DNA from: Candidatus Methylacidiphilales bacterium
Lineage (GTDB): Bacteria > Pseudomonadota > Gammaproteobacteria > JASGCS01
DNA: 64,000 nt
NCBI GenBank assembly: GCA_030054035.1
Contig: JASGCS010000001.1
Span: forward strand, 62,001 to 126,000
Reading direction: 5' to 3'
The translations under genes and the position numbers were made by a program. This document shows, piece after piece, positions 1 to 64,000 of the stretch (positions within the stretch are counted from its first letter, which is position 1; the number at the start of each line of letters is the position of its first letter). The notes under the pieces were generated by a model that made no database searches, was not told where the DNA came from, and saw nothing but the letters and a program-made list of their open reading frames with translations.

Positions 1-75
1 TTGAGATCTCCCAATCGATCAGAATTATCTTCTGATATAAATGAAAGTTTAATTATTGAACTTTATTCTAAATAA
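1..75 (+). CDS. rpsD: 30S ribosomal protein S4, C-terminal end (partial)
   Basis: Reading from base 1 gives 24 codons and a TAA stop. The encoded tail carries NRSELSSDINE and ends in IIELYSK, which matches the conserved C-terminus of ribosomal protein S4. S4 is a primary 16S rRNA-binding protein of the small subunit. The rest of the gene lies before the window. Its place directly before rpoA is the usual order of the alpha operon in Proteobacteria. Confidence 0.9.
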   Translation: MRSPNRSELSSDINESLIIELYSK

Positions 76-98
76 TAAAATAGTAGAGGAAAAGAAAT

Positions 99-1106
99 AT
101 GTTTATACCAGTAGAGTCGTTCTTAAAACCAAAAATTGTCGAGATAAGTAAAATCGCACACAATAACTCAGTGATAGTTCTCGAGCCATTTGAAAAAGGA
201 TTTGGACATACATTCGGTAATGCGTTAAGAAGAACGTTGTTATCTTCTATGCCAGGTTGTGCAGTAACTGATGTTCAAATATCAGGTGTTTTGCACGAAT
301 TTCAGTCGATAGACTCTGTAGAGGAAGACATGCAAGATATTTTATTTAATTTAAAAAAGTTAGCTGTAATAATACATGAAGGTGATCGAGCTGTATTACA
401 ATTACAAGCAAACGCTACCGGTGATATTTTTGCTAAAGATCTGATTATTCCTCATAATGTTGAGATTATTAACCAGGATTTACATATTGCAAGGCTTCAT
501 TCATTAATAAAAAATGAAAAATTTGAAATGAATATAACTGTTCAAAGAGGAAGGGGTTATGTTACAGTACCAATGAGAAATATTCTGCAAGAAGGAGTAA
601 GTCATAATCCAATTGGGAATATAAGACTCGATGCTAGTTTTAGTCCTGTTACGAGAGCTACCTATAGAGTTGAAAATGCTCGTCTAGATAACAGAACAAA
701 TTTAGATAAGTTAATAATTGAAATAGTAACTAACGGAACTATTGATCCTGAAGATGCTATTAGACGATCGGCAACTATTTTACGTGATCAATTAGTTTGT
801 TTTGTGAACCTTGAGGCTGAATCTTCTCAAGATGTCATACAGAAAATCATTAACCCTTTATTTTCCCGACCAATTGAAGATTTGCAACTTACCGTACGAT
901 CTACAAATTGTTTAAAAGCTGAAGATATTTATTACATAGGAGATTTGGTACAAAGAACGGAAAACGATTTGTTAAGAACACCTAATCTTGGAAAAAAATC
1001 ACTGACAGAAATTATAAGTATTTTAAGTTCACATGGATTAAAATTAGGTATGGAATTAGATAATTGGGTTAGCCCTATTAAAATTAAAATTGATGACCCT
1101 AGATAA
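99..1106 (+). CDS. rpoA: RNA polymerase alpha subunit
   Basis: Alpha subunit of RNA polymerase, 335 residues, normal family length. The N-terminal domain (about 1-235) dimerises and binds beta and beta'; it has the conserved block [17 protein letters not shown] near residue 35. The C-terminal domain (about 250-320) binds UP elements and activators; it keeps the [12 protein letters not shown] segment that contains the DNA-contacting arginine. A GAGG ribosome-binding site lies just before the ATG. The gene sits 23 bases after rpsD and 9 bases before rplQ, so it is transcribed with the ribosomal protein operon. Confidence 0.98.
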
Positions 1107-1115
1107 TCGTTTTAT

Positions 1116-1517
1116 ATGAGACATAGATATTCACAAAAAAAACTTCAAGTAACATCTTCACATCGAAAAGCAATGCTTAGAAACTTAAGTGTTGCGATTA
1201 TTAACCATGAACGAATTGTTACTACTGTGCCAAAAGCTAAAATGCTGCGTTCATTTATCGAACCATTAATTACATTGTCTAAGAATGACTCAGTTAATAC
1301 TAGAAGAGCGTTATTCAACATTTTAAGAGACCGATCAGTTGTTAGTAAACTCTGTTTGGTGATAGGTAAAAGATTCACTGAACGTCCCGGTGGTTATACT
1401 AGAATTTTGAAGTATGGCTTTAGACCAACTGATAATGCGGCAAGAGCTATAATTGAACTTGTTGATTATGTTTTACCAGTTACTGAAGAGATTAATAAAT
1501 TAGCAAAAGTTGACTAA
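1116..1517 (+). CDS. rplQ: 50S ribosomal protein L17
   Basis: Ribosomal protein L17, 133 residues, located near the polypeptide exit side of the large subunit. The start MRHRYSQKKLQVTSSHRKAM is a clear variant of the family signature, in which L-x-R-x-x-x-H-R-x-A-M is usual. The later block RPGGYTRILK, with R-x-x-D-N-A following, is also typical. It is the last gene of the alpha operon, as in most Proteobacteria. Its last codons overlap the TTG start of cysC by 8 bases, so cysC may be translated by coupling to it. Confidence 0.98.
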   Translation: MRHRYSQKKLQVTSSHRKAMLRNLSVAIINHERIVTTVPKAKMLRSFIEPLITLSKNDSVNTRRALFNILRDRSVVSKLCLVIGKRFTERPGGYTRILKYGFRPTDNAARAIIELVDYVLPVTEEINKLAKVD

Positions 1518-2046
1518 TATTTTACCTCAATGTTTCTGGTTTACAGGACTCTCTGGATCTGGAAAATCCACATTAGCTGAATATACTAAAAACCAATTAA
1601 TTTCTAATAATTTCATAGATAAAATTATTATTCTTGATGGTGACGCGATTAGAACTGGGTTAAGTTCAAATCTTGGTTTTTCTCAATTAGATAGAACAGA
1701 AAATCTTAGAAGGATTGCTGAGGTTGCCAAGCTGTTTTTGAGTGAAAAATATTTAGTGATAGTTTCTTGTATCACCCCATTGAATTCACAAAGGAATCTA
1801 GCAAGAACAATACTAGATAGTTATATATTTACTCTTTGCTATTTACAGTGCGCTTATCAAGTTTGTGAAAAAAGAGACGTTAAAGGGTTATATAAAAAAG
1901 CAAAAAATAATTCGTCTATAAAGTTAACAGGAAGTGGTAGTGAGTTTGAAGAACCCACTACCAGTGACTTAACAATCAAAACAGACGAACTTTCACTTCA
2001 AGACTCCTACCTACTCATTCATGGTAGATTAGTCAAATCTAAATAA
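1510..2046 (+). CDS. cysC: Adenylylsulfate (APS) kinase
   Basis: APS kinase, 178 residues, phosphorylates APS to PAPS in sulfate activation. The P-loop GLSGSGKST is at residues 13-21 and DGDAIR at 43-48 matches the family DGDxxR block. The segment CEKRDVKGLYKKAKN is the characteristic APS-kinase motif. TTG is the only plausible start because the P-loop begins 12 residues later and no ATG precedes it. The start overlaps rplQ by 8 bases. No ATP sulfurylase (cysDN or sat) is nearby. The 3' end overlaps the convergent peroxiredoxin gene by 8 bases. Function call is firm; physiological use (cysteine synthesis or sulfation) cannot be told here. Confidence 0.93.
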   Translation: MTNILPQCFWFTGLSGSGKSTLAEYTKNQLISNNFIDKIIILDGDAIRTGLSSNLGFSQLDRTENLRRIAEVAKLFLSEKYLVIVSCITPLNSQRNLARTILDSYIFTLCYLQCAYQVCEKRDVKGLYKKAKNNSSIKLTGSGSEFEEPTTSDLTIKTDELSLQDSYLLIHGRLVKSK

Positions 2047-2668
2047 TTTTTACTTTTCTAAGGTAGGGTTTTTGCTCATCCCATCCTTGAGGAAAAAGCT
2101 TGTTAGCCTCTTCATTTGATAGTGAAGGTATAATTATCGCATCTTCCCCTACTTTCCAATTTACAGGTGTTGCAACTTTTAGTTTATCAGTTAGTTGTAA
2201 ACTATCAATAACTCTTAATATTTCAACAAAGTTTCTACCCGTTGATGCAGGATAAGTTATGATCAATCTTACAATTTTTTTTGGATCTATTATAAAAACT
2301 GATCGGACTGTAAAAGTATTATTTGCTTTAGGATGAATCATGTCATATAAACTTGAAATTATTCTTTCTTCATCAGCTAGTAAAGGAAAATTTAGTTTTA
2401 CTTTTTGAGTTTCTTCAATATCATTTGCCCAGGTTTTATGATCAGAAACGCTATCAACAGAAAGCCCTAAGACCTTAGTGTTTCTTTTCTCAAATTCATT
2501 TTTTAATTTTGCGACTTCCCCTAATTCTGTGGTGCAAACAGGTGTGAAATCTTTTGGGTGTGAGAATAACACACCCCAATTGTCCCCTAACCAGTCATGG
2601 AATTTTATGTCCCCTTGAGTTGACTTTGCATTGAAGTCTGGTGCGATGTCGCCTATTCGTATTGTCAT
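2039..2668 (-). CDS. 1-Cys peroxiredoxin (Prx6/AhpC-TSA family)
   Basis: Peroxiredoxin that reduces peroxides through a peroxidatic cysteine, 209 residues, cytoplasmic. The active site is PVCTTE with Cys45, and the upstream SHPKDFTP is typical of the Prx6 group. No resolving cysteine follows, so I assign the 1-Cys type. The C-terminal half has the LRVIDSLQLTDKLKVATPVNW segment found in this subfamily. An AGAGGT ribosome-binding site precedes the ATG. It is divergent from a CysB-like LysR gene 97 bases away, an arrangement often seen when the regulator controls its neighbour; that is inference. Confidence 0.93.
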   Translation of the reverse strand: MTIRIGDIAPDFNAKSTQGDIKFHDWLGDNWGVLFSHPKDFTPVCTTELGEVAKLKNEFEKRNTKVLGLSVDSVSDHKTWANDIEETQKVKLNFPLLADEERIISSLYDMIHPKANNTFTVRSVFIIDPKKIVRLIITYPASTGRNFVEILRVIDSLQLTDKLKVATPVNWKVGEDAIIIPSLSNEEANKLFPQGWDEQKPYLRKVKII

Positions 2669-2765
2669 AATATGTACCTCTGTGGTTTTTTATTTATTAT
2701 ATTGTACAAAAATTTGTTATCTAAAATAATATTATAATTAAATAGTTATATGATAAAATTAGATA
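2669..2765. promoter_or_regulatory. Divergent promoter region between the peroxiredoxin and LysR-type regulator
   Basis: This 97-base, very AT-rich gap separates two divergent genes. A TATAAT on the minus strand (2696-2701) could be the -10 of the peroxiredoxin gene, but its -35 is weak. On the plus strand TATAAT and TAAAAT-like boxes precede the LysR start. LysR regulators commonly bind such gaps. I see no unambiguous CysB box. Confidence 0.4.
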
Positions 2766-3698
2766 ATGAAATTAATCCAGCTTAAGATACTCAATGCGTT
2801 AGTGGATAACAATTTTAATATAACAAAAGCAGCTAAGCAACTAAAAATTGCTCAATCTGCTGCTAGCAGACAGTTAATGCTCTTAGAGCGAGAGTTAAAA
2901 GTTGAATTATTTATAAGAAAAGGCAAAAGATTTATAAAGTACTCAGATACTGGCAGCGGAATTGATGGTTTTATTAATCGAATATTGCTAGAAGAGAAAA
3001 ACATCCTCCAGTTCGTATCATCTTTAAATGACAACACTGAAAAAATTCTTACACTTGCAACTACTCATACACAGGCGAGGTATTTTTTACCTCACGTTAT
3101 TAGTAAATTAAGTAAAAAATTCCCAATTCTCAAATTTAGAATAGAACAGGGAACACCTCAACAAGTAGCTGATTTACTTGATAAAAATAAAGTAAGTTTC
3201 GCTTTATGTACAGAAATGCTTGATACTTACAGTGATTTTAAAACTTATGATTGTTATCAATGGAATCATATTGCAATAGTTGCTAAAAATCATCCATTGG
3301 CCTCAATAGGCACTGTAAAGTTAAAGACCTTAAGTGAATATAATCTAATTACTTACAATATAGGATTTACAGGAAGATCTGTTCTGAATAATATATTTAC
3401 AATGAATAAACTACCTATGAGAGTAGTTCTTTCAGCAACTGATAGTGATGTAATTAAAACTTTTGTTAAGCAATCATTAGGTGTTGGAATTATCAATCAA
3501 TTAGCTTTTCAAGAAGAAGACAAAAATTATTTAGTAATTATACCGATACAAGAACTTCGTGTCGGCTGTGTTACAAAATTAGCAATAAAAAAAAGTTTAT
3601 ATTTACCAAGATTGTTTAAAGAAGTTATTCATTTTATTTTAGATGAAGGTAAAAGAATAGAAAAGAAATTAATTATAAAATCTCAAAGATTTGATTGA
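2766..3698 (+). CDS. LysR-family transcriptional regulator, CysB/Cbl-like
   Basis: LysR regulator, 310 residues, with an N-terminal winged helix-turn-helix (about 1-60, NITKAAKQLKIAQSAASRQL) and an effector domain. The effector domain resembles CysB: HPLASIGTVKLKTLSEYNL, then YNIGFTGRSVLNNIF and ATDSDVIKTFVKQSLGVGI, which match the CysB inducer-binding region. CysB proteins sense O- or N-acetylserine and control sulfur assimilation. Neighbouring cysC supports a sulfur role and the divergent peroxiredoxin suggests a redox link. The C-terminus overlaps the convergent tesA gene by 30 bases. CysB-like is firm; orthology with E. coli CysB is not. Confidence 0.88.
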   Translation: MKLIQLKILNALVDNNFNITKAAKQLKIAQSAASRQLMLLERELKVELFIRKGKRFIKYSDTGSGIDGFINRILLEEKNILQFVSSLNDNTEKILTLATTHTQARYFLPHVISKLSKKFPILKFRIEQGTPQQVADLLDKNKVSFALCTEMLDTYSDFKTYDCYQWNHIAIVAKNHPLASIGTVKLKTLSEYNLITYNIGFTGRSVLNNIFTMNKLPMRVVLSATDSDVIKTFVKQSLGVGIINQLAFQEEDKNYLVIIPIQELRVGCVTKLAIKKSLYLPRLFKEVIHFILDEGKRIEKKLIIKSQRFD

Positions 3699-4295
3699 TT
3701 TTTCAACATTGGACTGAATAATTGCTTGGGCTTCTTGATTAAAGTGTATACCATCTGATTGTAAGAATTTTCTATCGTTAATTACTTCACCTAAGAAATT
3801 TGGATTTAGATGGCTATTGAATTTAACTGAAAGCGTCTTGTACATATCTAAAATATCGTTTCGGTAGTTGTTACCATAGTTAGAAAAAAATGGAATTCCA
3901 AGAATGAGTACTTTGCTTTTATTTCTATTTGCGATTTTAATAATTTTCTCTAAATTATTTCGGGTGTGCTCAATTGGGATTCCTTTTAGAAAATCATTGC
4001 CCCCTAACGCAATAATTACTAAATGGTAATATTTTTTATTGAGATGAAATGTCGCTATATGTAACCCATCTGTACTTGTAGCGCCAGAAACACTTGCATT
4101 GGTAATTATAAACTGTTTATTGTTACTTGCAAGTAAACTCACCCAGTCTTTTTTATAAGGTAAATTATAACCCGAACTCAAACTATCACCAAAAATTATT
4201 ATATTTAATGGTGAATGAGTTTGTGATAGAATGCAAAGCGGTATTAAGCAACTAAACATTAAAACTATAATACTTCGGATATGAATTTTAGCCAT
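3669..4295 (-). CDS. tesA: Periplasmic GDSL esterase/lysophospholipase, TesA-like
   Basis: SGNH hydrolase of the TesA (thioesterase I, lysophospholipase L1) type, 208 residues. A signal peptide (about 1-24) is followed by the GDSLSSG block with nucleophile Ser38, then GGNDFLKG (block III) and DGIHFN near the end with the catalytic Asp and His. It likely cleaves acyl esters in the periplasm. I chose MAKIH as start because it gives a normal signal peptide; an upstream ATG at 4313 adds MQYIII. The gene is divergent from, and overlaps, the ABC ATPase gene. The tesA-ybbA pairing is conserved in Enterobacteria and many other Gammaproteobacteria. Confidence 0.9.
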   Translation of the reverse strand: MAKIHIRSIIVLMFSCLIPLCILSQTHSPLNIIIFGDSLSSGYNLPYKKDWVSLLASNNKQFIITNASVSGATSTDGLHIATFHLNKKYYHLVIIALGGNDFLKGIPIEHTRNNLEKIIKIANRNKSKVLILGIPFFSNYGNNYRNDILDMYKTLSVKFNSHLNPNFLGEVINDRKFLQSDGIHFNQEAQAIIQSNVEKSIKSLRFYN

Positions 4296-4937
4296 GATAA
4301 TAATATACTGCAAGTAAACAACCTTTCAATTCAACACGAATCTGAAACTAGTCCTTTGTTTAGTGGCTTACATTTTACCTTACCATTTCGTAAAACTCTT
4401 GCACTTGTAGGAGTTTCAGGTTCAGGAAAAAGTAGCTTATTAAAGATCATTTCTGGCTTAGGCAAACCAACAACTGGCGATGTCTGTTTTAATGGCACCT
4501 GGTTTTCAACTTTAAATGAAAAGCAATTAACTTTACTTAGAAAAGGTAAAATTTCATTTATATATCAAAATACTAATTTAGTTCCCTATGCGACTATTTA
4601 TGAAAATGTATTAATTCTAACTTCAATGGTTTCATTGGATTTTGATCAGGTTTATTTTGAAACACTAGTAAATCTTCTTAAGATGACATCTGTAATAAAA
4701 AAACCTGTCTATCAATTGTCTGGTGGTGAAGCCCAACGTGGGGCAATTATCCGTGCATTAATGCTTAAACCAATATTACTAATTGCTGATGAGCCTACTT
4801 CCCAATTAGACAAACATTTAATAGATATAGTGATCACAATTTTTGATACAATGAAAAAAAACAATAATTGCTCTATTATTGTTGCTACCCATGACCCAAT
4901 GTTAGCACAGAGTTGTGATTTTCAAATTAAATTATGA
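4281..4937 (+). CDS. ybbA: ABC transporter ATP-binding protein, YbbA/LolD family
   Basis: ATPase subunit of a MacB/LolD-type ABC system, 218 residues. Walker A GVSGSGKSS is at 44-52, the signature LSGGEAQRGAIIRAL follows, then Walker B ILLIADEPTSQLD and the H-loop ATHD. Placement beside divergent tesA matches ybbA of E. coli. There a large permease, ybbP, follows; here lpxB follows directly with a 4-base ATGA overlap, so the partner permease is missing locally. The start overlaps the tesA start by 15 bases, so each promoter must lie inside the other gene. LolD of the lipoprotein-release system is the alternative. Confidence 0.82.
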   Translation: MNFSHDNNILQVNNLSIQHESETSPLFSGLHFTLPFRKTLALVGVSGSGKSSLLKIISGLGKPTTGDVCFNGTWFSTLNEKQLTLLRKGKISFIYQNTNLVPYATIYENVLILTSMVSLDFDQVYFETLVNLLKMTSVIKKPVYQLSGGEAQRGAIIRALMLKPILLIADEPTSQLDKHLIDIVITIFDTMKKNNNCSIIVATHDPMLAQSCDFQIKL

Positions 4938-6067
4938 TAAACAAAAAGAGAAAAGTTCTTTTTGTTACTGGAGAGGCGTCTGGAGATGCGTATGCTTCAC
5001 AAATCATACTTGTTTTAAATTCTATTAACACGTCTGTTTCATATTATGCAATTGGTGGCGAAATGTTAAAGAATGCTGGGGCGAATATACTTTTTAACTA
5101 TCTTTCAATTCAGGCTTTTGGATTTCTTCAAGCAATAAAAAAATATTGGAAAATAACAAATATTTTAAAAAAAGTTTGCAGGTGGATTGAATTGGAAAAT
5201 CCTGATGTGATTATTCTAGTTGATAATTGGGGGTTTAATAGTTTGTTGGCTAAGCATATAAAAAAAAAGACTTCAATTAAGATATTTTATATAATTCCTC
5301 CTAAAGTTTGGGCTTGGAATATAAGCCGAGTTGCGCAGCTTAACAAAATATCAGATTGTGTTGCCGTGATTTTCCCTTTTGAAGTCTCATTATTAAGTAC
5401 GTTAGGGTGCGATAATGTTTTTTATGCAGGCAATCCATTACTTGAAATATATCAATTAGAATCAATTCAATTAAATCAACGTAATGAAAATAGAGTAATT
5501 ATAGGATTAATTCCCGGAAGTAGAAAATCAGAAGTCGATCTACACCTACCACTATTAAATGAGGTTGTTGATAGGTACTTTAAAAAAAATATAGACTCAC
5601 AGGTTGATTTTATAATTCCGTGCGATGTATCGATAAAATCCATTTATGAGTCAGTGCTAGTCCACCCAAGAATAAAAATTTTATATGGGAAGTTTTCTTC
5701 AATTGTTCAGAAGTGTAATATTTGTGTGACTGCTTCTGGAACTGCCTCATTAGAAGTTGCGTTATGTTTAATTCCTCAAATCGTATTTTATAAATCAGGT
5801 TTTGTAGATTCGCTCATATTAAGGAAAATTCTTACAACTCAGTCCATCTCTTTACCAAATATTTTATTATCTCAAAAATATATTCCTGAATTAATTTTTG
5901 AAAACGCAACAAGTTCCTCAATCCTTTCGCATCTAAGTGAGTTGCTCGCAAATAAGTTTGCGCAATCAACACAAGTTGAGTTATCTAAGTCGCTCTATTC
6001 AATATTACAATCCGATTCGCTATTTTCAAAACAGTGTGCTAATCAAATTAAATTATTTCTTTCGTGA
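4934..6067 (+). CDS. lpxB: Lipid-A-disaccharide synthase
   Basis: Glycosyltransferase of lipid A synthesis, joining UDP-diacylglucosamine and lipid X, 377 residues, membrane-associated. It begins with the family block TGEASGDAYASQII; later it has YYIGG-like sequence near residue 38, PPKVWAWN, LLPGSR-like LIPGSRKSEV and the C-terminal SGTASLEVAL, all typical. It shows that the organism makes lipid A. The gene overlaps the ATPase gene before it and tadA after it by 4 bases each, so these three form one unit. The usual neighbours lpxA and lpxD are absent here. Confidence 0.95.
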   Translation: MINKKRKVLFVTGEASGDAYASQIILVLNSINTSVSYYAIGGEMLKNAGANILFNYLSIQAFGFLQAIKKYWKITNILKKVCRWIELENPDVIILVDNWGFNSLLAKHIKKKTSIKIFYIIPPKVWAWNISRVAQLNKISDCVAVIFPFEVSLLSTLGCDNVFYAGNPLLEIYQLESIQLNQRNENRVIIGLIPGSRKSEVDLHLPLLNEVVDRYFKKNIDSQVDFIIPCDVSIKSIYESVLVHPRIKILYGKFSSIVQKCNICVTASGTASLEVALCLIPQIVFYKSGFVDSLILRKILTTQSISLPNILLSQKYIPELIFENATSSSILSHLSELLANKFAQSTQVELSKSLYSILQSDSLFSKQCANQIKLFLS

Positions 6068-6528
6068 ATCACTTTAAATCAGATGAATATTTCATTAATC
6101 GAACTTTAACTTTAGCTCATGTTGCTTCATTACATGGTGAGGTTCCTGTAGGTGCGGTGATTGTTTCTAACAATCAATTAATTTCAGAAGGGTCAAATAA
6201 TACTCGAACTTTGTGTGATCCAACAGCTCATGCTGAGATTCTTGCTTTAAGAAATGCTGGAATTCAATTTAACTCAAACAGATTACCTACATGTACTTTG
6301 TATACATCATTAGAGCCCTGTGGAATGTGTATACAGGCAATCAAACAAGCAAGAATCAAAAGATTAGTATTTGCTTGCCTGGATGAAAATCTTGGGTGTG
6401 TTTGGAGCAATAATCTGGATACTTTTTATCCACTAATCGTAACTTATACAAATTCAGATTGTGCCAGGTCATTGTTACAATCATATTTTATCAAGAAACG
6501 TAAGCTTGAAGTGTATAATAGTACTTAG
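6064..6528 (+). CDS. tadA: tRNA-specific adenosine deaminase
   Basis: Deaminates A34 of tRNA-Arg(ACG) to inosine, 154 residues. The zinc site is visible: HAEI with the zinc His and catalytic Glu, and PCGMC with two cysteine ligands. GEVPVGAVIV near the N-terminus is also conserved. The start is a GTG that overlaps the lpxB stop (GTGA), so translation is probably coupled. The next gene, nuoA, begins 16 bases later and may share the transcript. Other cytidine deaminase-like enzymes are possible, but the motif spacing fits TadA. Confidence 0.93.
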   Translation: MNHFKSDEYFINRTLTLAHVASLHGEVPVGAVIVSNNQLISEGSNNTRTLCDPTAHAEILALRNAGIQFNSNRLPTCTLYTSLEPCGMCIQAIKQARIKRLVFACLDENLGCVWSNNLDTFYPLIVTYTNSDCARSLLQSYFIKKRKLEVYNST

Positions 6529-6544
6529 AATAATAAATAATTAA

Positions 6545-6901
6545 ATGCTAGCTGGCTACATTCCTATAATCATATTCCTTGTTATTTCAATAGGGATAGG
6601 TCTAACTATGCTTATTTTAGGCTTTTTCTTAGGGCCTAGAAAGTCAAATGCATCTAAAACCTCACCATATGAATGTGGTTTTGAGGCCTTTGAAGATGCG
6701 AGAATGAAATTTGACGTTCGTTATTATTTAGTAGCCATTCTGTTTATAATTTTTGATTTAGAAATTGTTTATTTTTTCCCCTGGGCTGTATCTTTGCGAT
6801 TTCTTGGATTTCCTTCTTTAATGGCGATGGGGTTATTTTTCTTAATTTTGTTAATCGGCTTTCTGTATGAATGGAGAAAAGGAGCGTTGGAATGGGAATG
6901 A
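6545..6901 (+). CDS. nuoA: NADH-quinone oxidoreductase subunit A
   Basis: Small membrane subunit of respiratory complex I, 118 residues with three membrane helices. The loop after the first helix has [19 protein letters not shown], containing the conserved Cys region of NuoA, and [12 protein letters not shown] marks the second helix. It sits near the quinone channel at the junction of the membrane and peripheral arms. It opens a 14-gene nuo operon in the standard order A to N. The nuoB start overlaps its last 10 bases. Confidence 0.97.
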
Positions 6902-7431
6902 ACAAAAAAGCAACTTTTAATACCCCAGTTGAGCAACTAATTCATGGTGATTCACTTCAACATTACAAGGAGCATGGTTTTTTGTTATCTTCAGTATCTG
7001 GATTGATTAATTGGGCTAGAAGTGGTTCTCTTTGGCCAATGTCTTTCGGATTAGCTTGTTGTGCTGTTGAAATGATGCATGCTTCTGCGTCTCGATATGA
7101 TTTAGATAGATTGGGTGTTATATATCGACCTAGTCCTAGACAAAGTGATGTGATGATAGTAGCCGGTACATTGTGTAATAAAATGGCTCCTGCCCTAAGA
7201 AAAGTCTATGATCAAATGAGCGAGCCTCGATGGGTAATTTCTATGGGGTCTTGTGCTAATGGTGGAGGATATTATCATTACAGCTATTCAGTGGTCAGGG
7301 GATGTGACAGAATAGTACCGGTTGATATCTATGTTCCAGGTTGCCCACCTACGGCAGAGGCTTTAATCTATGGCATCCTACAACTTCAAGATAAAATAAA
7401 TCGTTCAAGTGCGTTTATTTATAGGAAATAA
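6892..7431 (+). CDS. nuoB: NADH-quinone oxidoreductase subunit B
   Basis: Peripheral-arm subunit that carries cluster N2, the last Fe-S centre before quinone. Cysteine ligands are in LACCAVEMM (tandem Cys), [11 protein letters not shown] and [16 protein letters not shown] place the start at the ATG at 6892 because AAAAGGAG ends 8 bases upstream; ATG at 6898 is also possible and an upstream ATG at 6871 is inside the ribosome-binding site. The product is about 179 residues. The gene overlaps nuoA by 10 bases. Confidence 0.96.
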
Positions 7432-7440
7432 TTTATTTTT

Positions 7441-8124
7441 ATGATATCGAAAGAGTCATTTTTTAATCAGCTGCAAAATCAATTTATAGACCCTAGTTTT
7501 CATTTTGAAATGCATTACGATCAAGTTCTCGCTGAGATACCCAGTGCTTCTTTGTTAGATTTTGCATTAACTATGAAAAGTAAATTTCAAATGGAGCAGC
7601 TTATAGATATAACAGCTGTTGATTTGTTAATGTACGGTAAGCATGAATGGAAGACAGACAGAGCGACTCAATCTGGTTTTTCGAGAGCGGTTTCATCAAA
7701 TGATTTTTCAAGAATGAAATTTGACCCAAACCAAAATTCAGTAACTTCTGACAACAGGTTTGTATTAATTTATCAACTCTTATCAGTGTTTAACAATTGT
7801 AGATTGCAAATCAAAACTCCCGTTGTTTCTAACAAAATATATTTGATCGATAGTGTAATTTCCGTTTGGTCATCAGCTGACTGGTTGGAGCGTGAGGTTT
7901 TTGATATGTTTGGTATTTATTTTTCTGGACATAGAGATTTACGAAGAATCTTAACCGATTATGGTTTTGTGGGACATCCATTTAGAAAAGATTTTCCTCT
8001 GATTGGTGAGGTTGAGGTTCGTTATGATCCTGAATCTGGAGCTGTAATAAAGTGCCCTGTATCTATAGAACCTCGAGTACTTGTGCCTAAAGTTATCAGA
8101 AATGATTTTCGTTATCAGCCATGA
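7441..8124 (+). CDS. nuoC: NADH-quinone oxidoreductase subunit C
   Basis: 30-kDa-type subunit of the peripheral arm, 227 residues. The conserved C-terminal signature is complete: [32 protein letters not shown], followed by [10 protein letters not shown]. The middle (about residues 65-100) has extra sequence relative to the shortest NuoC proteins. It is separate from nuoD, unlike the fused nuoCD of Enterobacteria and Pseudomonas, which is useful for placing the organism. The nuoD ATG overlaps its stop by 4 bases. Confidence 0.96.
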
Positions 8125-9377
8125 ATTCAGAGATAAAAAATTATACAATAAATTTTGGACCTCAACATCCAGCCGCTCACGGTGTTTTAAGACTTATCTT
8201 AGAAATGGATGGTGAGACCGTAGTAAAAGCTGATCCACATATTGGATTACTTCATAGAGGCACTGAAAAATTAGCAGAATCTAAACCTTACAACCAATCC
8301 ATTGGATACATGGATCGTTTGGACTATGTCTCCATGATGTGTAATGAGCACGCCTATGTATTAGCAATTGAGGGTTTACTAGGAATTTCCCCACCTATTC
8401 GAGCCCAATACATAAGGGTTATGTTTGATGAGATAACAAGAATTTTAAATCACTTAATGTGGCTTGGGGCACATGGTTTAGATTTAGGTGCGATGAGTAT
8501 GTTTTTATATTGTTTTAGAGAAAGAGAGGATTTGATGGATTGTTATGAGGCAGTTTCTGGAGCGAGAATGCACGCAACCTATTATAGACCTGGCGGGGTT
8601 AATCGCGATTTACCCGACACCATGTCATTATACAAACCTTCTAAATGGCGGAGTAAAAAAGAGCTTGATTCCCTAAACGAAAATAGAAATGGCACATTGT
8701 TAGATTTTATAGAGGCGTTTACAAATAGATTCCCAAAAAAAATTGAAGAATACGAAACTTTACTGACAGATAATAGAATTTGGAAACAGAGAACGGTGGG
8801 CATCGGAGTTGTTTCACCAGAGAGGGCGTTGCAATTAGGTTTTACTGGTCCAATGTTACGAGGTTCAGGTGTGGCTTGGGATTTAAGAAAAAAACAACCA
8901 TACGAGGTTTATCCCCAAATTGATTTCGATGTGCCAATTGGACATAACGGAGATTGTTACGATAGATTTCTTGTAAGAGTTGAAGAAATGAAGCAATCAA
9001 ATTATATTATTAAACAATGTGTTACTTGGTTAAAGCAAAATCCTGGAATTGTAAGGTTGGACAACCCAAAAATTACCCCCCCAAAGCGATCGTCTATGAA
9101 AACAGATATGGAATCTCTTATTCATCATTTTAAGTTATTTACCGAAGGTTATTGTATTCCACCTGGAGAAATTTATAAAGCTATCGAGCACCCAAAGGGT
9201 GAGTTTGGTATTTATTTGGTTTCTGATGGATCAAATAAACCATACCGCCTCAAAATTAGAGCTGCTGGATTTTCTCACTTGGCAAGCATAAATGAGCTTG
9301 CTTCTGGTCATATGTTATCTGATGTCGTGGCAATTATCGGTTCGCTTGATATTGTTTTTGGAGAAGTTGATAGATGA
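8121..9377 (+). CDS. nuoD: NADH-quinone oxidoreductase subunit D
   Basis: 49-kDa-type subunit that forms the quinone pocket with NuoB, 418 residues. It starts with [15 protein letters not shown], whose histidine lies in the quinone site, and has [23 protein letters not shown] and [12 protein letters not shown]. It ends in IVFGEVDR, the typical terminus. It is related to the large subunit of NiFe hydrogenases but lacks their metal cysteines. It overlaps nuoC and nuoE by 4 bases each. Confidence 0.97.
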
Positions 9378-9892
9378 AAGAAATTATTTCAGTACTATCT
9401 AAGCAAAGCTTGGATGAGATTAACAGTTGGAAAAAAAAATACCCTAAAGAAGGTGAGCGTTCGGTTATTTTGGCAGCGTTGAGAATAATTCAACACCAAC
9501 TTGGTGGATATTTGACCGTGCAAGCTATGGATGAAATAGCTGCAATGCTTCAAGTTCCAAAAATAGCAATTTATGAAGTAGCTACTTTTTATTCAATGTA
9601 TGAAACTAAACCTGTTGGAAAAAATGTAATTTCAATTTGTACGAATATTTCCTGTATGCTAGTTGGAAGCGGGGATTTGCTTTCTTATGTTGAGCAAAAA
9701 TTAGGAATCAAAGCAGGTCAATCAACACCTGATGGTTTGATTTATTTAAAATTAGAAGAAGAATGTTTAGCGGCTTGTTGTGAAGCTCCTGCTATTCAAA
9801 TAAATCATAAATATTATACTCACGTAGATAAGATTGCCATGGATACAATAATCGAAGGATTGCAACAGGAAAGTACTAATAGCCATGAATGA
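9374..9892 (+). CDS. nuoE: NADH-quinone oxidoreductase subunit E
   Basis: 24-kDa-type thioredoxin-fold subunit, 172 residues, that carries the [2Fe-2S] cluster N1a. The four ligands are visible as CTNISC and CLAAC. The N-terminal half has the helical block [25 protein letters not shown] and [10 protein letters not shown] of the family. It works in the NADH-dehydrogenase module with NuoF and NuoG. It overlaps nuoD by 4 bases and nuoF by 8. Confidence 0.97.
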
Positions 9893-11183
9893 GTCACTTG
9901 TCTGCACCGCAACATTCAGCCTAAAGCAACCTTGGAGTTTTAGTACCTATACTCAATTAGGTGGTTATAAGTCGTGGGAAAGAATCCTGAATGATAAAAT
10001 CACTCCACTTGAGATTCAAGAGATTGTTAAAAAGTCTGGGTTGAAAGGTCGAGGTGGTGCAGGATTTCCAACTGGGTTGAAGTGGAGTTTTATTTCAAAA
10101 AGTGAAGGACAAAAATATTTAGTTTGCAATTCAGATGAGTCAGAGCCAGGCACATGTAAAGATAGAGACATACTTCGATTTAATCCCCACGCTCTTGTTG
10201 AGGGAATGGCAATTGCAAGTTATGCAATTGGCGCAACTGTCGCATATAACTATATACGTGGTGAATTTATGGACGAGCCTTTTGAGCGATTTGAAAAAGC
10301 TTTGCAAGACGCTTACAAGGCGGGCTATCTTGGTAAAAATATAAAAGGTCATGGTGTGGATGTTGATATATACACCACATTAGGTGCTGGTGCGTACATA
10401 TGTGGGGAAGAGACTGCATTGCTAGAATCTTTAGAAGGAAAGCGAGGGATGCCCAGATTTAAACCTCCGTTTCCAGCAGTAGTGGGCTTGTATAACAAAC
10501 CCACTATTATTAATAATACGGAAACACTTGCCTCAGTTCCTTCAATAATTAAAAACGGCAGTGAGTGGTTTGCTTCATTGGGTACGCCTACAAGTGGGGG
10601 GGTAAAAATTTTTTCTGTAAGTGGGCATGTGAATAAACCGGGAAATTTTGAAATACCTCTTGGAACTCCATTTTCTACTTTGCTACAACTTGCAGGTGGT
10701 GTGTGGAAAAATAACGAACTAAAAGCAGTAATACCTGGTGGGTCTTCTGTGCCAGTTTTAAAAGCAAACCAAATAAAAAATTGTAAAATGGATTACGACT
10801 CAATAAAAAATGCTGGCTCATTACTAGGTTCAGGTGCGGTTATTGTAATGGATACAACAACTGATATGGTTAAAGTTCTACATAGGATTTCTCGATTTTA
10901 TTTTGCAGAATCTTGTGGTCAATGCACTCCTTGTCGTGAAGGTACTGGGTGGATCTATCGAGTTCTTGATAGAATAATAAAAGGCAAAGGACTAATTGAA
11001 GATTTAGAGCGGCTGGACACAATTGCATCTCGAATTGAGGGGAGGACTATTTGTGCGTTAGGTGATGCCGCTGCAATGCCAGTACGGAGCTTTTTAATTC
11101 AATTCCCTGAAGAGTTTAAACATTATATTGACCATAAAAAAAGTTTAGTAGAGATTAATAATGAAAAAGAAATATGGAATTAA
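9885..11183 (+). CDS. nuoF: NADH-quinone oxidoreductase subunit F
   Basis: 51-kDa-type subunit that binds NADH, FMN and the N3 [4Fe-4S] cluster, 432 residues. GLKGRGGAGFPTGLKW is the glycine-rich nucleotide site, GAGAYICGEETAL is in the FMN region, and ESCGQCTPCREGT supplies three cluster ligands, with the fourth in RTICALGDAAA. Electrons from NADH enter complex I here. It overlaps nuoE by 8 bases and nuoG by 10. Confidence 0.98.
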   Translation: MNESLVCTATFSLKQPWSFSTYTQLGGYKSWERILNDKITPLEIQEIVKKSGLKGRGGAGFPTGLKWSFISKSEGQKYLVCNSDESEPGTCKDRDILRFNPHALVEGMAIASYAIGATVAYNYIRGEFMDEPFERFEKALQDAYKAGYLGKNIKGHGVDVDIYTTLGAGAYICGEETALLESLEGKRGMPRFKPPFPAVVGLYNKPTIINNTETLASVPSIIKNGSEWFASLGTPTSGGVKIFSVSGHVNKPGNFEIPLGTPFSTLLQLAGGVWKNNELKAVIPGGSSVPVLKANQIKNCKMDYDSIKNAGSLLGSGAVIVMDTTTDMVKVLHRISRFYFAESCGQCTPCREGTGWIYRVLDRIIKGKGLIEDLERLDTIASRIEGRTICALGDAAAMPVRSFLIQFPEEFKHYIDHKKSLVEINNEKEIWN

Positions 11184-13543
11184 AAAAAGTTAACCTATTT
11201 ATTGATGATATTGCGTATCAAGCGTCACCTGGTGAAATGATTATCCAGGTTGCGGATAGAAACAGCATTCAAATCCCAAGATTTTGTTATCACAAAAACC
11301 TCTCAGTTGCTGCAAATTGCAGAATGTGTTTGGTAGAGGTGGAAAAATCGCCAAAACCATTAGTTGCTTGTGCGACTCCTGTTGTTGAAGGCATGAAAGT
11401 ATTTACAAGGTCCTCTGTAGCTAAGCAAGCGCAACGAGGAACTATGGAATTTCTTTTGATCAATCACCCACTTGATTGTCCTATTTGCGATCAGGGTGGG
11501 GAATGCGAGCTTCAAGATTTAGCAATGGGTTTTGGTACTGGCGTATCTTCATACGTTGAACATAAACGCGTCGTTAAAGATGAGAATTTGGGCGTGTTAA
11601 TTTCAACAGACATGACAAGATGCATCCATTGTACAAGATGTGTAAGATTCGGTCAAGAAATAGCAGGTTTAAGAGAGTTGGGATTGACAGGAAGAGGTGA
11701 AAATATGCGAATTGAAACCTTTGTTAATTCAGTCATGGATTCAGAACTTTCTGGAAATATTATCGATTTATGCCCAGTAGGCGCCTTAACTTCTAAACCT
11801 TTTAGAATGAATGCTCGTTCATGGGAAATGATACAGCACCCATCTATTGCTCAACATGATTCTTTTGGTTCGAATGTGTTCCATCATACTTTGAGAAATC
11901 AAATTAAACGCGTTGTTCCAAGAGAAAATCAAAGCGTAAATGACACCTGGATTTCTGATAGGGATAGATTTAGTTATCTTGCGTACTCAAGTAATGATAG
12001 GTTGTTAACTCCACAGATTAAATCTAACGGAAAATGGCACAATGTTGAATGGCAGGAAGCAATTAAAACATGTTTAGAAAATTGGACAGAGCTTGAAAGT
12101 GGTAAATCTAAAAGTAAAATGTCTGTTCTTATTGGCGCAATGTCCACTTGTGAAGATAGTTATGCAGCTGTCAAGTTTTTTTCCTCTTTGGGTTTTACAA
12201 ATATCGATTATCGAATACGAAATCATACATTGAGTAAATCGGATAATCTACCTGCTCAATTGACAATCCCATCATTAGAATCACTTCAACAATCAAAACT
12301 AATCTTACTTTATGGAATTAATCCCAGAAAAGATATTCCAATATTTTCTCTTGCTTTGCAAAATTGTGTCAAGCAAAATAGAAGTAAGATTCATATTTGG
12401 AATACATTGCATTATCAACAAACATTTACCACAAATCAGCTTATTGCTCATGATCTAGTTCTAGCTCGATGTGCGTTGTATTTGTTGTCTAATGTAGAAT
12501 TACTATCTCAAAGTAAACAAAATATAACTTTAGATTTTAAAGATATTAGCCCTTATAAAGTTGAAATTGAAGCCTTAGCAAAAGAACTACTTGCGCATGG
12601 ACAAAATGCAGACATCATTATTTCAACTACATCATCCCATCATAAATATTTCAGCGAGATTTGTTCAATTTTTAACCAAATTTCGGCTTTAACAAAAGCA
12701 CGTTTTTCTGTAATGCCATCACAGGCAAATGAAAATGGCTTAAGATTGGCCCTGCGTACTCGTGGCATTAAACAACACGATGATGAATTTAATCATTCGT
12801 CTCATTTTTGGATCCAAAATTTAGAACCGCATCGCGATGCATTTAGGTCTGATTTGTACAGACAGGCTTTTAAATCAGCAAAATCTGTAATTGCCTGTAC
12901 TACTTTTGCAGATGATACATTGAGGGAGTATGCAACTGTACTTTTACCATTAGCCCCAATTGGAGAACAGGGCGGGACATTAATTAATTGTTTTGGTCAA
13001 TGGCAGACATTTAATTCAAGTGTGGCCCCAACTTCTGAAGTGAAAAGTGGGTGGTTAATTTCTAAACTGCTTGCAAATGAAGCGCGAATTCCTGGATTTA
13101 ATTGGCTTTCAGAACATGATGTATTATCGGAATATAGCTCGCTCAATAGTACCACAACCTCGGCATCAACTGATTCTAGCAATCTTAACATTTTAAAAGA
13201 ACATAAAATTGACAACATATTTATTCCAGAAAAAAATTACCTCGTCACAGTTTGGGGAATGTATCAAAGTGATTCAATGTGTAGAAGATCTAAACCATTA
13301 CAAGAAACTACTGATGGTGTTCGTGATTCTAAGGTGCTTGTATCAATTTCACTCGCAAATAAACTTGGTATAATTTCAGGAAGCAATGTGGAGATTGCGA
13401 TGGGAAATATTAAAATAATAGCAGTCGCTGAAGCATCAAATATCGTCCCATCAAATTGTGTTTCAATCTCACTTGGAAGTACAATTGCTTCTGAAATAGT
13501 ACAAGGTGAGAATCAAGAAGTAGAGCTGAGATTAGTTTCATGA
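11174..13543 (+). CDS. nuoG: NADH-quinone oxidoreductase subunit G
   Basis: 75-kDa-type subunit of the complex I peripheral arm, 789 residues. The N-terminal ferredoxin-like domain has [16 protein letters not shown] for a [2Fe-2S] cluster. [18 protein letters not shown] and [16 protein letters not shown], with CPVGAL, supply the following [4Fe-4S] ligands. The long C-terminal half is a molybdopterin-oxidoreductase-like domain without obvious cofactor function. Length and order are normal. It overlaps nuoF by 10 bases and nuoH by 4. Confidence 0.97.
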
Positions 13544-14616
13544 TTAATGCAATTTCAAATATGTTGTTTACCTCAATCATTGAACCCTATCGTTCAATTC
13601 TTGCTATTCTGGTTTCAATAATCATCGTGCTAATACCACTTATTATTTCAGTCGCGTATCTTACTTATATTGAACGAAAGATAATTGGGTTTATGCAGTT
13701 TAGAATTGGCCCAAATGTTATAGGTTACCGCGGAATGCTTCAACCTTTTGCAGATGTCATTAAACTACTTTGTAAAGAGATAATTATCCCTTCAAGTAGT
13801 AATAAATATTTATTTTTAGTGGCTCCCGTTTTAGCTATTGCCCCTTCGCTTACAGCATGGGCAATAATACCATTCGCTGATAGTTGGTCTATTTCTAATA
13901 TTAACGTAGGGCTACTTTTTATTTTTATGCTTACTTCATTAAGTGTTTACGGAATTATCATAGGAGGGTGGGCTTCAAATTCTAAATACTCTTTTTTAGG
14001 CGCCATTAGATCTGTTGCTCAAATTGTTTCTTATGAAATTGCCATGGGGTTTGCTTTGGTTGGAGTAGTCATAGCAAGTGGCAGTTTGAATGTTTCAGAA
14101 ATAGTTTTAGCACAAAAAGGCGAACATGGTATCTTACAGTGGTATTTCATACCATTATTTCCACTTTTTTTTGTGTATTTAATTTCAGGAATAGCAGAAA
14201 CAAATCGCGCGCCATTTGACGTTGCTGAGGGGGAATCAGAAATTGTTGCGGGTTTTCATGTCGAGTATTCTGGTACTGGTTTTGCCGCATTCTTTCTGGC
14301 TGAATATGCAAACATCATCCTTATTTCAATGCTAACATCAATATTGTTTCTCGGTGGCTGGCTATCTCCTTTTCCAGAATATTTCTCAATTCCTTTTCTT
14401 ACCACTCCAGGTTTCGGTTGGCTATTAGTTAAAACATCAGCGATCATTTTTATGTTTTTGTGGTTTCGAGCAACTTTTCCTCGATATAGATATGATCAAA
14501 TAATGAGGCTTGGTTGGAAAATATTACTTCCTATTACTATGATCTGGATACTAGTTGTGGCCCTATTGGTTCATAATCAGGTTTATCCATGGTTTTCAAA
14601 TGTTAGAATCACATGA
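13540..14616 (+). CDS. nuoH: NADH-quinone oxidoreductase subunit H
   Basis: Membrane subunit that holds the quinone channel with NuoB and NuoD, 358 residues with about eight membrane helices. Conserved blocks are [59 protein letters not shown] (which includes acidic residues near the quinone cavity) and [17 protein letters not shown]. Length is normal for proteobacterial NuoH. It overlaps nuoG and nuoI by 4 bases. Confidence 0.97.
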
Positions 14617-15101
14617 AGAAAATTTTCTTTATCTTTAAATCTTTATTCCTTTTTGAATTGTTTAAGGGCCTAATACTTACAATAAAATTCCTTTTTAAGG
14701 GCAAGTCAACTATTTATTATCCTGAAGAAAAAACACCTCTCTCTCCTCGCTTTAGAGGCTTACACGCGTTACGCACATATTCAAATGGTGAGGAACGATG
14801 TATTGGTTGTAAGTTATGTGAATCGGTATGTCCCGCACTTGCAATCACAATTGACACAGTGCAACGTGATGATGGTACCAGGCGTACAACTCGATATGAT
14901 ATTGATTTATTTAAGTGTATTTATTGTGGTTTTTGCGAAGAGGCATGTCCAGTTGACGCAATTGTTGAAACTAATATTTTTGAATATCATATGACTCAAC
15001 GAGACCAAAGAGTTTTAACTAAGGATAAACTGTTAGCTATTGGGCAATTATATGAAAAAACAATAGATTCTAATCGAACTTCTGACTCACCTTATACCTA
15101 A
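14613..15101 (+). CDS. nuoI: NADH-quinone oxidoreductase subunit I
   Basis: 23-kDa-type ferredoxin-like subunit, 162 residues, with two [4Fe-4S] clusters (N6a and N6b) that pass electrons to NuoB. The ligand sets are [13 protein letters not shown] and [25 protein letters not shown] before them is a conserved block of NuoI. The hydrophobic N-terminal segment is probably an amphipathic helix at the membrane. It overlaps nuoH by 4 bases, with a 3-base gap to nuoJ. Confidence 0.97.
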
Positions 15102-15104
15102 TCA

Positions 15105-15701
15105 ATGATTTTATCTTTTCTACTATATTCCTTAATTGCACTGACATTGCTTTCAAGTATTTTGGTTGTGTTTTCAAGAAACCCAGTCTTTTCAGTATTG
15201 GCTTTAATTGCCACAAGTGTTTGCGTGGCGTTAATATGGTTATTGTTACAGTTTGAATTTTTAGCTATAACCATGATTGTTGTTTATGTTGGTGCTGTGA
15301 TGGTGTTATTTTTGTTCGTCGTCATGTTTTTAGATATCGATGTTTCAAAAATGCTTTTTTCTTATAAGTCAATTTTACCTATTGGATTAGTACTCCCACC
15401 GTTATTTTTAATTGTGTTATTAACTCCATTTTTCTATAATATTATTGATGAATTACACCTTAAAATTTTTGAGTATTTATTACCTAGTGATCATTCAAAT
15501 ACACTTGAACTAGGGAAAGAATTATTTGGTAACTTTACCTATGTTTTTATACTATCAGGTTTGGTGCTTCTACTCGCAATAGTTATTGCAATTTCCTTAA
15601 CCCTAAGAAGAAGAAAGAGCGTGAGTTATCTCAGTCCAGAAAAGCAAATTTCTGTATCTAGCAAAAATCGAGTTTCATTAATTAAAGATATGTCACCATG
15701 A
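15105..15701 (+). CDS. nuoJ: NADH-quinone oxidoreductase subunit J
   Basis: Membrane subunit J, 198 residues with about five helices, in the proton-pumping arm. FEFLAITMIVVYVGAVMVLFLFVVMFLDI is the diagnostic third-helix region of the ND6 family. The soluble tail after the last helix is short and basic. The stop overlaps the nuoK ATG by 4 bases (ATGA). Confidence 0.96.
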   Translation: MILSFLLYSLIALTLLSSILVVFSRNPVFSVLALIATSVCVALIWLLLQFEFLAITMIVVYVGAVMVLFLFVVMFLDIDVSKMLFSYKSILPIGLVLPPLFLIVLLTPFFYNIIDELHLKIFEYLLPSDHSNTLELGKELFGNFTYVFILSGLVLLLAIVIAISLTLRRRKSVSYLSPEKQISVSSKNRVSLIKDMSP

Positions 15702-16018
15702 TATTTTCAGAGCCCATACTTCTATACCTATCTGTTACTTCTGCCTGTATTTTTTTAATTGCGAGTATTGGATTGTATGTCCATAAAAAAAATTTAATCA
15801 TGGTGCTACTTTGTTTAGAATTGATATTAATATCTGTAAATTTACAAATACTTACAATTGCAAAAATGTACAATGATCTTTCTGGGCAAATTGCAGTTTT
15901 TTTTATTCTTACAGTTGCAGCCGCTGAAACCGCTATTGGTTTGGCTTTAGTAATTTTGATTTATAGAAATAGATCAACGGTTTCTATGGAAGAACTTAAC
16001 CAAATTAAAGAAATATAA
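15698..16018 (+). CDS. nuoK: NADH-quinone oxidoreductase subunit K
   Basis: ND4L-type membrane subunit, 106 residues, close to the usual 100-102. Three helices carry the conserved acidic residues: MVLLCLELILISVNL in helix 2 and VAAAETAIGLALV in helix 3, both glutamates needed for proton transfer in homologues. It lies between nuoJ (4-base overlap) and nuoL (2-base gap) in the operon. Confidence 0.97.
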   Translation: MIFSEPILLYLSVTSACIFLIASIGLYVHKKNLIMVLLCLELILISVNLQILTIAKMYNDLSGQIAVFFILTVAAAETAIGLALVILIYRNRSTVSMEELNQIKEI

Positions 16019-16020
16019 AT

Positions 16021-17952
16021 ATGATTTCTAGCATCCCTCATCTAGTACTTTTTCCTCCATTAGTTGGTTCAATTATCCTAGCAATATTATGTTTTCGTAA
16101 ACCATCTTCAATTACTCATTTAATTGCAATTACAATGGTAGGTATCTCAACAGTTTCCTCTCTGATTCTGCTTTACATTGTTTTTAACAACCCCCAGCTT
16201 CAAACAGTTTATCAATTGTATGATTGGATGAGTTTTTCGACCTATAAAATATCCTTCGGTTATTTTATTGATCTCTTGAGTGCAATTATGGCTTGCACAG
16301 TTACTTTTGTTTCGTTTATGGTGCATTTGTTTACGATCGGCTACATGAAAGACGATAAAAGCTATACCAGATTTTTTTGTTATCTAAATTTGTTCACCTT
16401 TTCAATGTTACTTTTAATTTTTTCGCCAAATTTGGTGCAATTATTTTTTGGATGGGAGGGTGTTGGAGTTGTTTCATATTTATTGATTGGCTTTTGGTAT
16501 GAGAGACCGTCAGCAATAAAAGCAAATTACAAGGCTTTCATTGTAAATCGTTTAGGTGATATAGGCTTATTAATTGCAATTGCAATTGCATTCTCTGTAT
16601 TTTCAACCCTTGATATTGAACAAATGTACAGCCAATTTGAGTCTAGCAAAAACCTTACTTTAGTTGTTTTTGACCATCAATTTTCTGCAATATCTTTATT
16701 TGCTTTTTTTATTTTTGTTGGCGCAATGGGAAAATCAGCACAAGTACCTTTACATGTGTGGTTGCCAGATTCAATGGAGGGCCCAACTCCAATTTCCGCT
16801 CTCATACATGCCGCCACAATGGTTACTGCTGGAATTTTTTTAGTAGTTCGGTTTCATCCTTTTTTTAGTTCATCAACTCAGTTGTTAGATTTTATTTTAA
16901 TTATTGGAACAATTACTTCTTTATTCATGGGTTTAATTGGGATCGTACAGTCCGATATTAAAAGAATTATCGCATACTCAACACTTTCTCAACTAGGGTT
17001 AATGGTTGTGGCACTTGGAGTTCAAGCGTATGCTTTTGCAATATTTCATTTAGTTACTCATGCATTTTTTAAAGCATTACTATTTTTATGTGCTGGCTCT
17101 GTCATTCATTCGATGCACCATGAACAAAATATTTTTAAAATGGGAGATCTAAAAAAGAAACTACCTATCACTTGTTATACAATGATCGTTGGCACTTTAG
17201 CACTAACAGGTTTTCCTTTATTTTCTGGTTTTTTTTCTAAAGATCTGATTTTACATAGTTTACATAATGCTTCAACACCTGTGGCGCATTACACTTACTG
17301 GTTAATGGTAATTGGAGTTTTTGTGACAACGCTTTACTCGTGGCGATTAATTTTTGTAGTATTTTTCTCTAAATCAAAACAACATCATCATGATAAAATC
17401 GAAGAATCTAATCTAGTGATCACAATACCTCTCTTGCTTTTAGCTATCCCTTCATTTCTTTCAGGGTTGGTGTTAATGCCGATATTTACAGATACAAATT
17501 TTTTGTATAATTATGGTTTAATAGATTCAGTTACCAAACAACATATCATTACTATTTCAGAAGTCATTAAGTCATTGTTTATTAATCCAGCTTTTTATTC
17601 AATGAGCATTGGTATGGCTACCGCTTGGTACTGTTACTCTTACAAGCCAGAGATACCTGGGATACTTTCCTTACGGCTTGTTAAAATTTATAATCTCCTA
17701 CTTAATAAATACTGGATTGATGAATTATATGCCTTTTTATTTTGTAGGCCGATCACTTGGTTTAGTGCGTTTATTTGGAAGCGAATTGATAATCAATTTA
17801 TAGATAGTTTTTTGGTTCATGGAACTGCGAACTCATTTTTAGTTATCGCTAAGAAAATTAGAATGTTACAAACAGGTCTTTTATATCATTATATATTTCT
17901 TTTCCTAGTTTCAGTAACCTTTCTGTTACTAATAATATTTTTTATGCCATGA
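16021..17952 (+). CDS. nuoL: NADH-quinone oxidoreductase subunit L
   Basis: Largest antiporter-like membrane subunit, 643 residues, at the far end of the proton-pumping arm. FGWEGVGVVSYLLIGFW, MGKSAQVPLHVWLPDSMEGPTPISALIHAATMVTAG and SDIKRIIAYSTLSQLG contain the conserved Glu and Lys of the proton path. The C-terminal region should include the long lateral helix that braces the arm. Length is slightly above E. coli NuoL. It overlaps nuoM by 4 bases. Confidence 0.97.
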   Translation: MISSIPHLVLFPPLVGSIILAILCFRKPSSITHLIAITMVGISTVSSLILLYIVFNNPQLQTVYQLYDWMSFSTYKISFGYFIDLLSAIMACTVTFVSFMVHLFTIGYMKDDKSYTRFFCYLNLFTFSMLLLIFSPNLVQLFFGWEGVGVVSYLLIGFWYERPSAIKANYKAFIVNRLGDIGLLIAIAIAFSVFSTLDIEQMYSQFESSKNLTLVVFDHQFSAISLFAFFIFVGAMGKSAQVPLHVWLPDSMEGPTPISALIHAATMVTAGIFLVVRFHPFFSSSTQLLDFILIIGTITSLFMGLIGIVQSDIKRIIAYSTLSQLGLMVVALGVQAYAFAIFHLVTHAFFKALLFLCAGSVIHSMHHEQNIFKMGDLKKKLPITCYTMIVGTLALTGFPLFSGFFSKDLILHSLHNASTPVAHYTYWLMVIGVFVTTLYSWRLIFVVFFSKSKQHHHDKIEESNLVITIPLLLLAIPSFLSGLVLMPIFTDTNFLYNYGLIDSVTKQHIITISEVIKSLFINPAFYSMSIGMATAWYCYSYKPEIPGILSLRLVKIYNLLLNKYWIDELYAFLFCRPITWFSAFIWKRIDNQFIDSFLVHGTANSFLVIAKKIRMLQTGLLYHYIFLFLVSVTFLLLIIFFMP

Positions 17953-19457
17953 ATCAATTAAATATTCTGTCATTACTAATTTGGTTGCCCATAATCGGTG
18001 GTTTTTTATTGTTGCTGAAACCATCAGCTATTTACTCTAGTTTACTATCCCTGATTACTTCGTTGGTGCCCTTATGTCTATCATTTATCTTGGCGATTTC
18101 TTATTCTGGTGATCCTATATTTCAATTCCAAGAACTGTATCCATGGATAAGTAAATTTAATATTAATTACCACTTATCTGTTGATGCTATAAGTATCGTG
18201 CTTATTGTGTTAACCACATTAAGCACAACATTAGTAATCGTCTTTATTCAACCTTCAAGCATCCACTTACAACAACAATACTACAGTTCATTCCTAATAA
18301 TGGAAGGTTTGATGATCGGTGTGTTTTCATCTCAAGATGTTATATTGTTTTATTTATTCTTTGAAGCAATGTTAATCCCGATGTATTTGATAATTGGATT
18401 GTGGGGTGGGCAAAATAGAATTATAGCGACATTAAAGTTTTTTCTATACACACTTTTTGGGTCAATATTATTTTTGGTTGCAATTACTTATATGGGTATC
18501 ACAACTAATTCATTTAATTTAGCTACTTTACAAAAATACAATTTTCCAATCCAAGCTCAGTTTTATTTATTTATAGCTTTTATAGTTGCTTTTGGTATTA
18601 AAGTACCAATTTGGCCTGTTCATACTTGGTTGCCTCACGCTCATGTTGAAGCCCCTACTGGTGGATCGGTGATTCTTGCTGCCATCACGTTAAAAATTGG
18701 TGGGTATGCAATCCTTAGATTTTTACTACCTATTACCACAATTGCAACTATCACACTCTTACCTTTTATAATTATTTTGTCTCTAATTGCGATTGTTTAT
18801 ATTGGTCTTGTTGCCTACGCACAGCAAGATATGAAAAAACTAATTGCTTACTCATCAGTTGCGCATATGGGATTTGTTACCTTAGGTATTAGCGTTTCTG
18901 TTTTATTAATTCAAAATGGAGTTGTAACTGAAAGTGCCATTCATGCTATGCAAGGCGCCCTCTTTCAAATGATTTCACATGGTCTTATTTCTGCTGCATT
19001 GTTTTTTTCAGTAGGAGTGCTATACAATCAGCTTCACACAAGACAATTAATTGATTATGGCGGCGTTGTCTTGAAATTGCCATTTTTTTCTGCTTTATTT
19101 GTGTTGTTCTTATTTGCAAATTGTGGTTTGCCAGGTACTTCTGGATTTGTGGGTGAATTTTTTGTAATTATCGCAACTTTTCATTATTCACCAGTTGTTG
19201 CAATTATAGCTTCTTCGTCATTAGTGCTCGGCGCCATGTATAGTTTATTGATGACCAAGTCTGTAATTTTTGGACCTGTATCTAAAAATAGTGAGAAACT
19301 TAAATCTATGACATGGCGAGAGTCAGTAGTTTTGATTATATTAGCATTTTTAATTATTTATTTTGGAGTATTTCCTGCCAATTTGAATACATATATGCTG
19401 CCTTCTTCAACTGCGTTATTAGAAACAATCGTAAGTCATATGCTTTATTATAAATAA
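17949..19457 (+). CDS. nuoM: NADH-quinone oxidoreductase subunit M
   Basis: Antiporter-like membrane subunit, 502 residues with about 14 helices. FYLFFEAMLIPMYLIIGLWGG holds the conserved helix-5 Glu; FGIKVPIWPVHTWLPHAHVEAPTGGSVILAA and QDMKKLIAYSSVAHMGF hold the lysines of the proton channel. It pumps protons together with NuoL and NuoN. It overlaps nuoL by 4 bases and is 2 bases from nuoN. Confidence 0.97.
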   Translation: MNQLNILSLLIWLPIIGGFLLLLKPSAIYSSLLSLITSLVPLCLSFILAISYSGDPIFQFQELYPWISKFNINYHLSVDAISIVLIVLTTLSTTLVIVFIQPSSIHLQQQYYSSFLIMEGLMIGVFSSQDVILFYLFFEAMLIPMYLIIGLWGGQNRIIATLKFFLYTLFGSILFLVAITYMGITTNSFNLATLQKYNFPIQAQFYLFIAFIVAFGIKVPIWPVHTWLPHAHVEAPTGGSVILAAITLKIGGYAILRFLLPITTIATITLLPFIIILSLIAIVYIGLVAYAQQDMKKLIAYSSVAHMGFVTLGISVSVLLIQNGVVTESAIHAMQGALFQMISHGLISAALFFSVGVLYNQLHTRQLIDYGGVVLKLPFFSALFVLFLFANCGLPGTSGFVGEFFVIIATFHYSPVVAIIASSSLVLGAMYSLLMTKSVIFGPVSKNSEKLKSMTWRESVVLIILAFLIIYFGVFPANLNTYMLPSSTALLETIVSHMLYYK

Positions 19458-19459
19458 AA

Positions 19460-20932
19460 ATGCACCCCACTATCCAAATGCCATTTAGTTTTTTACCTTT
19501 TTTACCTGAGTTGTTTTTATTAGCTGGGTTGCTTATTTTCATTATTGTAGGCTCTTTTTTAAACATAAAATCCAATCCAATAAAGATATTAAAACTCATA
19601 GTTGGCATTACAACATTTCTAACTTTATTATCATTAATTTATTCACGACTTCAAATTCATTCAGTATATATATTTGAAAATAGTTTTATTTTAGATTCTT
19701 TGGCTTGGCATTCTAAATTATTTCTTGTAGTCCTTTTTGGCGCATCACTTTCTTTTGGTGGCCAGCATTTAATTAAAAACAAAGTACCAGTCTTTGAGTT
19801 TTATACTCTTTTGCTAATTTCAATAATTGGGTCATTTGTTACTATTTCAGCAACACATGCTTTGAGTATGTACTTAGGTATTGAGTTAATCTCATTATCT
19901 TTTTATGGATTAATTGCTTTACAAAGAAATGATTCTCACAAGAGCGAAGTTGCAATGAAGTATTTTGTGCTTGGTGCCTTATCTTCCGGTTTACTTTTGT
20001 ATGGTATATCAATGATTTATTTACAAACTGGTTCTTTTTCTTTTCAAGAAATATTATCTTGGGTACATGAACATAACTCAATTCAAGACCAAGTCCAAGT
20101 AAGGCCTTATTTTATTTACCTCGGTGTGGCATTTATAGTAATTGCATGTTCATTTAAATTGGGTATTTTCCCATTTCATCAATGGATGCCAGATGTTTAT
20201 CACGGAGGAAACACGATTACCATAATGTATTTATCATTTATCCCAAAACTTGCTGTCGGGATATTGCTGTTACGTTTTTTAGAAAATTTTGTGTTCGATG
20301 TTTACAGACCTATTTTTTTATTAATCACAATTCTAAGTATTGGATCTTTAATTTTTGGCAATCTTGTCGCTATCGCACAAACAAATATTAAACGCTTGCT
20401 TGCGTATTCAACCGTGTCTCACATGGGTTTTATCTACCTGACAATAATTAGTGGTTCTATTGATAAATCTACAGTGCTTTTTTACTTGTATAGCTACCTT
20501 TTAACAACTTTGTTTGTTTTTATGCTTTTACTTTATCTTGATGATGAAATTCCTAATATTACCGAAATTGATCAATTAAGAGGACTTTCTACTAGCCATC
20601 CTTTCATTGCTTTCTGTCTCCTGACCTCGATGCTCTCTCTAGCTGGTATTCCACCATTTATAGGATTTTATGCTAAATTTAATGTTTTAATATTTTTAGC
20701 TCAAAATAAATTATATAGCTTAGTTGTTTTTGCGGCGTTAATTTCTGTGGTTGGCGCATACTACTATTTAGCTTTAGTAAAAAAAATATACTTTGAGTCA
20801 AACTCATCTCAAAAAATACCCGTAAAGACCTTTTCTGGTCAGTCAATAATTATAGGAATAACCTTTATTGTGTTTACAATTCTTTCACTGTACCCTGAAT
20901 TTTTGTATAAATATTCTTCGTTTGTTTTTTAG
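19460..20932 (+). CDS. nuoN: NADH-quinone oxidoreductase subunit N
   Basis: Third antiporter-like subunit, 490 residues, last gene of the nuo operon. YLGIELISLSFYGLIAL has the helix-5 Glu; FKLGIFPFHQWMPDVYHGGNT and TNIKRLLAYSTVSHMGF match the conserved channel helices. The set nuoA-N is complete, so a full 14-subunit NADH:quinone oxidoreductase is encoded. A tRNA gene starts 24 bases after the stop, so any terminator would have to lie beyond that tRNA. Confidence 0.97.
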   Translation: MHPTIQMPFSFLPFLPELFLLAGLLIFIIVGSFLNIKSNPIKILKLIVGITTFLTLLSLIYSRLQIHSVYIFENSFILDSLAWHSKLFLVVLFGASLSFGGQHLIKNKVPVFEFYTLLLISIIGSFVTISATHALSMYLGIELISLSFYGLIALQRNDSHKSEVAMKYFVLGALSSGLLLYGISMIYLQTGSFSFQEILSWVHEHNSIQDQVQVRPYFIYLGVAFIVIACSFKLGIFPFHQWMPDVYHGGNTITIMYLSFIPKLAVGILLLRFLENFVFDVYRPIFLLITILSIGSLIFGNLVAIAQTNIKRLLAYSTVSHMGFIYLTIISGSIDKSTVLFYLYSYLLTTLFVFMLLLYLDDEIPNITEIDQLRGLSTSHPFIAFCLLTSMLSLAGIPPFIGFYAKFNVLIFLAQNKLYSLVVFAALISVVGAYYYLALVKKIYFESNSSQKIPVKTFSGQSIIIGITFIVFTILSLYPEFLYKYSSFVF

Positions 20933-20950
20933 CAAGTAACTGTGATACAA
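20922..20950 (+). promoter_or_regulatory. Possible promoter of the tRNA-fMet gene
   Basis: TACAAT at 20945-20950 lies 6 bases before the tRNA 5' end and could be a -10 box. A poor -35 (TTTGTT, 20922-20927) is 17 bases upstream, inside the end of nuoN. Such a promoter would start transcription almost at the mature tRNA end. This is a weak call; read-through from nuo is the alternative. Confidence 0.3.
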
Positions 20951-20956
20951 TTGTTA

Positions 20957-21030
<74 letters not shown>

Positions 21031-21064
21031 AATTTTAATTATATAATATAGGATAATATAAACA

Positions 21065-21547
21065 ATGCCAATCACAATTAACCAACAATTACCACAAGGT
21101 AGGTTTACAGTCATGAAATCTGGAGCCCCATCTAGCGTCTCAACTGACGATTTGTTTTCAAATAAAAAAGTTGTCTTATTTTCTGTGCCAGGAGCTTTTA
21201 CACCTACCTGTTCTAATGATCATTTGCCAGGATATATTAAACTTCACCAATCTTTTAAAGAAAAAGGAATTGATATAATTGCATGTCTTTCAGTCAATGA
21301 TGTCTTTGTGATGGATGCGTGGTGTAAACAATCGAAAGCTGATGAAACGATACTATTTTTAGCAGACGGTAACGCAACCTATACTAAAGCTCTCGGACTT
21401 GAACTTGACGCTACTGGCTATGGTATGGGTATTAGAGGGCAGCGTTTTTCAATGTTTATAGAAGAGCGGGTTGTAAAATTATTATTTATTGAAAATGACA
21501 CAGGACTATCGGTTTCTTCTGCCGAACATATGTTGCGTGCGCTATAA
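21065..21547 (+). CDS. Peroxiredoxin, Prx5 family
   Basis: Thiol peroxidase of the Prx5 (hybrid peroxiredoxin-like) group, 160 residues, without a fused glutaredoxin domain. The active site is PGAFTPTCSNDHLPGY with the peroxidatic cysteine in PTC; CLSVNDVFVMDAW and the later GMGIRGQRFSMFIE are family blocks. It reduces hydroperoxides with a thiol donor. TATAAT at 21042-21047 suggests its own promoter with a short leader. It is the second peroxiredoxin of the window, after the 1-Cys enzyme at 2039-2668. The following membrane-fusion gene overlaps its end. Confidence 0.93.
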   Translation: MPITINQQLPQGRFTVMKSGAPSSVSTDDLFSNKKVVLFSVPGAFTPTCSNDHLPGYIKLHQSFKEKGIDIIACLSVNDVFVMDAWCKQSKADETILFLADGNATYTKALGLELDATGYGMGIRGQRFSMFIEERVVKLLFIENDTGLSVSSAEHMLRAL

Positions 21548-22805
21548 TCTGAAAGATCTACATAGTTTCTCCCAATTACTTTATCAAGGAACCCTAAAGT
21601 ATTCTAAAAAACTAATTACTTTCTTAATTGAAAATCCAAAATTTAGAAATAATATACTTAGGGCCATTGTTGTTTTATTGGTCATTATTTGGATTGTGTA
21701 TTTTTACCTTTACAATTTTTTTAGTTTTCCTACGAAAATACCTGAAGTTGTTACATATTTTGTTCAAAGTGAAATAGTTCCAGTAACCGTTGAAGCGATC
21801 GGAAAGACTGAAGCAAGTAAATCAATTTATATCACATCAAGAAATAATGGATATGTTGACACTCTTGAATTTGAAGAAGGGTCTTTTGTAAAAAAAGGCA
21901 CTATTTTAGCTAGTCTAAGAAAAAATCAAGAAACCGCTAATTATAATAGTATAAGAGTTCAATGGCAAAATGCATTAATTAATATGCGAAGACAACAAGA
22001 TTTGTTTGAAAAAAATCTAATTTCAAAAAGCGCTCTAGAAAATTCTAAAACTCTTGAAGAGCAGTTAAGGAACGACGCACAATCAGCGCAATCTAAATTA
22101 GCTGACCAGCTAATCACAGCTCCTTTCTCGGGATTGGTTGGTATTCGTAAGGTTGGGCTTGGAAGTTTTATTCAAGCTGGCCAAACTATTACTACCCTTG
22201 ACGATACCGATGAGCTCTTTGTTAACTTTTCCCTTCCAGCAACACTAACAAATTTACTACAAAAAGATTTAGTTATAGAAGCTAGTTTAACTAATTCTTT
22301 GGAGAATCAAAACTCCAAAAAATTCCAAGGTAAATTATTTGCAATCGATTCGCGTGTTGATGTAGATACGCAATCTATTTTTATTCGCGCTATTATTAGC
22401 AACTCTGAAAGAAACTTAAGGCCTGGAGTGTTGATGTATGTTACAGTCCAACTCTCATCGCATCGAGGGTTTGTTATACCTGAAGAAGCTCTTGTTCAAA
22501 AATTAGATAAATCCTCTGTTTGGGTCGTTAATGTAACAAAACCAATTGTTAAAACTGAAAATATATTTTCAAAGTTAACTAGTTTATTTTCTAAAACTCC
22601 TGAAAAGAAAATATTTATTGTAGAAAAAAAACAAATAACAATTATATCTAGAAAAGCAGGTTGGGTAGAAATCGAAGGTGATATACAAGAGAACGATTTG
22701 GTAGTAATTCGTGGAATCAATAAATTTAAATTTGACCCAAAGGCATCTATTAAAAATATTGTTGATAAAAATGCATACAACAAAATGCTTTTAAGTATTC
22801 AATAG
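21489..22805 (+). CDS. RND efflux membrane-fusion (periplasmic adaptor) protein
   Basis: HlyD/AcrA-type adaptor of an RND pump. One N-terminal membrane helix (about residues 54-74, ILRAIVVLLVIIWIVYFYLY) anchors it. A lipoyl/barrel-sandwich half-motif (GYVDTLEFEEGSFVKKGTIL) is followed by a short coiled-coil hairpin and the second half (LITAPFSGLVGIRKVGLGSFIQAGQTI). A beta-barrel and membrane-proximal domain come next. The start is uncertain: the ATG given overlaps the peroxiredoxin gene by 59 bases; a GTG at 21537 would overlap by 11 and still keep the helix. The RND gene follows after 3 bases. Confidence 0.85.
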   Translation: MKMTQDYRFLLPNICCVRYNLKDLHSFSQLLYQGTLKYSKKLITFLIENPKFRNNILRAIVVLLVIIWIVYFYLYNFFSFPTKIPEVVTYFVQSEIVPVTVEAIGKTEASKSIYITSRNNGYVDTLEFEEGSFVKKGTILASLRKNQETANYNSIRVQWQNALINMRRQQDLFEKNLISKSALENSKTLEEQLRNDAQSAQSKLADQLITAPFSGLVGIRKVGLGSFIQAGQTITTLDDTDELFVNFSLPATLTNLLQKDLVIEASLTNSLENQNSKKFQGKLFAIDSRVDVDTQSIFIRAIISNSERNLRPGVLMYVTVQLSSHRGFVIPEEALVQKLDKSSVWVVNVTKPIVKTENIFSKLTSLFSKTPEKKIFIVEKKQITIISRKAGWVEIEGDIQENDLVVIRGINKFKFDPKASIKNIVDKNAYNKMLLSIQ

Positions 22806-22808
22806 TTT

Positions 22809-25800
22809 GTGATTTTATCTGATATTTCGATTAAGAGACCAATACTTGCGATAGTAGTTAACATACTATTTTTACTATTTGGTATTGTGTTTTTGTTGAA
22901 ATTACCGCTTAGAGAGTATCCAAATGTTGATATTCCGGTTGTGTCCGTGCAGACAACTTATACGGGTGCTTCTGCGGAAATAATTGAAAAAAAGATAACT
23001 AAAATTATTGAAGATAGAATAGTTGGCCTTGAAGGCATTGATCAATTAACATCTCAAAGTCAGGAAGGAGTTTCAAATATTGTAGTGCAATTTAAAGCAA
23101 ATAGAGATTTAGATTTAGCTTTAAATGATGTTCGAGATAAAGTCATTTCTGCGACTAGATTTTTACCGGTTGAGGCTGATTCCCCAACGGTAAGTAAAGC
23201 TAGTCAAGACGACCAACCAATAATATGGTTAAATTTACAAAATAAAGAAAAAACTCTTCTTGAAATAACTGATTTCGCAAATCAGTATATAGTCGATAAA
23301 TTTTCTTCGCTTGAGGGTGTTGCAAGGGTAAATGTCGGTGGGAACCAAGATAAATCGCTTAGAATTTGGCTAGATTATGGAAAATTATATGCAAATGGTC
23401 TTACTCCCGAGGATATCGTAAAAGCACTTTCAGTTCAAAATATTGAAGTTCCCTCAGGTTCGATTGATTCAAAAAATAGGTCGTTCCTAATAACAATTGA
23501 CAAAGGTTATAACACCCAAAAAGACTTTAGCAATCTAGTTATTAAAAAAGGCTCTAACGGTTACCCACTAAAATTACAAGATATTGCCAGGGTGTCTGTA
23601 GAGGCGGTTGAGACTAGAAATTCTCTAAGAGGAAATGGTGTCTCTATGGTGGGAATAGGTATCGTTAAACAATCGAGTGCGAATACTTTGGCGGTTGCTC
23701 GAGCAGCTAAAAAACAAATGGTTGAGCTCAATCAAGCATTAGGTGATGGTTATTCAATTGAAAGTTCTTATGATAGCAGTTTGTTTATTGAAGCATCCCT
23801 TGCTGAAGTATATAAAACCTTGTTTTTTGCAATTATAATGGTCATGCTTGTAGTATTTGTGTTTTTAAATGATTGGAGAACTACTTTATTTATTTGCCTT
23901 AGTATCCCAACATCAATTGTTTCCACTTTTATTGTTCTGCACTTTTTTGGTTTCTCCCTCAATATTTTAACTTTACTTGCCATCGTATTAGCTATCGGTC
24001 TTGTAGTCGATGATGCAATTGTTATCCATGAAAATATTTACCGAAGAGTGCAAGAAGGAGAGCAGGCCCTGGAGGCGGCTTGGTATGGATCAAGACAGAT
24101 TGCATTTGCGGTTGTTTCCACTTCTTTGGTATTAATTAGTGTTTTCATCCCAATATCACTTATTGAAGGATTTGTTGGAAAAATGTTTGCTGAATTTGCA
24201 ATTACCATCGCCTCAGCTATATTTTTCTCAACATTGGTTTCACTTACTTTATCTCCAGCACTCTGCTCAAGGTTTTTAATAAAAAAGAATGCGATACCAA
24301 AATTAGAAAAATATCTTTCTGCAATGTCTGAAAGATACATAGTTATTGTGCAAACCTATCTCTATTCATTTAAAAAAATATTTATTTATCTGTTGGTAAT
24401 TATACTATTCATTGTATTTTTCATTTTTTACTTAAAAAAAGAGCTTGTTCCTTTTGAAGATCGTGGATTAATCTTTTCCATCATTAATGCTCCAGAAGGA
24501 TCTTCCTTTGATTACACCATATCTCAAGTCTCATCCATTGAAAAGCGGTTAATGCCTTTAGTTGAAGATAAGCAAATTCAGAGATTAATTTTACGCGTAC
24601 CTGGTTCTTTTTCAGGAAATGAGTTTAATACCGCAATTGGCTTCATTGTGCTTACCCCACACGAAAGTGGTCGTTGGGGTATAGGTAGGGTACTAGGAGA
24701 AATATATTCTAGAACTAGTGATATCTCTGGGGCTGATTTTATTGCATTTCCGCTACCAAGTTTATCGAGATCGTTTGCTCAATCTTCATTTGAGTATGTG
24801 TTGCAAGGTCCTTCGTACCTTGAGATGTTACCGTATAGGGATAGGATTATACAAAAAATGAATGAAAGTAGTTTATTCTCGCAAATTCAAAGTGATTACA
24901 AAGAAACTACTCCGCAAATTAAGTTTATTTTGCAACGCGACAAAATTGCAGAATTCGGATTATCAACATCAGACATTAGTCAGACTTTGACTACTTTACT
25001 TGCTTCAAGAAAAATTACAAACTTTACTGAGAACGGATATCAGTATGACGTAATAGTAGAAGGTGAAAAGTATTTAAAGAACTCACCTAAAGATATACTT
25101 AAATTCTATGTTAGATCACCAAAAACTAATAGTTTTATCCAATTAGCAAATTTTGTTTCTGTTCAGGAAAGTGCTGATGCGACGATATTGAAGCGCTTTA
25201 ATCGCCAGAGAAGTGTTACCATCTCTTCAAATCTAACTAATGGAGTTGCTATTAGTACAGCAATTTCAACTCTGCAAGAAATTTCAAAAAACCTACTCCC
25301 TACCAGCTTTTACTATAATTTTAAAGGGTTAGCTTCTGATTATTTAGCCAGTAGCGCTTCTTCAACTTATTTTTTTATTCTATCTTTATTTATAATCTAT
25401 TTGGTATTAGCAGCGCAATTTGAAAATCTTTTTTTCCCAATTGTAATACTGGTGACAGTTCCTTTAGCGGTTATTGGGGGATTACTACCTTTATTCTTAT
25501 TTTTTAAAACATTAAATATATTTAGTCAATTTGGTTTATTAATCTTAATGGGGATAAGTACAAAAAATGGGATATTAATTGTTGAATTTGCAAACCAATT
25601 ACGTGAAGAAGGGAAGACGATCAAAGATGCGATTATTGAGTCCTGTAAGGTCAGATTAAGACCTATTCTTATGACTAATATAACTGCAATTGCTTGCGCA
25701 ATACCACTAATTCTTAATAGTGGCCCAGGTTCAGAAACGAGAACTTTGCTAGGTTTAATGTTATTTTTTGGTGTTTTTATAGGTGTTTTGTTGACCTTAA

Positions 25801-25889
25801 TCGTAATACCAACAGTCTATATGTATATTGTTACCACTTTTCCAAAATACACCACTTTAAGAAATTCTAAAATTAAATTATTAGTGTAG
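22809..25889 (+). CDS. RND-family multidrug efflux transporter, AcrB/MexB-like
   Basis: Inner-membrane proton-driven pump, 1026 residues, of the HAE-1 class. It starts with GTG (the ATG-less SDISIKRPILAIVVN terminus) 3 bases after the adaptor gene. Proton-relay residues are visible: AIGLVVDDAIVIHENIYRR has the twin Asp of helix 4, and GISTKNGILIVEFAN has the Lys of helix 10. PLREYPNVDIP and the two large periplasmic loops are typical. No outer-membrane channel gene of TolC type is adjacent, so the channel must be elsewhere. Substrate cannot be inferred. Confidence 0.93.
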   Translation: MILSDISIKRPILAIVVNILFLLFGIVFLLKLPLREYPNVDIPVVSVQTTYTGASAEIIEKKITKIIEDRIVGLEGIDQLTSQSQEGVSNIVVQFKANRDLDLALNDVRDKVISATRFLPVEADSPTVSKASQDDQPIIWLNLQNKEKTLLEITDFANQYIVDKFSSLEGVARVNVGGNQDKSLRIWLDYGKLYANGLTPEDIVKALSVQNIEVPSGSIDSKNRSFLITIDKGYNTQKDFSNLVIKKGSNGYPLKLQDIARVSVEAVETRNSLRGNGVSMVGIGIVKQSSANTLAVARAAKKQMVELNQALGDGYSIESSYDSSLFIEASLAEVYKTLFFAIIMVMLVVFVFLNDWRTTLFICLSIPTSIVSTFIVLHFFGFSLNILTLLAIVLAIGLVVDDAIVIHENIYRRVQEGEQALEAAWYGSRQIAFAVVSTSLVLISVFIPISLIEGFVGKMFAEFAITIASAIFFSTLVSLTLSPALCSRFLIKKNAIPKLEKYLSAMSERYIVIVQTYLYSFKKIFIYLLVIILFIVFFIFYLKKELVPFEDRGLIFSIINAPEGSSFDYTISQVSSIEKRLMPLVEDKQIQRLILRVPGSFSGNEFNTAIGFIVLTPHESGRWGIGRVLGEIYSRTSDISGADFIAFPLPSLSRSFAQSSFEYVLQGPSYLEMLPYRDRIIQKMNESSLFSQIQSDYKETTPQIKFILQRDKIAEFGLSTSDISQTLTTLLASRKITNFTENGYQYDVIVEGEKYLKNSPKDILKFYVRSPKTNSFIQLANFVSVQESADATILKRFNRQRSVTISSNLTNGVAISTAISTLQEISKNLLPTSFYYNFKGLASDYLASSASSTYFFILSLFIIYLVLAAQFENLFFPIVILVTVPLAVIGGLLPLFLFFKTLNIFSQFGLLILMGISTKNGILIVEFANQLREEGKTIKDAIIESCKVRLRPILMTNITAIACAIPLILNSGPGSETRTLLGLMLFFGVFIGVLLTLIVIPTVYMYIVTTFPKYTTLRNSKIKLLV

Positions 25890-25908
25890 TTTTATGGTTG
25901 TTATTTTA

Positions 25909-25929
25909 CCTGTTTTATGAGAAAATAGG
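25909..25929 (+). other. Short inverted repeat between the pump gene and rimP
   Basis: CCTGTTTT (25909-25916) pairs with AAAATAGG (25922-25929) around a 5-base loop, with one G-U pair. No T-run follows, so it is not a clear terminator. It lies in the 93-base gap before rimP, where the promoter of the nusA operon would be expected. It may be a weak terminator or chance in AT-rich DNA. Confidence 0.25.
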
Positions 25930-25982
25930 AATAATGTGTGAAAGTCTCAGAGTTTGCACTAAATCAGAAGTAAAATATTTTT

Positions 25983-26426
25983 ATGTTTAGGACTACAAAC
26001 ACAAACCAACTTAGGTTTATTGAACCTATTGTCGCTCGATTTGGGTTGTCAGTTCTGGGGCTAGAGTTCATATCGGGTAAATCAGTGTTATTAAGAGTGT
26101 ATATAGACAATCCTTGTGGAGTTTCCGTTGACGATTGCGTTAAAGTTAGTCGCGAGCTTATGCTTTATTCCCATGTGCCTGAATTAAGTTTTGACAGGCT
26201 TGAGGTTTCTTCACCAGGTATTCCAAAACAGATTTTTTCTATTGATCAGTTAACTGAGTGTCTGGGTAGTAAAGTTATCGTTACTCTACGATATCCAATG
26301 TTTAATCTACGTAAAATTAACGTAACAGTTATTTCATGTGGTGAATTAAGTGCGAGTTTTGATTATAAAGGACAAGTACTAGAGATACAATACACACAAA
26401 TAAAAAGGATTAACCTTGAGGAATAA
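25983..26426 (+). CDS. rimP: Ribosome maturation factor RimP
   Basis: Assembly factor for the 30S subunit, 147 residues, normal length. The N-terminal domain has FIEPIVARFGLSVLGLEFISG and DDCVKVSREL; FDRLEVSSPGIPKQIF is the most conserved block of the family. The C-terminal domain is SH3-like. It begins the conserved rimP-nusA-infB-rbfA-truB unit, with nusA starting 3 bases after the stop. Confidence 0.96.
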   Translation: MFRTTNTNQLRFIEPIVARFGLSVLGLEFISGKSVLLRVYIDNPCGVSVDDCVKVSRELMLYSHVPELSFDRLEVSSPGIPKQIFSIDQLTECLGSKVIVTLRYPMFNLRKINVTVISCGELSASFDYKGQVLEIQYTQIKRINLEE

Positions 26427-26429
26427 AAG

Positions 26430-27923
26430 ATGTCAAAAGAATTGCAATTAATAATTGAACAAGTATCTGATGAAAAAGGTTTAAGTAAAGAACAGGTTAT
26501 AAAAGTTCTAGAAAACGCATTAGAAATGATATACCGAAGACAGACTAATCATGACCAATTAATTAGGGTTGCCATTAATCCAAAAAACGGCACTTACCAA
26601 GGATTTAGGAGATGGTTAGTGATCTCTAGTGAGCTCCAAGTAGAAGATCCTCACACTCAAATATCTATAGATCAGTTAGATATAAATGAAAAGCACTTAT
26701 TAGTCGGTGATTATAGGGAGCTAGCCTTGCCACAAATTGAATTTGGAAGAATAGCGGTGCAGCAAGCTAAACAGGCTATGATGCAAAAGATTCGAGAGGA
26801 AGAGAAACTACAGATCGTTTCTCAATTTAAAAATAAAGTTGGCACAATAGTTTCTGGCGAAGTTTCTAGAATGGAACGAGAAAAAATTTTTATTGAATTA
26901 GGAAACGGCGTTGAATTAGTGCTTTTAAAACAACAACTAATTCCGACTGAGCGAATTCGTTTAAAAGATAGGATTAGAGTTTACCTTAAGGATGTCAGGT
27001 CAGATTTTCGAGGCCCATGTTTGTTGGGATCTAGAACTGATCCGCAGTTTTTAGTTAAATTATTTGAGATAGAAGTTCCTGAAATTGGTCAAGGATTAAT
27101 AACAATAATGGGAGCTGCTCGAGATCCCGGTTCAAGAGCAAAACTTTCTGTGCGTAGCCATGATGCTAAATTAGAACCCATTGGGGCATGTGTGGGAATG
27201 CGTGGACAAAGAGTCCAAGCTGTGTCAAATGAATTAGGAGGTGAGAGGGTTGATATAATTCTTTGGGATAGCAACCCCGCTCAATACGTTATAAATGCAA
27301 TGTCACCTGTTGATATAAAAAATATTTACATTGACGAAGATACTCACACAATGAATTTGGTTGTTGCAAGTGAAAAATTATCTCAAGCAATTGGTAAAGG
27401 TGGGCAAAATGTAAAATTAGCAAGTGAGTTAACGGGGTGGTCTTTAAACGTTCTTGATGAAACCCAGTACCAAGAACAAACTCTCCATGATCATGAGGCT
27501 AGTATTCAGTTATTTAAACAAGAGTTACATGTAGATGATGAAGTTGCTCGTATTTTAGTCGAAGAAGGGTACATTGGTATTGAAGAGCTTGCGTTTTCTA
27601 CTCTAGAAGATTTAAAAAAAATCCCTGATCTTCATGAGCCTTTGATTACTGAGCTATATCAAAGAGCAAATGATGCCTTAGTAAAAAAAGCTTTAGAAGT
27701 AAAAGAAAATAAATCTGTAGCTATCAATCTCGATTCTTCTATACATGATTTAAAAATATTAAATCACGATTTAATCAACCTTTTAATTCAAAATAACATA
27801 ACCATTATCGGGCATTTATCTGATCTTTCAACTGATGAACTACTTGACATCTGTCCACAACTTCAACGTGTAGAGGCAGAACGATTTATAATGGAAGCAA
27901 GAAAAATATCATTAGGGATATGA
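26430..27923 (+). CDS. nusA: Transcription termination/antitermination factor NusA
   Basis: RNA polymerase-associated factor for pausing, termination and rRNA antitermination, 497 residues. An N-terminal polymerase-binding domain (about 1-125) is followed by an S1 domain (about 135-200) and two KH domains (about 205-345); DPGSRAKLSV, GACVGMRGQRVQAV and KLSQAIGKGGQNVKLA mark them, the last with a GxxG loop. The C-terminus has two acidic helix-hairpin-helix repeats like E. coli NusA. It lies in the rimP-nusA-infB operon. The SuhB-like protein at 46124-46876 could be its partner in antitermination. Confidence 0.97.
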   Translation: MSKELQLIIEQVSDEKGLSKEQVIKVLENALEMIYRRQTNHDQLIRVAINPKNGTYQGFRRWLVISSELQVEDPHTQISIDQLDINEKHLLVGDYRELALPQIEFGRIAVQQAKQAMMQKIREEEKLQIVSQFKNKVGTIVSGEVSRMEREKIFIELGNGVELVLLKQQLIPTERIRLKDRIRVYLKDVRSDFRGPCLLGSRTDPQFLVKLFEIEVPEIGQGLITIMGAARDPGSRAKLSVRSHDAKLEPIGACVGMRGQRVQAVSNELGGERVDIILWDSNPAQYVINAMSPVDIKNIYIDEDTHTMNLVVASEKLSQAIGKGGQNVKLASELTGWSLNVLDETQYQEQTLHDHEASIQLFKQELHVDDEVARILVEEGYIGIEELAFSTLEDLKKIPDLHEPLITELYQRANDALVKKALEVKENKSVAINLDSSIHDLKILNHDLINLLIQNNITIIGHLSDLSTDELLDICPQLQRVEAERFIMEARKISLGI

Positions 27924-27936
27924 ATTAATATTTATT

Positions 27937-30393
27937 ATGAATGACCATCTAGGTAAAACAATTGAAGAGATAGCGAGAGCAATTAATAGGTCAACCGCTG
28001 ACATTTTAAACACACTTCAAAATGCTGGCATTTTTAATAAAAGAGCTTCTGATTACATCAGTGCTTCCGAGCTTAAAGTCTTATTACACGGTACTGTAAA
28101 GAACCAGCCCCAATCACGTATAACTAATGAAAATCTTACATTTAGAACTTCAACAGGCATTAAAAAAAATGTAGGTATTCAAATTAAGAGAAAACACACC
28201 TCTCCAGATCCGCAACAAGTTACCGAAAAACTTATATCTCACGCACAGGAATCGGTTTCTTTGGGGGAAAAACCTTCTGAAGTAATTTCTCAATCTGAAA
28301 CTGTAACGCAATTGGATAACCAGGTGTCATCTATTACCCCCGCTACGCCACCTCCAACTAATCAGTTAAACCATGTAAACAATACTCCAATTGAAATAAT
28401 TGATAAAGAGTCAAAAAAGAAAAAAAATAAGGTTAAAATTGCACGCCCCCCTAAAAAATTAGCCGAATTAAAATATTCTTTATTGTATGAAACTGATGAT
28501 ACAGTTACTCAAATAGATCCTCTACGCCAAGAGCTATCACTCTCCGATGAGGTTAGTGATAAAAGAAAAAAAAGAAGAGATGCGCAGAAAAGACATTTTG
28601 ATGTTACTTCTATACATAATCAAACTTTCACAAAACCAACAAGTATTCAAATTAAAAATATTTCTGTGTATACTAAAAATAAAATTGCTACTATTTCTCG
28701 ATTATTGTCAATTAAACAAACTGATGTTGAAAAAACTTTATTGTCACTGGGATTTGTTCTGCCGGAAAACAAAGAACTCGATACTGAAACAGCATCTCTT
28801 TTAATTGAAGAGTTGGGTCATAAAGTTACTTTTGTTAAAGATTCTACTTACGAAGAACTTATTAATTCAAAGATTGTCAATGACAACTTGCTAGTTGCTA
28901 AACCTCCTATTGTTTCGGTTATGGGTCATGTAGACCATGGTAAAACCTCCTTGTTAGACTATATTAGAAAAGCAAATCAAGTCTCAAAAGAGGCTGGTGG
29001 AATTACTCAGCATCTTGGAGCTTATCAAGTAGTGCATAAAAACAATCCGATAACTTTTTTAGATACCCCTGGTCATAGTGCTTTTACTGCCATGAGATCG
29101 GTAGGTTCAAAAGTAACAGACATCATAGTTCTTGTTGTCGCAGGTGATGATGGTGTTAGTCAGCAAACAATTGAAGTTATACAACTTGCAAAAGACAATG
29201 CTGTCCCAATAGTTGTTGCGGTTAATAAATGCGATAAGGAAGAGTATCGTTTTGATAAGGTTGAGCAACAGCTAATGACACACAACATTATTCCTGACAC
29301 GTACGGAGGTGACACGCAGTTTGTTAAGGTTTCAGCACTACACGGTACAGGAATAGACAGTTTACTTGATGCAATTATTTTACAATCCGAACTTTTAGAA
29401 CTTCGAGCCCCTGCTAATGGAGTAGCTCAGTTAACAGTAATTGAATCGCATATAGAAAAATCAATAGGAGTTGCGACTACAGCTATTATACAATCAGGAG
29501 AGCTTTCAATTGGCGATCTTTTAGTATGTGGTAATACCTTTGGTAAAGTTAGAATTTTGAAAGATACTTTTGGCAGAGTAATAAAAAACGCACAACCATG
29601 TTGTCCAGTTTTGCTTTTTGGATTACCTGAAACACCACTACCTGGATCTAAAGCCTTTGTTGTGAACGATGAACAGACCGCAAAACTATTTATTAGGGCT
29701 TATGAGTTTGAGCAAAAGAATGAAATTCAAAAAGAAATTGATCAAGTAGTAGAAAATGAAGATCCTTTCGCTAATTTGCTACTGAAACCAGAAACAATTC
29801 ATCATTTAATTATTAAAACAGATGTTCAAGGTACTCGCGATGCTATACAGAAAATCTTAACAGAAGACCCATTGCTCACTTCAAAAATAAAAATTATTTT
29901 TTCTAAAGTTGGCCCAGTTTTAGAATCTGATATTAAGCTTGCAAACGCTACAAGTGCAAAGATAATCGCGTTTAATGTTAGAATTGATTCCAGTGCAAAA
30001 GCAATTGCTCAGCGTTTTGGAATTGAAGTCAAATATTATAACGTTATTTACCATATTTTAGAAGACATCAAGCAATTTATTACCAATAATCAACCAGTTG
30101 AGCGAAGAGAAGAAATCGTTGGTTTTGCAGAAGTTAGAAATGTTTTTGAATCGGCAAAATATGGACAAGTTGCGGGTTGTATGGTTAAAGAAGGTGTGGT
30201 GAAAAGAAAATTACCAATCAGAGTTCTCAGAAATAATGTAGTTATCTATGAAGGTGAATTGGAATCTTTACGGAGATTTAAAGAAGATATCGAAGAAGTG
30301 AAGACTGGAATTGAGTGTGGTATTGCAGTGAAACGATACAATGATGTGCAAGTTGGTGATGTTATTGAAGTTTTTAATATTTTAAAAAAGTAG
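27937..30393 (+). CDS. infB: Translation initiation factor IF-2
   Basis: GTPase that brings initiator tRNA to the 30S subunit, 818 residues. An IF2_N-type helical start (about 1-50) is followed by a lysine- and proline-rich linker (about 60-230) and a second IF2_N-like segment. The GTPase domain has GHVDHGKTS (G1), GGITQHLGAY (G2), DTPGHSAFT (G3) and NKCDK (G4), then beta-barrel domains and a C-terminal fMet-tRNA-binding domain. It recognises formylated Met-tRNA, relevant to the unusual initiator tRNA at 20957. Confidence 0.97.
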   Translation: MNDHLGKTIEEIARAINRSTADILNTLQNAGIFNKRASDYISASELKVLLHGTVKNQPQSRITNENLTFRTSTGIKKNVGIQIKRKHTSPDPQQVTEKLISHAQESVSLGEKPSEVISQSETVTQLDNQVSSITPATPPPTNQLNHVNNTPIEIIDKESKKKKNKVKIARPPKKLAELKYSLLYETDDTVTQIDPLRQELSLSDEVSDKRKKRRDAQKRHFDVTSIHNQTFTKPTSIQIKNISVYTKNKIATISRLLSIKQTDVEKTLLSLGFVLPENKELDTETASLLIEELGHKVTFVKDSTYEELINSKIVNDNLLVAKPPIVSVMGHVDHGKTSLLDYIRKANQVSKEAGGITQHLGAYQVVHKNNPITFLDTPGHSAFTAMRSVGSKVTDIIVLVVAGDDGVSQQTIEVIQLAKDNAVPIVVAVNKCDKEEYRFDKVEQQLMTHNIIPDTYGGDTQFVKVSALHGTGIDSLLDAIILQSELLELRAPANGVAQLTVIESHIEKSIGVATTAIIQSGELSIGDLLVCGNTFGKVRILKDTFGRVIKNAQPCCPVLLFGLPETPLPGSKAFVVNDEQTAKLFIRAYEFEQKNEIQKEIDQVVENEDPFANLLLKPETIHHLIIKTDVQGTRDAIQKILTEDPLLTSKIKIIFSKVGPVLESDIKLANATSAKIIAFNVRIDSSAKAIAQRFGIEVKYYNVIYHILEDIKQFITNNQPVERREEIVGFAEVRNVFESAKYGQVAGCMVKEGVVKRKLPIRVLRNNVVIYEGELESLRRFKEDIEEVKTGIECGIAVKRYNDVQVGDVIEVFNILKK

Positions 30394-30412
30394 TGAATAA
30401 TTTTAAACGTAT

Positions 30413-30739
30413 ATGCGAAACACTACTTCTTTCAAACCATTTCCTCGCAGTTTAAGAATCTCAAAAGAAATAGTACGGTTGTTACCCAATGCTATAAGAT
30501 CTATTATTCCTAATAAAATCCCATTTCTAATCACTTTTACAAACTGTGTAGTTTCTTCTGATTGTTCCCATGCTAAGGTGTATTTTGTGCAACATGATAA
30601 TACCACAGAACATACAATAGCTTTACTTACTTTAAATGCTAAAAAATTTCGTATGTACTTTAGATCAAAATTAAATATTAAAAAGATCCCAAATTTTACT
30701 TTCATACATGACACTGCATTTCCGGTATCTAAAAATTAA
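30413..30739 (+). CDS. rbfA: Ribosome-binding factor A
   Basis: 30S maturation factor, 108 residues. The protein is diverged but has the family pattern: RSLRISKEIVRLLPNAIRS at the start (compare R-x-x-R-V-x-x-E), a central SHAKVYF strand (AKVYV in E. coli) and NFTFIHDTAF near the end (P-x-L-x-F-x-x-D). The position between infB and truB, the usual site of rbfA, settles the call. It is 19 bases after infB and 2 bases before truB. Confidence 0.85.
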   Translation: MRNTTSFKPFPRSLRISKEIVRLLPNAIRSIIPNKIPFLITFTNCVVSSDCSHAKVYFVQHDNTTEHTIALLTLNAKKFRMYFRSKLNIKKIPNFTFIHDTAFPVSKN

Positions 30740-30741
30740 CT

Positions 30742-31656
30742 GTGCCAATTCTATTACTTGACAAACCTTCAGGTATTACATCATTTCAAGCATTAAGAGA
30801 ATGCAACAACTTATTTGCATTTACAAAATATGGACATGGCGGAACTCTAGATCCCAAAGCAACAGGGTTGCTACCAATTTTTATAGACCACGATACTATT
30901 TTTTCAAAGATTTGTCTTTTATCGAGTAAAAAATATGAAGTTATTTGTCACTTAGGTGTTTCAACAACAACCTATGATACTGAAGGCGAGTTAATAGAGT
31001 GCGAGTCAAAAAATATTGAACCTTCGATTGACAAAATATTAGAATCATTAAAAATATTTACAGGGTCTTATAATCAATTGCCCCCTATTTATTCTGCAGT
31101 TAAAATAAATGGTAAGAGATTGTACTCAATTGCGCGTACTAAAAAAAATGAAACCTTGAAATCACTCAAAGTTAAGCCCAGACCTATTACAATTTATTCA
31201 ATTGATCTTTTAAATTATATATACCCCTTTTTAAATTTACAAGTAGTTTGTTCCAGTGGTACATATGTTCGTAGTTTGGTTAATGATCTTGGTAATTATT
31301 TGCATTGTGGGGCACATGTCTCAACGCTTCGCAGACTTGGGGTCTCATGTTTTAATTCAAAAATGTATACTTTGGATCAATTAAGTTCTTGTAATCAAAT
31401 TGATCGAGAGGCGCTACTAATTCAAACCTCGGATTTAATATCTGAACAACCTCATATTTTGTTGTCAGATTACCAAATTAAAAAACTTAGCAATGGTCAA
31501 AAAATTTCATATCATGATTTAATTGATTCAGATAGCTATTTGGAAAATCAAGAGTACTTATTAGCATCAACTCGGAAAAAATTAGTTGGTTTTGGTTTGA
31601 TTCAAGATCAATTTCTTAAACCAACTCGTATGATTTCAAATCACACATATAATTGA
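30742..31656 (+). CDS. truB: tRNA pseudouridine(55) synthase
   Basis: Makes pseudouridine 55 in the T-loop of tRNAs, 304 residues. It starts with GTG and the family block LLLDKPSGITSFQAL. GGTLDPKATGLLPI holds the catalytic Asp; the usual GHTGTLDPLATG is slightly altered (G for T two residues before). SGTYVRSLVNDLG and a PUA-like C-terminal region follow. rbfA lies 2 bases before it. The usual next gene, rpsO, is absent; sdhC follows. Confidence 0.94.
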   Translation: MPILLLDKPSGITSFQALRECNNLFAFTKYGHGGTLDPKATGLLPIFIDHDTIFSKICLLSSKKYEVICHLGVSTTTYDTEGELIECESKNIEPSIDKILESLKIFTGSYNQLPPIYSAVKINGKRLYSIARTKKNETLKSLKVKPRPITIYSIDLLNYIYPFLNLQVVCSSGTYVRSLVNDLGNYLHCGAHVSTLRRLGVSCFNSKMYTLDQLSSCNQIDREALLIQTSDLISEQPHILLSDYQIKKLSNGQKISYHDLIDSDSYLENQEYLLASTRKKLVGFGLIQDQFLKPTRMISNHTYN

Positions 31657-31663
31657 GTATAAT
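31635..31663 (+). promoter_or_regulatory. Candidate sdh operon promoter
   Basis: TTCAAA (31635-31640) and TATAAT (31658-31663) are separated by 17 bases, a good sigma-70 pattern that overlaps the truB stop. Transcription would begin near 31670, leaving a leader of about 8 bases before sdhC. No ribosome-binding site is visible there. Inferred from sequence only. Confidence 0.45.
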
Positions 31664-31677
31664 GTATATAAAATAGC

Positions 31678-32043
31678 ATGAAAAAGCCACTCATTTCACC
31701 ACATCTTGAGATTTATTCTTTCCCTTTGGTCTCAGTGCTTTCAATTATGCATCGGGTTTCTGGAAGTGTATTAGTTATTTGCTCACTTAGTTTCCCTATA
31801 TTGTTTTGGTATCTTATGTATGATCCAAATATTCTTAGGTCCGCACTCTCACATTATTTTGCTAAGATAACAAGCTCATTAATTATTTTTTCATTCACGT
31901 ATCATTTTTTATCAGGAATCAGGCATTTATTACTTGATTCTGGTTTTGGTTTTTCTTTAAAGACAGCATACTTTGCTGGATTATTTTTGCTTAGCGCAAC
32001 TATAGTAGCATCATCTTTAATAATTTGGGTTTTGATTTTATGA
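31678..32043 (+). CDS. sdhC: Succinate dehydrogenase cytochrome b556 subunit
   Basis: Membrane anchor of complex II, 121 residues with three helices. HLEIYSFPLVSVLSIMHRVSGSVL is the family signature (S-I-x-H-R-x-S-G), and TYHFLSGIRHLLLDSGFG contains the heme-ligand histidine region. It binds heme b and quinone with SdhD. It is the first gene of sdhCDAB, with sdhD overlapping its stop (ATGA). Confidence 0.95.
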   Translation: MKKPLISPHLEIYSFPLVSVLSIMHRVSGSVLVICSLSFPILFWYLMYDPNILRSALSHYFAKITSSLIIFSFTYHFLSGIRHLLLDSGFGFSLKTAYFAGLFLLSATIVASSLIIWVLIL

Positions 32044-32366
32044 ATATTGATGGTTTGAATCATTGGAAAATGCAACGATTATCAGCTATAACATTGTTTT
32101 TTATTACAATATGCCTCGCTTTTTTTATTTTCTCAAATCAGCAACCTTTTGACAATTTAATTTTTCAACTAAATCAAAACAATTATTTTAAAACTCTTGT
32201 ATTATTCTGGATTTTAATTATGTATTTTCATGCCTATCTTGGTGTTGAAATGATAATTACTGATTATTTAAAAAATACCTCATTAATAATTACTATTCAA
32301 TACTTACTTTTAGCTCACTATATTGGTTCTTTTATTTTTATTACCGTGGGATTGTTACGATTATGA
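32040..32366 (+). CDS. sdhD: Succinate dehydrogenase membrane anchor subunit
   Basis: Second membrane anchor of complex II, 108 residues with three predicted helices. [16 protein letters not shown] at the N-terminus matches the family W-x-x-Q-R-x-(S/T)-A block, and [16 protein letters not shown] includes the conserved H-x-x-x-G-x-x-x-(I/V)-x-x-D-Y motif with a heme/quinone site. I prefer the ATG at 32040 to a TTG at 32025 because it forms the ATGA overlap seen throughout this genome. It overlaps sdhA by 4 bases. Confidence 0.93.
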
Positions 32367-34138
32367 GTTTATTTTCTAATAATAATATTGAGTATCAAGA
32401 CTTTGATATATTGATTATTGGTGCTGGTGGGGCTGGACTAAGAGCGACTTTAGAAAGTGCACAAAGTGGATTAAAGGTTGCGTGTGTCTCTAAAGTATTC
32501 CCAACTAGAAGCCATACTGTAGCCGCTCAAGGCGGTATAAGTGCCGCATTAGGCAATATGGGAGAAGATGATTGGCGTTGGCATATGTATGATACTATCA
32601 AAGGATCGGATTGGTTGGGTGACCAAAATGCCATTGAATTAATGTGCAAAGAAGCACCTCAAGCGGTTATTGAATTGGAACATTATGGAGTTCCTTTTTC
32701 AAGAACAGAATCAGGGAAAATTTATCAAAGACCATTTGGCGGTATGACAACCCATTTTGGTCAAAAAAAGGCCGAAAGAACATGCGCAGCGGCTGATAGA
32801 ACTGGACATGCCATATTACACACCCTTTACACCCAGTGCATTAAAAATAACGCCCTTTTCTTTATAGAGCATTTTGTGACTGATCTTTTGTTCGATGACA
32901 ATAAGCAGTGTTGTGGTGCCTTGGTTATTGACTTAAACGAAGGAAAACTTAGAGTAATTACCGCAACTGTAGTGATACTTGCAACAGGTGGTTATGGCCG
33001 TGCGTATTTTTCCGCAACTTCAGCTCACACCTGTACAGGAGATGGGGGCGGGATGGTTTTACGAGCTGGATTACCACTTCAAGATATGGAGTTTGTGCAG
33101 TTTCATCCAACAGGAATCTATGGAAGTGGTTGCTTAATAACTGAAGGCGCAAGAGGTGAGGGCGGGTATTTAACTAATTCTTTAGGTGAGCGCTTTATGG
33201 AACGCTATGCCCCAAACGCTAAAGATTTAGCTTCTCGAGATGTCGTAAGTAGAGCTATGACAATTGAGATAAATGAAGGTAGAGGTGTAGGAGAAAAAAA
33301 AGACCATATTTATTTACATTTAGAGCATTTGCCAAAAGATGCACTAAGCAAACTGCCTGGGATAACTGAAACAGCAAAAATTTTTGCAGGTATAGACGTT
33401 ACCAAAAATCCAATTCCCGTCATACCCACAGTTCACTATAATATGGGAGGGATACCGACAAATCTTTTTACGGAAGTGTTGCTCAATAATTCAAATACTG
33501 TTGTAACTGGACTTTTGGCAATTGGTGAAGCTTCATGTGTTTCAGTGCATGGGGCAAATAGATTGGGTTCAAATTCATTGTTAGATTTAATTGTTTTTGG
33601 TAAAATTGCTGGAAACAGAGCAGTGACTTTAGCTAAAAATTTGAAGAAAACCAAATCACATACTCTTGATAAATCTATGCATGCCATTGAATTATTATTA
33701 TTAGGTAAAGGCACAACCACAACAAGTGAATTGCGATTTAGCATGCAACAAACAATGCAGAATTATTGTGCTGTTTTTAGAACAGATTCTTCGTTACAAA
33801 CGGGGCTATCAAAAATAAAAAACCTTTATCTATCTAGAAATGACATCAAAATCAAAGATACAGGTCTATTGTGGAATACTGATTTAATTGAGGCAATTGA
33901 ATATCAAAATCTTATATCTCAATCGTATGCAACAATTTTTTCTGCGATCCAAAGAAAAGAAAGCAGAGGATCCCATGCTCGAGATGACTACAAAGATAGG
34001 GATGATGTAAACTGGTTAAAACATTCACTTTTCAATTTTTCAGAAAACGACGAACCTTCACTTACTTACAAACCTGTTACTTTAGAAACGCTTTCTAACG
34101 ATGTTGAAACTGTACCATTAAAACAAAGAGTATACTAA
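32363..34138 (+). CDS. sdhA: Succinate dehydrogenase flavoprotein subunit
   Basis: Catalytic subunit that oxidises succinate to fumarate using covalently bound FAD, 591 residues. The dinucleotide fold [15 protein letters not shown] is near the N-terminus; [17 protein letters not shown] includes the histidine that attaches [27 protein letters not shown], with active-site residues, and [18 protein letters not shown] are fully conserved. It belongs to the TCA cycle and complex II. SdhE, encoded just downstream, is its known flavinylation factor. Confidence 0.98.
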
Positions 34139-34154
34139 GGAGCACACGCTAATT

Positions 34155-34928
34155 ATGACAATTTCACCACTTTCATTTTTTAAGTCATTACCAAAAGGTA
34201 AAACACATACATTACAATCAAAAAAAAGTAACTATCTTACCGTTAATGTGTACAGGTATAATCCTGAAAATAATGAGGAGCCTTGCATAGACACCTTTGA
34301 GCTTGATATGACAACTTCAAAGCCTATGGTACTAGATGTTTTACTGTATATAAAGGACAATTTAGATTCTACTTTAACTTTTAGAAGGTCATGTCGCGAA
34401 GGAATCTGTGGATCATGTTCTATGAATATTGATGGAAAAAATACATTAGCATGTCTAAAATCAACTAAAGACTGTGGGTCAACGATTAATATATATCCCT
34501 TACCACATATGCCAGTTGTGAAAGATTTAGTTACTGACCTCTCTAATTTTTATGCCCAATATCAATCTGTTAAACCTTGGTTACATGCAGACCCAACAAT
34601 AACTCCAACAAAAGAACGAATTCAAACGCCAAAAGAAAGGGAAAAATTGGACGGTTTATATGAATGTATCTTATGTGCTTGTTGTTCTACGGCTTGCCCA
34701 AGTTATTGGTGGAATGGTGATAAATACTTGGGTCCTGCAGCTTTAATGCAAGCGTATCGTTGGATGGTGGATAGTCGTGATCGTGGTTTGACTGAAAGAA
34801 AATCTCAATTAAAAGACTCGTTTAAACTATACCGATGCCATACTATAATGAACTGTGCTACAGTTTGCCCAAAACACTTAAATCCAGCTAAGGCTATAGC
34901 AGAAATTAAAAAAGAAATTGCTTTTTAA
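34155..34928 (+). CDS. sdhB: Succinate dehydrogenase iron-sulfur subunit
   Basis: Electron-transfer subunit of complex II, 257 residues. The [2Fe-2S] ligands are in [22 protein letters not shown]; the [4Fe-4S] set is [16 protein letters not shown] and the [3Fe-4S] set is [17 protein letters not shown]. An AAGGAG ribosome-binding site precedes the ATG. The N-terminal extension of about 25 residues before the ferredoxin fold is longer than in E. coli. sdhE begins one base after the stop. Confidence 0.98.
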
Positions 34929-34929
34929 A

Positions 34930-35190
34930 ATGGCAAGTACTGATGCAAGAATAAATTATATTCGTTGGCAATGTAAAAGAGGTGTTAAAGAGCTTGATGA
35001 CTTATTGCTAGATTACGTTGATAAAAAATCTCTTGAATTGACAATTGCTCAAACTCAACGTTTTATTACTTTATTGAAACTTAGCAATGATACGTTGTTC
35101 GAATTGTTGTTTTATAAAGCCACAGCTACCAATCTGTCACCTTTTTCTACTCTTGATGATATTATTATCCATGAACACCCAATCAATTAA
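34930..35190 (+). CDS. sdhE: FAD assembly factor SdhE
   Basis: Small helical protein, 86 residues, of the Sdh5/YgfY family that promotes covalent attachment of FAD to SdhA. The functional motif is RGVKELD (R-G-x-x-E). The ATG at 34930 directly after sdhB is preferred; an upstream TTG at 34918 would overlap sdhB. Placement after sdhB and before a YgfX-like gene agrees with the sdhE-ygfX pair of Gammaproteobacteria. Confidence 0.95.
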   Translation: MASTDARINYIRWQCKRGVKELDDLLLDYVDKKSLELTIAQTQRFITLLKLSNDTLFELLFYKATATNLSPFSTLDDIIIHEHPIN

Positions 35191-35594
35191 TGATATTAAC
35201 TTCTATTAAAGCCCCGCTCCCACTTTTTATGATAATTTGTTTATCTAATATAGCACTTATTGTATTACTTACTTATTTGATGAACCCATATTTTATAATT
35301 CTAGGTTTTGTACTATTTCTAGCAACAGTAATTGAGTTCCTAGAAATCAAAAGAAACATGCCGCGCTACCTTTCGCTTTCAGTTTTAAATGATGAACTCT
35401 ATATTCATAAAAAAACAATCAATGACTTTATTCCTTACAAAATTACTAATATTGAATCAATTTATTCTTGGGTTCTTAAGATCAAATTAATAAATCAAAT
35501 CACTGGAAAGCAAAAAATAATTTCAATTTACACGTATCAAATATCAAAAGATTTTTACCATCTCTTTACTCTTAAAAAGATCGGTTTAAATTAA
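35190..35594 (+). CDS. ygfX: YgfX/CptA-like two-helix membrane protein
   Basis: 134-residue protein with two N-terminal membrane helices (about 12-52) followed by a small cytoplasmic beta-rich domain with basic residues. This topology, length and position just after sdhE match YgfX, the partner encoded beside SdhE in E. coli; YgfX has been described as an inner-membrane protein affecting cell division proteins. Primary-sequence similarity is low, so the call rests mainly on context. The start overlaps the sdhE stop by one base (TAATG). Confidence 0.7.
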   Translation: MILTSIKAPLPLFMIICLSNIALIVLLTYLMNPYFIILGFVLFLATVIEFLEIKRNMPRYLSLSVLNDELYIHKKTINDFIPYKITNIESIYSWVLKIKLINQITGKQKIISIYTYQISKDFYHLFTLKKIGLN

Positions 35595-35598
35595 TCCT

Positions 35599-36315
35599 AT
35601 GCCGTTGTTAGGTGTCAATATCGATCACATTGCTACAATAAGACAAGCTAGGATGACACAATATCCAGACCCTGTTTATTTTGCCCAACAAGCGTTGCTT
35701 GGCGGTGCTGATTTTATTACTTTCCATTTACGTGAAGATTTAAGACATATTCAATTACAGGATGCGATAAATTTAATTTCTGTCTTAACATGCAGGACTA
35801 ATTTGGAACTTTCCCCGAATCCAGCGATGATTAGAATTGCAACTAAGTTGAAGCCTTCTGATTGTTGTTTAGTCCCAGAGAAAAGGGAAGAGTTGACAAC
35901 AGAAGGTGGTTTAAATTTAATTAATCAAGAACAAGTAACAAAAAGTGCAATCCAAGAACTACAAAATGCTTCTATATCTGTCAGTGTTTTTATCGACCCA
36001 GATTTTGCGATGATTGAAAAGGCAATATCACTTAAAGTTCCTAGCATTGAAATACATACTGGTTCTTTTGCCTCTAGCCCAACTAAAGAAAATTATGAGA
36101 TGCTTTATAGTGCGGTACAATACGCACATGCAAATGGATTAAAAGTGAATTTAGGACATGGTCTTAATCAGGAATTATTAAAAAGGATTTGTACCATACC
36201 CAATATTTCTGAACTAAATATTGGACATGCCATTATTTCTGACGCTTTTGAGTTTGGTATTTGTAAAACGGTAGAGATATATAAAAATATCATAAATGAA
36301 AGTCAGCACTATTGA
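35599..36315 (+). CDS. pdxJ: Pyridoxine 5'-phosphate synthase
   Basis: TIM-barrel enzyme that makes pyridoxine phosphate from deoxyxylulose phosphate and 3-amino-2-oxopropyl phosphate (DXP-dependent vitamin B6 pathway), 238 residues. LGVNIDHIATIRQAR opens the protein; FHLREDLRHIQ, ELSPNPAM, CLVPEKREELTTEGGL and GHGLN are all conserved. PLP made here is needed by the next gene, cysM, and by the aminotransferase at 60985. It overlaps cysM by 20 bases. Confidence 0.97.
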   Translation: MPLLGVNIDHIATIRQARMTQYPDPVYFAQQALLGGADFITFHLREDLRHIQLQDAINLISVLTCRTNLELSPNPAMIRIATKLKPSDCCLVPEKREELTTEGGLNLINQEQVTKSAIQELQNASISVSVFIDPDFAMIEKAISLKVPSIEIHTGSFASSPTKENYEMLYSAVQYAHANGLKVNLGHGLNQELLKRICTIPNISELNIGHAIISDAFEFGICKTVEIYKNIINESQHY

Positions 36316-37198
36316 TCAATTAATTGGTAATACACCAATGGTTAAACTAAAACTTGATTTAAGTGAAGGAGGATTGCCTGATCTATATGTTAAGTTGGAA
36401 GGTAATAATCCTGCCGGGTCGGTCAAAGATAGACCTGCTTCGCATATGATAAAACAAGCTTTACGTAAAGGCCTCATTACTACACAAACACCTCTTATTG
36501 AAGCCACAAGTGGAAATACGGGTATAGCTCTGGCGATGGTTGCTAGCTGTATGAAAATGAACTTAACTTTGGTTATGCCAGAACATATGAGTGTCGAGAG
36601 ATTAATTGCAATGAAAGCGTATGGTGCCAATATTATTTTAACTTCAAAAGCTGGTGGAATGGAGGAGGCAAGAGATGTGGCTAATGAGTGCGCTGTAAAA
36701 CAAAAAGCATTTACATTAGACCAATTTAATAACGATGATAATTGGATGTCTCATTATCTAGAAACTGGACCTGAAATTTGGAAGGATACTGATGGTGCAG
36801 TTACTTATTTTTTTAGTTCGATGGGAACTACTGGAACCATAACTGGAGTTTCAAAATACTTAAAAGAAAAAAATAAGTCAATAAAAATTATTGGCATTCA
36901 GCCAACCCCTGGATCAACAATCCCTGGAATTAGAACTTGGAGTGAGGGATATATTCCTAAAATCTATCGTCACGCATCTGTTGATTGTATTGAATTTGTG
37001 TCATCTGAAGACGCACTAGTAAAAACACAGTGGTTATCAAAAACACAGGGAATTTATGCTGGATTATCTTCTGGTGGGGTTGTGTCAATAATGTTGAATT
37101 ACTTAAGTAAAGGAGTGCTTAGAGAAGGCGATGTTGCGGTTGGGATCGTATGTGATCGAGGTGATAGATATACCTCAACTTACGGTTTAAAATATTAA
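36296..37198 (+). CDS. cysM: Cysteine synthase B
   Basis: PLP enzyme that makes cysteine from O-acetylserine and sulfide or thiosulfate, 300 residues. IGNTPMVKL and NPAGSVKDRP contain the PLP lysine; EATSGNTGIALA binds the substrate carboxylate; GTTGTITGVSKYLKE binds the PLP phosphate. ERLIAMKAYGA fits CysM rather than CysK. The start lies 20 bases inside pdxJ, and the end overlaps the convergent FHA gene by 4 bases. With CysC and the CysB-like regulator it suggests sulfur assimilation. Confidence 0.94.
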   Translation: MKVSTIDQLIGNTPMVKLKLDLSEGGLPDLYVKLEGNNPAGSVKDRPASHMIKQALRKGLITTQTPLIEATSGNTGIALAMVASCMKMNLTLVMPEHMSVERLIAMKAYGANIILTSKAGGMEEARDVANECAVKQKAFTLDQFNNDDNWMSHYLETGPEIWKDTDGAVTYFFSSMGTTGTITGVSKYLKEKNKSIKIIGIQPTPGSTIPGIRTWSEGYIPKIYRHASVDCIEFVSSEDALVKTQWLSKTQGIYAGLSSGGVVSIMLNYLSKGVLREGDVAVGIVCDRGDRYTSTYGLKY

Positions 37199-37944
37199 CC
37201 TAAAAAGAATTCCATTTTAATCCCAGCAACTTCGATTAAGTCATGGTCATTTAATTGGTGTGCCTGGGTGCCTATAGATTTACCATTTACTGTTGGAAAG
37301 CTATTTGCAGGACCGTCAACATGAATAATAAAATATCCCTGCGCCCTTTTTGTAAGTGCAGCAACTTGTACTCCAGGTTTACCGATCGTAGTTAATTGTT
37401 TTTGAAGCTCCATTTCTTTTCCTGAATTGACCCCATTTAATATTTGCAATTTTCCTTTTACGCTGGAACTATTACTTACAACTGTAGATGTTGATGAGTT
37501 TTTCGAAAAATCAGTTGAGGATGAATTTTTCTGTGAAGTTATGTTTGAGTTTTGTGCCTGAAAATTTGGAATAGCAGAAGGGTTGGCTTTAGGTATTTGT
37601 TGGTTTGTGTAAATTACAGTTGCGTCACTTTCATCTTCGCTGCTATCAGAATCCGCAATATTCAAAAATTTTATCTCACAATTTCCTATTGATATAACAT
37701 CGTTATTCTGTAGACCCGATTTTTTTATTATCTTCCCATTTATACATGTGCCATTTGTGGAGTTAAGATCTTCTATAAACCAATCAGATGAGACAGATAG
37801 GATCTGACAATGCTTGCTACTTACAAGAGGGTAGTTAATTGGGATATCATTATCAGATTTTCTCCCAATTGTCGTTATTGACTTTGTCAGTTCAAATTCC
37901 CCAAATGATTTCGTGTCTATTGTTATTACTAATTTTCCAGCCAT
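37195..37944 (-). CDS. FHA-domain signalling protein with a second, degenerate FHA domain
   Basis: 249 residues without a signal peptide or membrane helix. The first FHA domain (about 20-95) has the phosphothreonine-binding set TTIGRKSDNDI, SSKHC and NSTNGT. A Ser/Thr/Asn-rich linker (about 100-165) could be a phosphorylation target. The second FHA-like domain (about 165-249) has TTIGKPGVQVAAL and TVNGKSIG but lacks the arginine and SxxH, so it likely does not bind phosphothreonine. No Ser/Thr kinase is in this window. It is divergent from a GAF-HD-GYP gene, with which it may form a signalling module. Confidence 0.85.
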   Translation of the reverse strand: MAGKLVITIDTKSFGEFELTKSITTIGRKSDNDIPINYPLVSSKHCQILSVSSDWFIEDLNSTNGTCINGKIIKKSGLQNNDVISIGNCEIKFLNIADSDSSEDESDATVIYTNQQIPKANPSAIPNFQAQNSNITSQKNSSSTDFSKNSSTSTVVSNSSSVKGKLQILNGVNSGKEMELQKQLTTIGKPGVQVAALTKRAQGYFIIHVDGPANSFPTVNGKSIGTQAHQLNDHDLIEVAGIKMEFFLG

Positions 37945-38056
37945 ATTTAAGACTTATATTATAGCAAAATTTAACTAAAAAAAACATCATTTATCTTTAG
38001 TGCTTTTTGCTTACAAAAAATATGTAAAATGATATTATTATTAGAGGGTTGTTCTC
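37945..38056. promoter_or_regulatory. Divergent promoter region of the FHA and HD-GYP genes
   Basis: 112 bases, very AT-rich, that must hold both start signals. On the plus strand TTGCTT followed by AT-rich sequence and a GAGGG-like ribosome-binding site precede the HD-GYP start. No clear -10 with correct spacing could be fixed. I see no palindrome that suggests a specific regulator. Confidence 0.35.
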
Positions 38057-39634
38057 ATGAAAGATGGTGTATTACTTAATAAAATCAATATATTGAATAG
38101 AGTTGGAATTGCGTTATCAGTTGAGCGTGATTATGAAAGGCTAATGGAGCTAATTTTAAGAGGCTCAATGGAGCTAACTAATGCTGATGGCGGAACCATG
38201 TATAGAGTAACAAAGGAAAAAGAGCTCAGATTTGAAGTGATTATTAACCAATCTCTTCAAATTGCAAGTGGTGGAACTTCAGAAACAAAGATAAATTTCC
38301 CGCATATCCCTTTGTATATTGATGGAAAACCAAATTATTTTAATATTGTAAGTTGTTGTGTTCATGGAGAGAGAACAATAAAAATAGATAATGTTTATAA
38401 TTCTATTGATTATGATTTTCAGGGAACAAGAAAATTTGACTCTGCAAATGGATATAAAACAGTATCCATGCTTACTATACCAATGAAAAATCATGAAAAT
38501 GATGTGATAGGCGCTCTTCAATTAATCAACTGCAAAGATGACGGTCATACGGTGAGCTCTTTTCTGGAAACAGACCGACATCTGGCTGAATCACTTGCGT
38601 CTCAAGCCGCTGTTGCAGTAACTAATAAAGAGCTAATTGCTGATTTACAGAATTTATTTGATTCATTTACGCAGCTAATTGCCAAAGCGATAGATGAAAA
38701 ATCTCCTTATACAGGCAATCACTGTAGGAGAATCCCCTTACTTACTATGATGTTAGCAGACGCGGTAAGTGCAACTGACTCAGGTCCGTTAGCAACGTAT
38801 CAATTAAGCGCTTCAGACAGGCTAGAACTTAATACTGCTGCCTGGTTGCATGATTGCGGTAAGGTAACATCTCCAGATTTTATAATGGACAAATCTACAA
38901 AATTAGAAACTATATGCGACCGAATAGAGATAGTCGATCTTAGAATTGAATTATTAATCCACCAAATTGAGCTAGAGCACTGGAGGGTTTCATCACAGCA
39001 TCAAAAATTACCAGTAGAACTAGTGAATAAAATTAATGAGTTGAGAAATGCACGTACCTTTTTAAGAAACGCCAATGTCGGTGGTGAATCGCTAAGTGAT
39101 GAAGATATTAATAAAGTGATTTCTATAGCGTCTCTTGAATATAAGAATGTAGATTTGAATATTGAAAATATATTGAGTGAAAATGAAAAATATAATCTGA
39201 TAGTAAAACGAGGTACTTTAAATGAAGAGGAGCGCTTAGTAATAAATAATCATATGGTAGCGACTGTGGATATGTTGAACGCAATGCCATTCCCGAAACA
39301 TCTTAAAAGAGTTCCTGAATTTGCCGGAGGCCATCATGAGCGGATGGATGGTAAGGGCTATCCAAAGGGGTTAACTAAAGATGAAATGTCTGTCCCTGCT
39401 AGAGTTATGGCAATCGCTGATATTTTTGAAGCACTTACCGCCAGTGATAGACCATATAAAAAAGGAAAAAAAATAAGCGAATGTCTTAAAATCATGGAAC
39501 GAATGAGTAAAGAGCAACATATTGACCAAGATTTATTTTCCATATTTATAGAGAAAAAAATTTGGCTACATTATGCTCAAGAAGAGCTGCAATCGTACCA
39601 AATTGATATTATTGATTGGGAAGTGAGCCAGTAA
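38057..39634 (+). CDS. GAF-HD-GYP domain protein (putative cyclic-di-GMP phosphodiesterase)
   Basis: 525 residues: N-terminal GAF sensor domain (about 10-195), a linker helix, then an HD domain with GYP signature. Metal ligands are visible: the first His in TGNHCRRI, HD in AAWLHDCGKV, and INNHMVA followed by GGHHERMDGKGYPKGL. Between HD and the rest is an extra stretch of about 110 residues relative to short HD-GYP proteins. HD-GYP enzymes hydrolyse cyclic-di-GMP, some cGAMP; activity here is inferred. No GGDEF cyclase is in the window. The end lies 2 bases from the convergent cNMP-rhodanese gene. Confidence 0.9.
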   Translation: MKDGVLLNKINILNRVGIALSVERDYERLMELILRGSMELTNADGGTMYRVTKEKELRFEVIINQSLQIASGGTSETKINFPHIPLYIDGKPNYFNIVSCCVHGERTIKIDNVYNSIDYDFQGTRKFDSANGYKTVSMLTIPMKNHENDVIGALQLINCKDDGHTVSSFLETDRHLAESLASQAAVAVTNKELIADLQNLFDSFTQLIAKAIDEKSPYTGNHCRRIPLLTMMLADAVSATDSGPLATYQLSASDRLELNTAAWLHDCGKVTSPDFIMDKSTKLETICDRIEIVDLRIELLIHQIELEHWRVSSQHQKLPVELVNKINELRNARTFLRNANVGGESLSDEDINKVISIASLEYKNVDLNIENILSENEKYNLIVKRGTLNEEERLVINNHMVATVDMLNAMPFPKHLKRVPEFAGGHHERMDGKGYPKGLTKDEMSVPARVMAIADIFEALTASDRPYKKGKKISECLKIMERMSKEQHIDQDLFSIFIEKKIWLHYAQEELQSYQIDIIDWEVSQ

Positions 39635-39636
39635 GC

Positions 39637-40716
39637 TTACTTAATAATTGCACTAGATGGGGCAGAGGCAATCCCACCTTTAAGTAAAAAAGTGTTGAAT
39701 CCTTTCTCATTTAAAATATAACAAGCTGCTTTGCTTCGATATTCAGTATCACAATAAGAGACTATAGTTTTATTTAATGTTTTCGAAGGTAGTTTTAAAC
39801 GCACTAATATCAAAGGAATATTTACACTGTTAATGATATGTCCTTGATTAAATTCATCTGGATTTCTATGATCGTACAACTCAACAGCTCCTTTTGAGTT
39901 TAATGCAACTAACTGCTCATAAGTTATATACGGAGTAAGTGGCTCAACCATAGATTTCAAAAAAACTTCTTTTGGTAGTTTAAGTACCGAACCTTGATTC
40001 AGCATAACTACTGTTGAATTTCGTGGACTGTTTGAAATAATTGCATCCCCACCAAAATTTTCACCAGGATTTAAAATTCCAAGTTTTACACCATTTGGAT
40101 TTTTAGAAGTAGCACGAATCACTAAACATTTACCCTTAAGTATTAAGTAAAAATAATCACCCATTTCACCTTGCGATATAATTTTAGATCCAGCTTTCAC
40201 TTCAATTTTTTCAAATTTCGCATAAATATTTTGCAAACTGTCTGGGGGTAGTTTTTTAAAAATTCTAAGCTGAAGTAGTGATGTCATCCAATCAGTTGTG
40301 TCTATATCGTCTATAGAGGTTTTTGTTTGTTCAACATCAAAATTTATTTCCTCCACTTCAAAAGTACCGGTCTTTTCCCATGTTGACATCAAATCAACAA
40401 AAGTTGAGTCAATTTTTAAGATGATAGAATTCCTTTTGCATACAGCCGAATGTTGGCGTGGATTTGAGTTTTCAATAGGATGGGGGATAATTGACCCAAT
40501 GCTTTCCAAAGTCGTTATAACTTTGTCGCCTTCTAAAATATCCACAACTCCTTCTTGCAAATAAATATAAAAATTATTTTTATCACCTTTATTGAAAAGC
40601 AAAGTTCCAGCTGGAACTTTTTGAAACTGAGCAGTTTCAGCTATCTCTTTTTTATTTTTTTGATGCAATGAACCCAAAGGGATAAGCTTGTCTATTATAG
40701 ATAAATCTACTGGCAT
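39637..40716 (-). CDS. Two cyclic-nucleotide-binding domains fused to a rhodanese domain
   Basis: 359 residues. Two Crp-like cNMP-binding folds (about 10-120 and 145-265) are recognised by the beta-roll pattern: FNKGDKNNFYIYLQEG and ISQGEMGDYFYLILKGKC, each with G-x-x-x-x-x-Y-x-x-x-x-G. The phosphate-binding cassette of the second (GENFGGDAIISNSPRNSTV) keeps an arginine. There is no helix-turn-helix, so this is not a transcription factor. The C-terminal rhodanese domain (about 265-355) has the possible active cysteine in SYCDTEYRS. It could couple nucleotide sensing to sulfur transfer; the partner is unknown. Confidence 0.85.
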   Translation of the reverse strand: MPVDLSIIDKLIPLGSLHQKNKKEIAETAQFQKVPAGTLLFNKGDKNNFYIYLQEGVVDILEGDKVITTLESIGSIIPHPIENSNPRQHSAVCKRNSIILKIDSTFVDLMSTWEKTGTFEVEEINFDVEQTKTSIDDIDTTDWMTSLLQLRIFKKLPPDSLQNIYAKFEKIEVKAGSKIISQGEMGDYFYLILKGKCLVIRATSKNPNGVKLGILNPGENFGGDAIISNSPRNSTVVMLNQGSVLKLPKEVFLKSMVEPLTPYITYEQLVALNSKGAVELYDHRNPDEFNQGHIINSVNIPLILVRLKLPSKTLNKTIVSYCDTEYRSKAACYILNEKGFNTFLLKGGIASAPSSAIIK

Positions 40717-40787
40717 TTCTTTATTATATGCTAGGATATGTAATATTATTCATGTGTGAATTTATATATATATTTTAAATCAAATAA

Positions 40788-41828
40788 ATGTTTGAAATAG
40801 ATCCAATTTCTTTGAGCTACGACCTACCAAAGTCAAGAATTGCACAGTATCCATTATGTCACAGATCTGCAAGTAGGCTTTTAGTAGTAGATTCTAAAAA
40901 AGGGGTATTTAAACAGTTAAAATTTTACGAAATTTTAGATTTTATCCAAAAAGAAGACCTAGTAATTTTTAACACCTCAAAAGTAGTCCAAGCACGATTT
41001 GATATTTTTTATGCCAATAAGAAAAAAAGCTTACTTTTTGTAGAGTGGCTTGAGGATGGTAAAATTAAATGTATTGGTCCAAATTTAAGAGACATTAGCA
41101 GTTATAGCACACTTAAAGGTGAAAATGCGAAATTCACTATCATTTCAGTTTCTCATCACCTTATACTCCAAACATCTTTTAATACTATTGGTGATTGGTT
41201 CCAATGGTTGGGTCAGTACGGAAAAATGCCCCTCCCAGCTTACATAAAAAGAGATGTCAAGCAGATTGATACCTCAAGGTATCAATCGGTTTTTGCGAAT
41301 TTCGAAGGTTCTGTTGCGTCCCCAACTGCAGGTTTACATTTTGATCAGAAATTAATTTCTGAAATATTAAAAAAAGGCGCTCACATTACTTCTATACAAC
41401 TACACTGCGGGATTGGAACTTTTTCGCCAATTCGAAATTCTCTTAATGAACATTCCATGTCTTCTGAAACTTATACAATTCAAAAAGAAGCGATTGATAA
41501 AATAACTGACACTAAGTATCGTGGAAAAAAAATAATCGCAGTAGGGACCACAGTTGTGCGTGCGATAGAGTCTTTTTTTCTTTTTACAAATAACTCTCCC
41601 GTTCCAGGTACTTACACTACTACTTTGTTTATTAAACCAGGGTACAGTTTTAAAGTAGCTAATACTTTAGTAACTAATTTTCACGCACCATGCACCACAC
41701 CTCTCTCTTTGGCAATTGCTTTTACAAATCGAGCTGTAATCTCCGAAGCATATTCGTTTGCAATAGATAGAAAATTTAGATTTTTAAGTTATGGTGATTC
41801 AATGTTGTTAGGGAATTTTTATTTATGA
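40788..41828 (+). CDS. queA: S-adenosylmethionine:tRNA ribosyltransferase-isomerase
   Basis: Makes epoxyqueuosine at tRNA position 34 from preQ1, 346 residues. Family blocks are YDLPKSRIAQYPL, SASRLLVVD, FNTSKVVQARF, EGSVASPTAGLHFD and HCGIGTFSPIR. Tgt follows with a 4-base overlap, the usual queA-tgt pair. The 71-base gap before it separates a divergent gene and is AT-rich with possible -10 boxes. Confidence 0.97.
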   Translation: MFEIDPISLSYDLPKSRIAQYPLCHRSASRLLVVDSKKGVFKQLKFYEILDFIQKEDLVIFNTSKVVQARFDIFYANKKKSLLFVEWLEDGKIKCIGPNLRDISSYSTLKGENAKFTIISVSHHLILQTSFNTIGDWFQWLGQYGKMPLPAYIKRDVKQIDTSRYQSVFANFEGSVASPTAGLHFDQKLISEILKKGAHITSIQLHCGIGTFSPIRNSLNEHSMSSETYTIQKEAIDKITDTKYRGKKIIAVGTTVVRAIESFFLFTNNSPVPGTYTTTLFIKPGYSFKVANTLVTNFHAPCTTPLSLAIAFTNRAVISEAYSFAIDRKFRFLSYGDSMLLGNFYL

Positions 41829-42943
41829 GCGAATTTAAATTCTTAGTTACTATGCGAGATAGATATGCTAGAGTTGGTACATTAACCACCCCACATGGGA
41901 TAATTTCAACACCTTGTTTTATGCCTGTAGGAACTAATTGTTCAGTCAAGGGAATTTCATATCAAGATTTATATTCATTTAATTACCCAATCACTCTTGT
42001 AAATACATATCATATTTTAGCAAAGGGCGCAAGACAATTAATAGAAAACGCTGGGGGAATTCATTCTTTTATAGGTTGGAAAGGATCAGTATTGTCTGAT
42101 TCTGGCGGTTACCAGATGTATAGTTTAGTCTCACTCTCTAAAAAAAGCGACCAAGGAGTGATTTTTGTCTCACCTTGGGACGGGTCAAAAATACTTGTGA
42201 GTCCAGAATCATCCTTAGAGCTACAAGCCGAAATTGGAGTAGATATAGCTATGTGTTTCGATGATTGCATAAGTTCTACGGCAAGTTTTGAGGAGCATCA
42301 ACTTGCCGTAGAACGTTCTTCATTGTGGGCACAACGTTGTTCATCTGCTTTGCACAGTAAAAATTATAAAAAAACAACTCTTTTTGGAATTATACAGGGA
42401 GGGCAGTATTTAGAGTTACGGTTGCAATCACTAAACCGTTTGTTAAAAATAGGGTTTTTTGGATATGCTCTTGGCGGATTTGCAGTGGGTGAATCTAGGA
42501 ATCAGCGAAATGAAATACTTTCTCAAATCTGTGATCACATGCCTCAAAACTCTCCTCGCTATCTTATGGGTGTTGGGACGCCCGTAGATATTTTAGACGC
42601 CATCTCTTATGGAATAGATTTATTTGATTGTGTTTTGCCTACTAGAAATGCCAGAAATGGCTATTTATTTACCTCTCAAGGTATAGTTAGAATTAAAAAC
42701 TCAAAATTTCAGTTTGACAACACCCCTCTTGATAAGGAGTGTTGTTGCGTAACCTGTGTTAACCACACCAAATCTTACCTTCACTATCTCTTTAAACACA
42801 AGCAATTAACAGTATATCAACTATTGACAATACATAATCTGACTTATTACTCACAATTATGTATTGATGCGAGAAGCTCAATTGCTAAAGGTTGTTTTGA
42901 ACAGTTCCGTCAAAAAATATTTAACGTTTATGTCGAAAAATAA
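41825..42943 (+). CDS. tgt: tRNA-guanine transglycosylase
   Basis: Inserts preQ1 at G34 of GUN-anticodon tRNAs, 372 residues. The active-site aspartate is in LSDSGGYQMY, the nucleophile aspartate in FDCVLPTRNARNG; YLMGVGTP is conserved. The zinc site near the C-terminus is C-x-C-x-x-C with a histidine about 26 residues later (CCCVTCVNHTK and LTIHN). It follows queA and precedes yajC-secD-secF in the common bacterial order. Confidence 0.97.
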   Translation: MSEFKFLVTMRDRYARVGTLTTPHGIISTPCFMPVGTNCSVKGISYQDLYSFNYPITLVNTYHILAKGARQLIENAGGIHSFIGWKGSVLSDSGGYQMYSLVSLSKKSDQGVIFVSPWDGSKILVSPESSLELQAEIGVDIAMCFDDCISSTASFEEHQLAVERSSLWAQRCSSALHSKNYKKTTLFGIIQGGQYLELRLQSLNRLLKIGFFGYALGGFAVGESRNQRNEILSQICDHMPQNSPRYLMGVGTPVDILDAISYGIDLFDCVLPTRNARNGYLFTSQGIVRIKNSKFQFDNTPLDKECCCVTCVNHTKSYLHYLFKHKQLTVYQLLTIHNLTYYSQLCIDARSSIAKGCFEQFRQKIFNVYVEK

Positions 42944-42998
42944 TTCAAAATCTCTCAATGAATTTTATCCTAAGTTATGGCATAATAGTACTCAGTTT

Positions 42999-43358
42999 AT
43001 GAACCAATTTTTAAATTCAATTTTAATTTTTTTATTTCCATTTTCAGTTAATGCAGAAAGTCCACCTGCTCAAGGCAGCGGAAGTATGATCCCGACTTTA
43101 ATCTTTCCTCTGTTATTGCTTTTAATTTTTTATTTTTTTTTAATCAGACCTCAAAATAAAAAAAATAAGGAATTAAATACTATGATCAGTAAATTGATAG
43201 TGGGTGATGAAGTTGTTACTATGACAGGAATGTATGGAATTATTACGTCAATTGACGGCCAAGTGGTAAAGTTAAAAATTTCTAAGGGTGTTGTAATCCA
43301 ACTTCAAAAACATACTATAATTAGCCCTCTCCCAAAAGGTACCGTAGATTTATCTTGA
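42999..43358 (+). CDS. yajC: Sec translocase accessory subunit YajC
   Basis: Single-pass inner-membrane protein of the SecDF-YajC complex, 119 residues. I use the ATG at 42999 because it begins a hydrophobic leader; longer in-frame starts lie inside tgt. A membrane segment (about 33-50, LIFPLLLLLIFYFFLIRPQNKK) ends in the typical RPQ-x-K-K, then GDEVVTMTGMYGIITSIDG and VVKLKISKGVVI. An extended -10-like TGGCATAAT (42978-42986) is close to the start. secD begins 12 bases later. Confidence 0.93.
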   Translation: MNQFLNSILIFLFPFSVNAESPPAQGSGSMIPTLIFPLLLLLIFYFFLIRPQNKKNKELNTMISKLIVGDEVVTMTGMYGIITSIDGQVVKLKISKGVVIQLQKHTIISPLPKGTVDLS

Positions 43359-43370
43359 TTGTTTTGAAAA

Positions 43371-45206
43371 ATGAAGACCAGTAATATTATTGGGAACACA
43401 AAAATTCCTATGGGAAAAAACTCAAATAATCCCTATGTTGTAGGCGGTGTGTTTCTAATAATTTTTTTCTTCACCATTTATTCTTTACCAAATTTATGGG
43501 AGGATAAACCATCTCTAATTATTACTTCTAAAGATGGTAGTGAGCTCACTAATTCTCACTCCTCAATCAAACAAATTCTAATTGAGAATAATCTAACTAT
43601 TTCTAATGTAAAACAAAATGACTCAGATCGTATTGTGTACCAATTCAATACGGTTAAAGAGCAAATAATCGCCAAAGAGTTAATCCTCCAAACCCACAAA
43701 GATATTTTTAATATTTCTCTAACGTTATTATCAGACACTCCTGAATTTTTTGATAGCATAAAAGCAAAAAAAATGAAGCTTGGTTTGGACCTACAGGGTG
43801 GTGTGCACTTGCTTTTAAAAATTTCTTCTGACGAATTAGTGAGGCAATATCTTGGTTCGGTGCTAAGTGAAATCAGTCAATTGCTAATCGAAAATAATCT
43901 CAATGTTACTTCAACTGAAATTATCAGTAATTCTTTATTTTTGTACGCTCAAACTATAGAGCAAGCTAACAATATTTTTAAGATTTTAAATAATAGTTTT
44001 GCGCAGGAAATATCCGTAAATATCCAAGCTCCAACCGCCAAAGGTATTCCTTTGCTTTTGCAAATAACTAATTCTCGTTTATCACAATTATTCAAAAATG
44101 CTATTGAGCAAAATATGAGGGCACTTAATAATAGGATAAATGAACTTGGTGTGACTGAACCAATAATTCAAAGGCAAGGAATTGATAAAATCCTCATTCA
44201 ATTGCCTGGTTTACAAGACACTGAAAGAGCTAAAAAAGTTCTTGGCTCGACGGCGAGTTTAGAATTTAGATTAGTTTCTTTGGATCAAAGTGGGCTGGTT
44301 TTCAAAGATAGAGAAAATCAATCTGTTTATTTGCAGCCACAGATAATTGTTTCAGGTGATAGTATTACTGATGCTGTGGCAACTATTGACAGCTCAACAG
44401 GTGAGCAGATCGTTTCGGTTAGATTGGATGCTAGAGGAGCCAGTAAAATGGAACAAGTTACAGCTCAAAATCTTCAAAAGCCAATGGCTGTGATTTTTAA
44501 AGAAAAAACATTTGAAGGTGCGCAAAAAAACACAGTGATTAGTACCGCAACCATCAGAGATGTTTTAAGTTCGCGATTTCAAATTTCAGGATTGACAAAA
44601 GAGGAATCAAAGGAACTCGCGTTATACTTACGAAGCGGTTCGTTGCAGTCTCCTGTTGAAATTATCGAAGAAAAAACTATTGGCCCATCTTTAGGAACAA
44701 AAAACGTTGAGTCTGGGTTTCGATCTGCGCTAGTTGGCGTACTCCTGATCACTTTGTTTATGGTATTTTATTATCGATTTTTTGGTTTAATTGCTATAAG
44801 TTCGCTACTAGTTAATTTTATAATGACAATTTCAATTCTATCTATTTTTGAAGCGACATTAACTTTACCTGGAATTGCTGGTATAGTGCTTAATTTAGGA
44901 ATGGCTATTGATTCTAATATTCTTATTCATGAAAGAATAAAGGAAGAATTAAATGCCAAACGGAGTTTTCAAGACAGCATTTATTTTGGCTATAACCGCG
45001 TCTTTGTTACAATTCTAGACTCAAATTTAACCACTTTGATTGCAGTAATGTTTCTTTTTAGCCTTGGAAGCGGCCCAGTTAAGGGATTTGCGATTGTTAT
45101 ATCCGTTGGTGCTATTGCAACAATATTTTGTGCAGTTACAGTTAGTAGAATTCTTGTAAATATGTTTTTTAATAAATTTAAAGATCTGCCTAAATGGGCT
45201 CTATAA
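43371..45206 (+). CDS. secD: Protein translocase subunit SecD
   Basis: RND-type membrane component that uses proton motive force to aid late protein translocation, 611 residues with six helices. KLGLDLQGGVHLLLKI, ALNNRINELGVTEPIIQRQG and, in the membrane part, GMAIDSNILIHERIKEE with the conserved Asp are diagnostic. The large periplasmic domain lies between helix 1 and helix 2. It is 2 bases before secF and 12 after yajC. Confidence 0.97.
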   Translation: MKTSNIIGNTKIPMGKNSNNPYVVGGVFLIIFFFTIYSLPNLWEDKPSLIITSKDGSELTNSHSSIKQILIENNLTISNVKQNDSDRIVYQFNTVKEQIIAKELILQTHKDIFNISLTLLSDTPEFFDSIKAKKMKLGLDLQGGVHLLLKISSDELVRQYLGSVLSEISQLLIENNLNVTSTEIISNSLFLYAQTIEQANNIFKILNNSFAQEISVNIQAPTAKGIPLLLQITNSRLSQLFKNAIEQNMRALNNRINELGVTEPIIQRQGIDKILIQLPGLQDTERAKKVLGSTASLEFRLVSLDQSGLVFKDRENQSVYLQPQIIVSGDSITDAVATIDSSTGEQIVSVRLDARGASKMEQVTAQNLQKPMAVIFKEKTFEGAQKNTVISTATIRDVLSSRFQISGLTKEESKELALYLRSGSLQSPVEIIEEKTIGPSLGTKNVESGFRSALVGVLLITLFMVFYYRFFGLIAISSLLVNFIMTISILSIFEATLTLPGIAGIVLNLGMAIDSNILIHERIKEELNAKRSFQDSIYFGYNRVFVTILDSNLTTLIAVMFLFSLGSGPVKGFAIVISVGAIATIFCAVTVSRILVNMFFNKFKDLPKWAL

Positions 45207-45208
45207 AA

Positions 45209-46144
45209 ATGAAGCAAATTAATTTTTTTAAATTTTATATTATTTTAGTTGCCATTTCAACAATGGTGATTTTAGCTTCTTTTTCACTTATTATGATGGG
45301 AAAATTAAATTTAGGCATTGAATTTACTGGAGGGTATTTAATTGAGGTTTCTTCTGATTCTACAATAAATACTGATATTCTGAAAGAAAAAATTGAAAAA
45401 AGTGGCTTGGCTGTTTCTTCAATACAATATCTTGATGACACAAGACACGCTCAAATAAGGCTCTTTCCAGTCGATGACCCTCAAAAAAAATCCGATCAGT
45501 CTTCTGTGAATAATTATGTTTTGAGCACTATGAGTAATATTATTCCAAATATTACAAAAAGTGAATTTATTGGCCCGTCTGTTGGGGAAACTTTAAAATT
45601 TAGTGGTTCGATCGCTTTCATAGCGTCTCTTGTATCGATATTGCTTTATCTTTTGTTACGGTTTAATCTCATATTGTCAATTAGTGCGATTATTTCTCTT
45701 CTCCACGACGCTTCCGTTGTGTTACTATTTTTTCTTCTAACTAAAAATACCTTTGATTTAAACGTCTTGGCGGCGATACTGGCAATTATGGGCTATTCTC
45801 TCAATGATAACATTGTCATTTATGATCGATTTAGATCAAATTGTCTAATCCATGAACATGAGTCCATTAAATCTATTTTTAATCTTTCAATAAATCAAAT
45901 GTTAAAAAGAACTATACTAACTTCTGGAGTAACCATGCTCTCAGTGCTTTCATTGTATTTTATTGGCGGAGTCTCACTAAAAGAATTTTCGCTTGCTTTA
46001 ATTGTAGGAATTATTACTGGAACATACTCAACAATTTATATTGCAAGTGGGCTTGCTATTTTATTTGGTGCACAGCGAATTGTCTCTAACGCCTCCACCC
46101 AAAATGAAGACAACGATTATTATCTAAAGAAGTTCTCTAAGTAG
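45209..46144 (+). CDS. secF: Protein translocase subunit SecF
   Basis: Partner of SecD, 311 residues with six helices. GKLNLGIEFTGGYLIEV near the start and MGYSLNDNIVIYDRFRSN with its conserved Asp match the family. The ATG at 45209 is preferred to 45194, which would overlap secD. The last 21 bases overlap the convergent suhB-like gene. Confidence 0.96.
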   Translation: MKQINFFKFYIILVAISTMVILASFSLIMMGKLNLGIEFTGGYLIEVSSDSTINTDILKEKIEKSGLAVSSIQYLDDTRHAQIRLFPVDDPQKKSDQSSVNNYVLSTMSNIIPNITKSEFIGPSVGETLKFSGSIAFIASLVSILLYLLLRFNLILSISAIISLLHDASVVLLFFLLTKNTFDLNVLAAILAIMGYSLNDNIVIYDRFRSNCLIHEHESIKSIFNLSINQMLKRTILTSGVTMLSVLSLYFIGGVSLKEFSLALIVGIITGTYSTIYIASGLAILFGAQRIVSNASTQNEDNDYYLKKFSK

Positions 46145-46876
46145 GATATCTTGATTGGACACCAGGAAGTCTACTGCTTGAAAGTGTCCCCCTATAATAT
46201 ACTCCACACTGTTAAGTGGTGATTTTATGGTCTTTATACTTCCTCCGGCTTCAAGTATTAATAAAGATAAACTGTCATGTAATGGGTTTGATAAAGGTAT
46301 TAATAAAGCATCTACCCTAGACATCGCTACTAGTCCGTAAAGAATTTGAAAGTTACCAAATACACGAGGGGTGTATTTATTATTGTTTAAGTTAAATGCT
46401 TTAATACTTTCAAAATCACAACCAACCGTGTAATGAATTTTATCAACGGATTGCTTGCATCTAATTCTCCTTTGTTCGTAGTAGCTCCCAGATCCTTTAA
46501 TTGCATAATAAAGCACATTATTAAAAACTTCCAATAAAACAACACCTTGAGTGACTCCATTTTTTTTCCAAGCAACACTTATCGTGTAGGGGTATTGATA
46601 TCGAATATAATTTTTTACTCCATCAAATGCAAAAATATACCATGATAACTCCAAAGCCCCATCGTTTTTTTCATATTCTTTATAAACAGACATCGAAGGA
46701 TATGATTTTTGAAGTAGCTCAACAAAAATGCTGTGGATTTTGGAATTAATCTTGTCTTCAAAATCTTCAGTAATTTCAGGTAATTTAGAATGTATTTTCC
46801 GTAAAACTTCCCCAACTGATACGCAAGATTTTTTAGCTACTTCAGCAAGAGCTTCGTTATTAAAACTTTCAGTCAT
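46124..46876 (-). CDS. suhB: SuhB-like inositol monophosphatase-fold protein with degenerate active site
   Basis: 250 residues aligning over their length with SuhB: KSYPSMSV, SWYIFAFDGVKNYIRYQYPYTISVAWKKNG, GSGSYYEQRRIR and ILEAGGSI. The catalytic motif, normally W-x-(I/V)-D-P-(L/I)-D-G-T, is here WYIFAFDGV (79-87), so the first metal Asp is Phe82 and Thr is Val87. The upstream E-E pair is KEYE, and the C-terminal P-W-D is PLHD. Phosphatase activity is therefore doubtful. E. coli SuhB also acts, without catalysis, in the rRNA antitermination complex. Location beside the isc genes is typical of suhB in Gammaproteobacteria, though usually on the same strand. Confidence 0.85.
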   Translation of the reverse strand: MTESFNNEALAEVAKKSCVSVGEVLRKIHSKLPEITEDFEDKINSKIHSIFVELLQKSYPSMSVYKEYEKNDGALELSWYIFAFDGVKNYIRYQYPYTISVAWKKNGVTQGVVLLEVFNNVLYYAIKGSGSYYEQRRIRCKQSVDKIHYTVGCDFESIKAFNLNNNKYTPRVFGNFQILYGLVAMSRVDALLIPLSNPLHDSLSLLILEAGGSIKTIKSPLNSVEYIIGGHFQAVDFLVSNQDILLRELL

Positions 46877-46910
46877 TTATTTTGTCATTTAAGTGAATTT
46901 ATGTATGTTG

Positions 46911-46934
46911 TGCTATAATCATAATCTAAGGAGA
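46911..46934 (+). promoter_or_regulatory. Promoter and ribosome-binding site of the isc cluster
   Basis: TGCTATAAT (46911-46919) is an extended -10; no good -35 is seen. AAGGAGA (46928-46934) is a strong ribosome-binding site 11 bases before the iscU ATG. The gap is 69 bases from the divergent suhB-like gene. No IscR-type operator is recognised. Confidence 0.55.
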
Positions 46935-46945
46935 TATACAATTAT

Positions 46946-47338
46946 ATGGCATATTCAGAAAAAGTACTTGAGCATTATTCAAATCCTAAAAATGTAGGTT
47001 CACTTTCAAAAGATGATTCAAATGTTGGAACTGGTTTGGTCGGTGCACCAGCCTGTGGGGATGTTATGAAATTGCAGATCAAAGTTAATGAACTGGGAAT
47101 TATTGAAGATGCAAAATTTAAAACTTATGGTTGCGGCTCAGCTATTGCATCTTCGTCACTAGTTACACAAATGTTACTTGGAAAAAATATTTCCGAAGCA
47201 CAGCAAATTAAAAATTCTGATATTGCGGAAGAGCTTTTACTTCCACCAGTTAAAATACATTGCTCTGTACTTGCTGAAGAGGCGATTAAATCTGCTATTA
47301 AAGATTTATTGTCAAAGAAAAAAAATGCATCTAACTGA
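46946..47338 (+). CDS. iscU: Iron-sulfur cluster scaffold IscU
   Basis: Scaffold on which [2Fe-2S] and [4Fe-4S] clusters are built, 130 residues. All three cysteines (37, 63, 106) and Asp39 are present (PACGDV, YGCGSAIASSS, IHCSVLAEEA). LPPVKIHC (99-106) is the HscA recognition motif and is intact. The usual upstream iscR and iscS are missing: the gene before it is suhB on the other strand. IscA overlaps its end by 14 bases. Confidence 0.97.
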   Translation: MAYSEKVLEHYSNPKNVGSLSKDDSNVGTGLVGAPACGDVMKLQIKVNELGIIEDAKFKTYGCGSAIASSSLVTQMLLGKNISEAQQIKNSDIAEELLLPPVKIHCSVLAEEAIKSAIKDLLSKKKNASN

Positions 47339-47642
47339 ATCTGCTGTAAAACATATAAAAAAACAATTAATTACAAGAGGTAGAGGGATCGGTATGAGAG
47401 TTGGTTTGCTTTCTTCAGGATGCTCTGGTTATGAATACTCCTTTGAGTTTTTAGACTCAATTCAAGCAGGTGAAACAATAGAAATGCACCAAGACTTAAC
47501 ATTGGCAATTCCTAATAATTTTTTTACTCAACTAAATGATCTTACAATTGATTTCGTAACAGAGGGGTTGCAGAGTGGGTTAGTGATCCAAAACCCAAAT
47601 GAAAAAATAAAATGTGGATGTGGAAAAAGTGTTGGTTTCTAG
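47325..47642 (+). CDS. iscA: Iron-sulfur cluster assembly protein IscA
   Basis: A-type carrier, 105 residues. The start MHLTESAVKHIKKQL is typical; the three cluster-binding cysteines are in LLSSGCSGYEYSFEF and in the C-terminal CGCGKS. It delivers clusters to apoproteins, mainly [4Fe-4S]. I use the ATG at 47325 because the longer frame before it runs through iscU. Overlap with iscU is 14 bases. ErpA is the alternative, but context supports IscA. Confidence 0.94.
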   Translation: MHLTESAVKHIKKQLITRGRGIGMRVGLLSSGCSGYEYSFEFLDSIQAGETIEMHQDLTLAIPNNFFTQLNDLTIDFVTEGLQSGLVIQNPNEKIKCGCGKSVGF

Positions 47643-47669
47643 TCATCAGTATCCTGGAATTGCTTTTAT

Positions 47670-48125
47670 ATGCCAACCAAAAATTATTTCAGTATATTGC
47701 AACTTGATATTAGATGCGATTTAGATAGAAAAACTCTAGACTCCCATCTAATTACCTTACTTGACTCTACTCAGAATAATAAAGAAGAAATTCTTGAAGC
47801 GTATTCTGTACTTAAAGATAAATACGAAAGATACAAACACATTGTGTTTTTACTTAATCCAAATACTGATATGTCCATGGAAAAGCACTCTGTTTCAGTA
47901 GTGTTACAAGCTTCACAATGGTATGAAGAACTTGAAAATGTTTCAAATAAAAATGCCCTCGCTCAACTAATTGAAAAATATGAATTCATCCATGATGAAT
48001 GTTATGAAAAAATTAAGCAAAATAATTTTTCAGAAGATTGTGTGAATTACTTGGTTAAGTTAAACTATTTAAGACGATTTTTACAATACAGTAAAGAAAA
48101 ATTTCTTATCGCGTCTAGTCAGTAA
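47670..48125 (+). CDS. hscB: Fe-S co-chaperone HscB with no HPD motif
   Basis: 151 residues placed between iscA and hscA. The N-terminal pattern YFSILQLDIRCDLDRKTLDSHL and the later KNALAQLIEKYEF, with a C-terminal three-helix-like part (KLNYLRRFLQYSKEKF), align with HscB. In J-domains, HPD lies between helices 2 and 3 and activates the partner ATPase. Here helix 2 ends in LITLLDSTQNN (27-37), and about a dozen residues including HPD are absent. So the J-function is probably altered or lost, while the IscU-binding part is retained. Assignment rests on context and pattern. Confidence 0.8.
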   Translation: MPTKNYFSILQLDIRCDLDRKTLDSHLITLLDSTQNNKEEILEAYSVLKDKYERYKHIVFLLNPNTDMSMEKHSVSVVLQASQWYEELENVSNKNALAQLIEKYEFIHDECYEKIKQNNFSEDCVNYLVKLNYLRRFLQYSKEKFLIASSQ

Positions 48126-48130
48126 ACATA

Positions 48131-49939
48131 ATGCCCACATTTATTCAAATTAAAGATTCTAGTAAAGAAAAAAATATAGACCAAGTTATTTTTGGAATCG
48201 ACTTAGGCACTTCACAATGCGTAGTTTCTTGGTATCAAAACGGTGAGTTTAATTTTGTTTTGGATGAAAATGGCTCACGTACAATACCTTCGTTGCTAAT
48301 ATTTGACACTGACGCAAATTTAATTATAAGTCAGGAAAATAAAAATTCAGAGAACTCTACATCTATAATATCTACTAAGCGATTACTCTCGCTTACTCAA
48401 GATGAATATAATCAATTGAAAGATAAGTTACCGTATTCCACCTCCTTTGAAAGTGAGTTAGGAGTGGTGATTCATTTGGGCCAGCAACGTATTTTACCTT
48501 CAAGTTGCGCGCAGTTTCTGTTGACCTATTTAAAAAATTTAACTATCAGTACAAAGAAATTTCAACAAGAAAAACTTAGATGCGTGATCACTGTTCCGGC
48601 ATGGTTTAATGAATTACAAAGAAGATTGATAAGGCACGCTGCAATTCTTTCGGATTGGGAAGTCTTGGGATTAATAAGTGAGCCTACTGCTGCCGCGTTA
48701 TCTTATTTTCATAATAATCCTAAAGATGGAGTCTATTTGATTATTGACTGCGGTGGAGGGACAACAGATATTTCCGTGGTTAGACAATCAAATACCACCT
48801 CTTTAGTAGTTTATTCTAAAGGAAATAATCAGTTAGGAGGCGATGATATAGATTCGTGTCTGTATAATTATATCCATAACTCAAAAAACCCAACTCAAAA
48901 TATCGATCATGTTACTTTGTTAGAAATTAAAAAAATTAAAGAACAATTTACTCCATTGACAAAAATAGAAGTTACTTCACGTGAGGATGGATCGAAAATT
49001 AAAATTGACTTCCCATTATTTAGTCAAATTGTTCGGCCTTTTATAGATTCATTTACTGAACTTTTAAATCAAGTTATTGATGAATTACATGAACTTGAAA
49101 TTAATCCTGATGTTGTTATTCTTACCGGAGGCACATGTCAATCTCCAATTATTGAGCCAATTATAAGAGGGAAGTTTCCAATTCTCGAAATTTTTAACCA
49201 CAATCCTTTGACTGCAGTTTCACAGGGCGCTACGCTACACGGTAATTACTTGTTAGGAACTGGCCAAGTTCGATCTAAACTTATTGATACATTGCCATTT
49301 TCAGTAGGTGTTGAAACCTATGGAGGGGTTATGGAGAAAATTATCCCTCGCCTAACGGTACTTCCCGCAAAATGTACCCGAGATTTCACTACGTGGTCTG
49401 ATAATCAAAGTGGCATGGTTTTTACTTTATACCAAGGTGAGCAGGAGCAAGTTACTTTGAATCGATGTTTAGGTGCATTTACGCTTTCAAAATTAACTAA
49501 AACATTTGCTGGTTTGATTAGAGTACGATTTGAATTACAAATAGATTCCGACGGAATTATTACTGCCAAAGCAACCGAACATAATAAAGCAAATTCTGTA
49601 GCCTACGATGTTCAAGTGGATCGCTCTATTTCTCAAACAGAGCAAGTATCAAATGATTGTGAATTTGTTCAAATTACCAATGCACGTTTAAATGCTTACC
49701 GTATTCTTCACCATATTAAACAACTATCCGAATTACGACCTCTCCCCAGTGAAATTAAGTTACAAGTTCAATCGTTAAATAGCAGCTTGCAGAATTCTAA
49801 TTTCGAAACTCTTCTCGCTTCAATTTCTAAATTAGAAGAAATCTCAAAAAACTACGTATCTGATGTGCTTTCTGATACGTTACATAACACCATGGTCGGT
49901 AAGCAAATTAACAATATTAGCAATAAATATAATGAATAG
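48131..49939 (+). CDS. hscA: Hsp70-type Fe-S chaperone HscA
   Basis: Specialised Hsp70 that releases clusters from IscU, 602 residues, close to E. coli HscA. ATPase blocks are FGIDLGTSQCVVSW, VITVPAWFNELQRRLIRHAA, SEPTAAALSYF, IIDCGGGTTDISVV, LGGDDID and LTGGTCQSP. The linker and start of the substrate domain are LPFSVGVETYGGVMEKIIPR and EFTTW-like DFTTWSDNQ. The protein is more diverged than usual (for example DCGGGT for DLGGGT), matching its changed partner HscB. fdx overlaps its end by 8 bases. Confidence 0.92.
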   Translation: MPTFIQIKDSSKEKNIDQVIFGIDLGTSQCVVSWYQNGEFNFVLDENGSRTIPSLLIFDTDANLIISQENKNSENSTSIISTKRLLSLTQDEYNQLKDKLPYSTSFESELGVVIHLGQQRILPSSCAQFLLTYLKNLTISTKKFQQEKLRCVITVPAWFNELQRRLIRHAAILSDWEVLGLISEPTAAALSYFHNNPKDGVYLIIDCGGGTTDISVVRQSNTTSLVVYSKGNNQLGGDDIDSCLYNYIHNSKNPTQNIDHVTLLEIKKIKEQFTPLTKIEVTSREDGSKIKIDFPLFSQIVRPFIDSFTELLNQVIDELHELEINPDVVILTGGTCQSPIIEPIIRGKFPILEIFNHNPLTAVSQGATLHGNYLLGTGQVRSKLIDTLPFSVGVETYGGVMEKIIPRLTVLPAKCTRDFTTWSDNQSGMVFTLYQGEQEQVTLNRCLGAFTLSKLTKTFAGLIRVRFELQIDSDGIITAKATEHNKANSVAYDVQVDRSISQTEQVSNDCEFVQITNARLNAYRILHHIKQLSELRPLPSEIKLQVQSLNSSLQNSNFETLLASISKLEEISKNYVSDVLSDTLHNTMVGKQINNISNKYNE

Positions 49940-50273
49940 AATCTCAATATTACCTCATCCAGTATATTGTCCTCAGGGTATTGATATAAATCAACCGAGT
50001 ACAAACTCATCATTATTGGATATATCACTTTCCCATGGAATTAAAATTGAACATGCGTGTGAAAAAGTATGTGCTTGCACTACTTGCCATGTCTTTATTA
50101 GAGAGGGTCTCCACTTATTTTCCCCACCAACAGATCTTGAAGATGATATGCTCGATCGAGCTTGGGGGCTTGAGTCAGTATCTAGATTAAGCTGCCAAGC
50201 AATTTATACTGGTGGATCTATAATAGTTGAAATTCCAAAATACTCTATCAATCACGCCCAGGAAAATAAATAA
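49932..50273 (+). CDS. fdx: ISC-type [2Fe-2S] ferredoxin
   Basis: Adrenodoxin-type ferredoxin that supplies electrons for cluster assembly, 113 residues. Cluster ligands are in HACEKVCACTTCH (C-x5-C-x2-C) and SRLSCQA. The ATG at 49932 gives MNRISILPHP, near the usual start; the longer frame runs back into hscA. The gene overlaps hscA by 8 bases and iscX begins 3 bases after. Confidence 0.95.
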   Translation: MNRISILPHPVYCPQGIDINQPSTNSSLLDISLSHGIKIEHACEKVCACTTCHVFIREGLHLFSPPTDLEDDMLDRAWGLESVSRLSCQAIYTGGSIIVEIPKYSINHAQENK

Positions 50274-50276
50274 ATC

Positions 50277-50489
50277 ATGGAAAATAAAAAAATATATTGG
50301 TCAGATATCTACGAAATTGTTGATTACTTAGAACAAGCACATACTGAGCAAGATCCTCGTACTGTGCTCTTTGCCACGTTATATGGTTGGATTATTTCAA
50401 TTCCTAACTTTGCAGATGACCCCAAAAAGTGCAATGAAAAAATTTTAGAAAGAATTCAACAGACATGGTGTGATGAGCGAGGTGGTTAG
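50277..50489 (+). CDS. iscX: Fe-S assembly protein IscX
   Basis: Small acidic protein, 70 residues, that binds IscS and iron in E. coli. WSDIYEIVDYLEQAHTEQDP matches the family start W-x-D-x-x-x-I-A-x-x-L, followed by F-x-x-L-x-x-W (here LFATLYGWIISIPNF) and IQQTWCDE. Its retention implies that an IscS-type desulfurase exists elsewhere in the genome. It is the last isc gene before ndk. Confidence 0.93.
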   Translation: MENKKIYWSDIYEIVDYLEQAHTEQDPRTVLFATLYGWIISIPNFADDPKKCNEKILERIQQTWCDERGG

Positions 50490-50513
50490 AGTATAATAAA
50501 GTTGTATAATCAT

Positions 50514-50939
50514 ATGAAAACTAGAACTCTTGCAATTTTGAAACCTGATGCGGTACGTAAAAAACATATCGGTGATATTCTCGCTATTATTGAGAAAAAT
50601 AACTTTCAAATTACTGCATTAAAAATGCTACATTTGTCAAAACCTGAAGCTGAAGGTTTTTACCAAGAGCACGAAAAAAGACCATTTTTTACAGATTTAG
50701 TTAAATTTATGATTAGTGGCTCAATAGTTGTTATGGTAATAGAAGGTGAGAGTGCCTTTTCAAGATTTAGAAACTTAATTGGTGCTACTAATCCCAAAGA
50801 AGCTGAACCAAATACCATCCGATCTATGTTTGCAACTTCAATTGATGAAAATGCAATTCATGGCTCAGATTCAGAACAAAGTGCTTCGAGAGAAATTTGT
50901 TATTTTTTTAAAGAACATGAACTCGACTCAAGTTCCTAA
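50514..50939 (+). CDS. ndk: Nucleoside diphosphate kinase
   Basis: Transfers phosphate among nucleoside di- and triphosphates, 141 residues, normal length. [11 protein letters not shown] opens the protein and [16 protein letters not shown] contains the phospho-histidine. [15 protein letters not shown] and [12 protein letters not shown] are conserved. I use the ATG at 50514; a TTG at 50502 is less likely. Two TATAAT sequences lie just before it (50492-50497, 50505-50510), so a local promoter is possible. It overlaps rlmN by 23 bases. The iscX-ndk-rlmN-pilF order is also found in Pseudomonas. Confidence 0.96.
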
Positions 50940-52023
50940 CATTATTGGGTTAACTAAGTCTGACCTTGAATGTAAGCTTTTTGAATTAAATCTACCGAAT
51001 TATAGAATTACCCAAATTTTAAGTTGGCTATATCAATTGAGAGTGGGTAGTTTTATTGATATGGTAAATTTACCATTGTCTCTAAGAAAGTACCTTGAAC
51101 AAAATTTCAAAATTAAATGGATTGAACCAGTAAATGAATTTTTATCTGTCGACGGAACAGTAAAATGGATTTTTAATTTGGATTGTCATAATGTTATTGA
51201 GACAGTGTATATTCCTGAGATTTCTCGCTCAACACTATGCGTTTCTTCCCAAATCGGCTGTGTTCTTAATTGCTCTTTTTGTGCTACAGGCAGAATGGGT
51301 TTTAATAGAAACCTGCAAACTGATGAAATATTATCACAAGTACATTATGCAATAAATAGAATTTATAAAATTCACAAACGAAAAATTACAAACATAGTTT
51401 TTATGGGGATGGGCGAGCCCTTATCTAACACAAATTCAGTGTTTTCAACTATTGAGCTTTTATTACATCCAAATGCTTATGGTATCTCAAAGAGAAAAAT
51501 AACCGTCTCAACCGCAGGAATTGTGCCAAAAATTGAACTTTTTGCCGAAAGTAAACTTGGTGTTTCTTTAGCGCTTTCTTTACATGCTCCAAACGATACC
51601 TTACGTAATTCACTAGTACCACTCAATAAAAAATACCCCATCAAACAAACACTCGAATCATGTTTTCTTTATCTTGCTAAAACGAATTCAGAAACCTTAA
51701 CAATTGAGTATACTATGATTGATCAAGTCAATGATTCGGAAGATCTTGCGTGTCAATTAGCGAAGTTATTAAAAAATAAGCCAGTGAAGATAAATTTGAT
51801 TCCATTTAATACATTTGATGGTTCAGGTTATAATACTAGCAATGAAGAGACAACTTTACGATTTGCTAAAATTCTTAAAGATCATGGACTTTTTACAACT
51901 ATCAGGAAGAATAGAGGGCGCGATATATCGGCCGCGTGTGGCCAGCTTGCCAATAAAATTGTGGATTTAAGTAATAGGCAAATTAAATTTATCAAACCTA
52001 CTAATGGATTAATGGCTCTATGA
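50917..52023 (+). CDS. rlmN: Dual-specificity 23S rRNA/tRNA (adenine-C2)-methyltransferase
   Basis: Radical-SAM enzyme that makes m2A2503 in 23S rRNA and m2A37 in some tRNAs, 368 residues. The [4Fe-4S] motif is [24 protein letters not shown] and [10 protein letters not shown] are conserved, and the methyl-carrying cysteine is in the C-terminal DISAACGQL. The start at 50917 is preferred because the longer frame lies inside ndk. It overlaps pilF by 4 bases. Confidence 0.96.
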
Positions 52024-52835
52024 ATATAAACCTGTTTTTGACTATCTTATTCAGTTTGAGTTTAACGTCTTGCGCTTTAAACTCAAACGATACTTCGCTT
52101 GATAATTCTGATTACGCCTTTAAGAGAAAAGAAGCGGCTAAAATTAACGCTAAATTAGCTATTCAATATATCTCAATTAATAGATTAGATATTGCAAAAG
52201 AAAAGATAGATAAAGCTTTATTAGAGGATGACAAGGCGCCGGAGGTGTTAAATGCTTCTGCAATATTTCAAAGTAAACTAGGAAATCTAGATAAGGCAGA
52301 ATACTATTTTAAGCAAGCGCTTTTGATGGATTCAAATAATCCAGAAATTATGAACGATTATGGAGTATTCCTATCAATTGAAAAAAATGAATTTGAAAGC
52401 GCATTGTTATATCTTTCAAAGTCGTATTCTAATCCTTTAAATACAAAAATAGAAATTAGCGCTACTAATTTAGCAAATACACTTGCGTATAAATATAGAA
52501 GTAAAAATTTAATAATTCCAGACAACGAACTACTTAGAATTAGAGGTTTTTTAGATAGAGCAATCAGTTCTAATGAACAATATTCTGTTGCGTACTTGTC
52601 TTTTGCAGATATTTTGTACTATCAAAAACTATTCCCAGAGTCTAGAAAATATTTACTTAAATACTTCGAATTAAATAACCCTGATCCTGTTACATTGCTG
52701 CTAGCGATTCAAATAGCGATAGGAAACAATAACATAGTAGAAAAAAATAACTATGAAAAAATATTACTAACACAATTTCCAAACTCATTACAAACTAAGA
52801 CATACATCAAGTCATTACAAGAAAAGAATAAATAA
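52020..52835 (+). CDS. pilF: PilF/PilW-type TPR lipoprotein
   Basis: 271 residues. A lipoprotein signal ends in LTSC (Cys18), and tetratricopeptide repeats follow (for example APEVLNASAIFQSKLGNLDKAEYYFKQAL and NPEIMNDYGVFLSIEKNEFESALLYL). In Pseudomonas, PilF is the outer-membrane pilotin of the type IV pilus secretin and lies in the same place, between rlmN and rodZ. No pilus genes occur in this window, so pilotin function is unproven here. It overlaps rlmN by 4 bases. Confidence 0.85.
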   Translation: MNINLFLTILFSLSLTSCALNSNDTSLDNSDYAFKRKEAAKINAKLAIQYISINRLDIAKEKIDKALLEDDKAPEVLNASAIFQSKLGNLDKAEYYFKQALLMDSNNPEIMNDYGVFLSIEKNEFESALLYLSKSYSNPLNTKIEISATNLANTLAYKYRSKNLIIPDNELLRIRGFLDRAISSNEQYSVAYLSFADILYYQKLFPESRKYLLKYFELNNPDPVTLLLAIQIAIGNNNIVEKNNYEKILLTQFPNSLQTKTYIKSLQEKNK

Positions 52836-52849
52836 TTTATTTAATTGAT

Positions 52850-53626
52850 ATGCTTGGATCAAAAATAAAGACAACAAGAATATCTAAAAATCTTTCATTA
52901 GTTCAACTCTCGCAACTTACTGCTATTAAAGAAATTTACTTGGAAGCTTTGGAAAATGAAAATTACAAGCAACTTCCTGATCATGTTTATATAATAGGTT
53001 ACCTGAATATAATTTCTGATACCCTTAGCATCCCATCACAAATTCTCCATTCTTTATATGAAAACGATCAACTACTTCAAGATTCAGTCCGTAATATCGG
53101 TTATTCAGTTAAAATAAGTCGTCACGCACCTAGAAATTATTTTTTATGGTATTTATTAGGCGGCGGTGTTTTGTTTTTGACATTACTAGTTGCGACTTTT
53201 TCAGCTATACGATCAACTGGTTTTTTATTTCTAGAGCCAATCAAGATAACTAACGAAGTAGTCCCAGTTATAGAAAATCCAATGACTAATCCTGAATTCA
53301 CTTTTCACAGAATTGATTCGTCAATACAATCTGAATTGTTTAATAACACTTCACAGGTCTCAAAAAATTTAGGAAAAAAATTAAAACAATTTCATATAAT
53401 TGCAACAAAAGAAACATGGGTGCTGATCAAGGATGAGGAAACAGGTGATGGTATATTTAATGGCATCATTCCTGCAAATAAAACAGGCATGTATTTCACA
53501 ATACAATCGACTGCTAGAGTATATATAAGCAATGCGTTGGCAATAAAATTATTTATTGATGGTCAAGAATTTAGATATTCAAAACATATCTCACCGAACA
53601 ATACTGCTAAATTTACTGTACAGTAA
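52850..53626 (+). CDS. rodZ: Cell-shape protein RodZ
   Basis: Bitopic membrane protein that links MreB to the cell envelope, 258 residues. The N-terminal helix-turn-helix (about 1-75) has LSLVQLSQLTAIKEIYLEALENENYKQLP; one membrane helix is near 98-122. The C-terminal domain (about 180-258) has TKETWVLIKDEETG, a DUF4115-type start. It implies a rod-like shape programme. In E. coli ispG follows; here hisS begins 2 bases after the stop. Confidence 0.9.
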   Translation: MLGSKIKTTRISKNLSLVQLSQLTAIKEIYLEALENENYKQLPDHVYIIGYLNIISDTLSIPSQILHSLYENDQLLQDSVRNIGYSVKISRHAPRNYFLWYLLGGGVLFLTLLVATFSAIRSTGFLFLEPIKITNEVVPVIENPMTNPEFTFHRIDSSIQSELFNNTSQVSKNLGKKLKQFHIIATKETWVLIKDEETGDGIFNGIIPANKTGMYFTIQSTARVYISNALAIKLFIDGQEFRYSKHISPNNTAKFTVQ

Positions 53627-53628
53627 CA

Positions 53629-54906
53629 ATGATAACTAAATCTAATATTTCTGCAGTGAAAGGTATGAGAAATATATTCCCACCTGATAGTTATAAAAAA
53701 CAAGAAATAATTAACCAATGCCAAACAATAGCACAACAGTTTGGTTACTTACCTTGGGAATTGCCCATTTTAGAACGAACTGAATTATTTAAAAAAACTT
53801 TAGGAGATGATAGTGATGTGGTTGGTAAGGAAATGTATTCATTTGTAGATATTGGAGGTGAAGATGTTTGCTTAAGGCCAGAAGGGACTGCGGGTGCGAT
53901 AAGAGCTGGTTTAGAGCACGGCTTATTTTACAATCTCAATCAAAGAGTCTCTTATCATGGTTCAATGTTTAGAAGAGAAAAACCACAAAAAGGAAGATTT
54001 AGGCAATTCACACAATTTGGTTTTGAATATTTAGGCGCATCTTCTCCCTTAGCGGATATCGAAATGATTCTAATTACCAAAAATTTATTAGCAGAACTAA
54101 AAATTATCGACTCTGTGGTGTTGGAAATAAATTCAATCGGCACTAGTAAACAGCGTGCTGAATATTGTAATTACCTTAAGCGTTGGGAAGCTTCAAATGT
54201 TATAGAATTTTCACCTGAGCAGAGAAGAACGTTTGAAAATAATCCGCTTAGAATATTAGATACTAAGGATGCTTTAATTAAATCAAAAATTTTAAATCTT
54301 CCGACAATGGTTGATTTTTTACTGCAAGATCAAATAAATAATTTTTCTTATATCAAAAATATTTTATCAGAGAAAGGTATTACTTTTATACATAATCCTT
54401 TGCTAGTGCGTGGTTTAGATTATTACAATGATTTTGTTTTTGAATGGAAGTTGTTAAATGAAAATAAAAGTCAGAATAGTATCATCGCTGGTGGTCGGTA
54501 TGATTCGCTTCCTTCTGTTTTAGGAGGTAGTCAAAATTATGCAATTGGGTGTGCAGTTGGTGTTGACAGAATTTTAGATTATTTTGACATTACCACAACA
54601 AGTAAAATAACTTTTTATTTTATCCCCCTAGATCAGTTGTCTCTTGTCTGCCTTGATATTGAGGTTGAGAAATTAAGGCGTATTTTTAAGGATACAATTT
54701 TTGTCATTGACCATAGTTTAAAAGGACTCAAAACTCAAATTCGAAATTCAGAGTCATATAATCCTTGTGTATATATTATAATGGGTGATAAAGAGCGACT
54801 AGATGGAAAAATAATGATAAAATCAAGCAATGATAATTCTGCGTTATATCCAATAAATGAATATGTTAACCAAATTGAGAGAATAATAAAAAATGGAAGA
54901 AGTTGA
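53629..54906 (+). CDS. hisS: Histidyl-tRNA synthetase
   Basis: Class II aminoacyl-tRNA synthetase, 425 residues. SAVKGMRNIFPPDS starts the protein, LRPEGTAGAIRA is in the active-site region, FRREKPQKGRFRQFTQFGFEYLG is motif 2 with the histidine-A region, and GGRYDSL with AIGCAVGVDRIL is motif 3 with the ATP arginine. It is close to rodZ (2 bases) and overlaps yfgM by 14 bases. Confidence 0.97.
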   Translation: MITKSNISAVKGMRNIFPPDSYKKQEIINQCQTIAQQFGYLPWELPILERTELFKKTLGDDSDVVGKEMYSFVDIGGEDVCLRPEGTAGAIRAGLEHGLFYNLNQRVSYHGSMFRREKPQKGRFRQFTQFGFEYLGASSPLADIEMILITKNLLAELKIIDSVVLEINSIGTSKQRAEYCNYLKRWEASNVIEFSPEQRRTFENNPLRILDTKDALIKSKILNLPTMVDFLLQDQINNFSYIKNILSEKGITFIHNPLLVRGLDYYNDFVFEWKLLNENKSQNSIIAGGRYDSLPSVLGGSQNYAIGCAVGVDRILDYFDITTTSKITFYFIPLDQLSLVCLDIEVEKLRRIFKDTIFVIDHSLKGLKTQIRNSESYNPCVYIIMGDKERLDGKIMIKSSNDNSALYPINEYVNQIERIIKNGRS

Positions 54907-55546
54907 AATACATTCATGGAGAGATTTTCTCCTTCATTATAAATTGCTTTTCATTACAGTCTTTACTGGTATTTTCTTTGGTGTTGTTTTGTTTTTAGGT
55001 TGGAATTATTATCAAGAATATCAATCAGTAACAAGAAATAAATCTAGTACCGTCTTTTCTAGAGCAAGCCAAATTGATGAAGTGAATAGCAAGGAAATTC
55101 AAGAACTCCTCCTACAAAATTTAGATATTTTTGACAACGATTCATCTAGTGCTTATCCTATCTTTGCGAGACTATTAATTGCAAAAACATATTTTGAACA
55201 AAATAAAATCGATGAAGCAATCAAATCTTACCAGTGGATATTAGACAATAACAATAATAACTATTTCTTATGGGTAACAAAAATTAGACTTTCTAAATTG
55301 TTTCAAAATATTAATAAAATTCCAGAAGCAATTGAAATCTTAAGCGAAGCTTCTTCAAAAGAACCACCTCCAAATGGTCTCAAAGAGTTGGTTGAAAATG
55401 AACTTGGAAACTGTTACTATCAATCTGGTAATATTGATAAAGCTAAGGCATTTTGGCAAAGTGCATTTAATTTATCAAAAAGTAAAGATAAAAAGATATT
55501 TTATCAAATTAAAATTGATAATGCAATTTCAAATTTGGCTAATTAA
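54893..55546 (+). CDS. yfgM: YfgM-like TPR membrane protein
   Basis: 217 residues with one N-terminal membrane helix (about 20-40, LLFITVFTGIFFGVVLFLGWNYY) and a periplasmic TPR-like part containing ARLLIAKTYFEQNKIDEAIKSYQWIL. E. coli YfgM associates with the Sec translocon and the periplasmic chaperone PpiD. Position between hisS and bamB is conserved. It overlaps hisS by 14 bases and ends 6 bases before bamB. Confidence 0.9.
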   Translation: MEEVEIHSWRDFLLHYKLLFITVFTGIFFGVVLFLGWNYYQEYQSVTRNKSSTVFSRASQIDEVNSKEIQELLLQNLDIFDNDSSSAYPIFARLLIAKTYFEQNKIDEAIKSYQWILDNNNNNYFLWVTKIRLSKLFQNINKIPEAIEILSEASSKEPPPNGLKELVENELGNCYYQSGNIDKAKAFWQSAFNLSKSKDKKIFYQIKIDNAISNLAN

Positions 55547-55552
55547 TTAAAA

Positions 55553-56713
55553 ATGATTTATTTTAAGTTCATTTTTATTATGTTAGGGTCGTTTATTTAT
55601 ACCATTGCCCAATCTTCTGATTATTTAAAGGAACGAACCTTCAAAAAATCTTACATTTACACAAAATGGATAACGAACCTTGAATTTAAAGAGTATAGTT
55701 TTACCACCATCCCCTCAGTATCGTTCTATGAAAAATTGTTAATTGTCGTTTCTACTAATGGTCAAATATACTTTGTAAATAAAAAAAATGGAGCAATAGT
55801 TAATAAAATTAAATTACCTTATAATTTAAGTTGTGGTGTCGCGATAGATTCCCCAAATAACCAAATGTACACTTGCTCTCAAACAGGTGAAATTATCTCA
55901 ATTAGTCTAAATAAACCGCATCAAATTTTATGGGTTAGAGATATAAATGCTGAAGTTATTATCAAACCTACAGTCTCTTCTAAATTAGTCCATGTCAAAA
56001 CTCAAGATGGTACAGTGTACTCACTATCCATACTTGATGGTGAAATTGTGTGGTCATTTAATAAAAATGTACCAAAATTATCATTAACTGGTGGTTCCCC
56101 TCTGTTACTTTCAAGTCCGTATTTGTTCTATCCTACAGATTCTGGAAAGGTCGCAATACTAAGCGTGGAAAATGGCAAGCTTTTATTTGAGTATTCACTT
56201 GCAAATAAAAACAATAGTTCTGATTTAGAAAATATATCTGATATTGATTATGATATAGCTATTTACAATGATCAACTTATAGCCATGACTTTTCATGATC
56301 AAATAGCCTCATTTTCTTTAACAAAAGGAGCGAAAGTATGGAGTTCATCAATTGATAGCTGGTCTTCTAGTTTCTTGTTAAATAACGCCATTATCGCCGT
56401 TGCTGACTCGGGCTCAGTCTACTCAATATCTCTAAGTGACGGACTGGTTCTATGGAAGTCAAACCTTCCATTACATACTTCAATTTCTCAAGTTGTTGCT
56501 AATAATCAGGTTGTCATTTTGTCTGATCCAATAGGTAAAATGCATGTCTATGAAACAAGTTCTGGGATTTATTTAGACTCTTTTATTTTACATTCCAAAC
56601 AATACACTATAAAAAAATTCAATATTTTTATAGATCCTGTAGACTCATCTAATTTATTTCTTTATAGTTTAAATGGCAGGTTAATTCGTATTATTCTTGA
56701 CTATAAAAAATAA
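55553..56713 (+). CDS. bamB: Outer-membrane assembly protein BamB without lipobox
   Basis: 386-residue eight-blade beta-propeller; PQQ-like repeats include GQIYFVNKKNGAIV, GTVYSLSILDGEIVWSF, GKVAILSVENGKLLFEY and GSVYSISLSDGLVLWKS. BamB is an accessory of the Bam complex for inserting outer-membrane proteins. The N-terminus is hydrophobic (about 1-18) but no cysteine follows it, so the usual lipoprotein anchor is missing; the first Cys is in the propeller. It may be a soluble periplasmic or tethered form. It lies 2 bases before der, in the conserved yfgM-bamB-der order. Confidence 0.88.
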   Translation: MIYFKFIFIMLGSFIYTIAQSSDYLKERTFKKSYIYTKWITNLEFKEYSFTTIPSVSFYEKLLIVVSTNGQIYFVNKKNGAIVNKIKLPYNLSCGVAIDSPNNQMYTCSQTGEIISISLNKPHQILWVRDINAEVIIKPTVSSKLVHVKTQDGTVYSLSILDGEIVWSFNKNVPKLSLTGGSPLLLSSPYLFYPTDSGKVAILSVENGKLLFEYSLANKNNSSDLENISDIDYDIAIYNDQLIAMTFHDQIASFSLTKGAKVWSSSIDSWSSSFLLNNAIIAVADSGSVYSISLSDGLVLWKSNLPLHTSISQVVANNQVVILSDPIGKMHVYETSSGIYLDSFILHSKQYTIKKFNIFIDPVDSSNLFLYSLNGRLIRIILDYKK

Positions 56714-56715
56714 CA

Positions 56716-58056
56716 TTGCAAGCGCCAATAATAATTTTAATTGGAAAACCTAATTCAGGTAAATCAACGCTATTTAACGCAATTGCAAACAAGCATGTGT
56801 CATTAGTAACTCCGTTTGCCCACACTACATTAGATTATCAAGAAGTGCCACTAAATATTAATTCAAAATACTTCTCTTTAGTTGATACCATGGGTCTTCA
56901 TAATTCAGATGGAGTGATTACAAATTTAGCTTTACAGCAGATAAAAAAATTAATAAATGACGCTACATTAATTTTATATGTAATTGAATCACATAACGGG
57001 ATTACAAGTGAAGATATAAACTATATTAAAATTTTAAAACTTCGTTCAAAACCTACCGTGATGTTGCTCCACAAAAAAGACTTATTGCAACAGTCGGATT
57101 TGTTGTTTAAGACTCAAAATATTTATGGCTTCACGAGTTTCCCAACTTCTATTTATGATAAAGCTTCTATCCAGTCTATCAGAGATCACATCTTTAAAAT
57201 TGGCTCATCAATCCCTACTGAAAATCAACTGAAAGAATTAGAAACAGTACCAAGAGTAGCAATTATTGGCAAAACAAATGTTGGAAAGTCTACATTATGT
57301 AATTTATTGAACCAAGGTACTAGATTAATTGTTTCAGAACTAGAACACACAACTAGGCACAATACTAGTTTATATGTTCACATTAAAAATAAAATATTTG
57401 AAATAATTGATACTCCTGGACTTTCTACTTCGTTACAAAAATCTAAGCGCACACTAACACTTACTTCGCGTATAGCCAGTCAACACCTACAAGCAATTAA
57501 ACTTGCCTCCATAGTTGTAGTTATGTTAGATTCATCAAAACCAATTACAAAACTAGATCTTAAAACTATTCGTAAATCTACTATTGCCAAGAAGTTAACA
57601 ATTGTTTTATTAAACAAGTACGACATGGTAAAAACTCCCAATGACAAGCACCAGCTTGACTTAAATATTGCGTCTATACAAGCCAAATTCTCAAGTTTAC
57701 CAGTTTTATTAATTTCATGCAACACAAAAAGCGGGTACTCTTCTTTTGTCAAGGAGTTGTCACGTTCAGCTTTACTCTTGAGTAAACCAAACCTAGTTTC
57801 AATTTCTGAATTAAATTCAATCTTCAAAGAAGCGTTAAAATACTCACCGCCACATAATAAAAGAGGGGTTGTGCCAAAATTAAAATATGTTCATTGGGCT
57901 GATGATGAGCATAAAAGTATTGTAATACATGGTGAAAATTTGCAATATGTATCAAAAACCTACACTCAGTACTTACAAAAGTTTCTTGCAAGCAAATTTG
58001 GCACACAATCATCAATTATCACTATAAAATACTTAATAAAGAGTGACAAAAATTGA
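56716..58056 (+). CDS. der: Ribosome assembly GTPase Der (EngA)
   Basis: Double GTPase for 50S assembly, 446 residues, TTG start. Domain 1 has GKPNSGKST, DTMG and LLHKKD, where G4 should be NKxD. Domain 2 has GKTNVGKST, DTPGLST and LLNKYD, all standard. The C-terminal KH-like domain includes HNKRGVVPKLKYVHWA. The altered G4 and G3 of domain 1 suggest weaker or different nucleotide binding there. It is 2 bases after bamB. Confidence 0.93.
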   Translation: MQAPIIILIGKPNSGKSTLFNAIANKHVSLVTPFAHTTLDYQEVPLNINSKYFSLVDTMGLHNSDGVITNLALQQIKKLINDATLILYVIESHNGITSEDINYIKILKLRSKPTVMLLHKKDLLQQSDLLFKTQNIYGFTSFPTSIYDKASIQSIRDHIFKIGSSIPTENQLKELETVPRVAIIGKTNVGKSTLCNLLNQGTRLIVSELEHTTRHNTSLYVHIKNKIFEIIDTPGLSTSLQKSKRTLTLTSRIASQHLQAIKLASIVVVMLDSSKPITKLDLKTIRKSTIAKKLTIVLLNKYDMVKTPNDKHQLDLNIASIQAKFSSLPVLLISCNTKSGYSSFVKELSRSALLLSKPNLVSISELNSIFKEALKYSPPHNKRGVVPKLKYVHWADDEHKSIVIHGENLQYVSKTYTQYLQKFLASKFGTQSSIITIKYLIKSDKN

Positions 58057-58106
58057 TGAAAATATATTAAAATGGAAAGCGTAAAGATAAATAAGGAGAT
58101 TGCAAC

Positions 58107-58601
58107 ATGAATACAACTATTACCAGAAAACTAATTTTTTTATTTTCAGTGCTATATTTAAATATAACGCTTGCTGAGGTTCCAACTGTTTTATTAAGCC
58201 CAAAAGAAAAATTATCAAACATAGATTACAGGAAATCTTATTTCACTATCTTAGGGAATAGTTTTGGACTAATAAATACAATGGCTATTGAGAAAAAAAT
58301 AGTTTTTGATATGAAACAAATCAGAGAAGCAACCGATAACATGTATTACATTACTAAAGTAGAAGTTATTAAACGGGGATTTGGTTTGAATTCCATCATT
58401 CCAAAACAAACAAAAGCAAAAGCAGAAATTTGGAAAGACTGGGACACTTTCACTAAATTACATAGTGAGATGATTGATAAAATTGACACACTAAAAAGGG
58501 CTGTAGATAAAGATAAAGATGACTTTATTATTGCGGATATTGCAAAAGACGTGGGAAATTCTTGTAGAAATTGCCACGATAAATTTAAATCTAAAAAGTA
58601 A
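58107..58601 (+). CDS. Cytochrome c', periplasmic
   Basis: 164 residues with a signal peptide (about 1-23) and a C-terminal heme motif C-R-N-C-H (153-157), the class II arrangement of a four-helix cytochrome c'. These proteins bind NO or CO and some are linked to NO resistance. A strong AAGGAGA (58093-58099) precedes the ATG. A cytochrome b561 gene lies 1.2 kb downstream on the same strand with two reverse genes between. Function is inferred from family. Confidence 0.88.
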   Translation: MNTTITRKLIFLFSVLYLNITLAEVPTVLLSPKEKLSNIDYRKSYFTILGNSFGLINTMAIEKKIVFDMKQIREATDNMYYITKVEVIKRGFGLNSIIPKQTKAKAEIWKDWDTFTKLHSEMIDKIDTLKRAVDKDKDDFIIADIAKDVGNSCRNCHDKFKSKK

Positions 58602-58613
58602 TTTTAAAGCTAT

Positions 58614-59168
58614 CTAATTGCACTTTATTTGTGAGATGGTAAGATCATTACGTTTGTTATATTCAAATGTATTTTTGATTTGTGGCTGACCATCTTCTTC
58701 AATAGTAACAGTTATTCTTAATTTACCTTTCTCGGTAATTTCGTAGTTTTCTTGTATAGTTTTGTTTTGTAAAGTGCTGATTATTTGTATTTTACCGTCT
58801 TTATCTTCAAATCCATTTTGAAATTCACCAGTTATAACTTCAGAAGATGTAATAACTTTTAGATTTTGATCTTTTGATAAAGGTATTGAACGGAAGATTC
58901 CATTTTCCTCAAAAAGTTGAATAAATTTTTCGGTGTCATAGGATATTAAAAATGGCCAAGGTGATCGTAAAACATCTGCAATTGTGTTAGATTTACAAAA
59001 CTGGTAGCTAACTTTGCTTGAATTTAATAATCCCTCATCTATCGAGTTAACCCAAACGCCATTTAATTGCATTTGTGAAGGTGGTGGGTTTGAGTTTTGA
59101 CAAGAAGTAACTATTACTATTATTAGTACGCTATAAAATTTTTGACTGATGTTCATTATGGTTTTCAT
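58614..59168 (-). CDS. Putative lipoprotein of unknown function
   Basis: 184 residues. The leader ends in IVTSC, a lipobox (Cys23), so it is probably lipidated. The rest is polar and predicted mixed beta; ELNGVWVN-like LNGVWVNSIDEGLL resembles the start of small beta-barrel or lipocalin-like lipoproteins, but I recognise no family. The start could also be the second Met (59156). It is followed by, and reads in the same direction as, the gene at 59190-59744, so the two may be co-transcribed, in that gene-first order. Confidence 0.65.
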   Translation of the reverse strand: MKTIMNISQKFYSVLIIVIVTSCQNSNPPPSQMQLNGVWVNSIDEGLLNSSKVSYQFCKSNTIADVLRSPWPFLISYDTEKFIQLFEENGIFRSIPLSKDQNLKVITSSEVITGEFQNGFEDKDGKIQIISTLQNKTIQENYEITEKGKLRITVTIEEDGQPQIKNTFEYNKRNDLTISQIKCN

Positions 59169-59189
59169 AATTGTTGCTATTTTACCCTA

Positions 59190-59744
59190 CTAGTTAGTTG
59201 AATAACCAATCCCAAAAGACAATCCTTTCGCTCTATTAAATAAATGCACTTGATACTTAAAAATTAATACAAGTCCAGATGCATTAAAAGAGTCTCCATA
59301 AATAATTACACCTACCTGTATATTAAAATCACTTCTTGTAATTTTATTTAACCGGTTTATGGCATAAAAGTAGTCTGGGTTTATTTTAATTTGATTAGTT
59401 GCTTGATTGATCTGATAATTTGTCATGAGAAAAATATTTGGGTTAACTGTTCTGCTTAAAGGAATGTTCCAACTGTAACCTACACCAAAATTTAAAATAT
59501 TTATTGTTTGGTTCAGTTGTCCAAGTATTGGTTTGGTTTGTTTGTAAATTAATCCTATTTGAAAAACCGCTGATTGAAATCGTTTGACTTTATCATATAA
59601 TAAAATCGAAAAATCAATTCCTGGTACAGGTTCAGTATATTGGTATTCTTTACTCAAAAAACTCTCCTCATACGAAATCGTGATATCCATTGAATTGGCA
59701 TTTACTGCTAGTAATAAGCAAAATATTGTGAAAAGATGTTTCAT
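59190..59744 (-). CDS. Exported protein of unknown function, possibly beta-barrel
   Basis: 184 residues with a signal peptide (about 1-18, cleaved after VNANS). The mature part alternates polar and aromatic residues (NILNFGVGYSWNIPL, FNIQVGVIIYGDSF, LSFGIGYSTN), which suggests antiparallel strands as in outer-membrane barrels, but the last residue is Asn, not aromatic. No family is recognised. It is divergent from the cytochrome b561 gene by 48 bases and is upstream of the lipoprotein gene at 58614. Confidence 0.6.
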   Translation of the reverse strand: MKHLFTIFCLLLAVNANSMDITISYEESFLSKEYQYTEPVPGIDFSILLYDKVKRFQSAVFQIGLIYKQTKPILGQLNQTINILNFGVGYSWNIPLSRTVNPNIFLMTNYQINQATNQIKINPDYFYAINRLNKITRSDFNIQVGVIIYGDSFNASGLVLIFKYQVHLFNRAKGLSFGIGYSTN

Positions 59745-59792
59745 AATTGATGCTATAATAACAAAAATTATTAATCATAAATTCTGAATTTA

Positions 59793-60455
59793 ATGGAAAT
59801 CAAAAAAACAGTAGTGGTGTGGGATTGGTCAATTCGTCTGTTTCATTGGTTGCTTGTTTTGTTAGTTTCACTACTTTATATAACTGGAAATTATTTATTT
59901 TTTCCAGCTCATATGTACTTAGGTATCGCTGTTATGACATTATTTTTTTTTAGAATTCTTATTGGTTTTTTTGGAAGCCAAGAGAGTAAATTTATTAGCT
60001 TTATTAAACACCCATCAATTGTTCTAAATTATATTCGAGGTAAATACACTCATCAAGGACTTGGGCATAATCCGATTGGTGGATATTCAGTGTTGTCTTT
60101 TATATTGATTTTCTTAATTATGATCATTTCGGGTTTGTTTTGTGCTGTGGAAGATGATTATATTTATGGACCTCTTTCGATATTCGTTTCATCTGAAATT
60201 AACGATTCATTTCATTCTATTCATGTGGTATTTTCAAAAATTTTACTTTTTGCAATAGCGCTCCATGTTATTGCAATATTTTATTATTTATTCAAAAAAA
60301 ACAACCTAATAAAGCCTATGATAACTGGTAAAAAATCAATTGACACAATTCAGCAAAAAATTGAACAGGCACCTTCAGTAAGGTTAATATTTTTATTATT
60401 ATTATCCTTAGTTTATGGAATGTCATGTATGTATTTATTTTTTATTGTTTTGTGA
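59793..60455 (+). CDS. Cytochrome b561 family membrane protein
   Basis: 220 residues with four to five membrane helices. VWDWSIRLFHWLLVL starts with a heme-ligand histidine; later histidines are in HMYLGIAV, SIHVVFSKIL and IALHVIAIFYYLF. GLGHNPIGGYSVLSFIL is typical of the NiFe-hydrogenase-type b561 group often paired with cytochrome c' or other periplasmic cytochromes. It could pass electrons from quinol to the nearby cytochrome c'. The end overlaps the convergent DUF924 gene by 21 bases. Confidence 0.88.
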   Translation: MEIKKTVVVWDWSIRLFHWLLVLLVSLLYITGNYLFFPAHMYLGIAVMTLFFFRILIGFFGSQESKFISFIKHPSIVLNYIRGKYTHQGLGHNPIGGYSVLSFILIFLIMIISGLFCAVEDDYIYGPLSIFVSSEINDSFHSIHVVFSKILLFAIALHVIAIFYYLFKKNNLIKPMITGKKSIDTIQQKIEQAPSVRLIFLLLLSLVYGMSCMYLFFIVL

Positions 60456-61022
60456 TTTTAGAAAATCCAGTTCAGCTTTTGTTGACTTTCTCATAAGCAA
60501 ATCATTTCTCATTGGAAATCTTCCGAATTGTTCGATGATGCTCTTAAAACTATACGCGTACTCTATTTGTCGTTGCCCAATTGCCCATTCTTCAGCAAGT
60601 TGACAACTCATTATTTGATCTTCATATAATTCGCTATGCATAAATGGAAGTAGTATAAATAATTTTTCATCAGACGATGCAGATAAATGAATATTTTTTA
60701 CTACACATAATTTTGATAGGGTCAGGGCGTTGTAAGAGGTTTGGTATTTGAGATGGCTTTCTCTAAACATATTTAGGGGAAGCTGGTCAAAAGTTATAAT
60801 AGCTTGAATAATATCAGGGTATTCTAAAGTACAACAATATTTTAAATTACGTAAACAAGAAATCCAAAGAGCTAAATAATTCTCTTTAATACTTAGGTCA
60901 ATTTCTTTTGTCGAAGAGAACCAAGCATGGTGTCCTGATTCGCTAAACCAATATGATTGTAGTTTTTTAAAGCAATCTTTAATTTCAATTACAGATAAAA
61001 TTTTTAATTCTTGTAATTGCAT
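60435..61022 (-). CDS. DUF924 family protein
   Basis: 195 residues. YWFSESGHHAWFSS, FDQLPLNMFRESHL, LLPFMHSELYEDQ and IIEQFGRFPMRNDLLMRKSTKAELDFL match the DUF924 pattern (W-F, D-Q-x-P-R-N, P-x-M-H-S-E, F-G-R-F-P). The normally basic residue of DQxPRN is L here and RFPHRN is RFPMRN. Function is unknown. The only possible start lies 38 bases inside the aminotransferase gene. Confidence 0.85.
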   Translation of the reverse strand: MQLQELKILSVIEIKDCFKKLQSYWFSESGHHAWFSSTKEIDLSIKENYLALWISCLRNLKYCCTLEYPDIIQAIITFDQLPLNMFRESHLKYQTSYNALTLSKLCVVKNIHLSASSDEKLFILLPFMHSELYEDQIMSCQLAEEWAIGQRQIEYAYSFKSIIEQFGRFPMRNDLLMRKSTKAELDFLKSQNNKK

Positions 61023-62160
61023 CTATTATTACCTCCTCACTTGTTGCGAATGAAAAACGTAAATGGTTTGCCATACCAAAAGCAGAACCAGGAACTATCG
61101 CAACACCAGCTTCAGAAAGTAATCTTGAAGCGAGTGTAATATCATTATCAATAGATTTAGATTTTATAACTTCAGAAAAATCAGGGAATGAATAAAATGC
61201 CCCATCTGATTTAATTACCCTAACTTTTGGTAATTGATTTAATAAAGAATAGATAATATCATGTCTTTTTTGAAATTCTTTGTTCATAAGTATACGTTCG
61301 CTTTGCGACCCTTCAAGCGCTTCAACAGCCGCATATTGTGCTATAGAATTTGGATTGGAAGTGGATTGAGACTGCAGGTTTGACATTGCGTTGATTACTA
61401 CACTATTGCCCACACAATATCCGATTCTCCAACCAGTCATTGCATATGACTTTGATACTCCATTAATTAAAAAAACTCTATCCTTTAATTTTGGCTCCAC
61501 CATTATTAAATTTACATACGCGTCTTTGCCCCAGTAAATATGCTCATAGATATCATCGCTAAGCACCATTAATTTAGGATATTTTAGAAGTACATCAGCA
61601 ATATCCCTTAATTCATTTTTTGTGTAATTTGAACCTGACGGGTTATTTGGACTATTAATAATTAAGATTTTGCTTTTTTTTGTTATTGCTTTCTCTAAAT
61701 CTTGCGGAGATATTTTTAGTGTTTCTAAATTACTAGGCATGATGAATTTTGGTACACCATCCATTATTTGTGTAATATCTGGATAAGAAACCCAGTATGG
61801 AATTGGTATAAGTACCTCATCCCCAGGATTAATTATAGCCTCAAGTAATGTGTAGATCGAATGTTTTGCTCCATTAGATACGATTACATTATTTAAATTA
61901 TATTCCTGACCATACTCATGTAGACATTTATTTAAAATAGCTTTTTTTAGTTGCTGGATTCCATCTACCGCAGTGTATTTGGTAAATCCAGCATGAAGTG
62001 CTTTGATAGCGGCGTCTTTAATATGCTTCGGTGTGTCAAAATCAGGCTCTCCCGCACTCAAAGAAACAATATCTTTTCCCTGGGATTTCAGTGTTTGTGC
62101 AAGAGCGCTTATCACTAAAGTTGGAGAAGGCTTAATTCTGGTTGAGCGTTGTGATAACAT
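60985..62160 (-). CDS. aspC: Aspartate aminotransferase, class I
   Basis: PLP enzyme of the class I aminotransferase family, 391 residues, likely aspartate/2-oxoglutarate specific. SLSAGEPDFDTPKHI, INSPNNPSGSNYTK, and the PLP lysine in GVSKSYAMTGWRIGY are diagnostic; RFSFAT near the end holds the carboxylate arginine. The gene is divergent from uvrB with only 20 bases between starts. On the minus strand TATAAT (62171-62176) may be its -10, giving a very short leader. Related family members could act on other amino acids. Confidence 0.92.
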   Translation of the reverse strand: MLSQRSTRIKPSPTLVISALAQTLKSQGKDIVSLSAGEPDFDTPKHIKDAAIKALHAGFTKYTAVDGIQQLKKAILNKCLHEYGQEYNLNNVIVSNGAKHSIYTLLEAIINPGDEVLIPIPYWVSYPDITQIMDGVPKFIMPSNLETLKISPQDLEKAITKKSKILIINSPNNPSGSNYTKNELRDIADVLLKYPKLMVLSDDIYEHIYWGKDAYVNLIMVEPKLKDRVFLINGVSKSYAMTGWRIGYCVGNSVVINAMSNLQSQSTSNPNSIAQYAAVEALEGSQSERILMNKEFQKRHDIIYSLLNQLPKVRVIKSDGAFYSFPDFSEVIKSKSIDNDITLASRLLSEAGVAIVPGSAFGMANHLRFSFATSEEVIIDAITRIKNFICN

Positions 62161-62180
62161 TTAGTAAATAATTATACTAT

Positions 62181-64000
62181 ATGAAAAGAGAAATTGAAAG
62201 TGATACAAGCTCAAATTTTAATTTGAGATCTACTTTTGCTTGTACACCCGCTCAAAAAGAAGTAATAGATGCTATATCCCATTTGATTTTGGTTGGCAAT
62301 AAATTTCAAACGCTTAAAGGAGTTACAGGTTGTGGTAAAACTTTTATTATGGCAAGTGTTATAGCCGAAATTAATAAACCTGCAATAATAATTGCGCCAA
62401 ATAAAATACTCGCAGCACAGTTGTTTGAAGAATTCAAAGTTTTTTTCCCCAATAATTCAGTTGAATTTTTTGTCAGTTATTATGATTATTATCAACCAGA
62501 AGCGTATGTTCCTGGAAAGGATTTATTTATTGAAAAAGATTCCAGTATTAATCAGCATATTGACCAGATGAGATTGTCAGCCACTAAATCTTTACTTGAA
62601 AGAAAAGATGTTGTTATTGTAGCTTCAGTTAGCGCAATTTATGGTTTAGGCGATCCTTCAATTTACCAAACTATGCTACTGCACCTAGTACTTGGAGATT
62701 TATTTGAAATTGAAATAGCCATCTCAAGATTGATTGCAATGCAGTATGTTAGGAATGATATAGAATTTAACAGAGGTGTATTTAGAGTTCGAGGTGAAAG
62801 TTTGGATGTTTATCCCGCGGAACATGAAGATATGGGCATTAGAATTATTTTTGACGATATAAAAATAGTCAGCCTCTACACTTTTGACCCTTTAACTGGG
62901 GTAAAAATTCAAGATCTAAGAAGGTTTTCAATTTATCCTAAAACACATTACGTTTCACCAAGAGATAATATTCATAGAGCAATTATCGAAATCAAAAATG
63001 AATTGCGTCACCAAATAGATTTCTTCTCTAATGCAAATAAGCTTATCGAAGCGCAAAGAATAGAACAGAGAACTGTATTTGATATAGAAATGTTATCTGA
63101 AATTGGTTATTGTTCGGGCATAGAAAATTATTCCAGACATCTAAGCAGAAGAAATCCTGGAGAGGCGCCTCCTTGTCTTTTGGATTATTTGCCAAAAGAT
63201 GGAGTGTTGTTCGTTGATGAAAGCCATCTCACTATCTCTCAAATTCAAGCGATGTATAAAGGGGACCATTCACGTAAAAAGAATTTAGTTGACTATGGTT
63301 TTAGATTACCTTCTGCGCTAGATAACCGACCTCTTAGATTTGACGAATTTGAAAGCGTTTCTCCAAGGACTGTTTATGTTAGCGCAACACCTGCTGAATA
63401 CGAACTTTCAAAGTCTAGTGTTGTTCATGAGTTGTTAGTAAGACCAACAGGTTTGTTGGATCCTGTAATAGAAGTAATGCCAGCTAAAAATCAGATTGAA
63501 ACATTGTTAATTGAAATTAAAAAAGAAATTGAAAAAAATCACAGAGTTTTAGTTGGGTGTTTGACAAAGGTTTTATCAGAAAAGATAAGCGAATTTCTAA
63601 ATCAAAAATCAATTAAAACGCATTATATACATGCTGACACTAATACCACTGAACGTATTTCAATAATTCATGATCTTAGAATTGGAACTGTAGACGTTTT
63701 AGTAGGAATCAATTTACTTAGAGAGGGGTTAGATTTACCAGAAGTAGGGTTAGTAGCATTATTAGACGCTGACAGGGAAGGTTTTTTAAGGTCAGAAAGA
63801 TCCTTAGTTCAAACTATTGGCAGAGCAGCAAGAAATGTTAATGGAAGAGTTATATTATTTGCAGACAGTATTTCACCAGCAATGGATAGAGCCATAACAG
63901 AATCCAATAGAAGAAGATCAATCCAGTCTGAGTATAATATAAAACACTCAATTACCCCTACTTCTGTTAAAAGAACTATATCAAATACCATGGATTATGA
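62181..64000 (+). CDS. uvrB: Excinuclease ABC subunit UvrB (3' end outside window)
   Basis: Nucleotide-excision-repair helicase-like subunit, open to the end of the window (606 full codons). The P-loop is GVTGCGKTF (usually GVTGSGKTF), then APNKILAAQLFEEFK, FFVSYYDYYQPEAYVPG with the beta-hairpin start, SVSAIYGLGDP, VDESHLTISQI (helicase motif II), YVSATP, NLLREGLDLPEVG and QTIGRAARNVNGR (motif VI). The coding frame has no internal stop. About 60 codons, including the UVR domain, should lie beyond 64000. It is adjacent to aspC. Confidence 0.97.
   Translation, partial: MKREIESDTSSNFNLRSTFACTPAQKEVIDAISHLILVGNKFQTLKGVTGCGKTFIMASVIAEINKPAIIIAPNKILAAQLFEEFKVFFPNNSVEFFVSYYDYYQPEAYVPGKDLFIEKDSSINQHIDQMRLSATKSLLERKDVVIVASVSAIYGLGDPSIYQTMLLHLVLGDLFEIEIAISRLIAMQYVRNDIEFNRGVFRVRGESLDVYPAEHEDMGIRIIFDDIKIVSLYTFDPLTGVKIQDLRRFSIYPKTHYVSPRDNIHRAIIEIKNELRHQIDFFSNANKLIEAQRIEQRTVFDIEMLSEIGYCSGIENYSRHLSRRNPGEAPPCLLDYLPKDGVLFVDESHLTISQIQAMYKGDHSRKKNLVDYGFRLPSALDNRPLRFDEFESVSPRTVYVSATPAEYELSKSSVVHELLVRPTGLLDPVIEVMPAKNQIETLLIEIKKEIEKNHRVLVGCLTKVLSEKISEFLNQKSIKTHYIHADTNTTERISIIHDLRIGTVDVLVGINLLREGLDLPEVGLVALLDADREGFLRSERSLVQTIGRAARNVNGRVILFADSISPAMDRAITESNRRRSIQSEYNIKHSITPTSVKRTISNTMDY

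Follow-up and report, generated by a model that had tools for sequence, protein, structure and literature searches.

An HscB without its HPD motif beside an HscA without the matching arginine in a gammaproteobacterial isc operon

The isc operon and its genome

The window analyzed here is a stretch of 64,000 nucleotides from Candidatus Methylacidiphilales bacterium. Open reading frame calls and family profiles placed in it an isc operon with the order iscU-iscA-hscB-hscA-fdx-iscX, tightly spaced on the forward strand (Table 1); hscB stops at position 48125 and hscA starts at 48131, the two genes nearly abutting. A previous sequence-only reading had assigned the gene at 47670-48125 to the hscB position, which its location between iscA and hscA bears out, and had described the LPPVK motif of IscU (47240-47254) as intact, as we also found.

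Table 1. Genes and motifs of the isc operon, in window positions.
Feature	Position	Strand	Remarks
iscU	46946..47338	+	Fe-S scaffold; TIGR01999 at 214 bits, above the cut-off of 192
LPPVK motif of IscU	47240-47254	+	Hsp70-binding motif, intact
iscA	47325..47642	+	TIGR02011 at 89 bits, below the cut-off of 150.6; Cys motifs GCSGY and CGCG kept
hscB	47670..48125	+	151 aa; J-domain without HPD, deletion of 16-17 residues; TIGR00714 at 32 bits, E 1e-7
Gln-Asn-Asn codons at the HPD columns of hscB	47772..47780	+	Deletion starts directly after
hscA	48131..49939	+	602 aa, full-length Hsp70, strongly diverged; TIGR01991 at 341 bits
GGA (Gly) at the DnaK R167 position of hscA	48668..48670	+	From the alignment of HscAs
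Phosphate loop DCGGGT of hscA	48746..48763	+	Catalytic residues kept; only Leu195 replaced by Cys
CAC (His) at the DnaK Q378 position of hscA	49238..49240	+	From the alignment of HscAs
Interdomain linker of hscA	49277..49288	+	Lys-Leu-Ile-Asp for Leu-Leu-Leu-Asp; L390K and L392I at near-invariant Leu
fdx	49932..50273	+	Start overlaps the hscA stop; TIGR02007 at 145 bits, above the cut-off
iscX	50277..50489	+	TIGR03412 at 83 bits, above the cut-off

The source genome, an assembly of 1.72 Mb with 16 contigs and a completeness of 96%, is the sole member of its order among the sampled genomes, the relatives found being at the class level. Its gene content suggests Gammaproteobacteria. Its iscS gene is detached from the operon and lies about 70 kb away on the same contig, outside the window (G000, C1:178842-180041). 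Since SufB was not found in a search of the genome, ISC appears to be its only system for Fe-S assembly. A SuhB-like protein encoded at 46124-46876 on the reverse strand adjoins the operon, as in E. coli; this protein is probably catalytically dead because its metal-binding motif is degraded (IFAFDGV and NPLH in place of IDPLDGT and RPWD of E. coli), and it may have kept a non-enzymatic role, by analogy with E. coli SuhB, which is annotated as a Nus factor.

Loss of the HPD loop from HscB

The best family of the hscB product is TIGR00714, its score lying under the curated cut-off of 46.75 bits; when an HMM was built from 48 other HscBs, the window protein being excluded, it scored 36.7 bits. 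Neither the protein nor its locus in the genome gives a match to the Pfam DnaJ domain (PF00226), its J-like helices are visible only through alignment with HscBs, and E. coli HscB does not detect it in a pairwise comparison, the divergence being too great. The Pfam domain HSCB_C matches at 19.0 bits (cut-off 22.1). The hot-spots for IscU binding, reported as L92, L96 and F153 (PMC3040723), are altered (L92V, L96S and F153Y), with E100 kept. Homology to HscB, as proposed previously, is upheld, while the IscU-binding C-terminal part is recognizable but weak. A single-sequence AlphaFold model had a mean pLDDT of 44.5, too poor to judge the fold.

HPD, called invariant in Hsc20/HscB by reviews (PMC9596805), is absent, as the earlier reading had claimed. 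In alignments with 47 and then with 122 HscBs its columns read QNN, and a deletion of the following 16-17 columns takes away the loop together with the first half of helix III; the motif is therefore replaced, and the structure directly after it is lost as well. The description of helix 2 as running straight into the next helix was roughly right, although a short TQNN turn is left between them. By comparison, HPD is kept in all 121 other distinct full-length HscBs collected from the class, and the only two further sampled HscBs lacking it are fragments at contig ends. Loss of positive charge in helix II was discarded as a distinctive feature, as helix II contains just one K/R in 8 of the 122 other HscBs too. 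In the literature searched, whose partial coverage makes this weak evidence, we found no earlier report of an HscB without HPD.

The two circumstances named by the earlier reading as speaking against its claim were looked for, and neither was found. None of the six frames of 47600-48130 encodes HPD, and an alternative start cannot bring it back because the hscB frame extends only 9 codons upstream (open frame of 160 aa). No second HscB is found in the 96%-complete genome, whose one recognizable J-domain belongs to DnaJ; this protein keeps the motif, reading YHPDK, so the change is specific to the HscB/HscA pair. Our HscB sample was collected through the C-terminal Pfam domain, a search which at E 0.01 misses the window HscB itself, and this sampling bias was corrected by inspecting every IscU-bearing genome without an HscB match. 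Scans of the contigs of the sampled genomes, using this HscB and HscA as queries, turned up no relative, and a scan of viral contigs for HscB sequences found none.

Changes in HscA: contact residues, ATP site and rates

HscA residues are given in E. coli DnaK numbering, read against the K-12 sequences. The best NCBIfam match of the protein is TIGR01991, under the cut-off of 708.55 bits, and in the tree it groups with HscAs apart from DnaKs (100 SH-aLRT) on a very long branch. In the DnaJ-DnaK crystal structure R167 and Q378 of DnaK hydrogen-bond the aspartate of HPD (PMC8215388), R167 being the arginine contacted by that aspartate (PMC8215388, PMC7289447, PMC13012618). Both positions are changed in the window HscA: R167G, where 122 of 122 other HscAs of the class have Arg, and Q378H, where 121 of 121 have Gln, each replacement being unique in the sample. 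The DnaK of the same genome keeps R167. The latch partners of R167, D393 and D481, are kept in the window HscA, and further changes lie near the linker and the J-domain dock (Y145W, E217L, L390K, L392I, N415L).

The ATP site retains 19 of 21 conserved residues (T12S and R345Q are changed), versus 10 of 18 in the J/linker set; both sets were picked partly from general knowledge and the counts are given without a statistical test. The arch of the peptide pocket is aromatic, with W where other HscAs have F or Y. Other candidate positions proved less informative. The phosphate loop DCGGGT had been put forward as the mark of a diverged HscA; the loop is there as read and the divergence is real, but this is a minor change, since 12 of 121 other HscAs carry Phe or Met instead of that Leu. 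R167G and Q378H, which the earlier reading did not mention, are more telling. Asn170 is weak evidence (S, A or T in 10 others), and the acidic J-contacts of DnaK, E206, D211 and D477, were set aside because they are not conserved in HscAs generally.

The branch of HscA measures 3.46 changes per site, about seven times the median of 0.47, compared with 2.92 for IscA, 0.99 for Fdx, 0.76 for IscU, 0.61 for IscS and 0.39 for the DnaK of the genome. Acceleration thus falls mainly on HscA, HscB and IscA; the branches of IscU, IscS, Fdx and DnaK are modestly long or not long at all. IscA, although strongly accelerated, keeps its three cysteines. The reading frames of hscB and hscA are intact despite saturating divergence. 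HscA retains 87 of 133 universally conserved columns and 8-19% in each of the less conserved classes; this steep climb of retention with conservation, together with the residues kept in the ATP site, argues that its sequence diverged under selection. Nevertheless, as 35% of the near-invariant residues are lost, the changes at R167 and Q378 are not improbable in themselves: assuming independent losses, both would disappear by chance with a probability of about 0.12. An HPD-less HscB together with an R167G HscA is seen in this one genome only.

In three other genomes of the class (G030, G175 and G220) the isc operons (L170, L172 and L174, respectively) have iscS, iscU, fdx and iscX and no hscBA, and HscB was detected nowhere in G030 and G175, both near-complete, or in the partial G220. 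These are apparent cases of outright loss of hscBA with iscX retained, so that such loss is a real evolutionary route in the class. As for the other IscU-bearing genomes without an HscB match, one has only iscS-iscU and two are cut by contig ends; a degenerate hscBA pair was seen in none of those inspected.

A possible J-independent Hsp70 and its alternatives

In ordinary pairs HscA receives IscU from HscB, whose HPD aspartate pulls R167 off D393 and D481, freeing the ATPase. This scheme follows work in which the aspartate displaces R167 from D393 of the linker and D481 of the SBD, driving hydrolysis, and in which basal ATPase rises and J-stimulation weakens when R167 or its partners are altered (PMC7289447, PMC13012618). 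According to studies which both papers cite, D35N of DnaJ and variants of DnaK at R167 are mutual suppressors. In the pair described here, with the HPD loop gone from HscB and R167 and Q378 gone from HscA, the latch on which a J-domain acts would be absent; HscA could hydrolyze ATP without J-stimulation, driven by its basal activity and by the LPPVK loop of IscU when bound, and HscB would persist only as a weak IscU-binding adaptor. Because the aspartate and the arginine are both missing, as in a natural counterpart of the suppressor pair, HscA most likely would run without J-stimulation and respond directly to its client IscU. We infer from sequence a raised basal ATPase of HscA, an adaptor role for HscB and continued function in Fe-S assembly.

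The reading we prefer, at a probability of about 0.48, is that this is a true HscB/HscA pair in which both partners have given up their part of the J-domain switch, so that HscA is unlatched and client-driven and HscB is an adaptor for IscU. The stronger statement, that the pair is a natural and functional Hsp70 system independent of a J-domain, in which HPD and the arginine latch were lost together and a J-less adaptor serves a client-driven chaperone, is plausible but somewhat against the odds. A different mode of action, in which HscB serves purely as an adaptor for IscU, had been suggested before and is partly supported; R167G, Q378H and the kept ATP site speak for it more than the evidence first offered, while the eroded IscU patch, the acceleration and the loss of hscBA elsewhere speak against it.

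Those last observations also bear on the main rival view, that hscB and hscA are losing function by relaxed selection and stand midway to deletion, IscS, IscU, IscA and Fdx sufficing for the clusters, which we regard as quite possible though not the outcome to bet on. It would account for the outright loss of hscBA in the three class genomes, for the extreme divergence of HscB, HscA and IscA and for the weakened IscU-binding residues of HscB; moreover, E. coli is viable without hscA, with slower growth (PMC8215388). On the other hand, both frames have stayed open through saturating divergence, neutral drift would not give an ATP site with so many residues kept nor favour the universal columns, and the in-frame deletion of HPD is matched by a change at the site which it contacts in HscA. 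The many HscA changes at the J/linker dock (Y145W, E217L, L390K, L392I and N415L) may be read in another way, with the shortened HscB still docking on HscA and stimulating it through a new HPD-free interface co-evolved with the linker and the NBD surface, and stimulation of Hsc70 is on record, as cited in PMC13254874, for an analogue of the J-domain designed without HPD; half of helix III of HscB is missing, however, and we consider this unlikely. An error of assembly or sequencing, or an intact second HscB that was missed, is very improbable even with a genome in 16 contigs and 96% complete: the deletion of about 50 bases is clean and in-frame and comes with three replaced codons, it lies on a 476 kb contig between intact neighbours, its counterpart changes are in a separate gene, and the genome has no other HscB and a single recognizable J-domain.

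The dismantled pair can be compared with several known systems. It resembles HscB/HscA (Hsc20/Hsc66) of ISC bacteria, E. coli among them, in gene order, in its IscU client with LPPVK and, weakly, in the C-terminal domain of HscB, and its HscA shares with theirs the HscA-type N-terminal extension, the aromatic arch and the place among HscAs in the tree; it differs in the missing HPD and truncated J-domain, in R167G and Q378H, and in scores that fall under the family cut-offs. Type IV J-proteins such as Pam16/Tim16 and DNAJB13 are likewise J-protein homologues without HPD and keep another role, but they retain a recognizable J-domain, whereas the window HscB has no PF00226 match. Furthermore, Pam16 acts beside an intact Pam18, while here the sole dedicated partner is hit and the Hsp70 itself lacks the matching arginine. 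The E. coli suppressors DnaJ D35N and DnaK R167, as cited in PMC7289447 and PMC13012618, likewise lack the aspartate in one partner and the arginine in the other; those are point mutants made in the laboratory, and their J-domain is otherwise whole, in contrast to a natural pair from which the whole HPD loop is gone. DjlB/DjlC with HscC of E. coli join a diverged Hsp70 to a J-protein of altered motif, although HPE departs little from HPD and, according to PMC13254874, no other replacement is tolerated. The same review calls it enigmatic whether deviations from HPD in J-proteins, 'type IV' included, are accidental or selected.

In this organism an Hsp70 pair dedicated to a single client has lost the key contact from both partners, and the intact DnaJ/DnaK of the same genome offers an internal control, making possible a direct test of whether a latch-free Hsp70 works without a J-domain. 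The case also raises the question of a stable solution versus a step towards the loss of hscBA; judged by its genes, this HscB/HscA may be a natural Hsp70 system that does without the usual switch, or a system on its way out.
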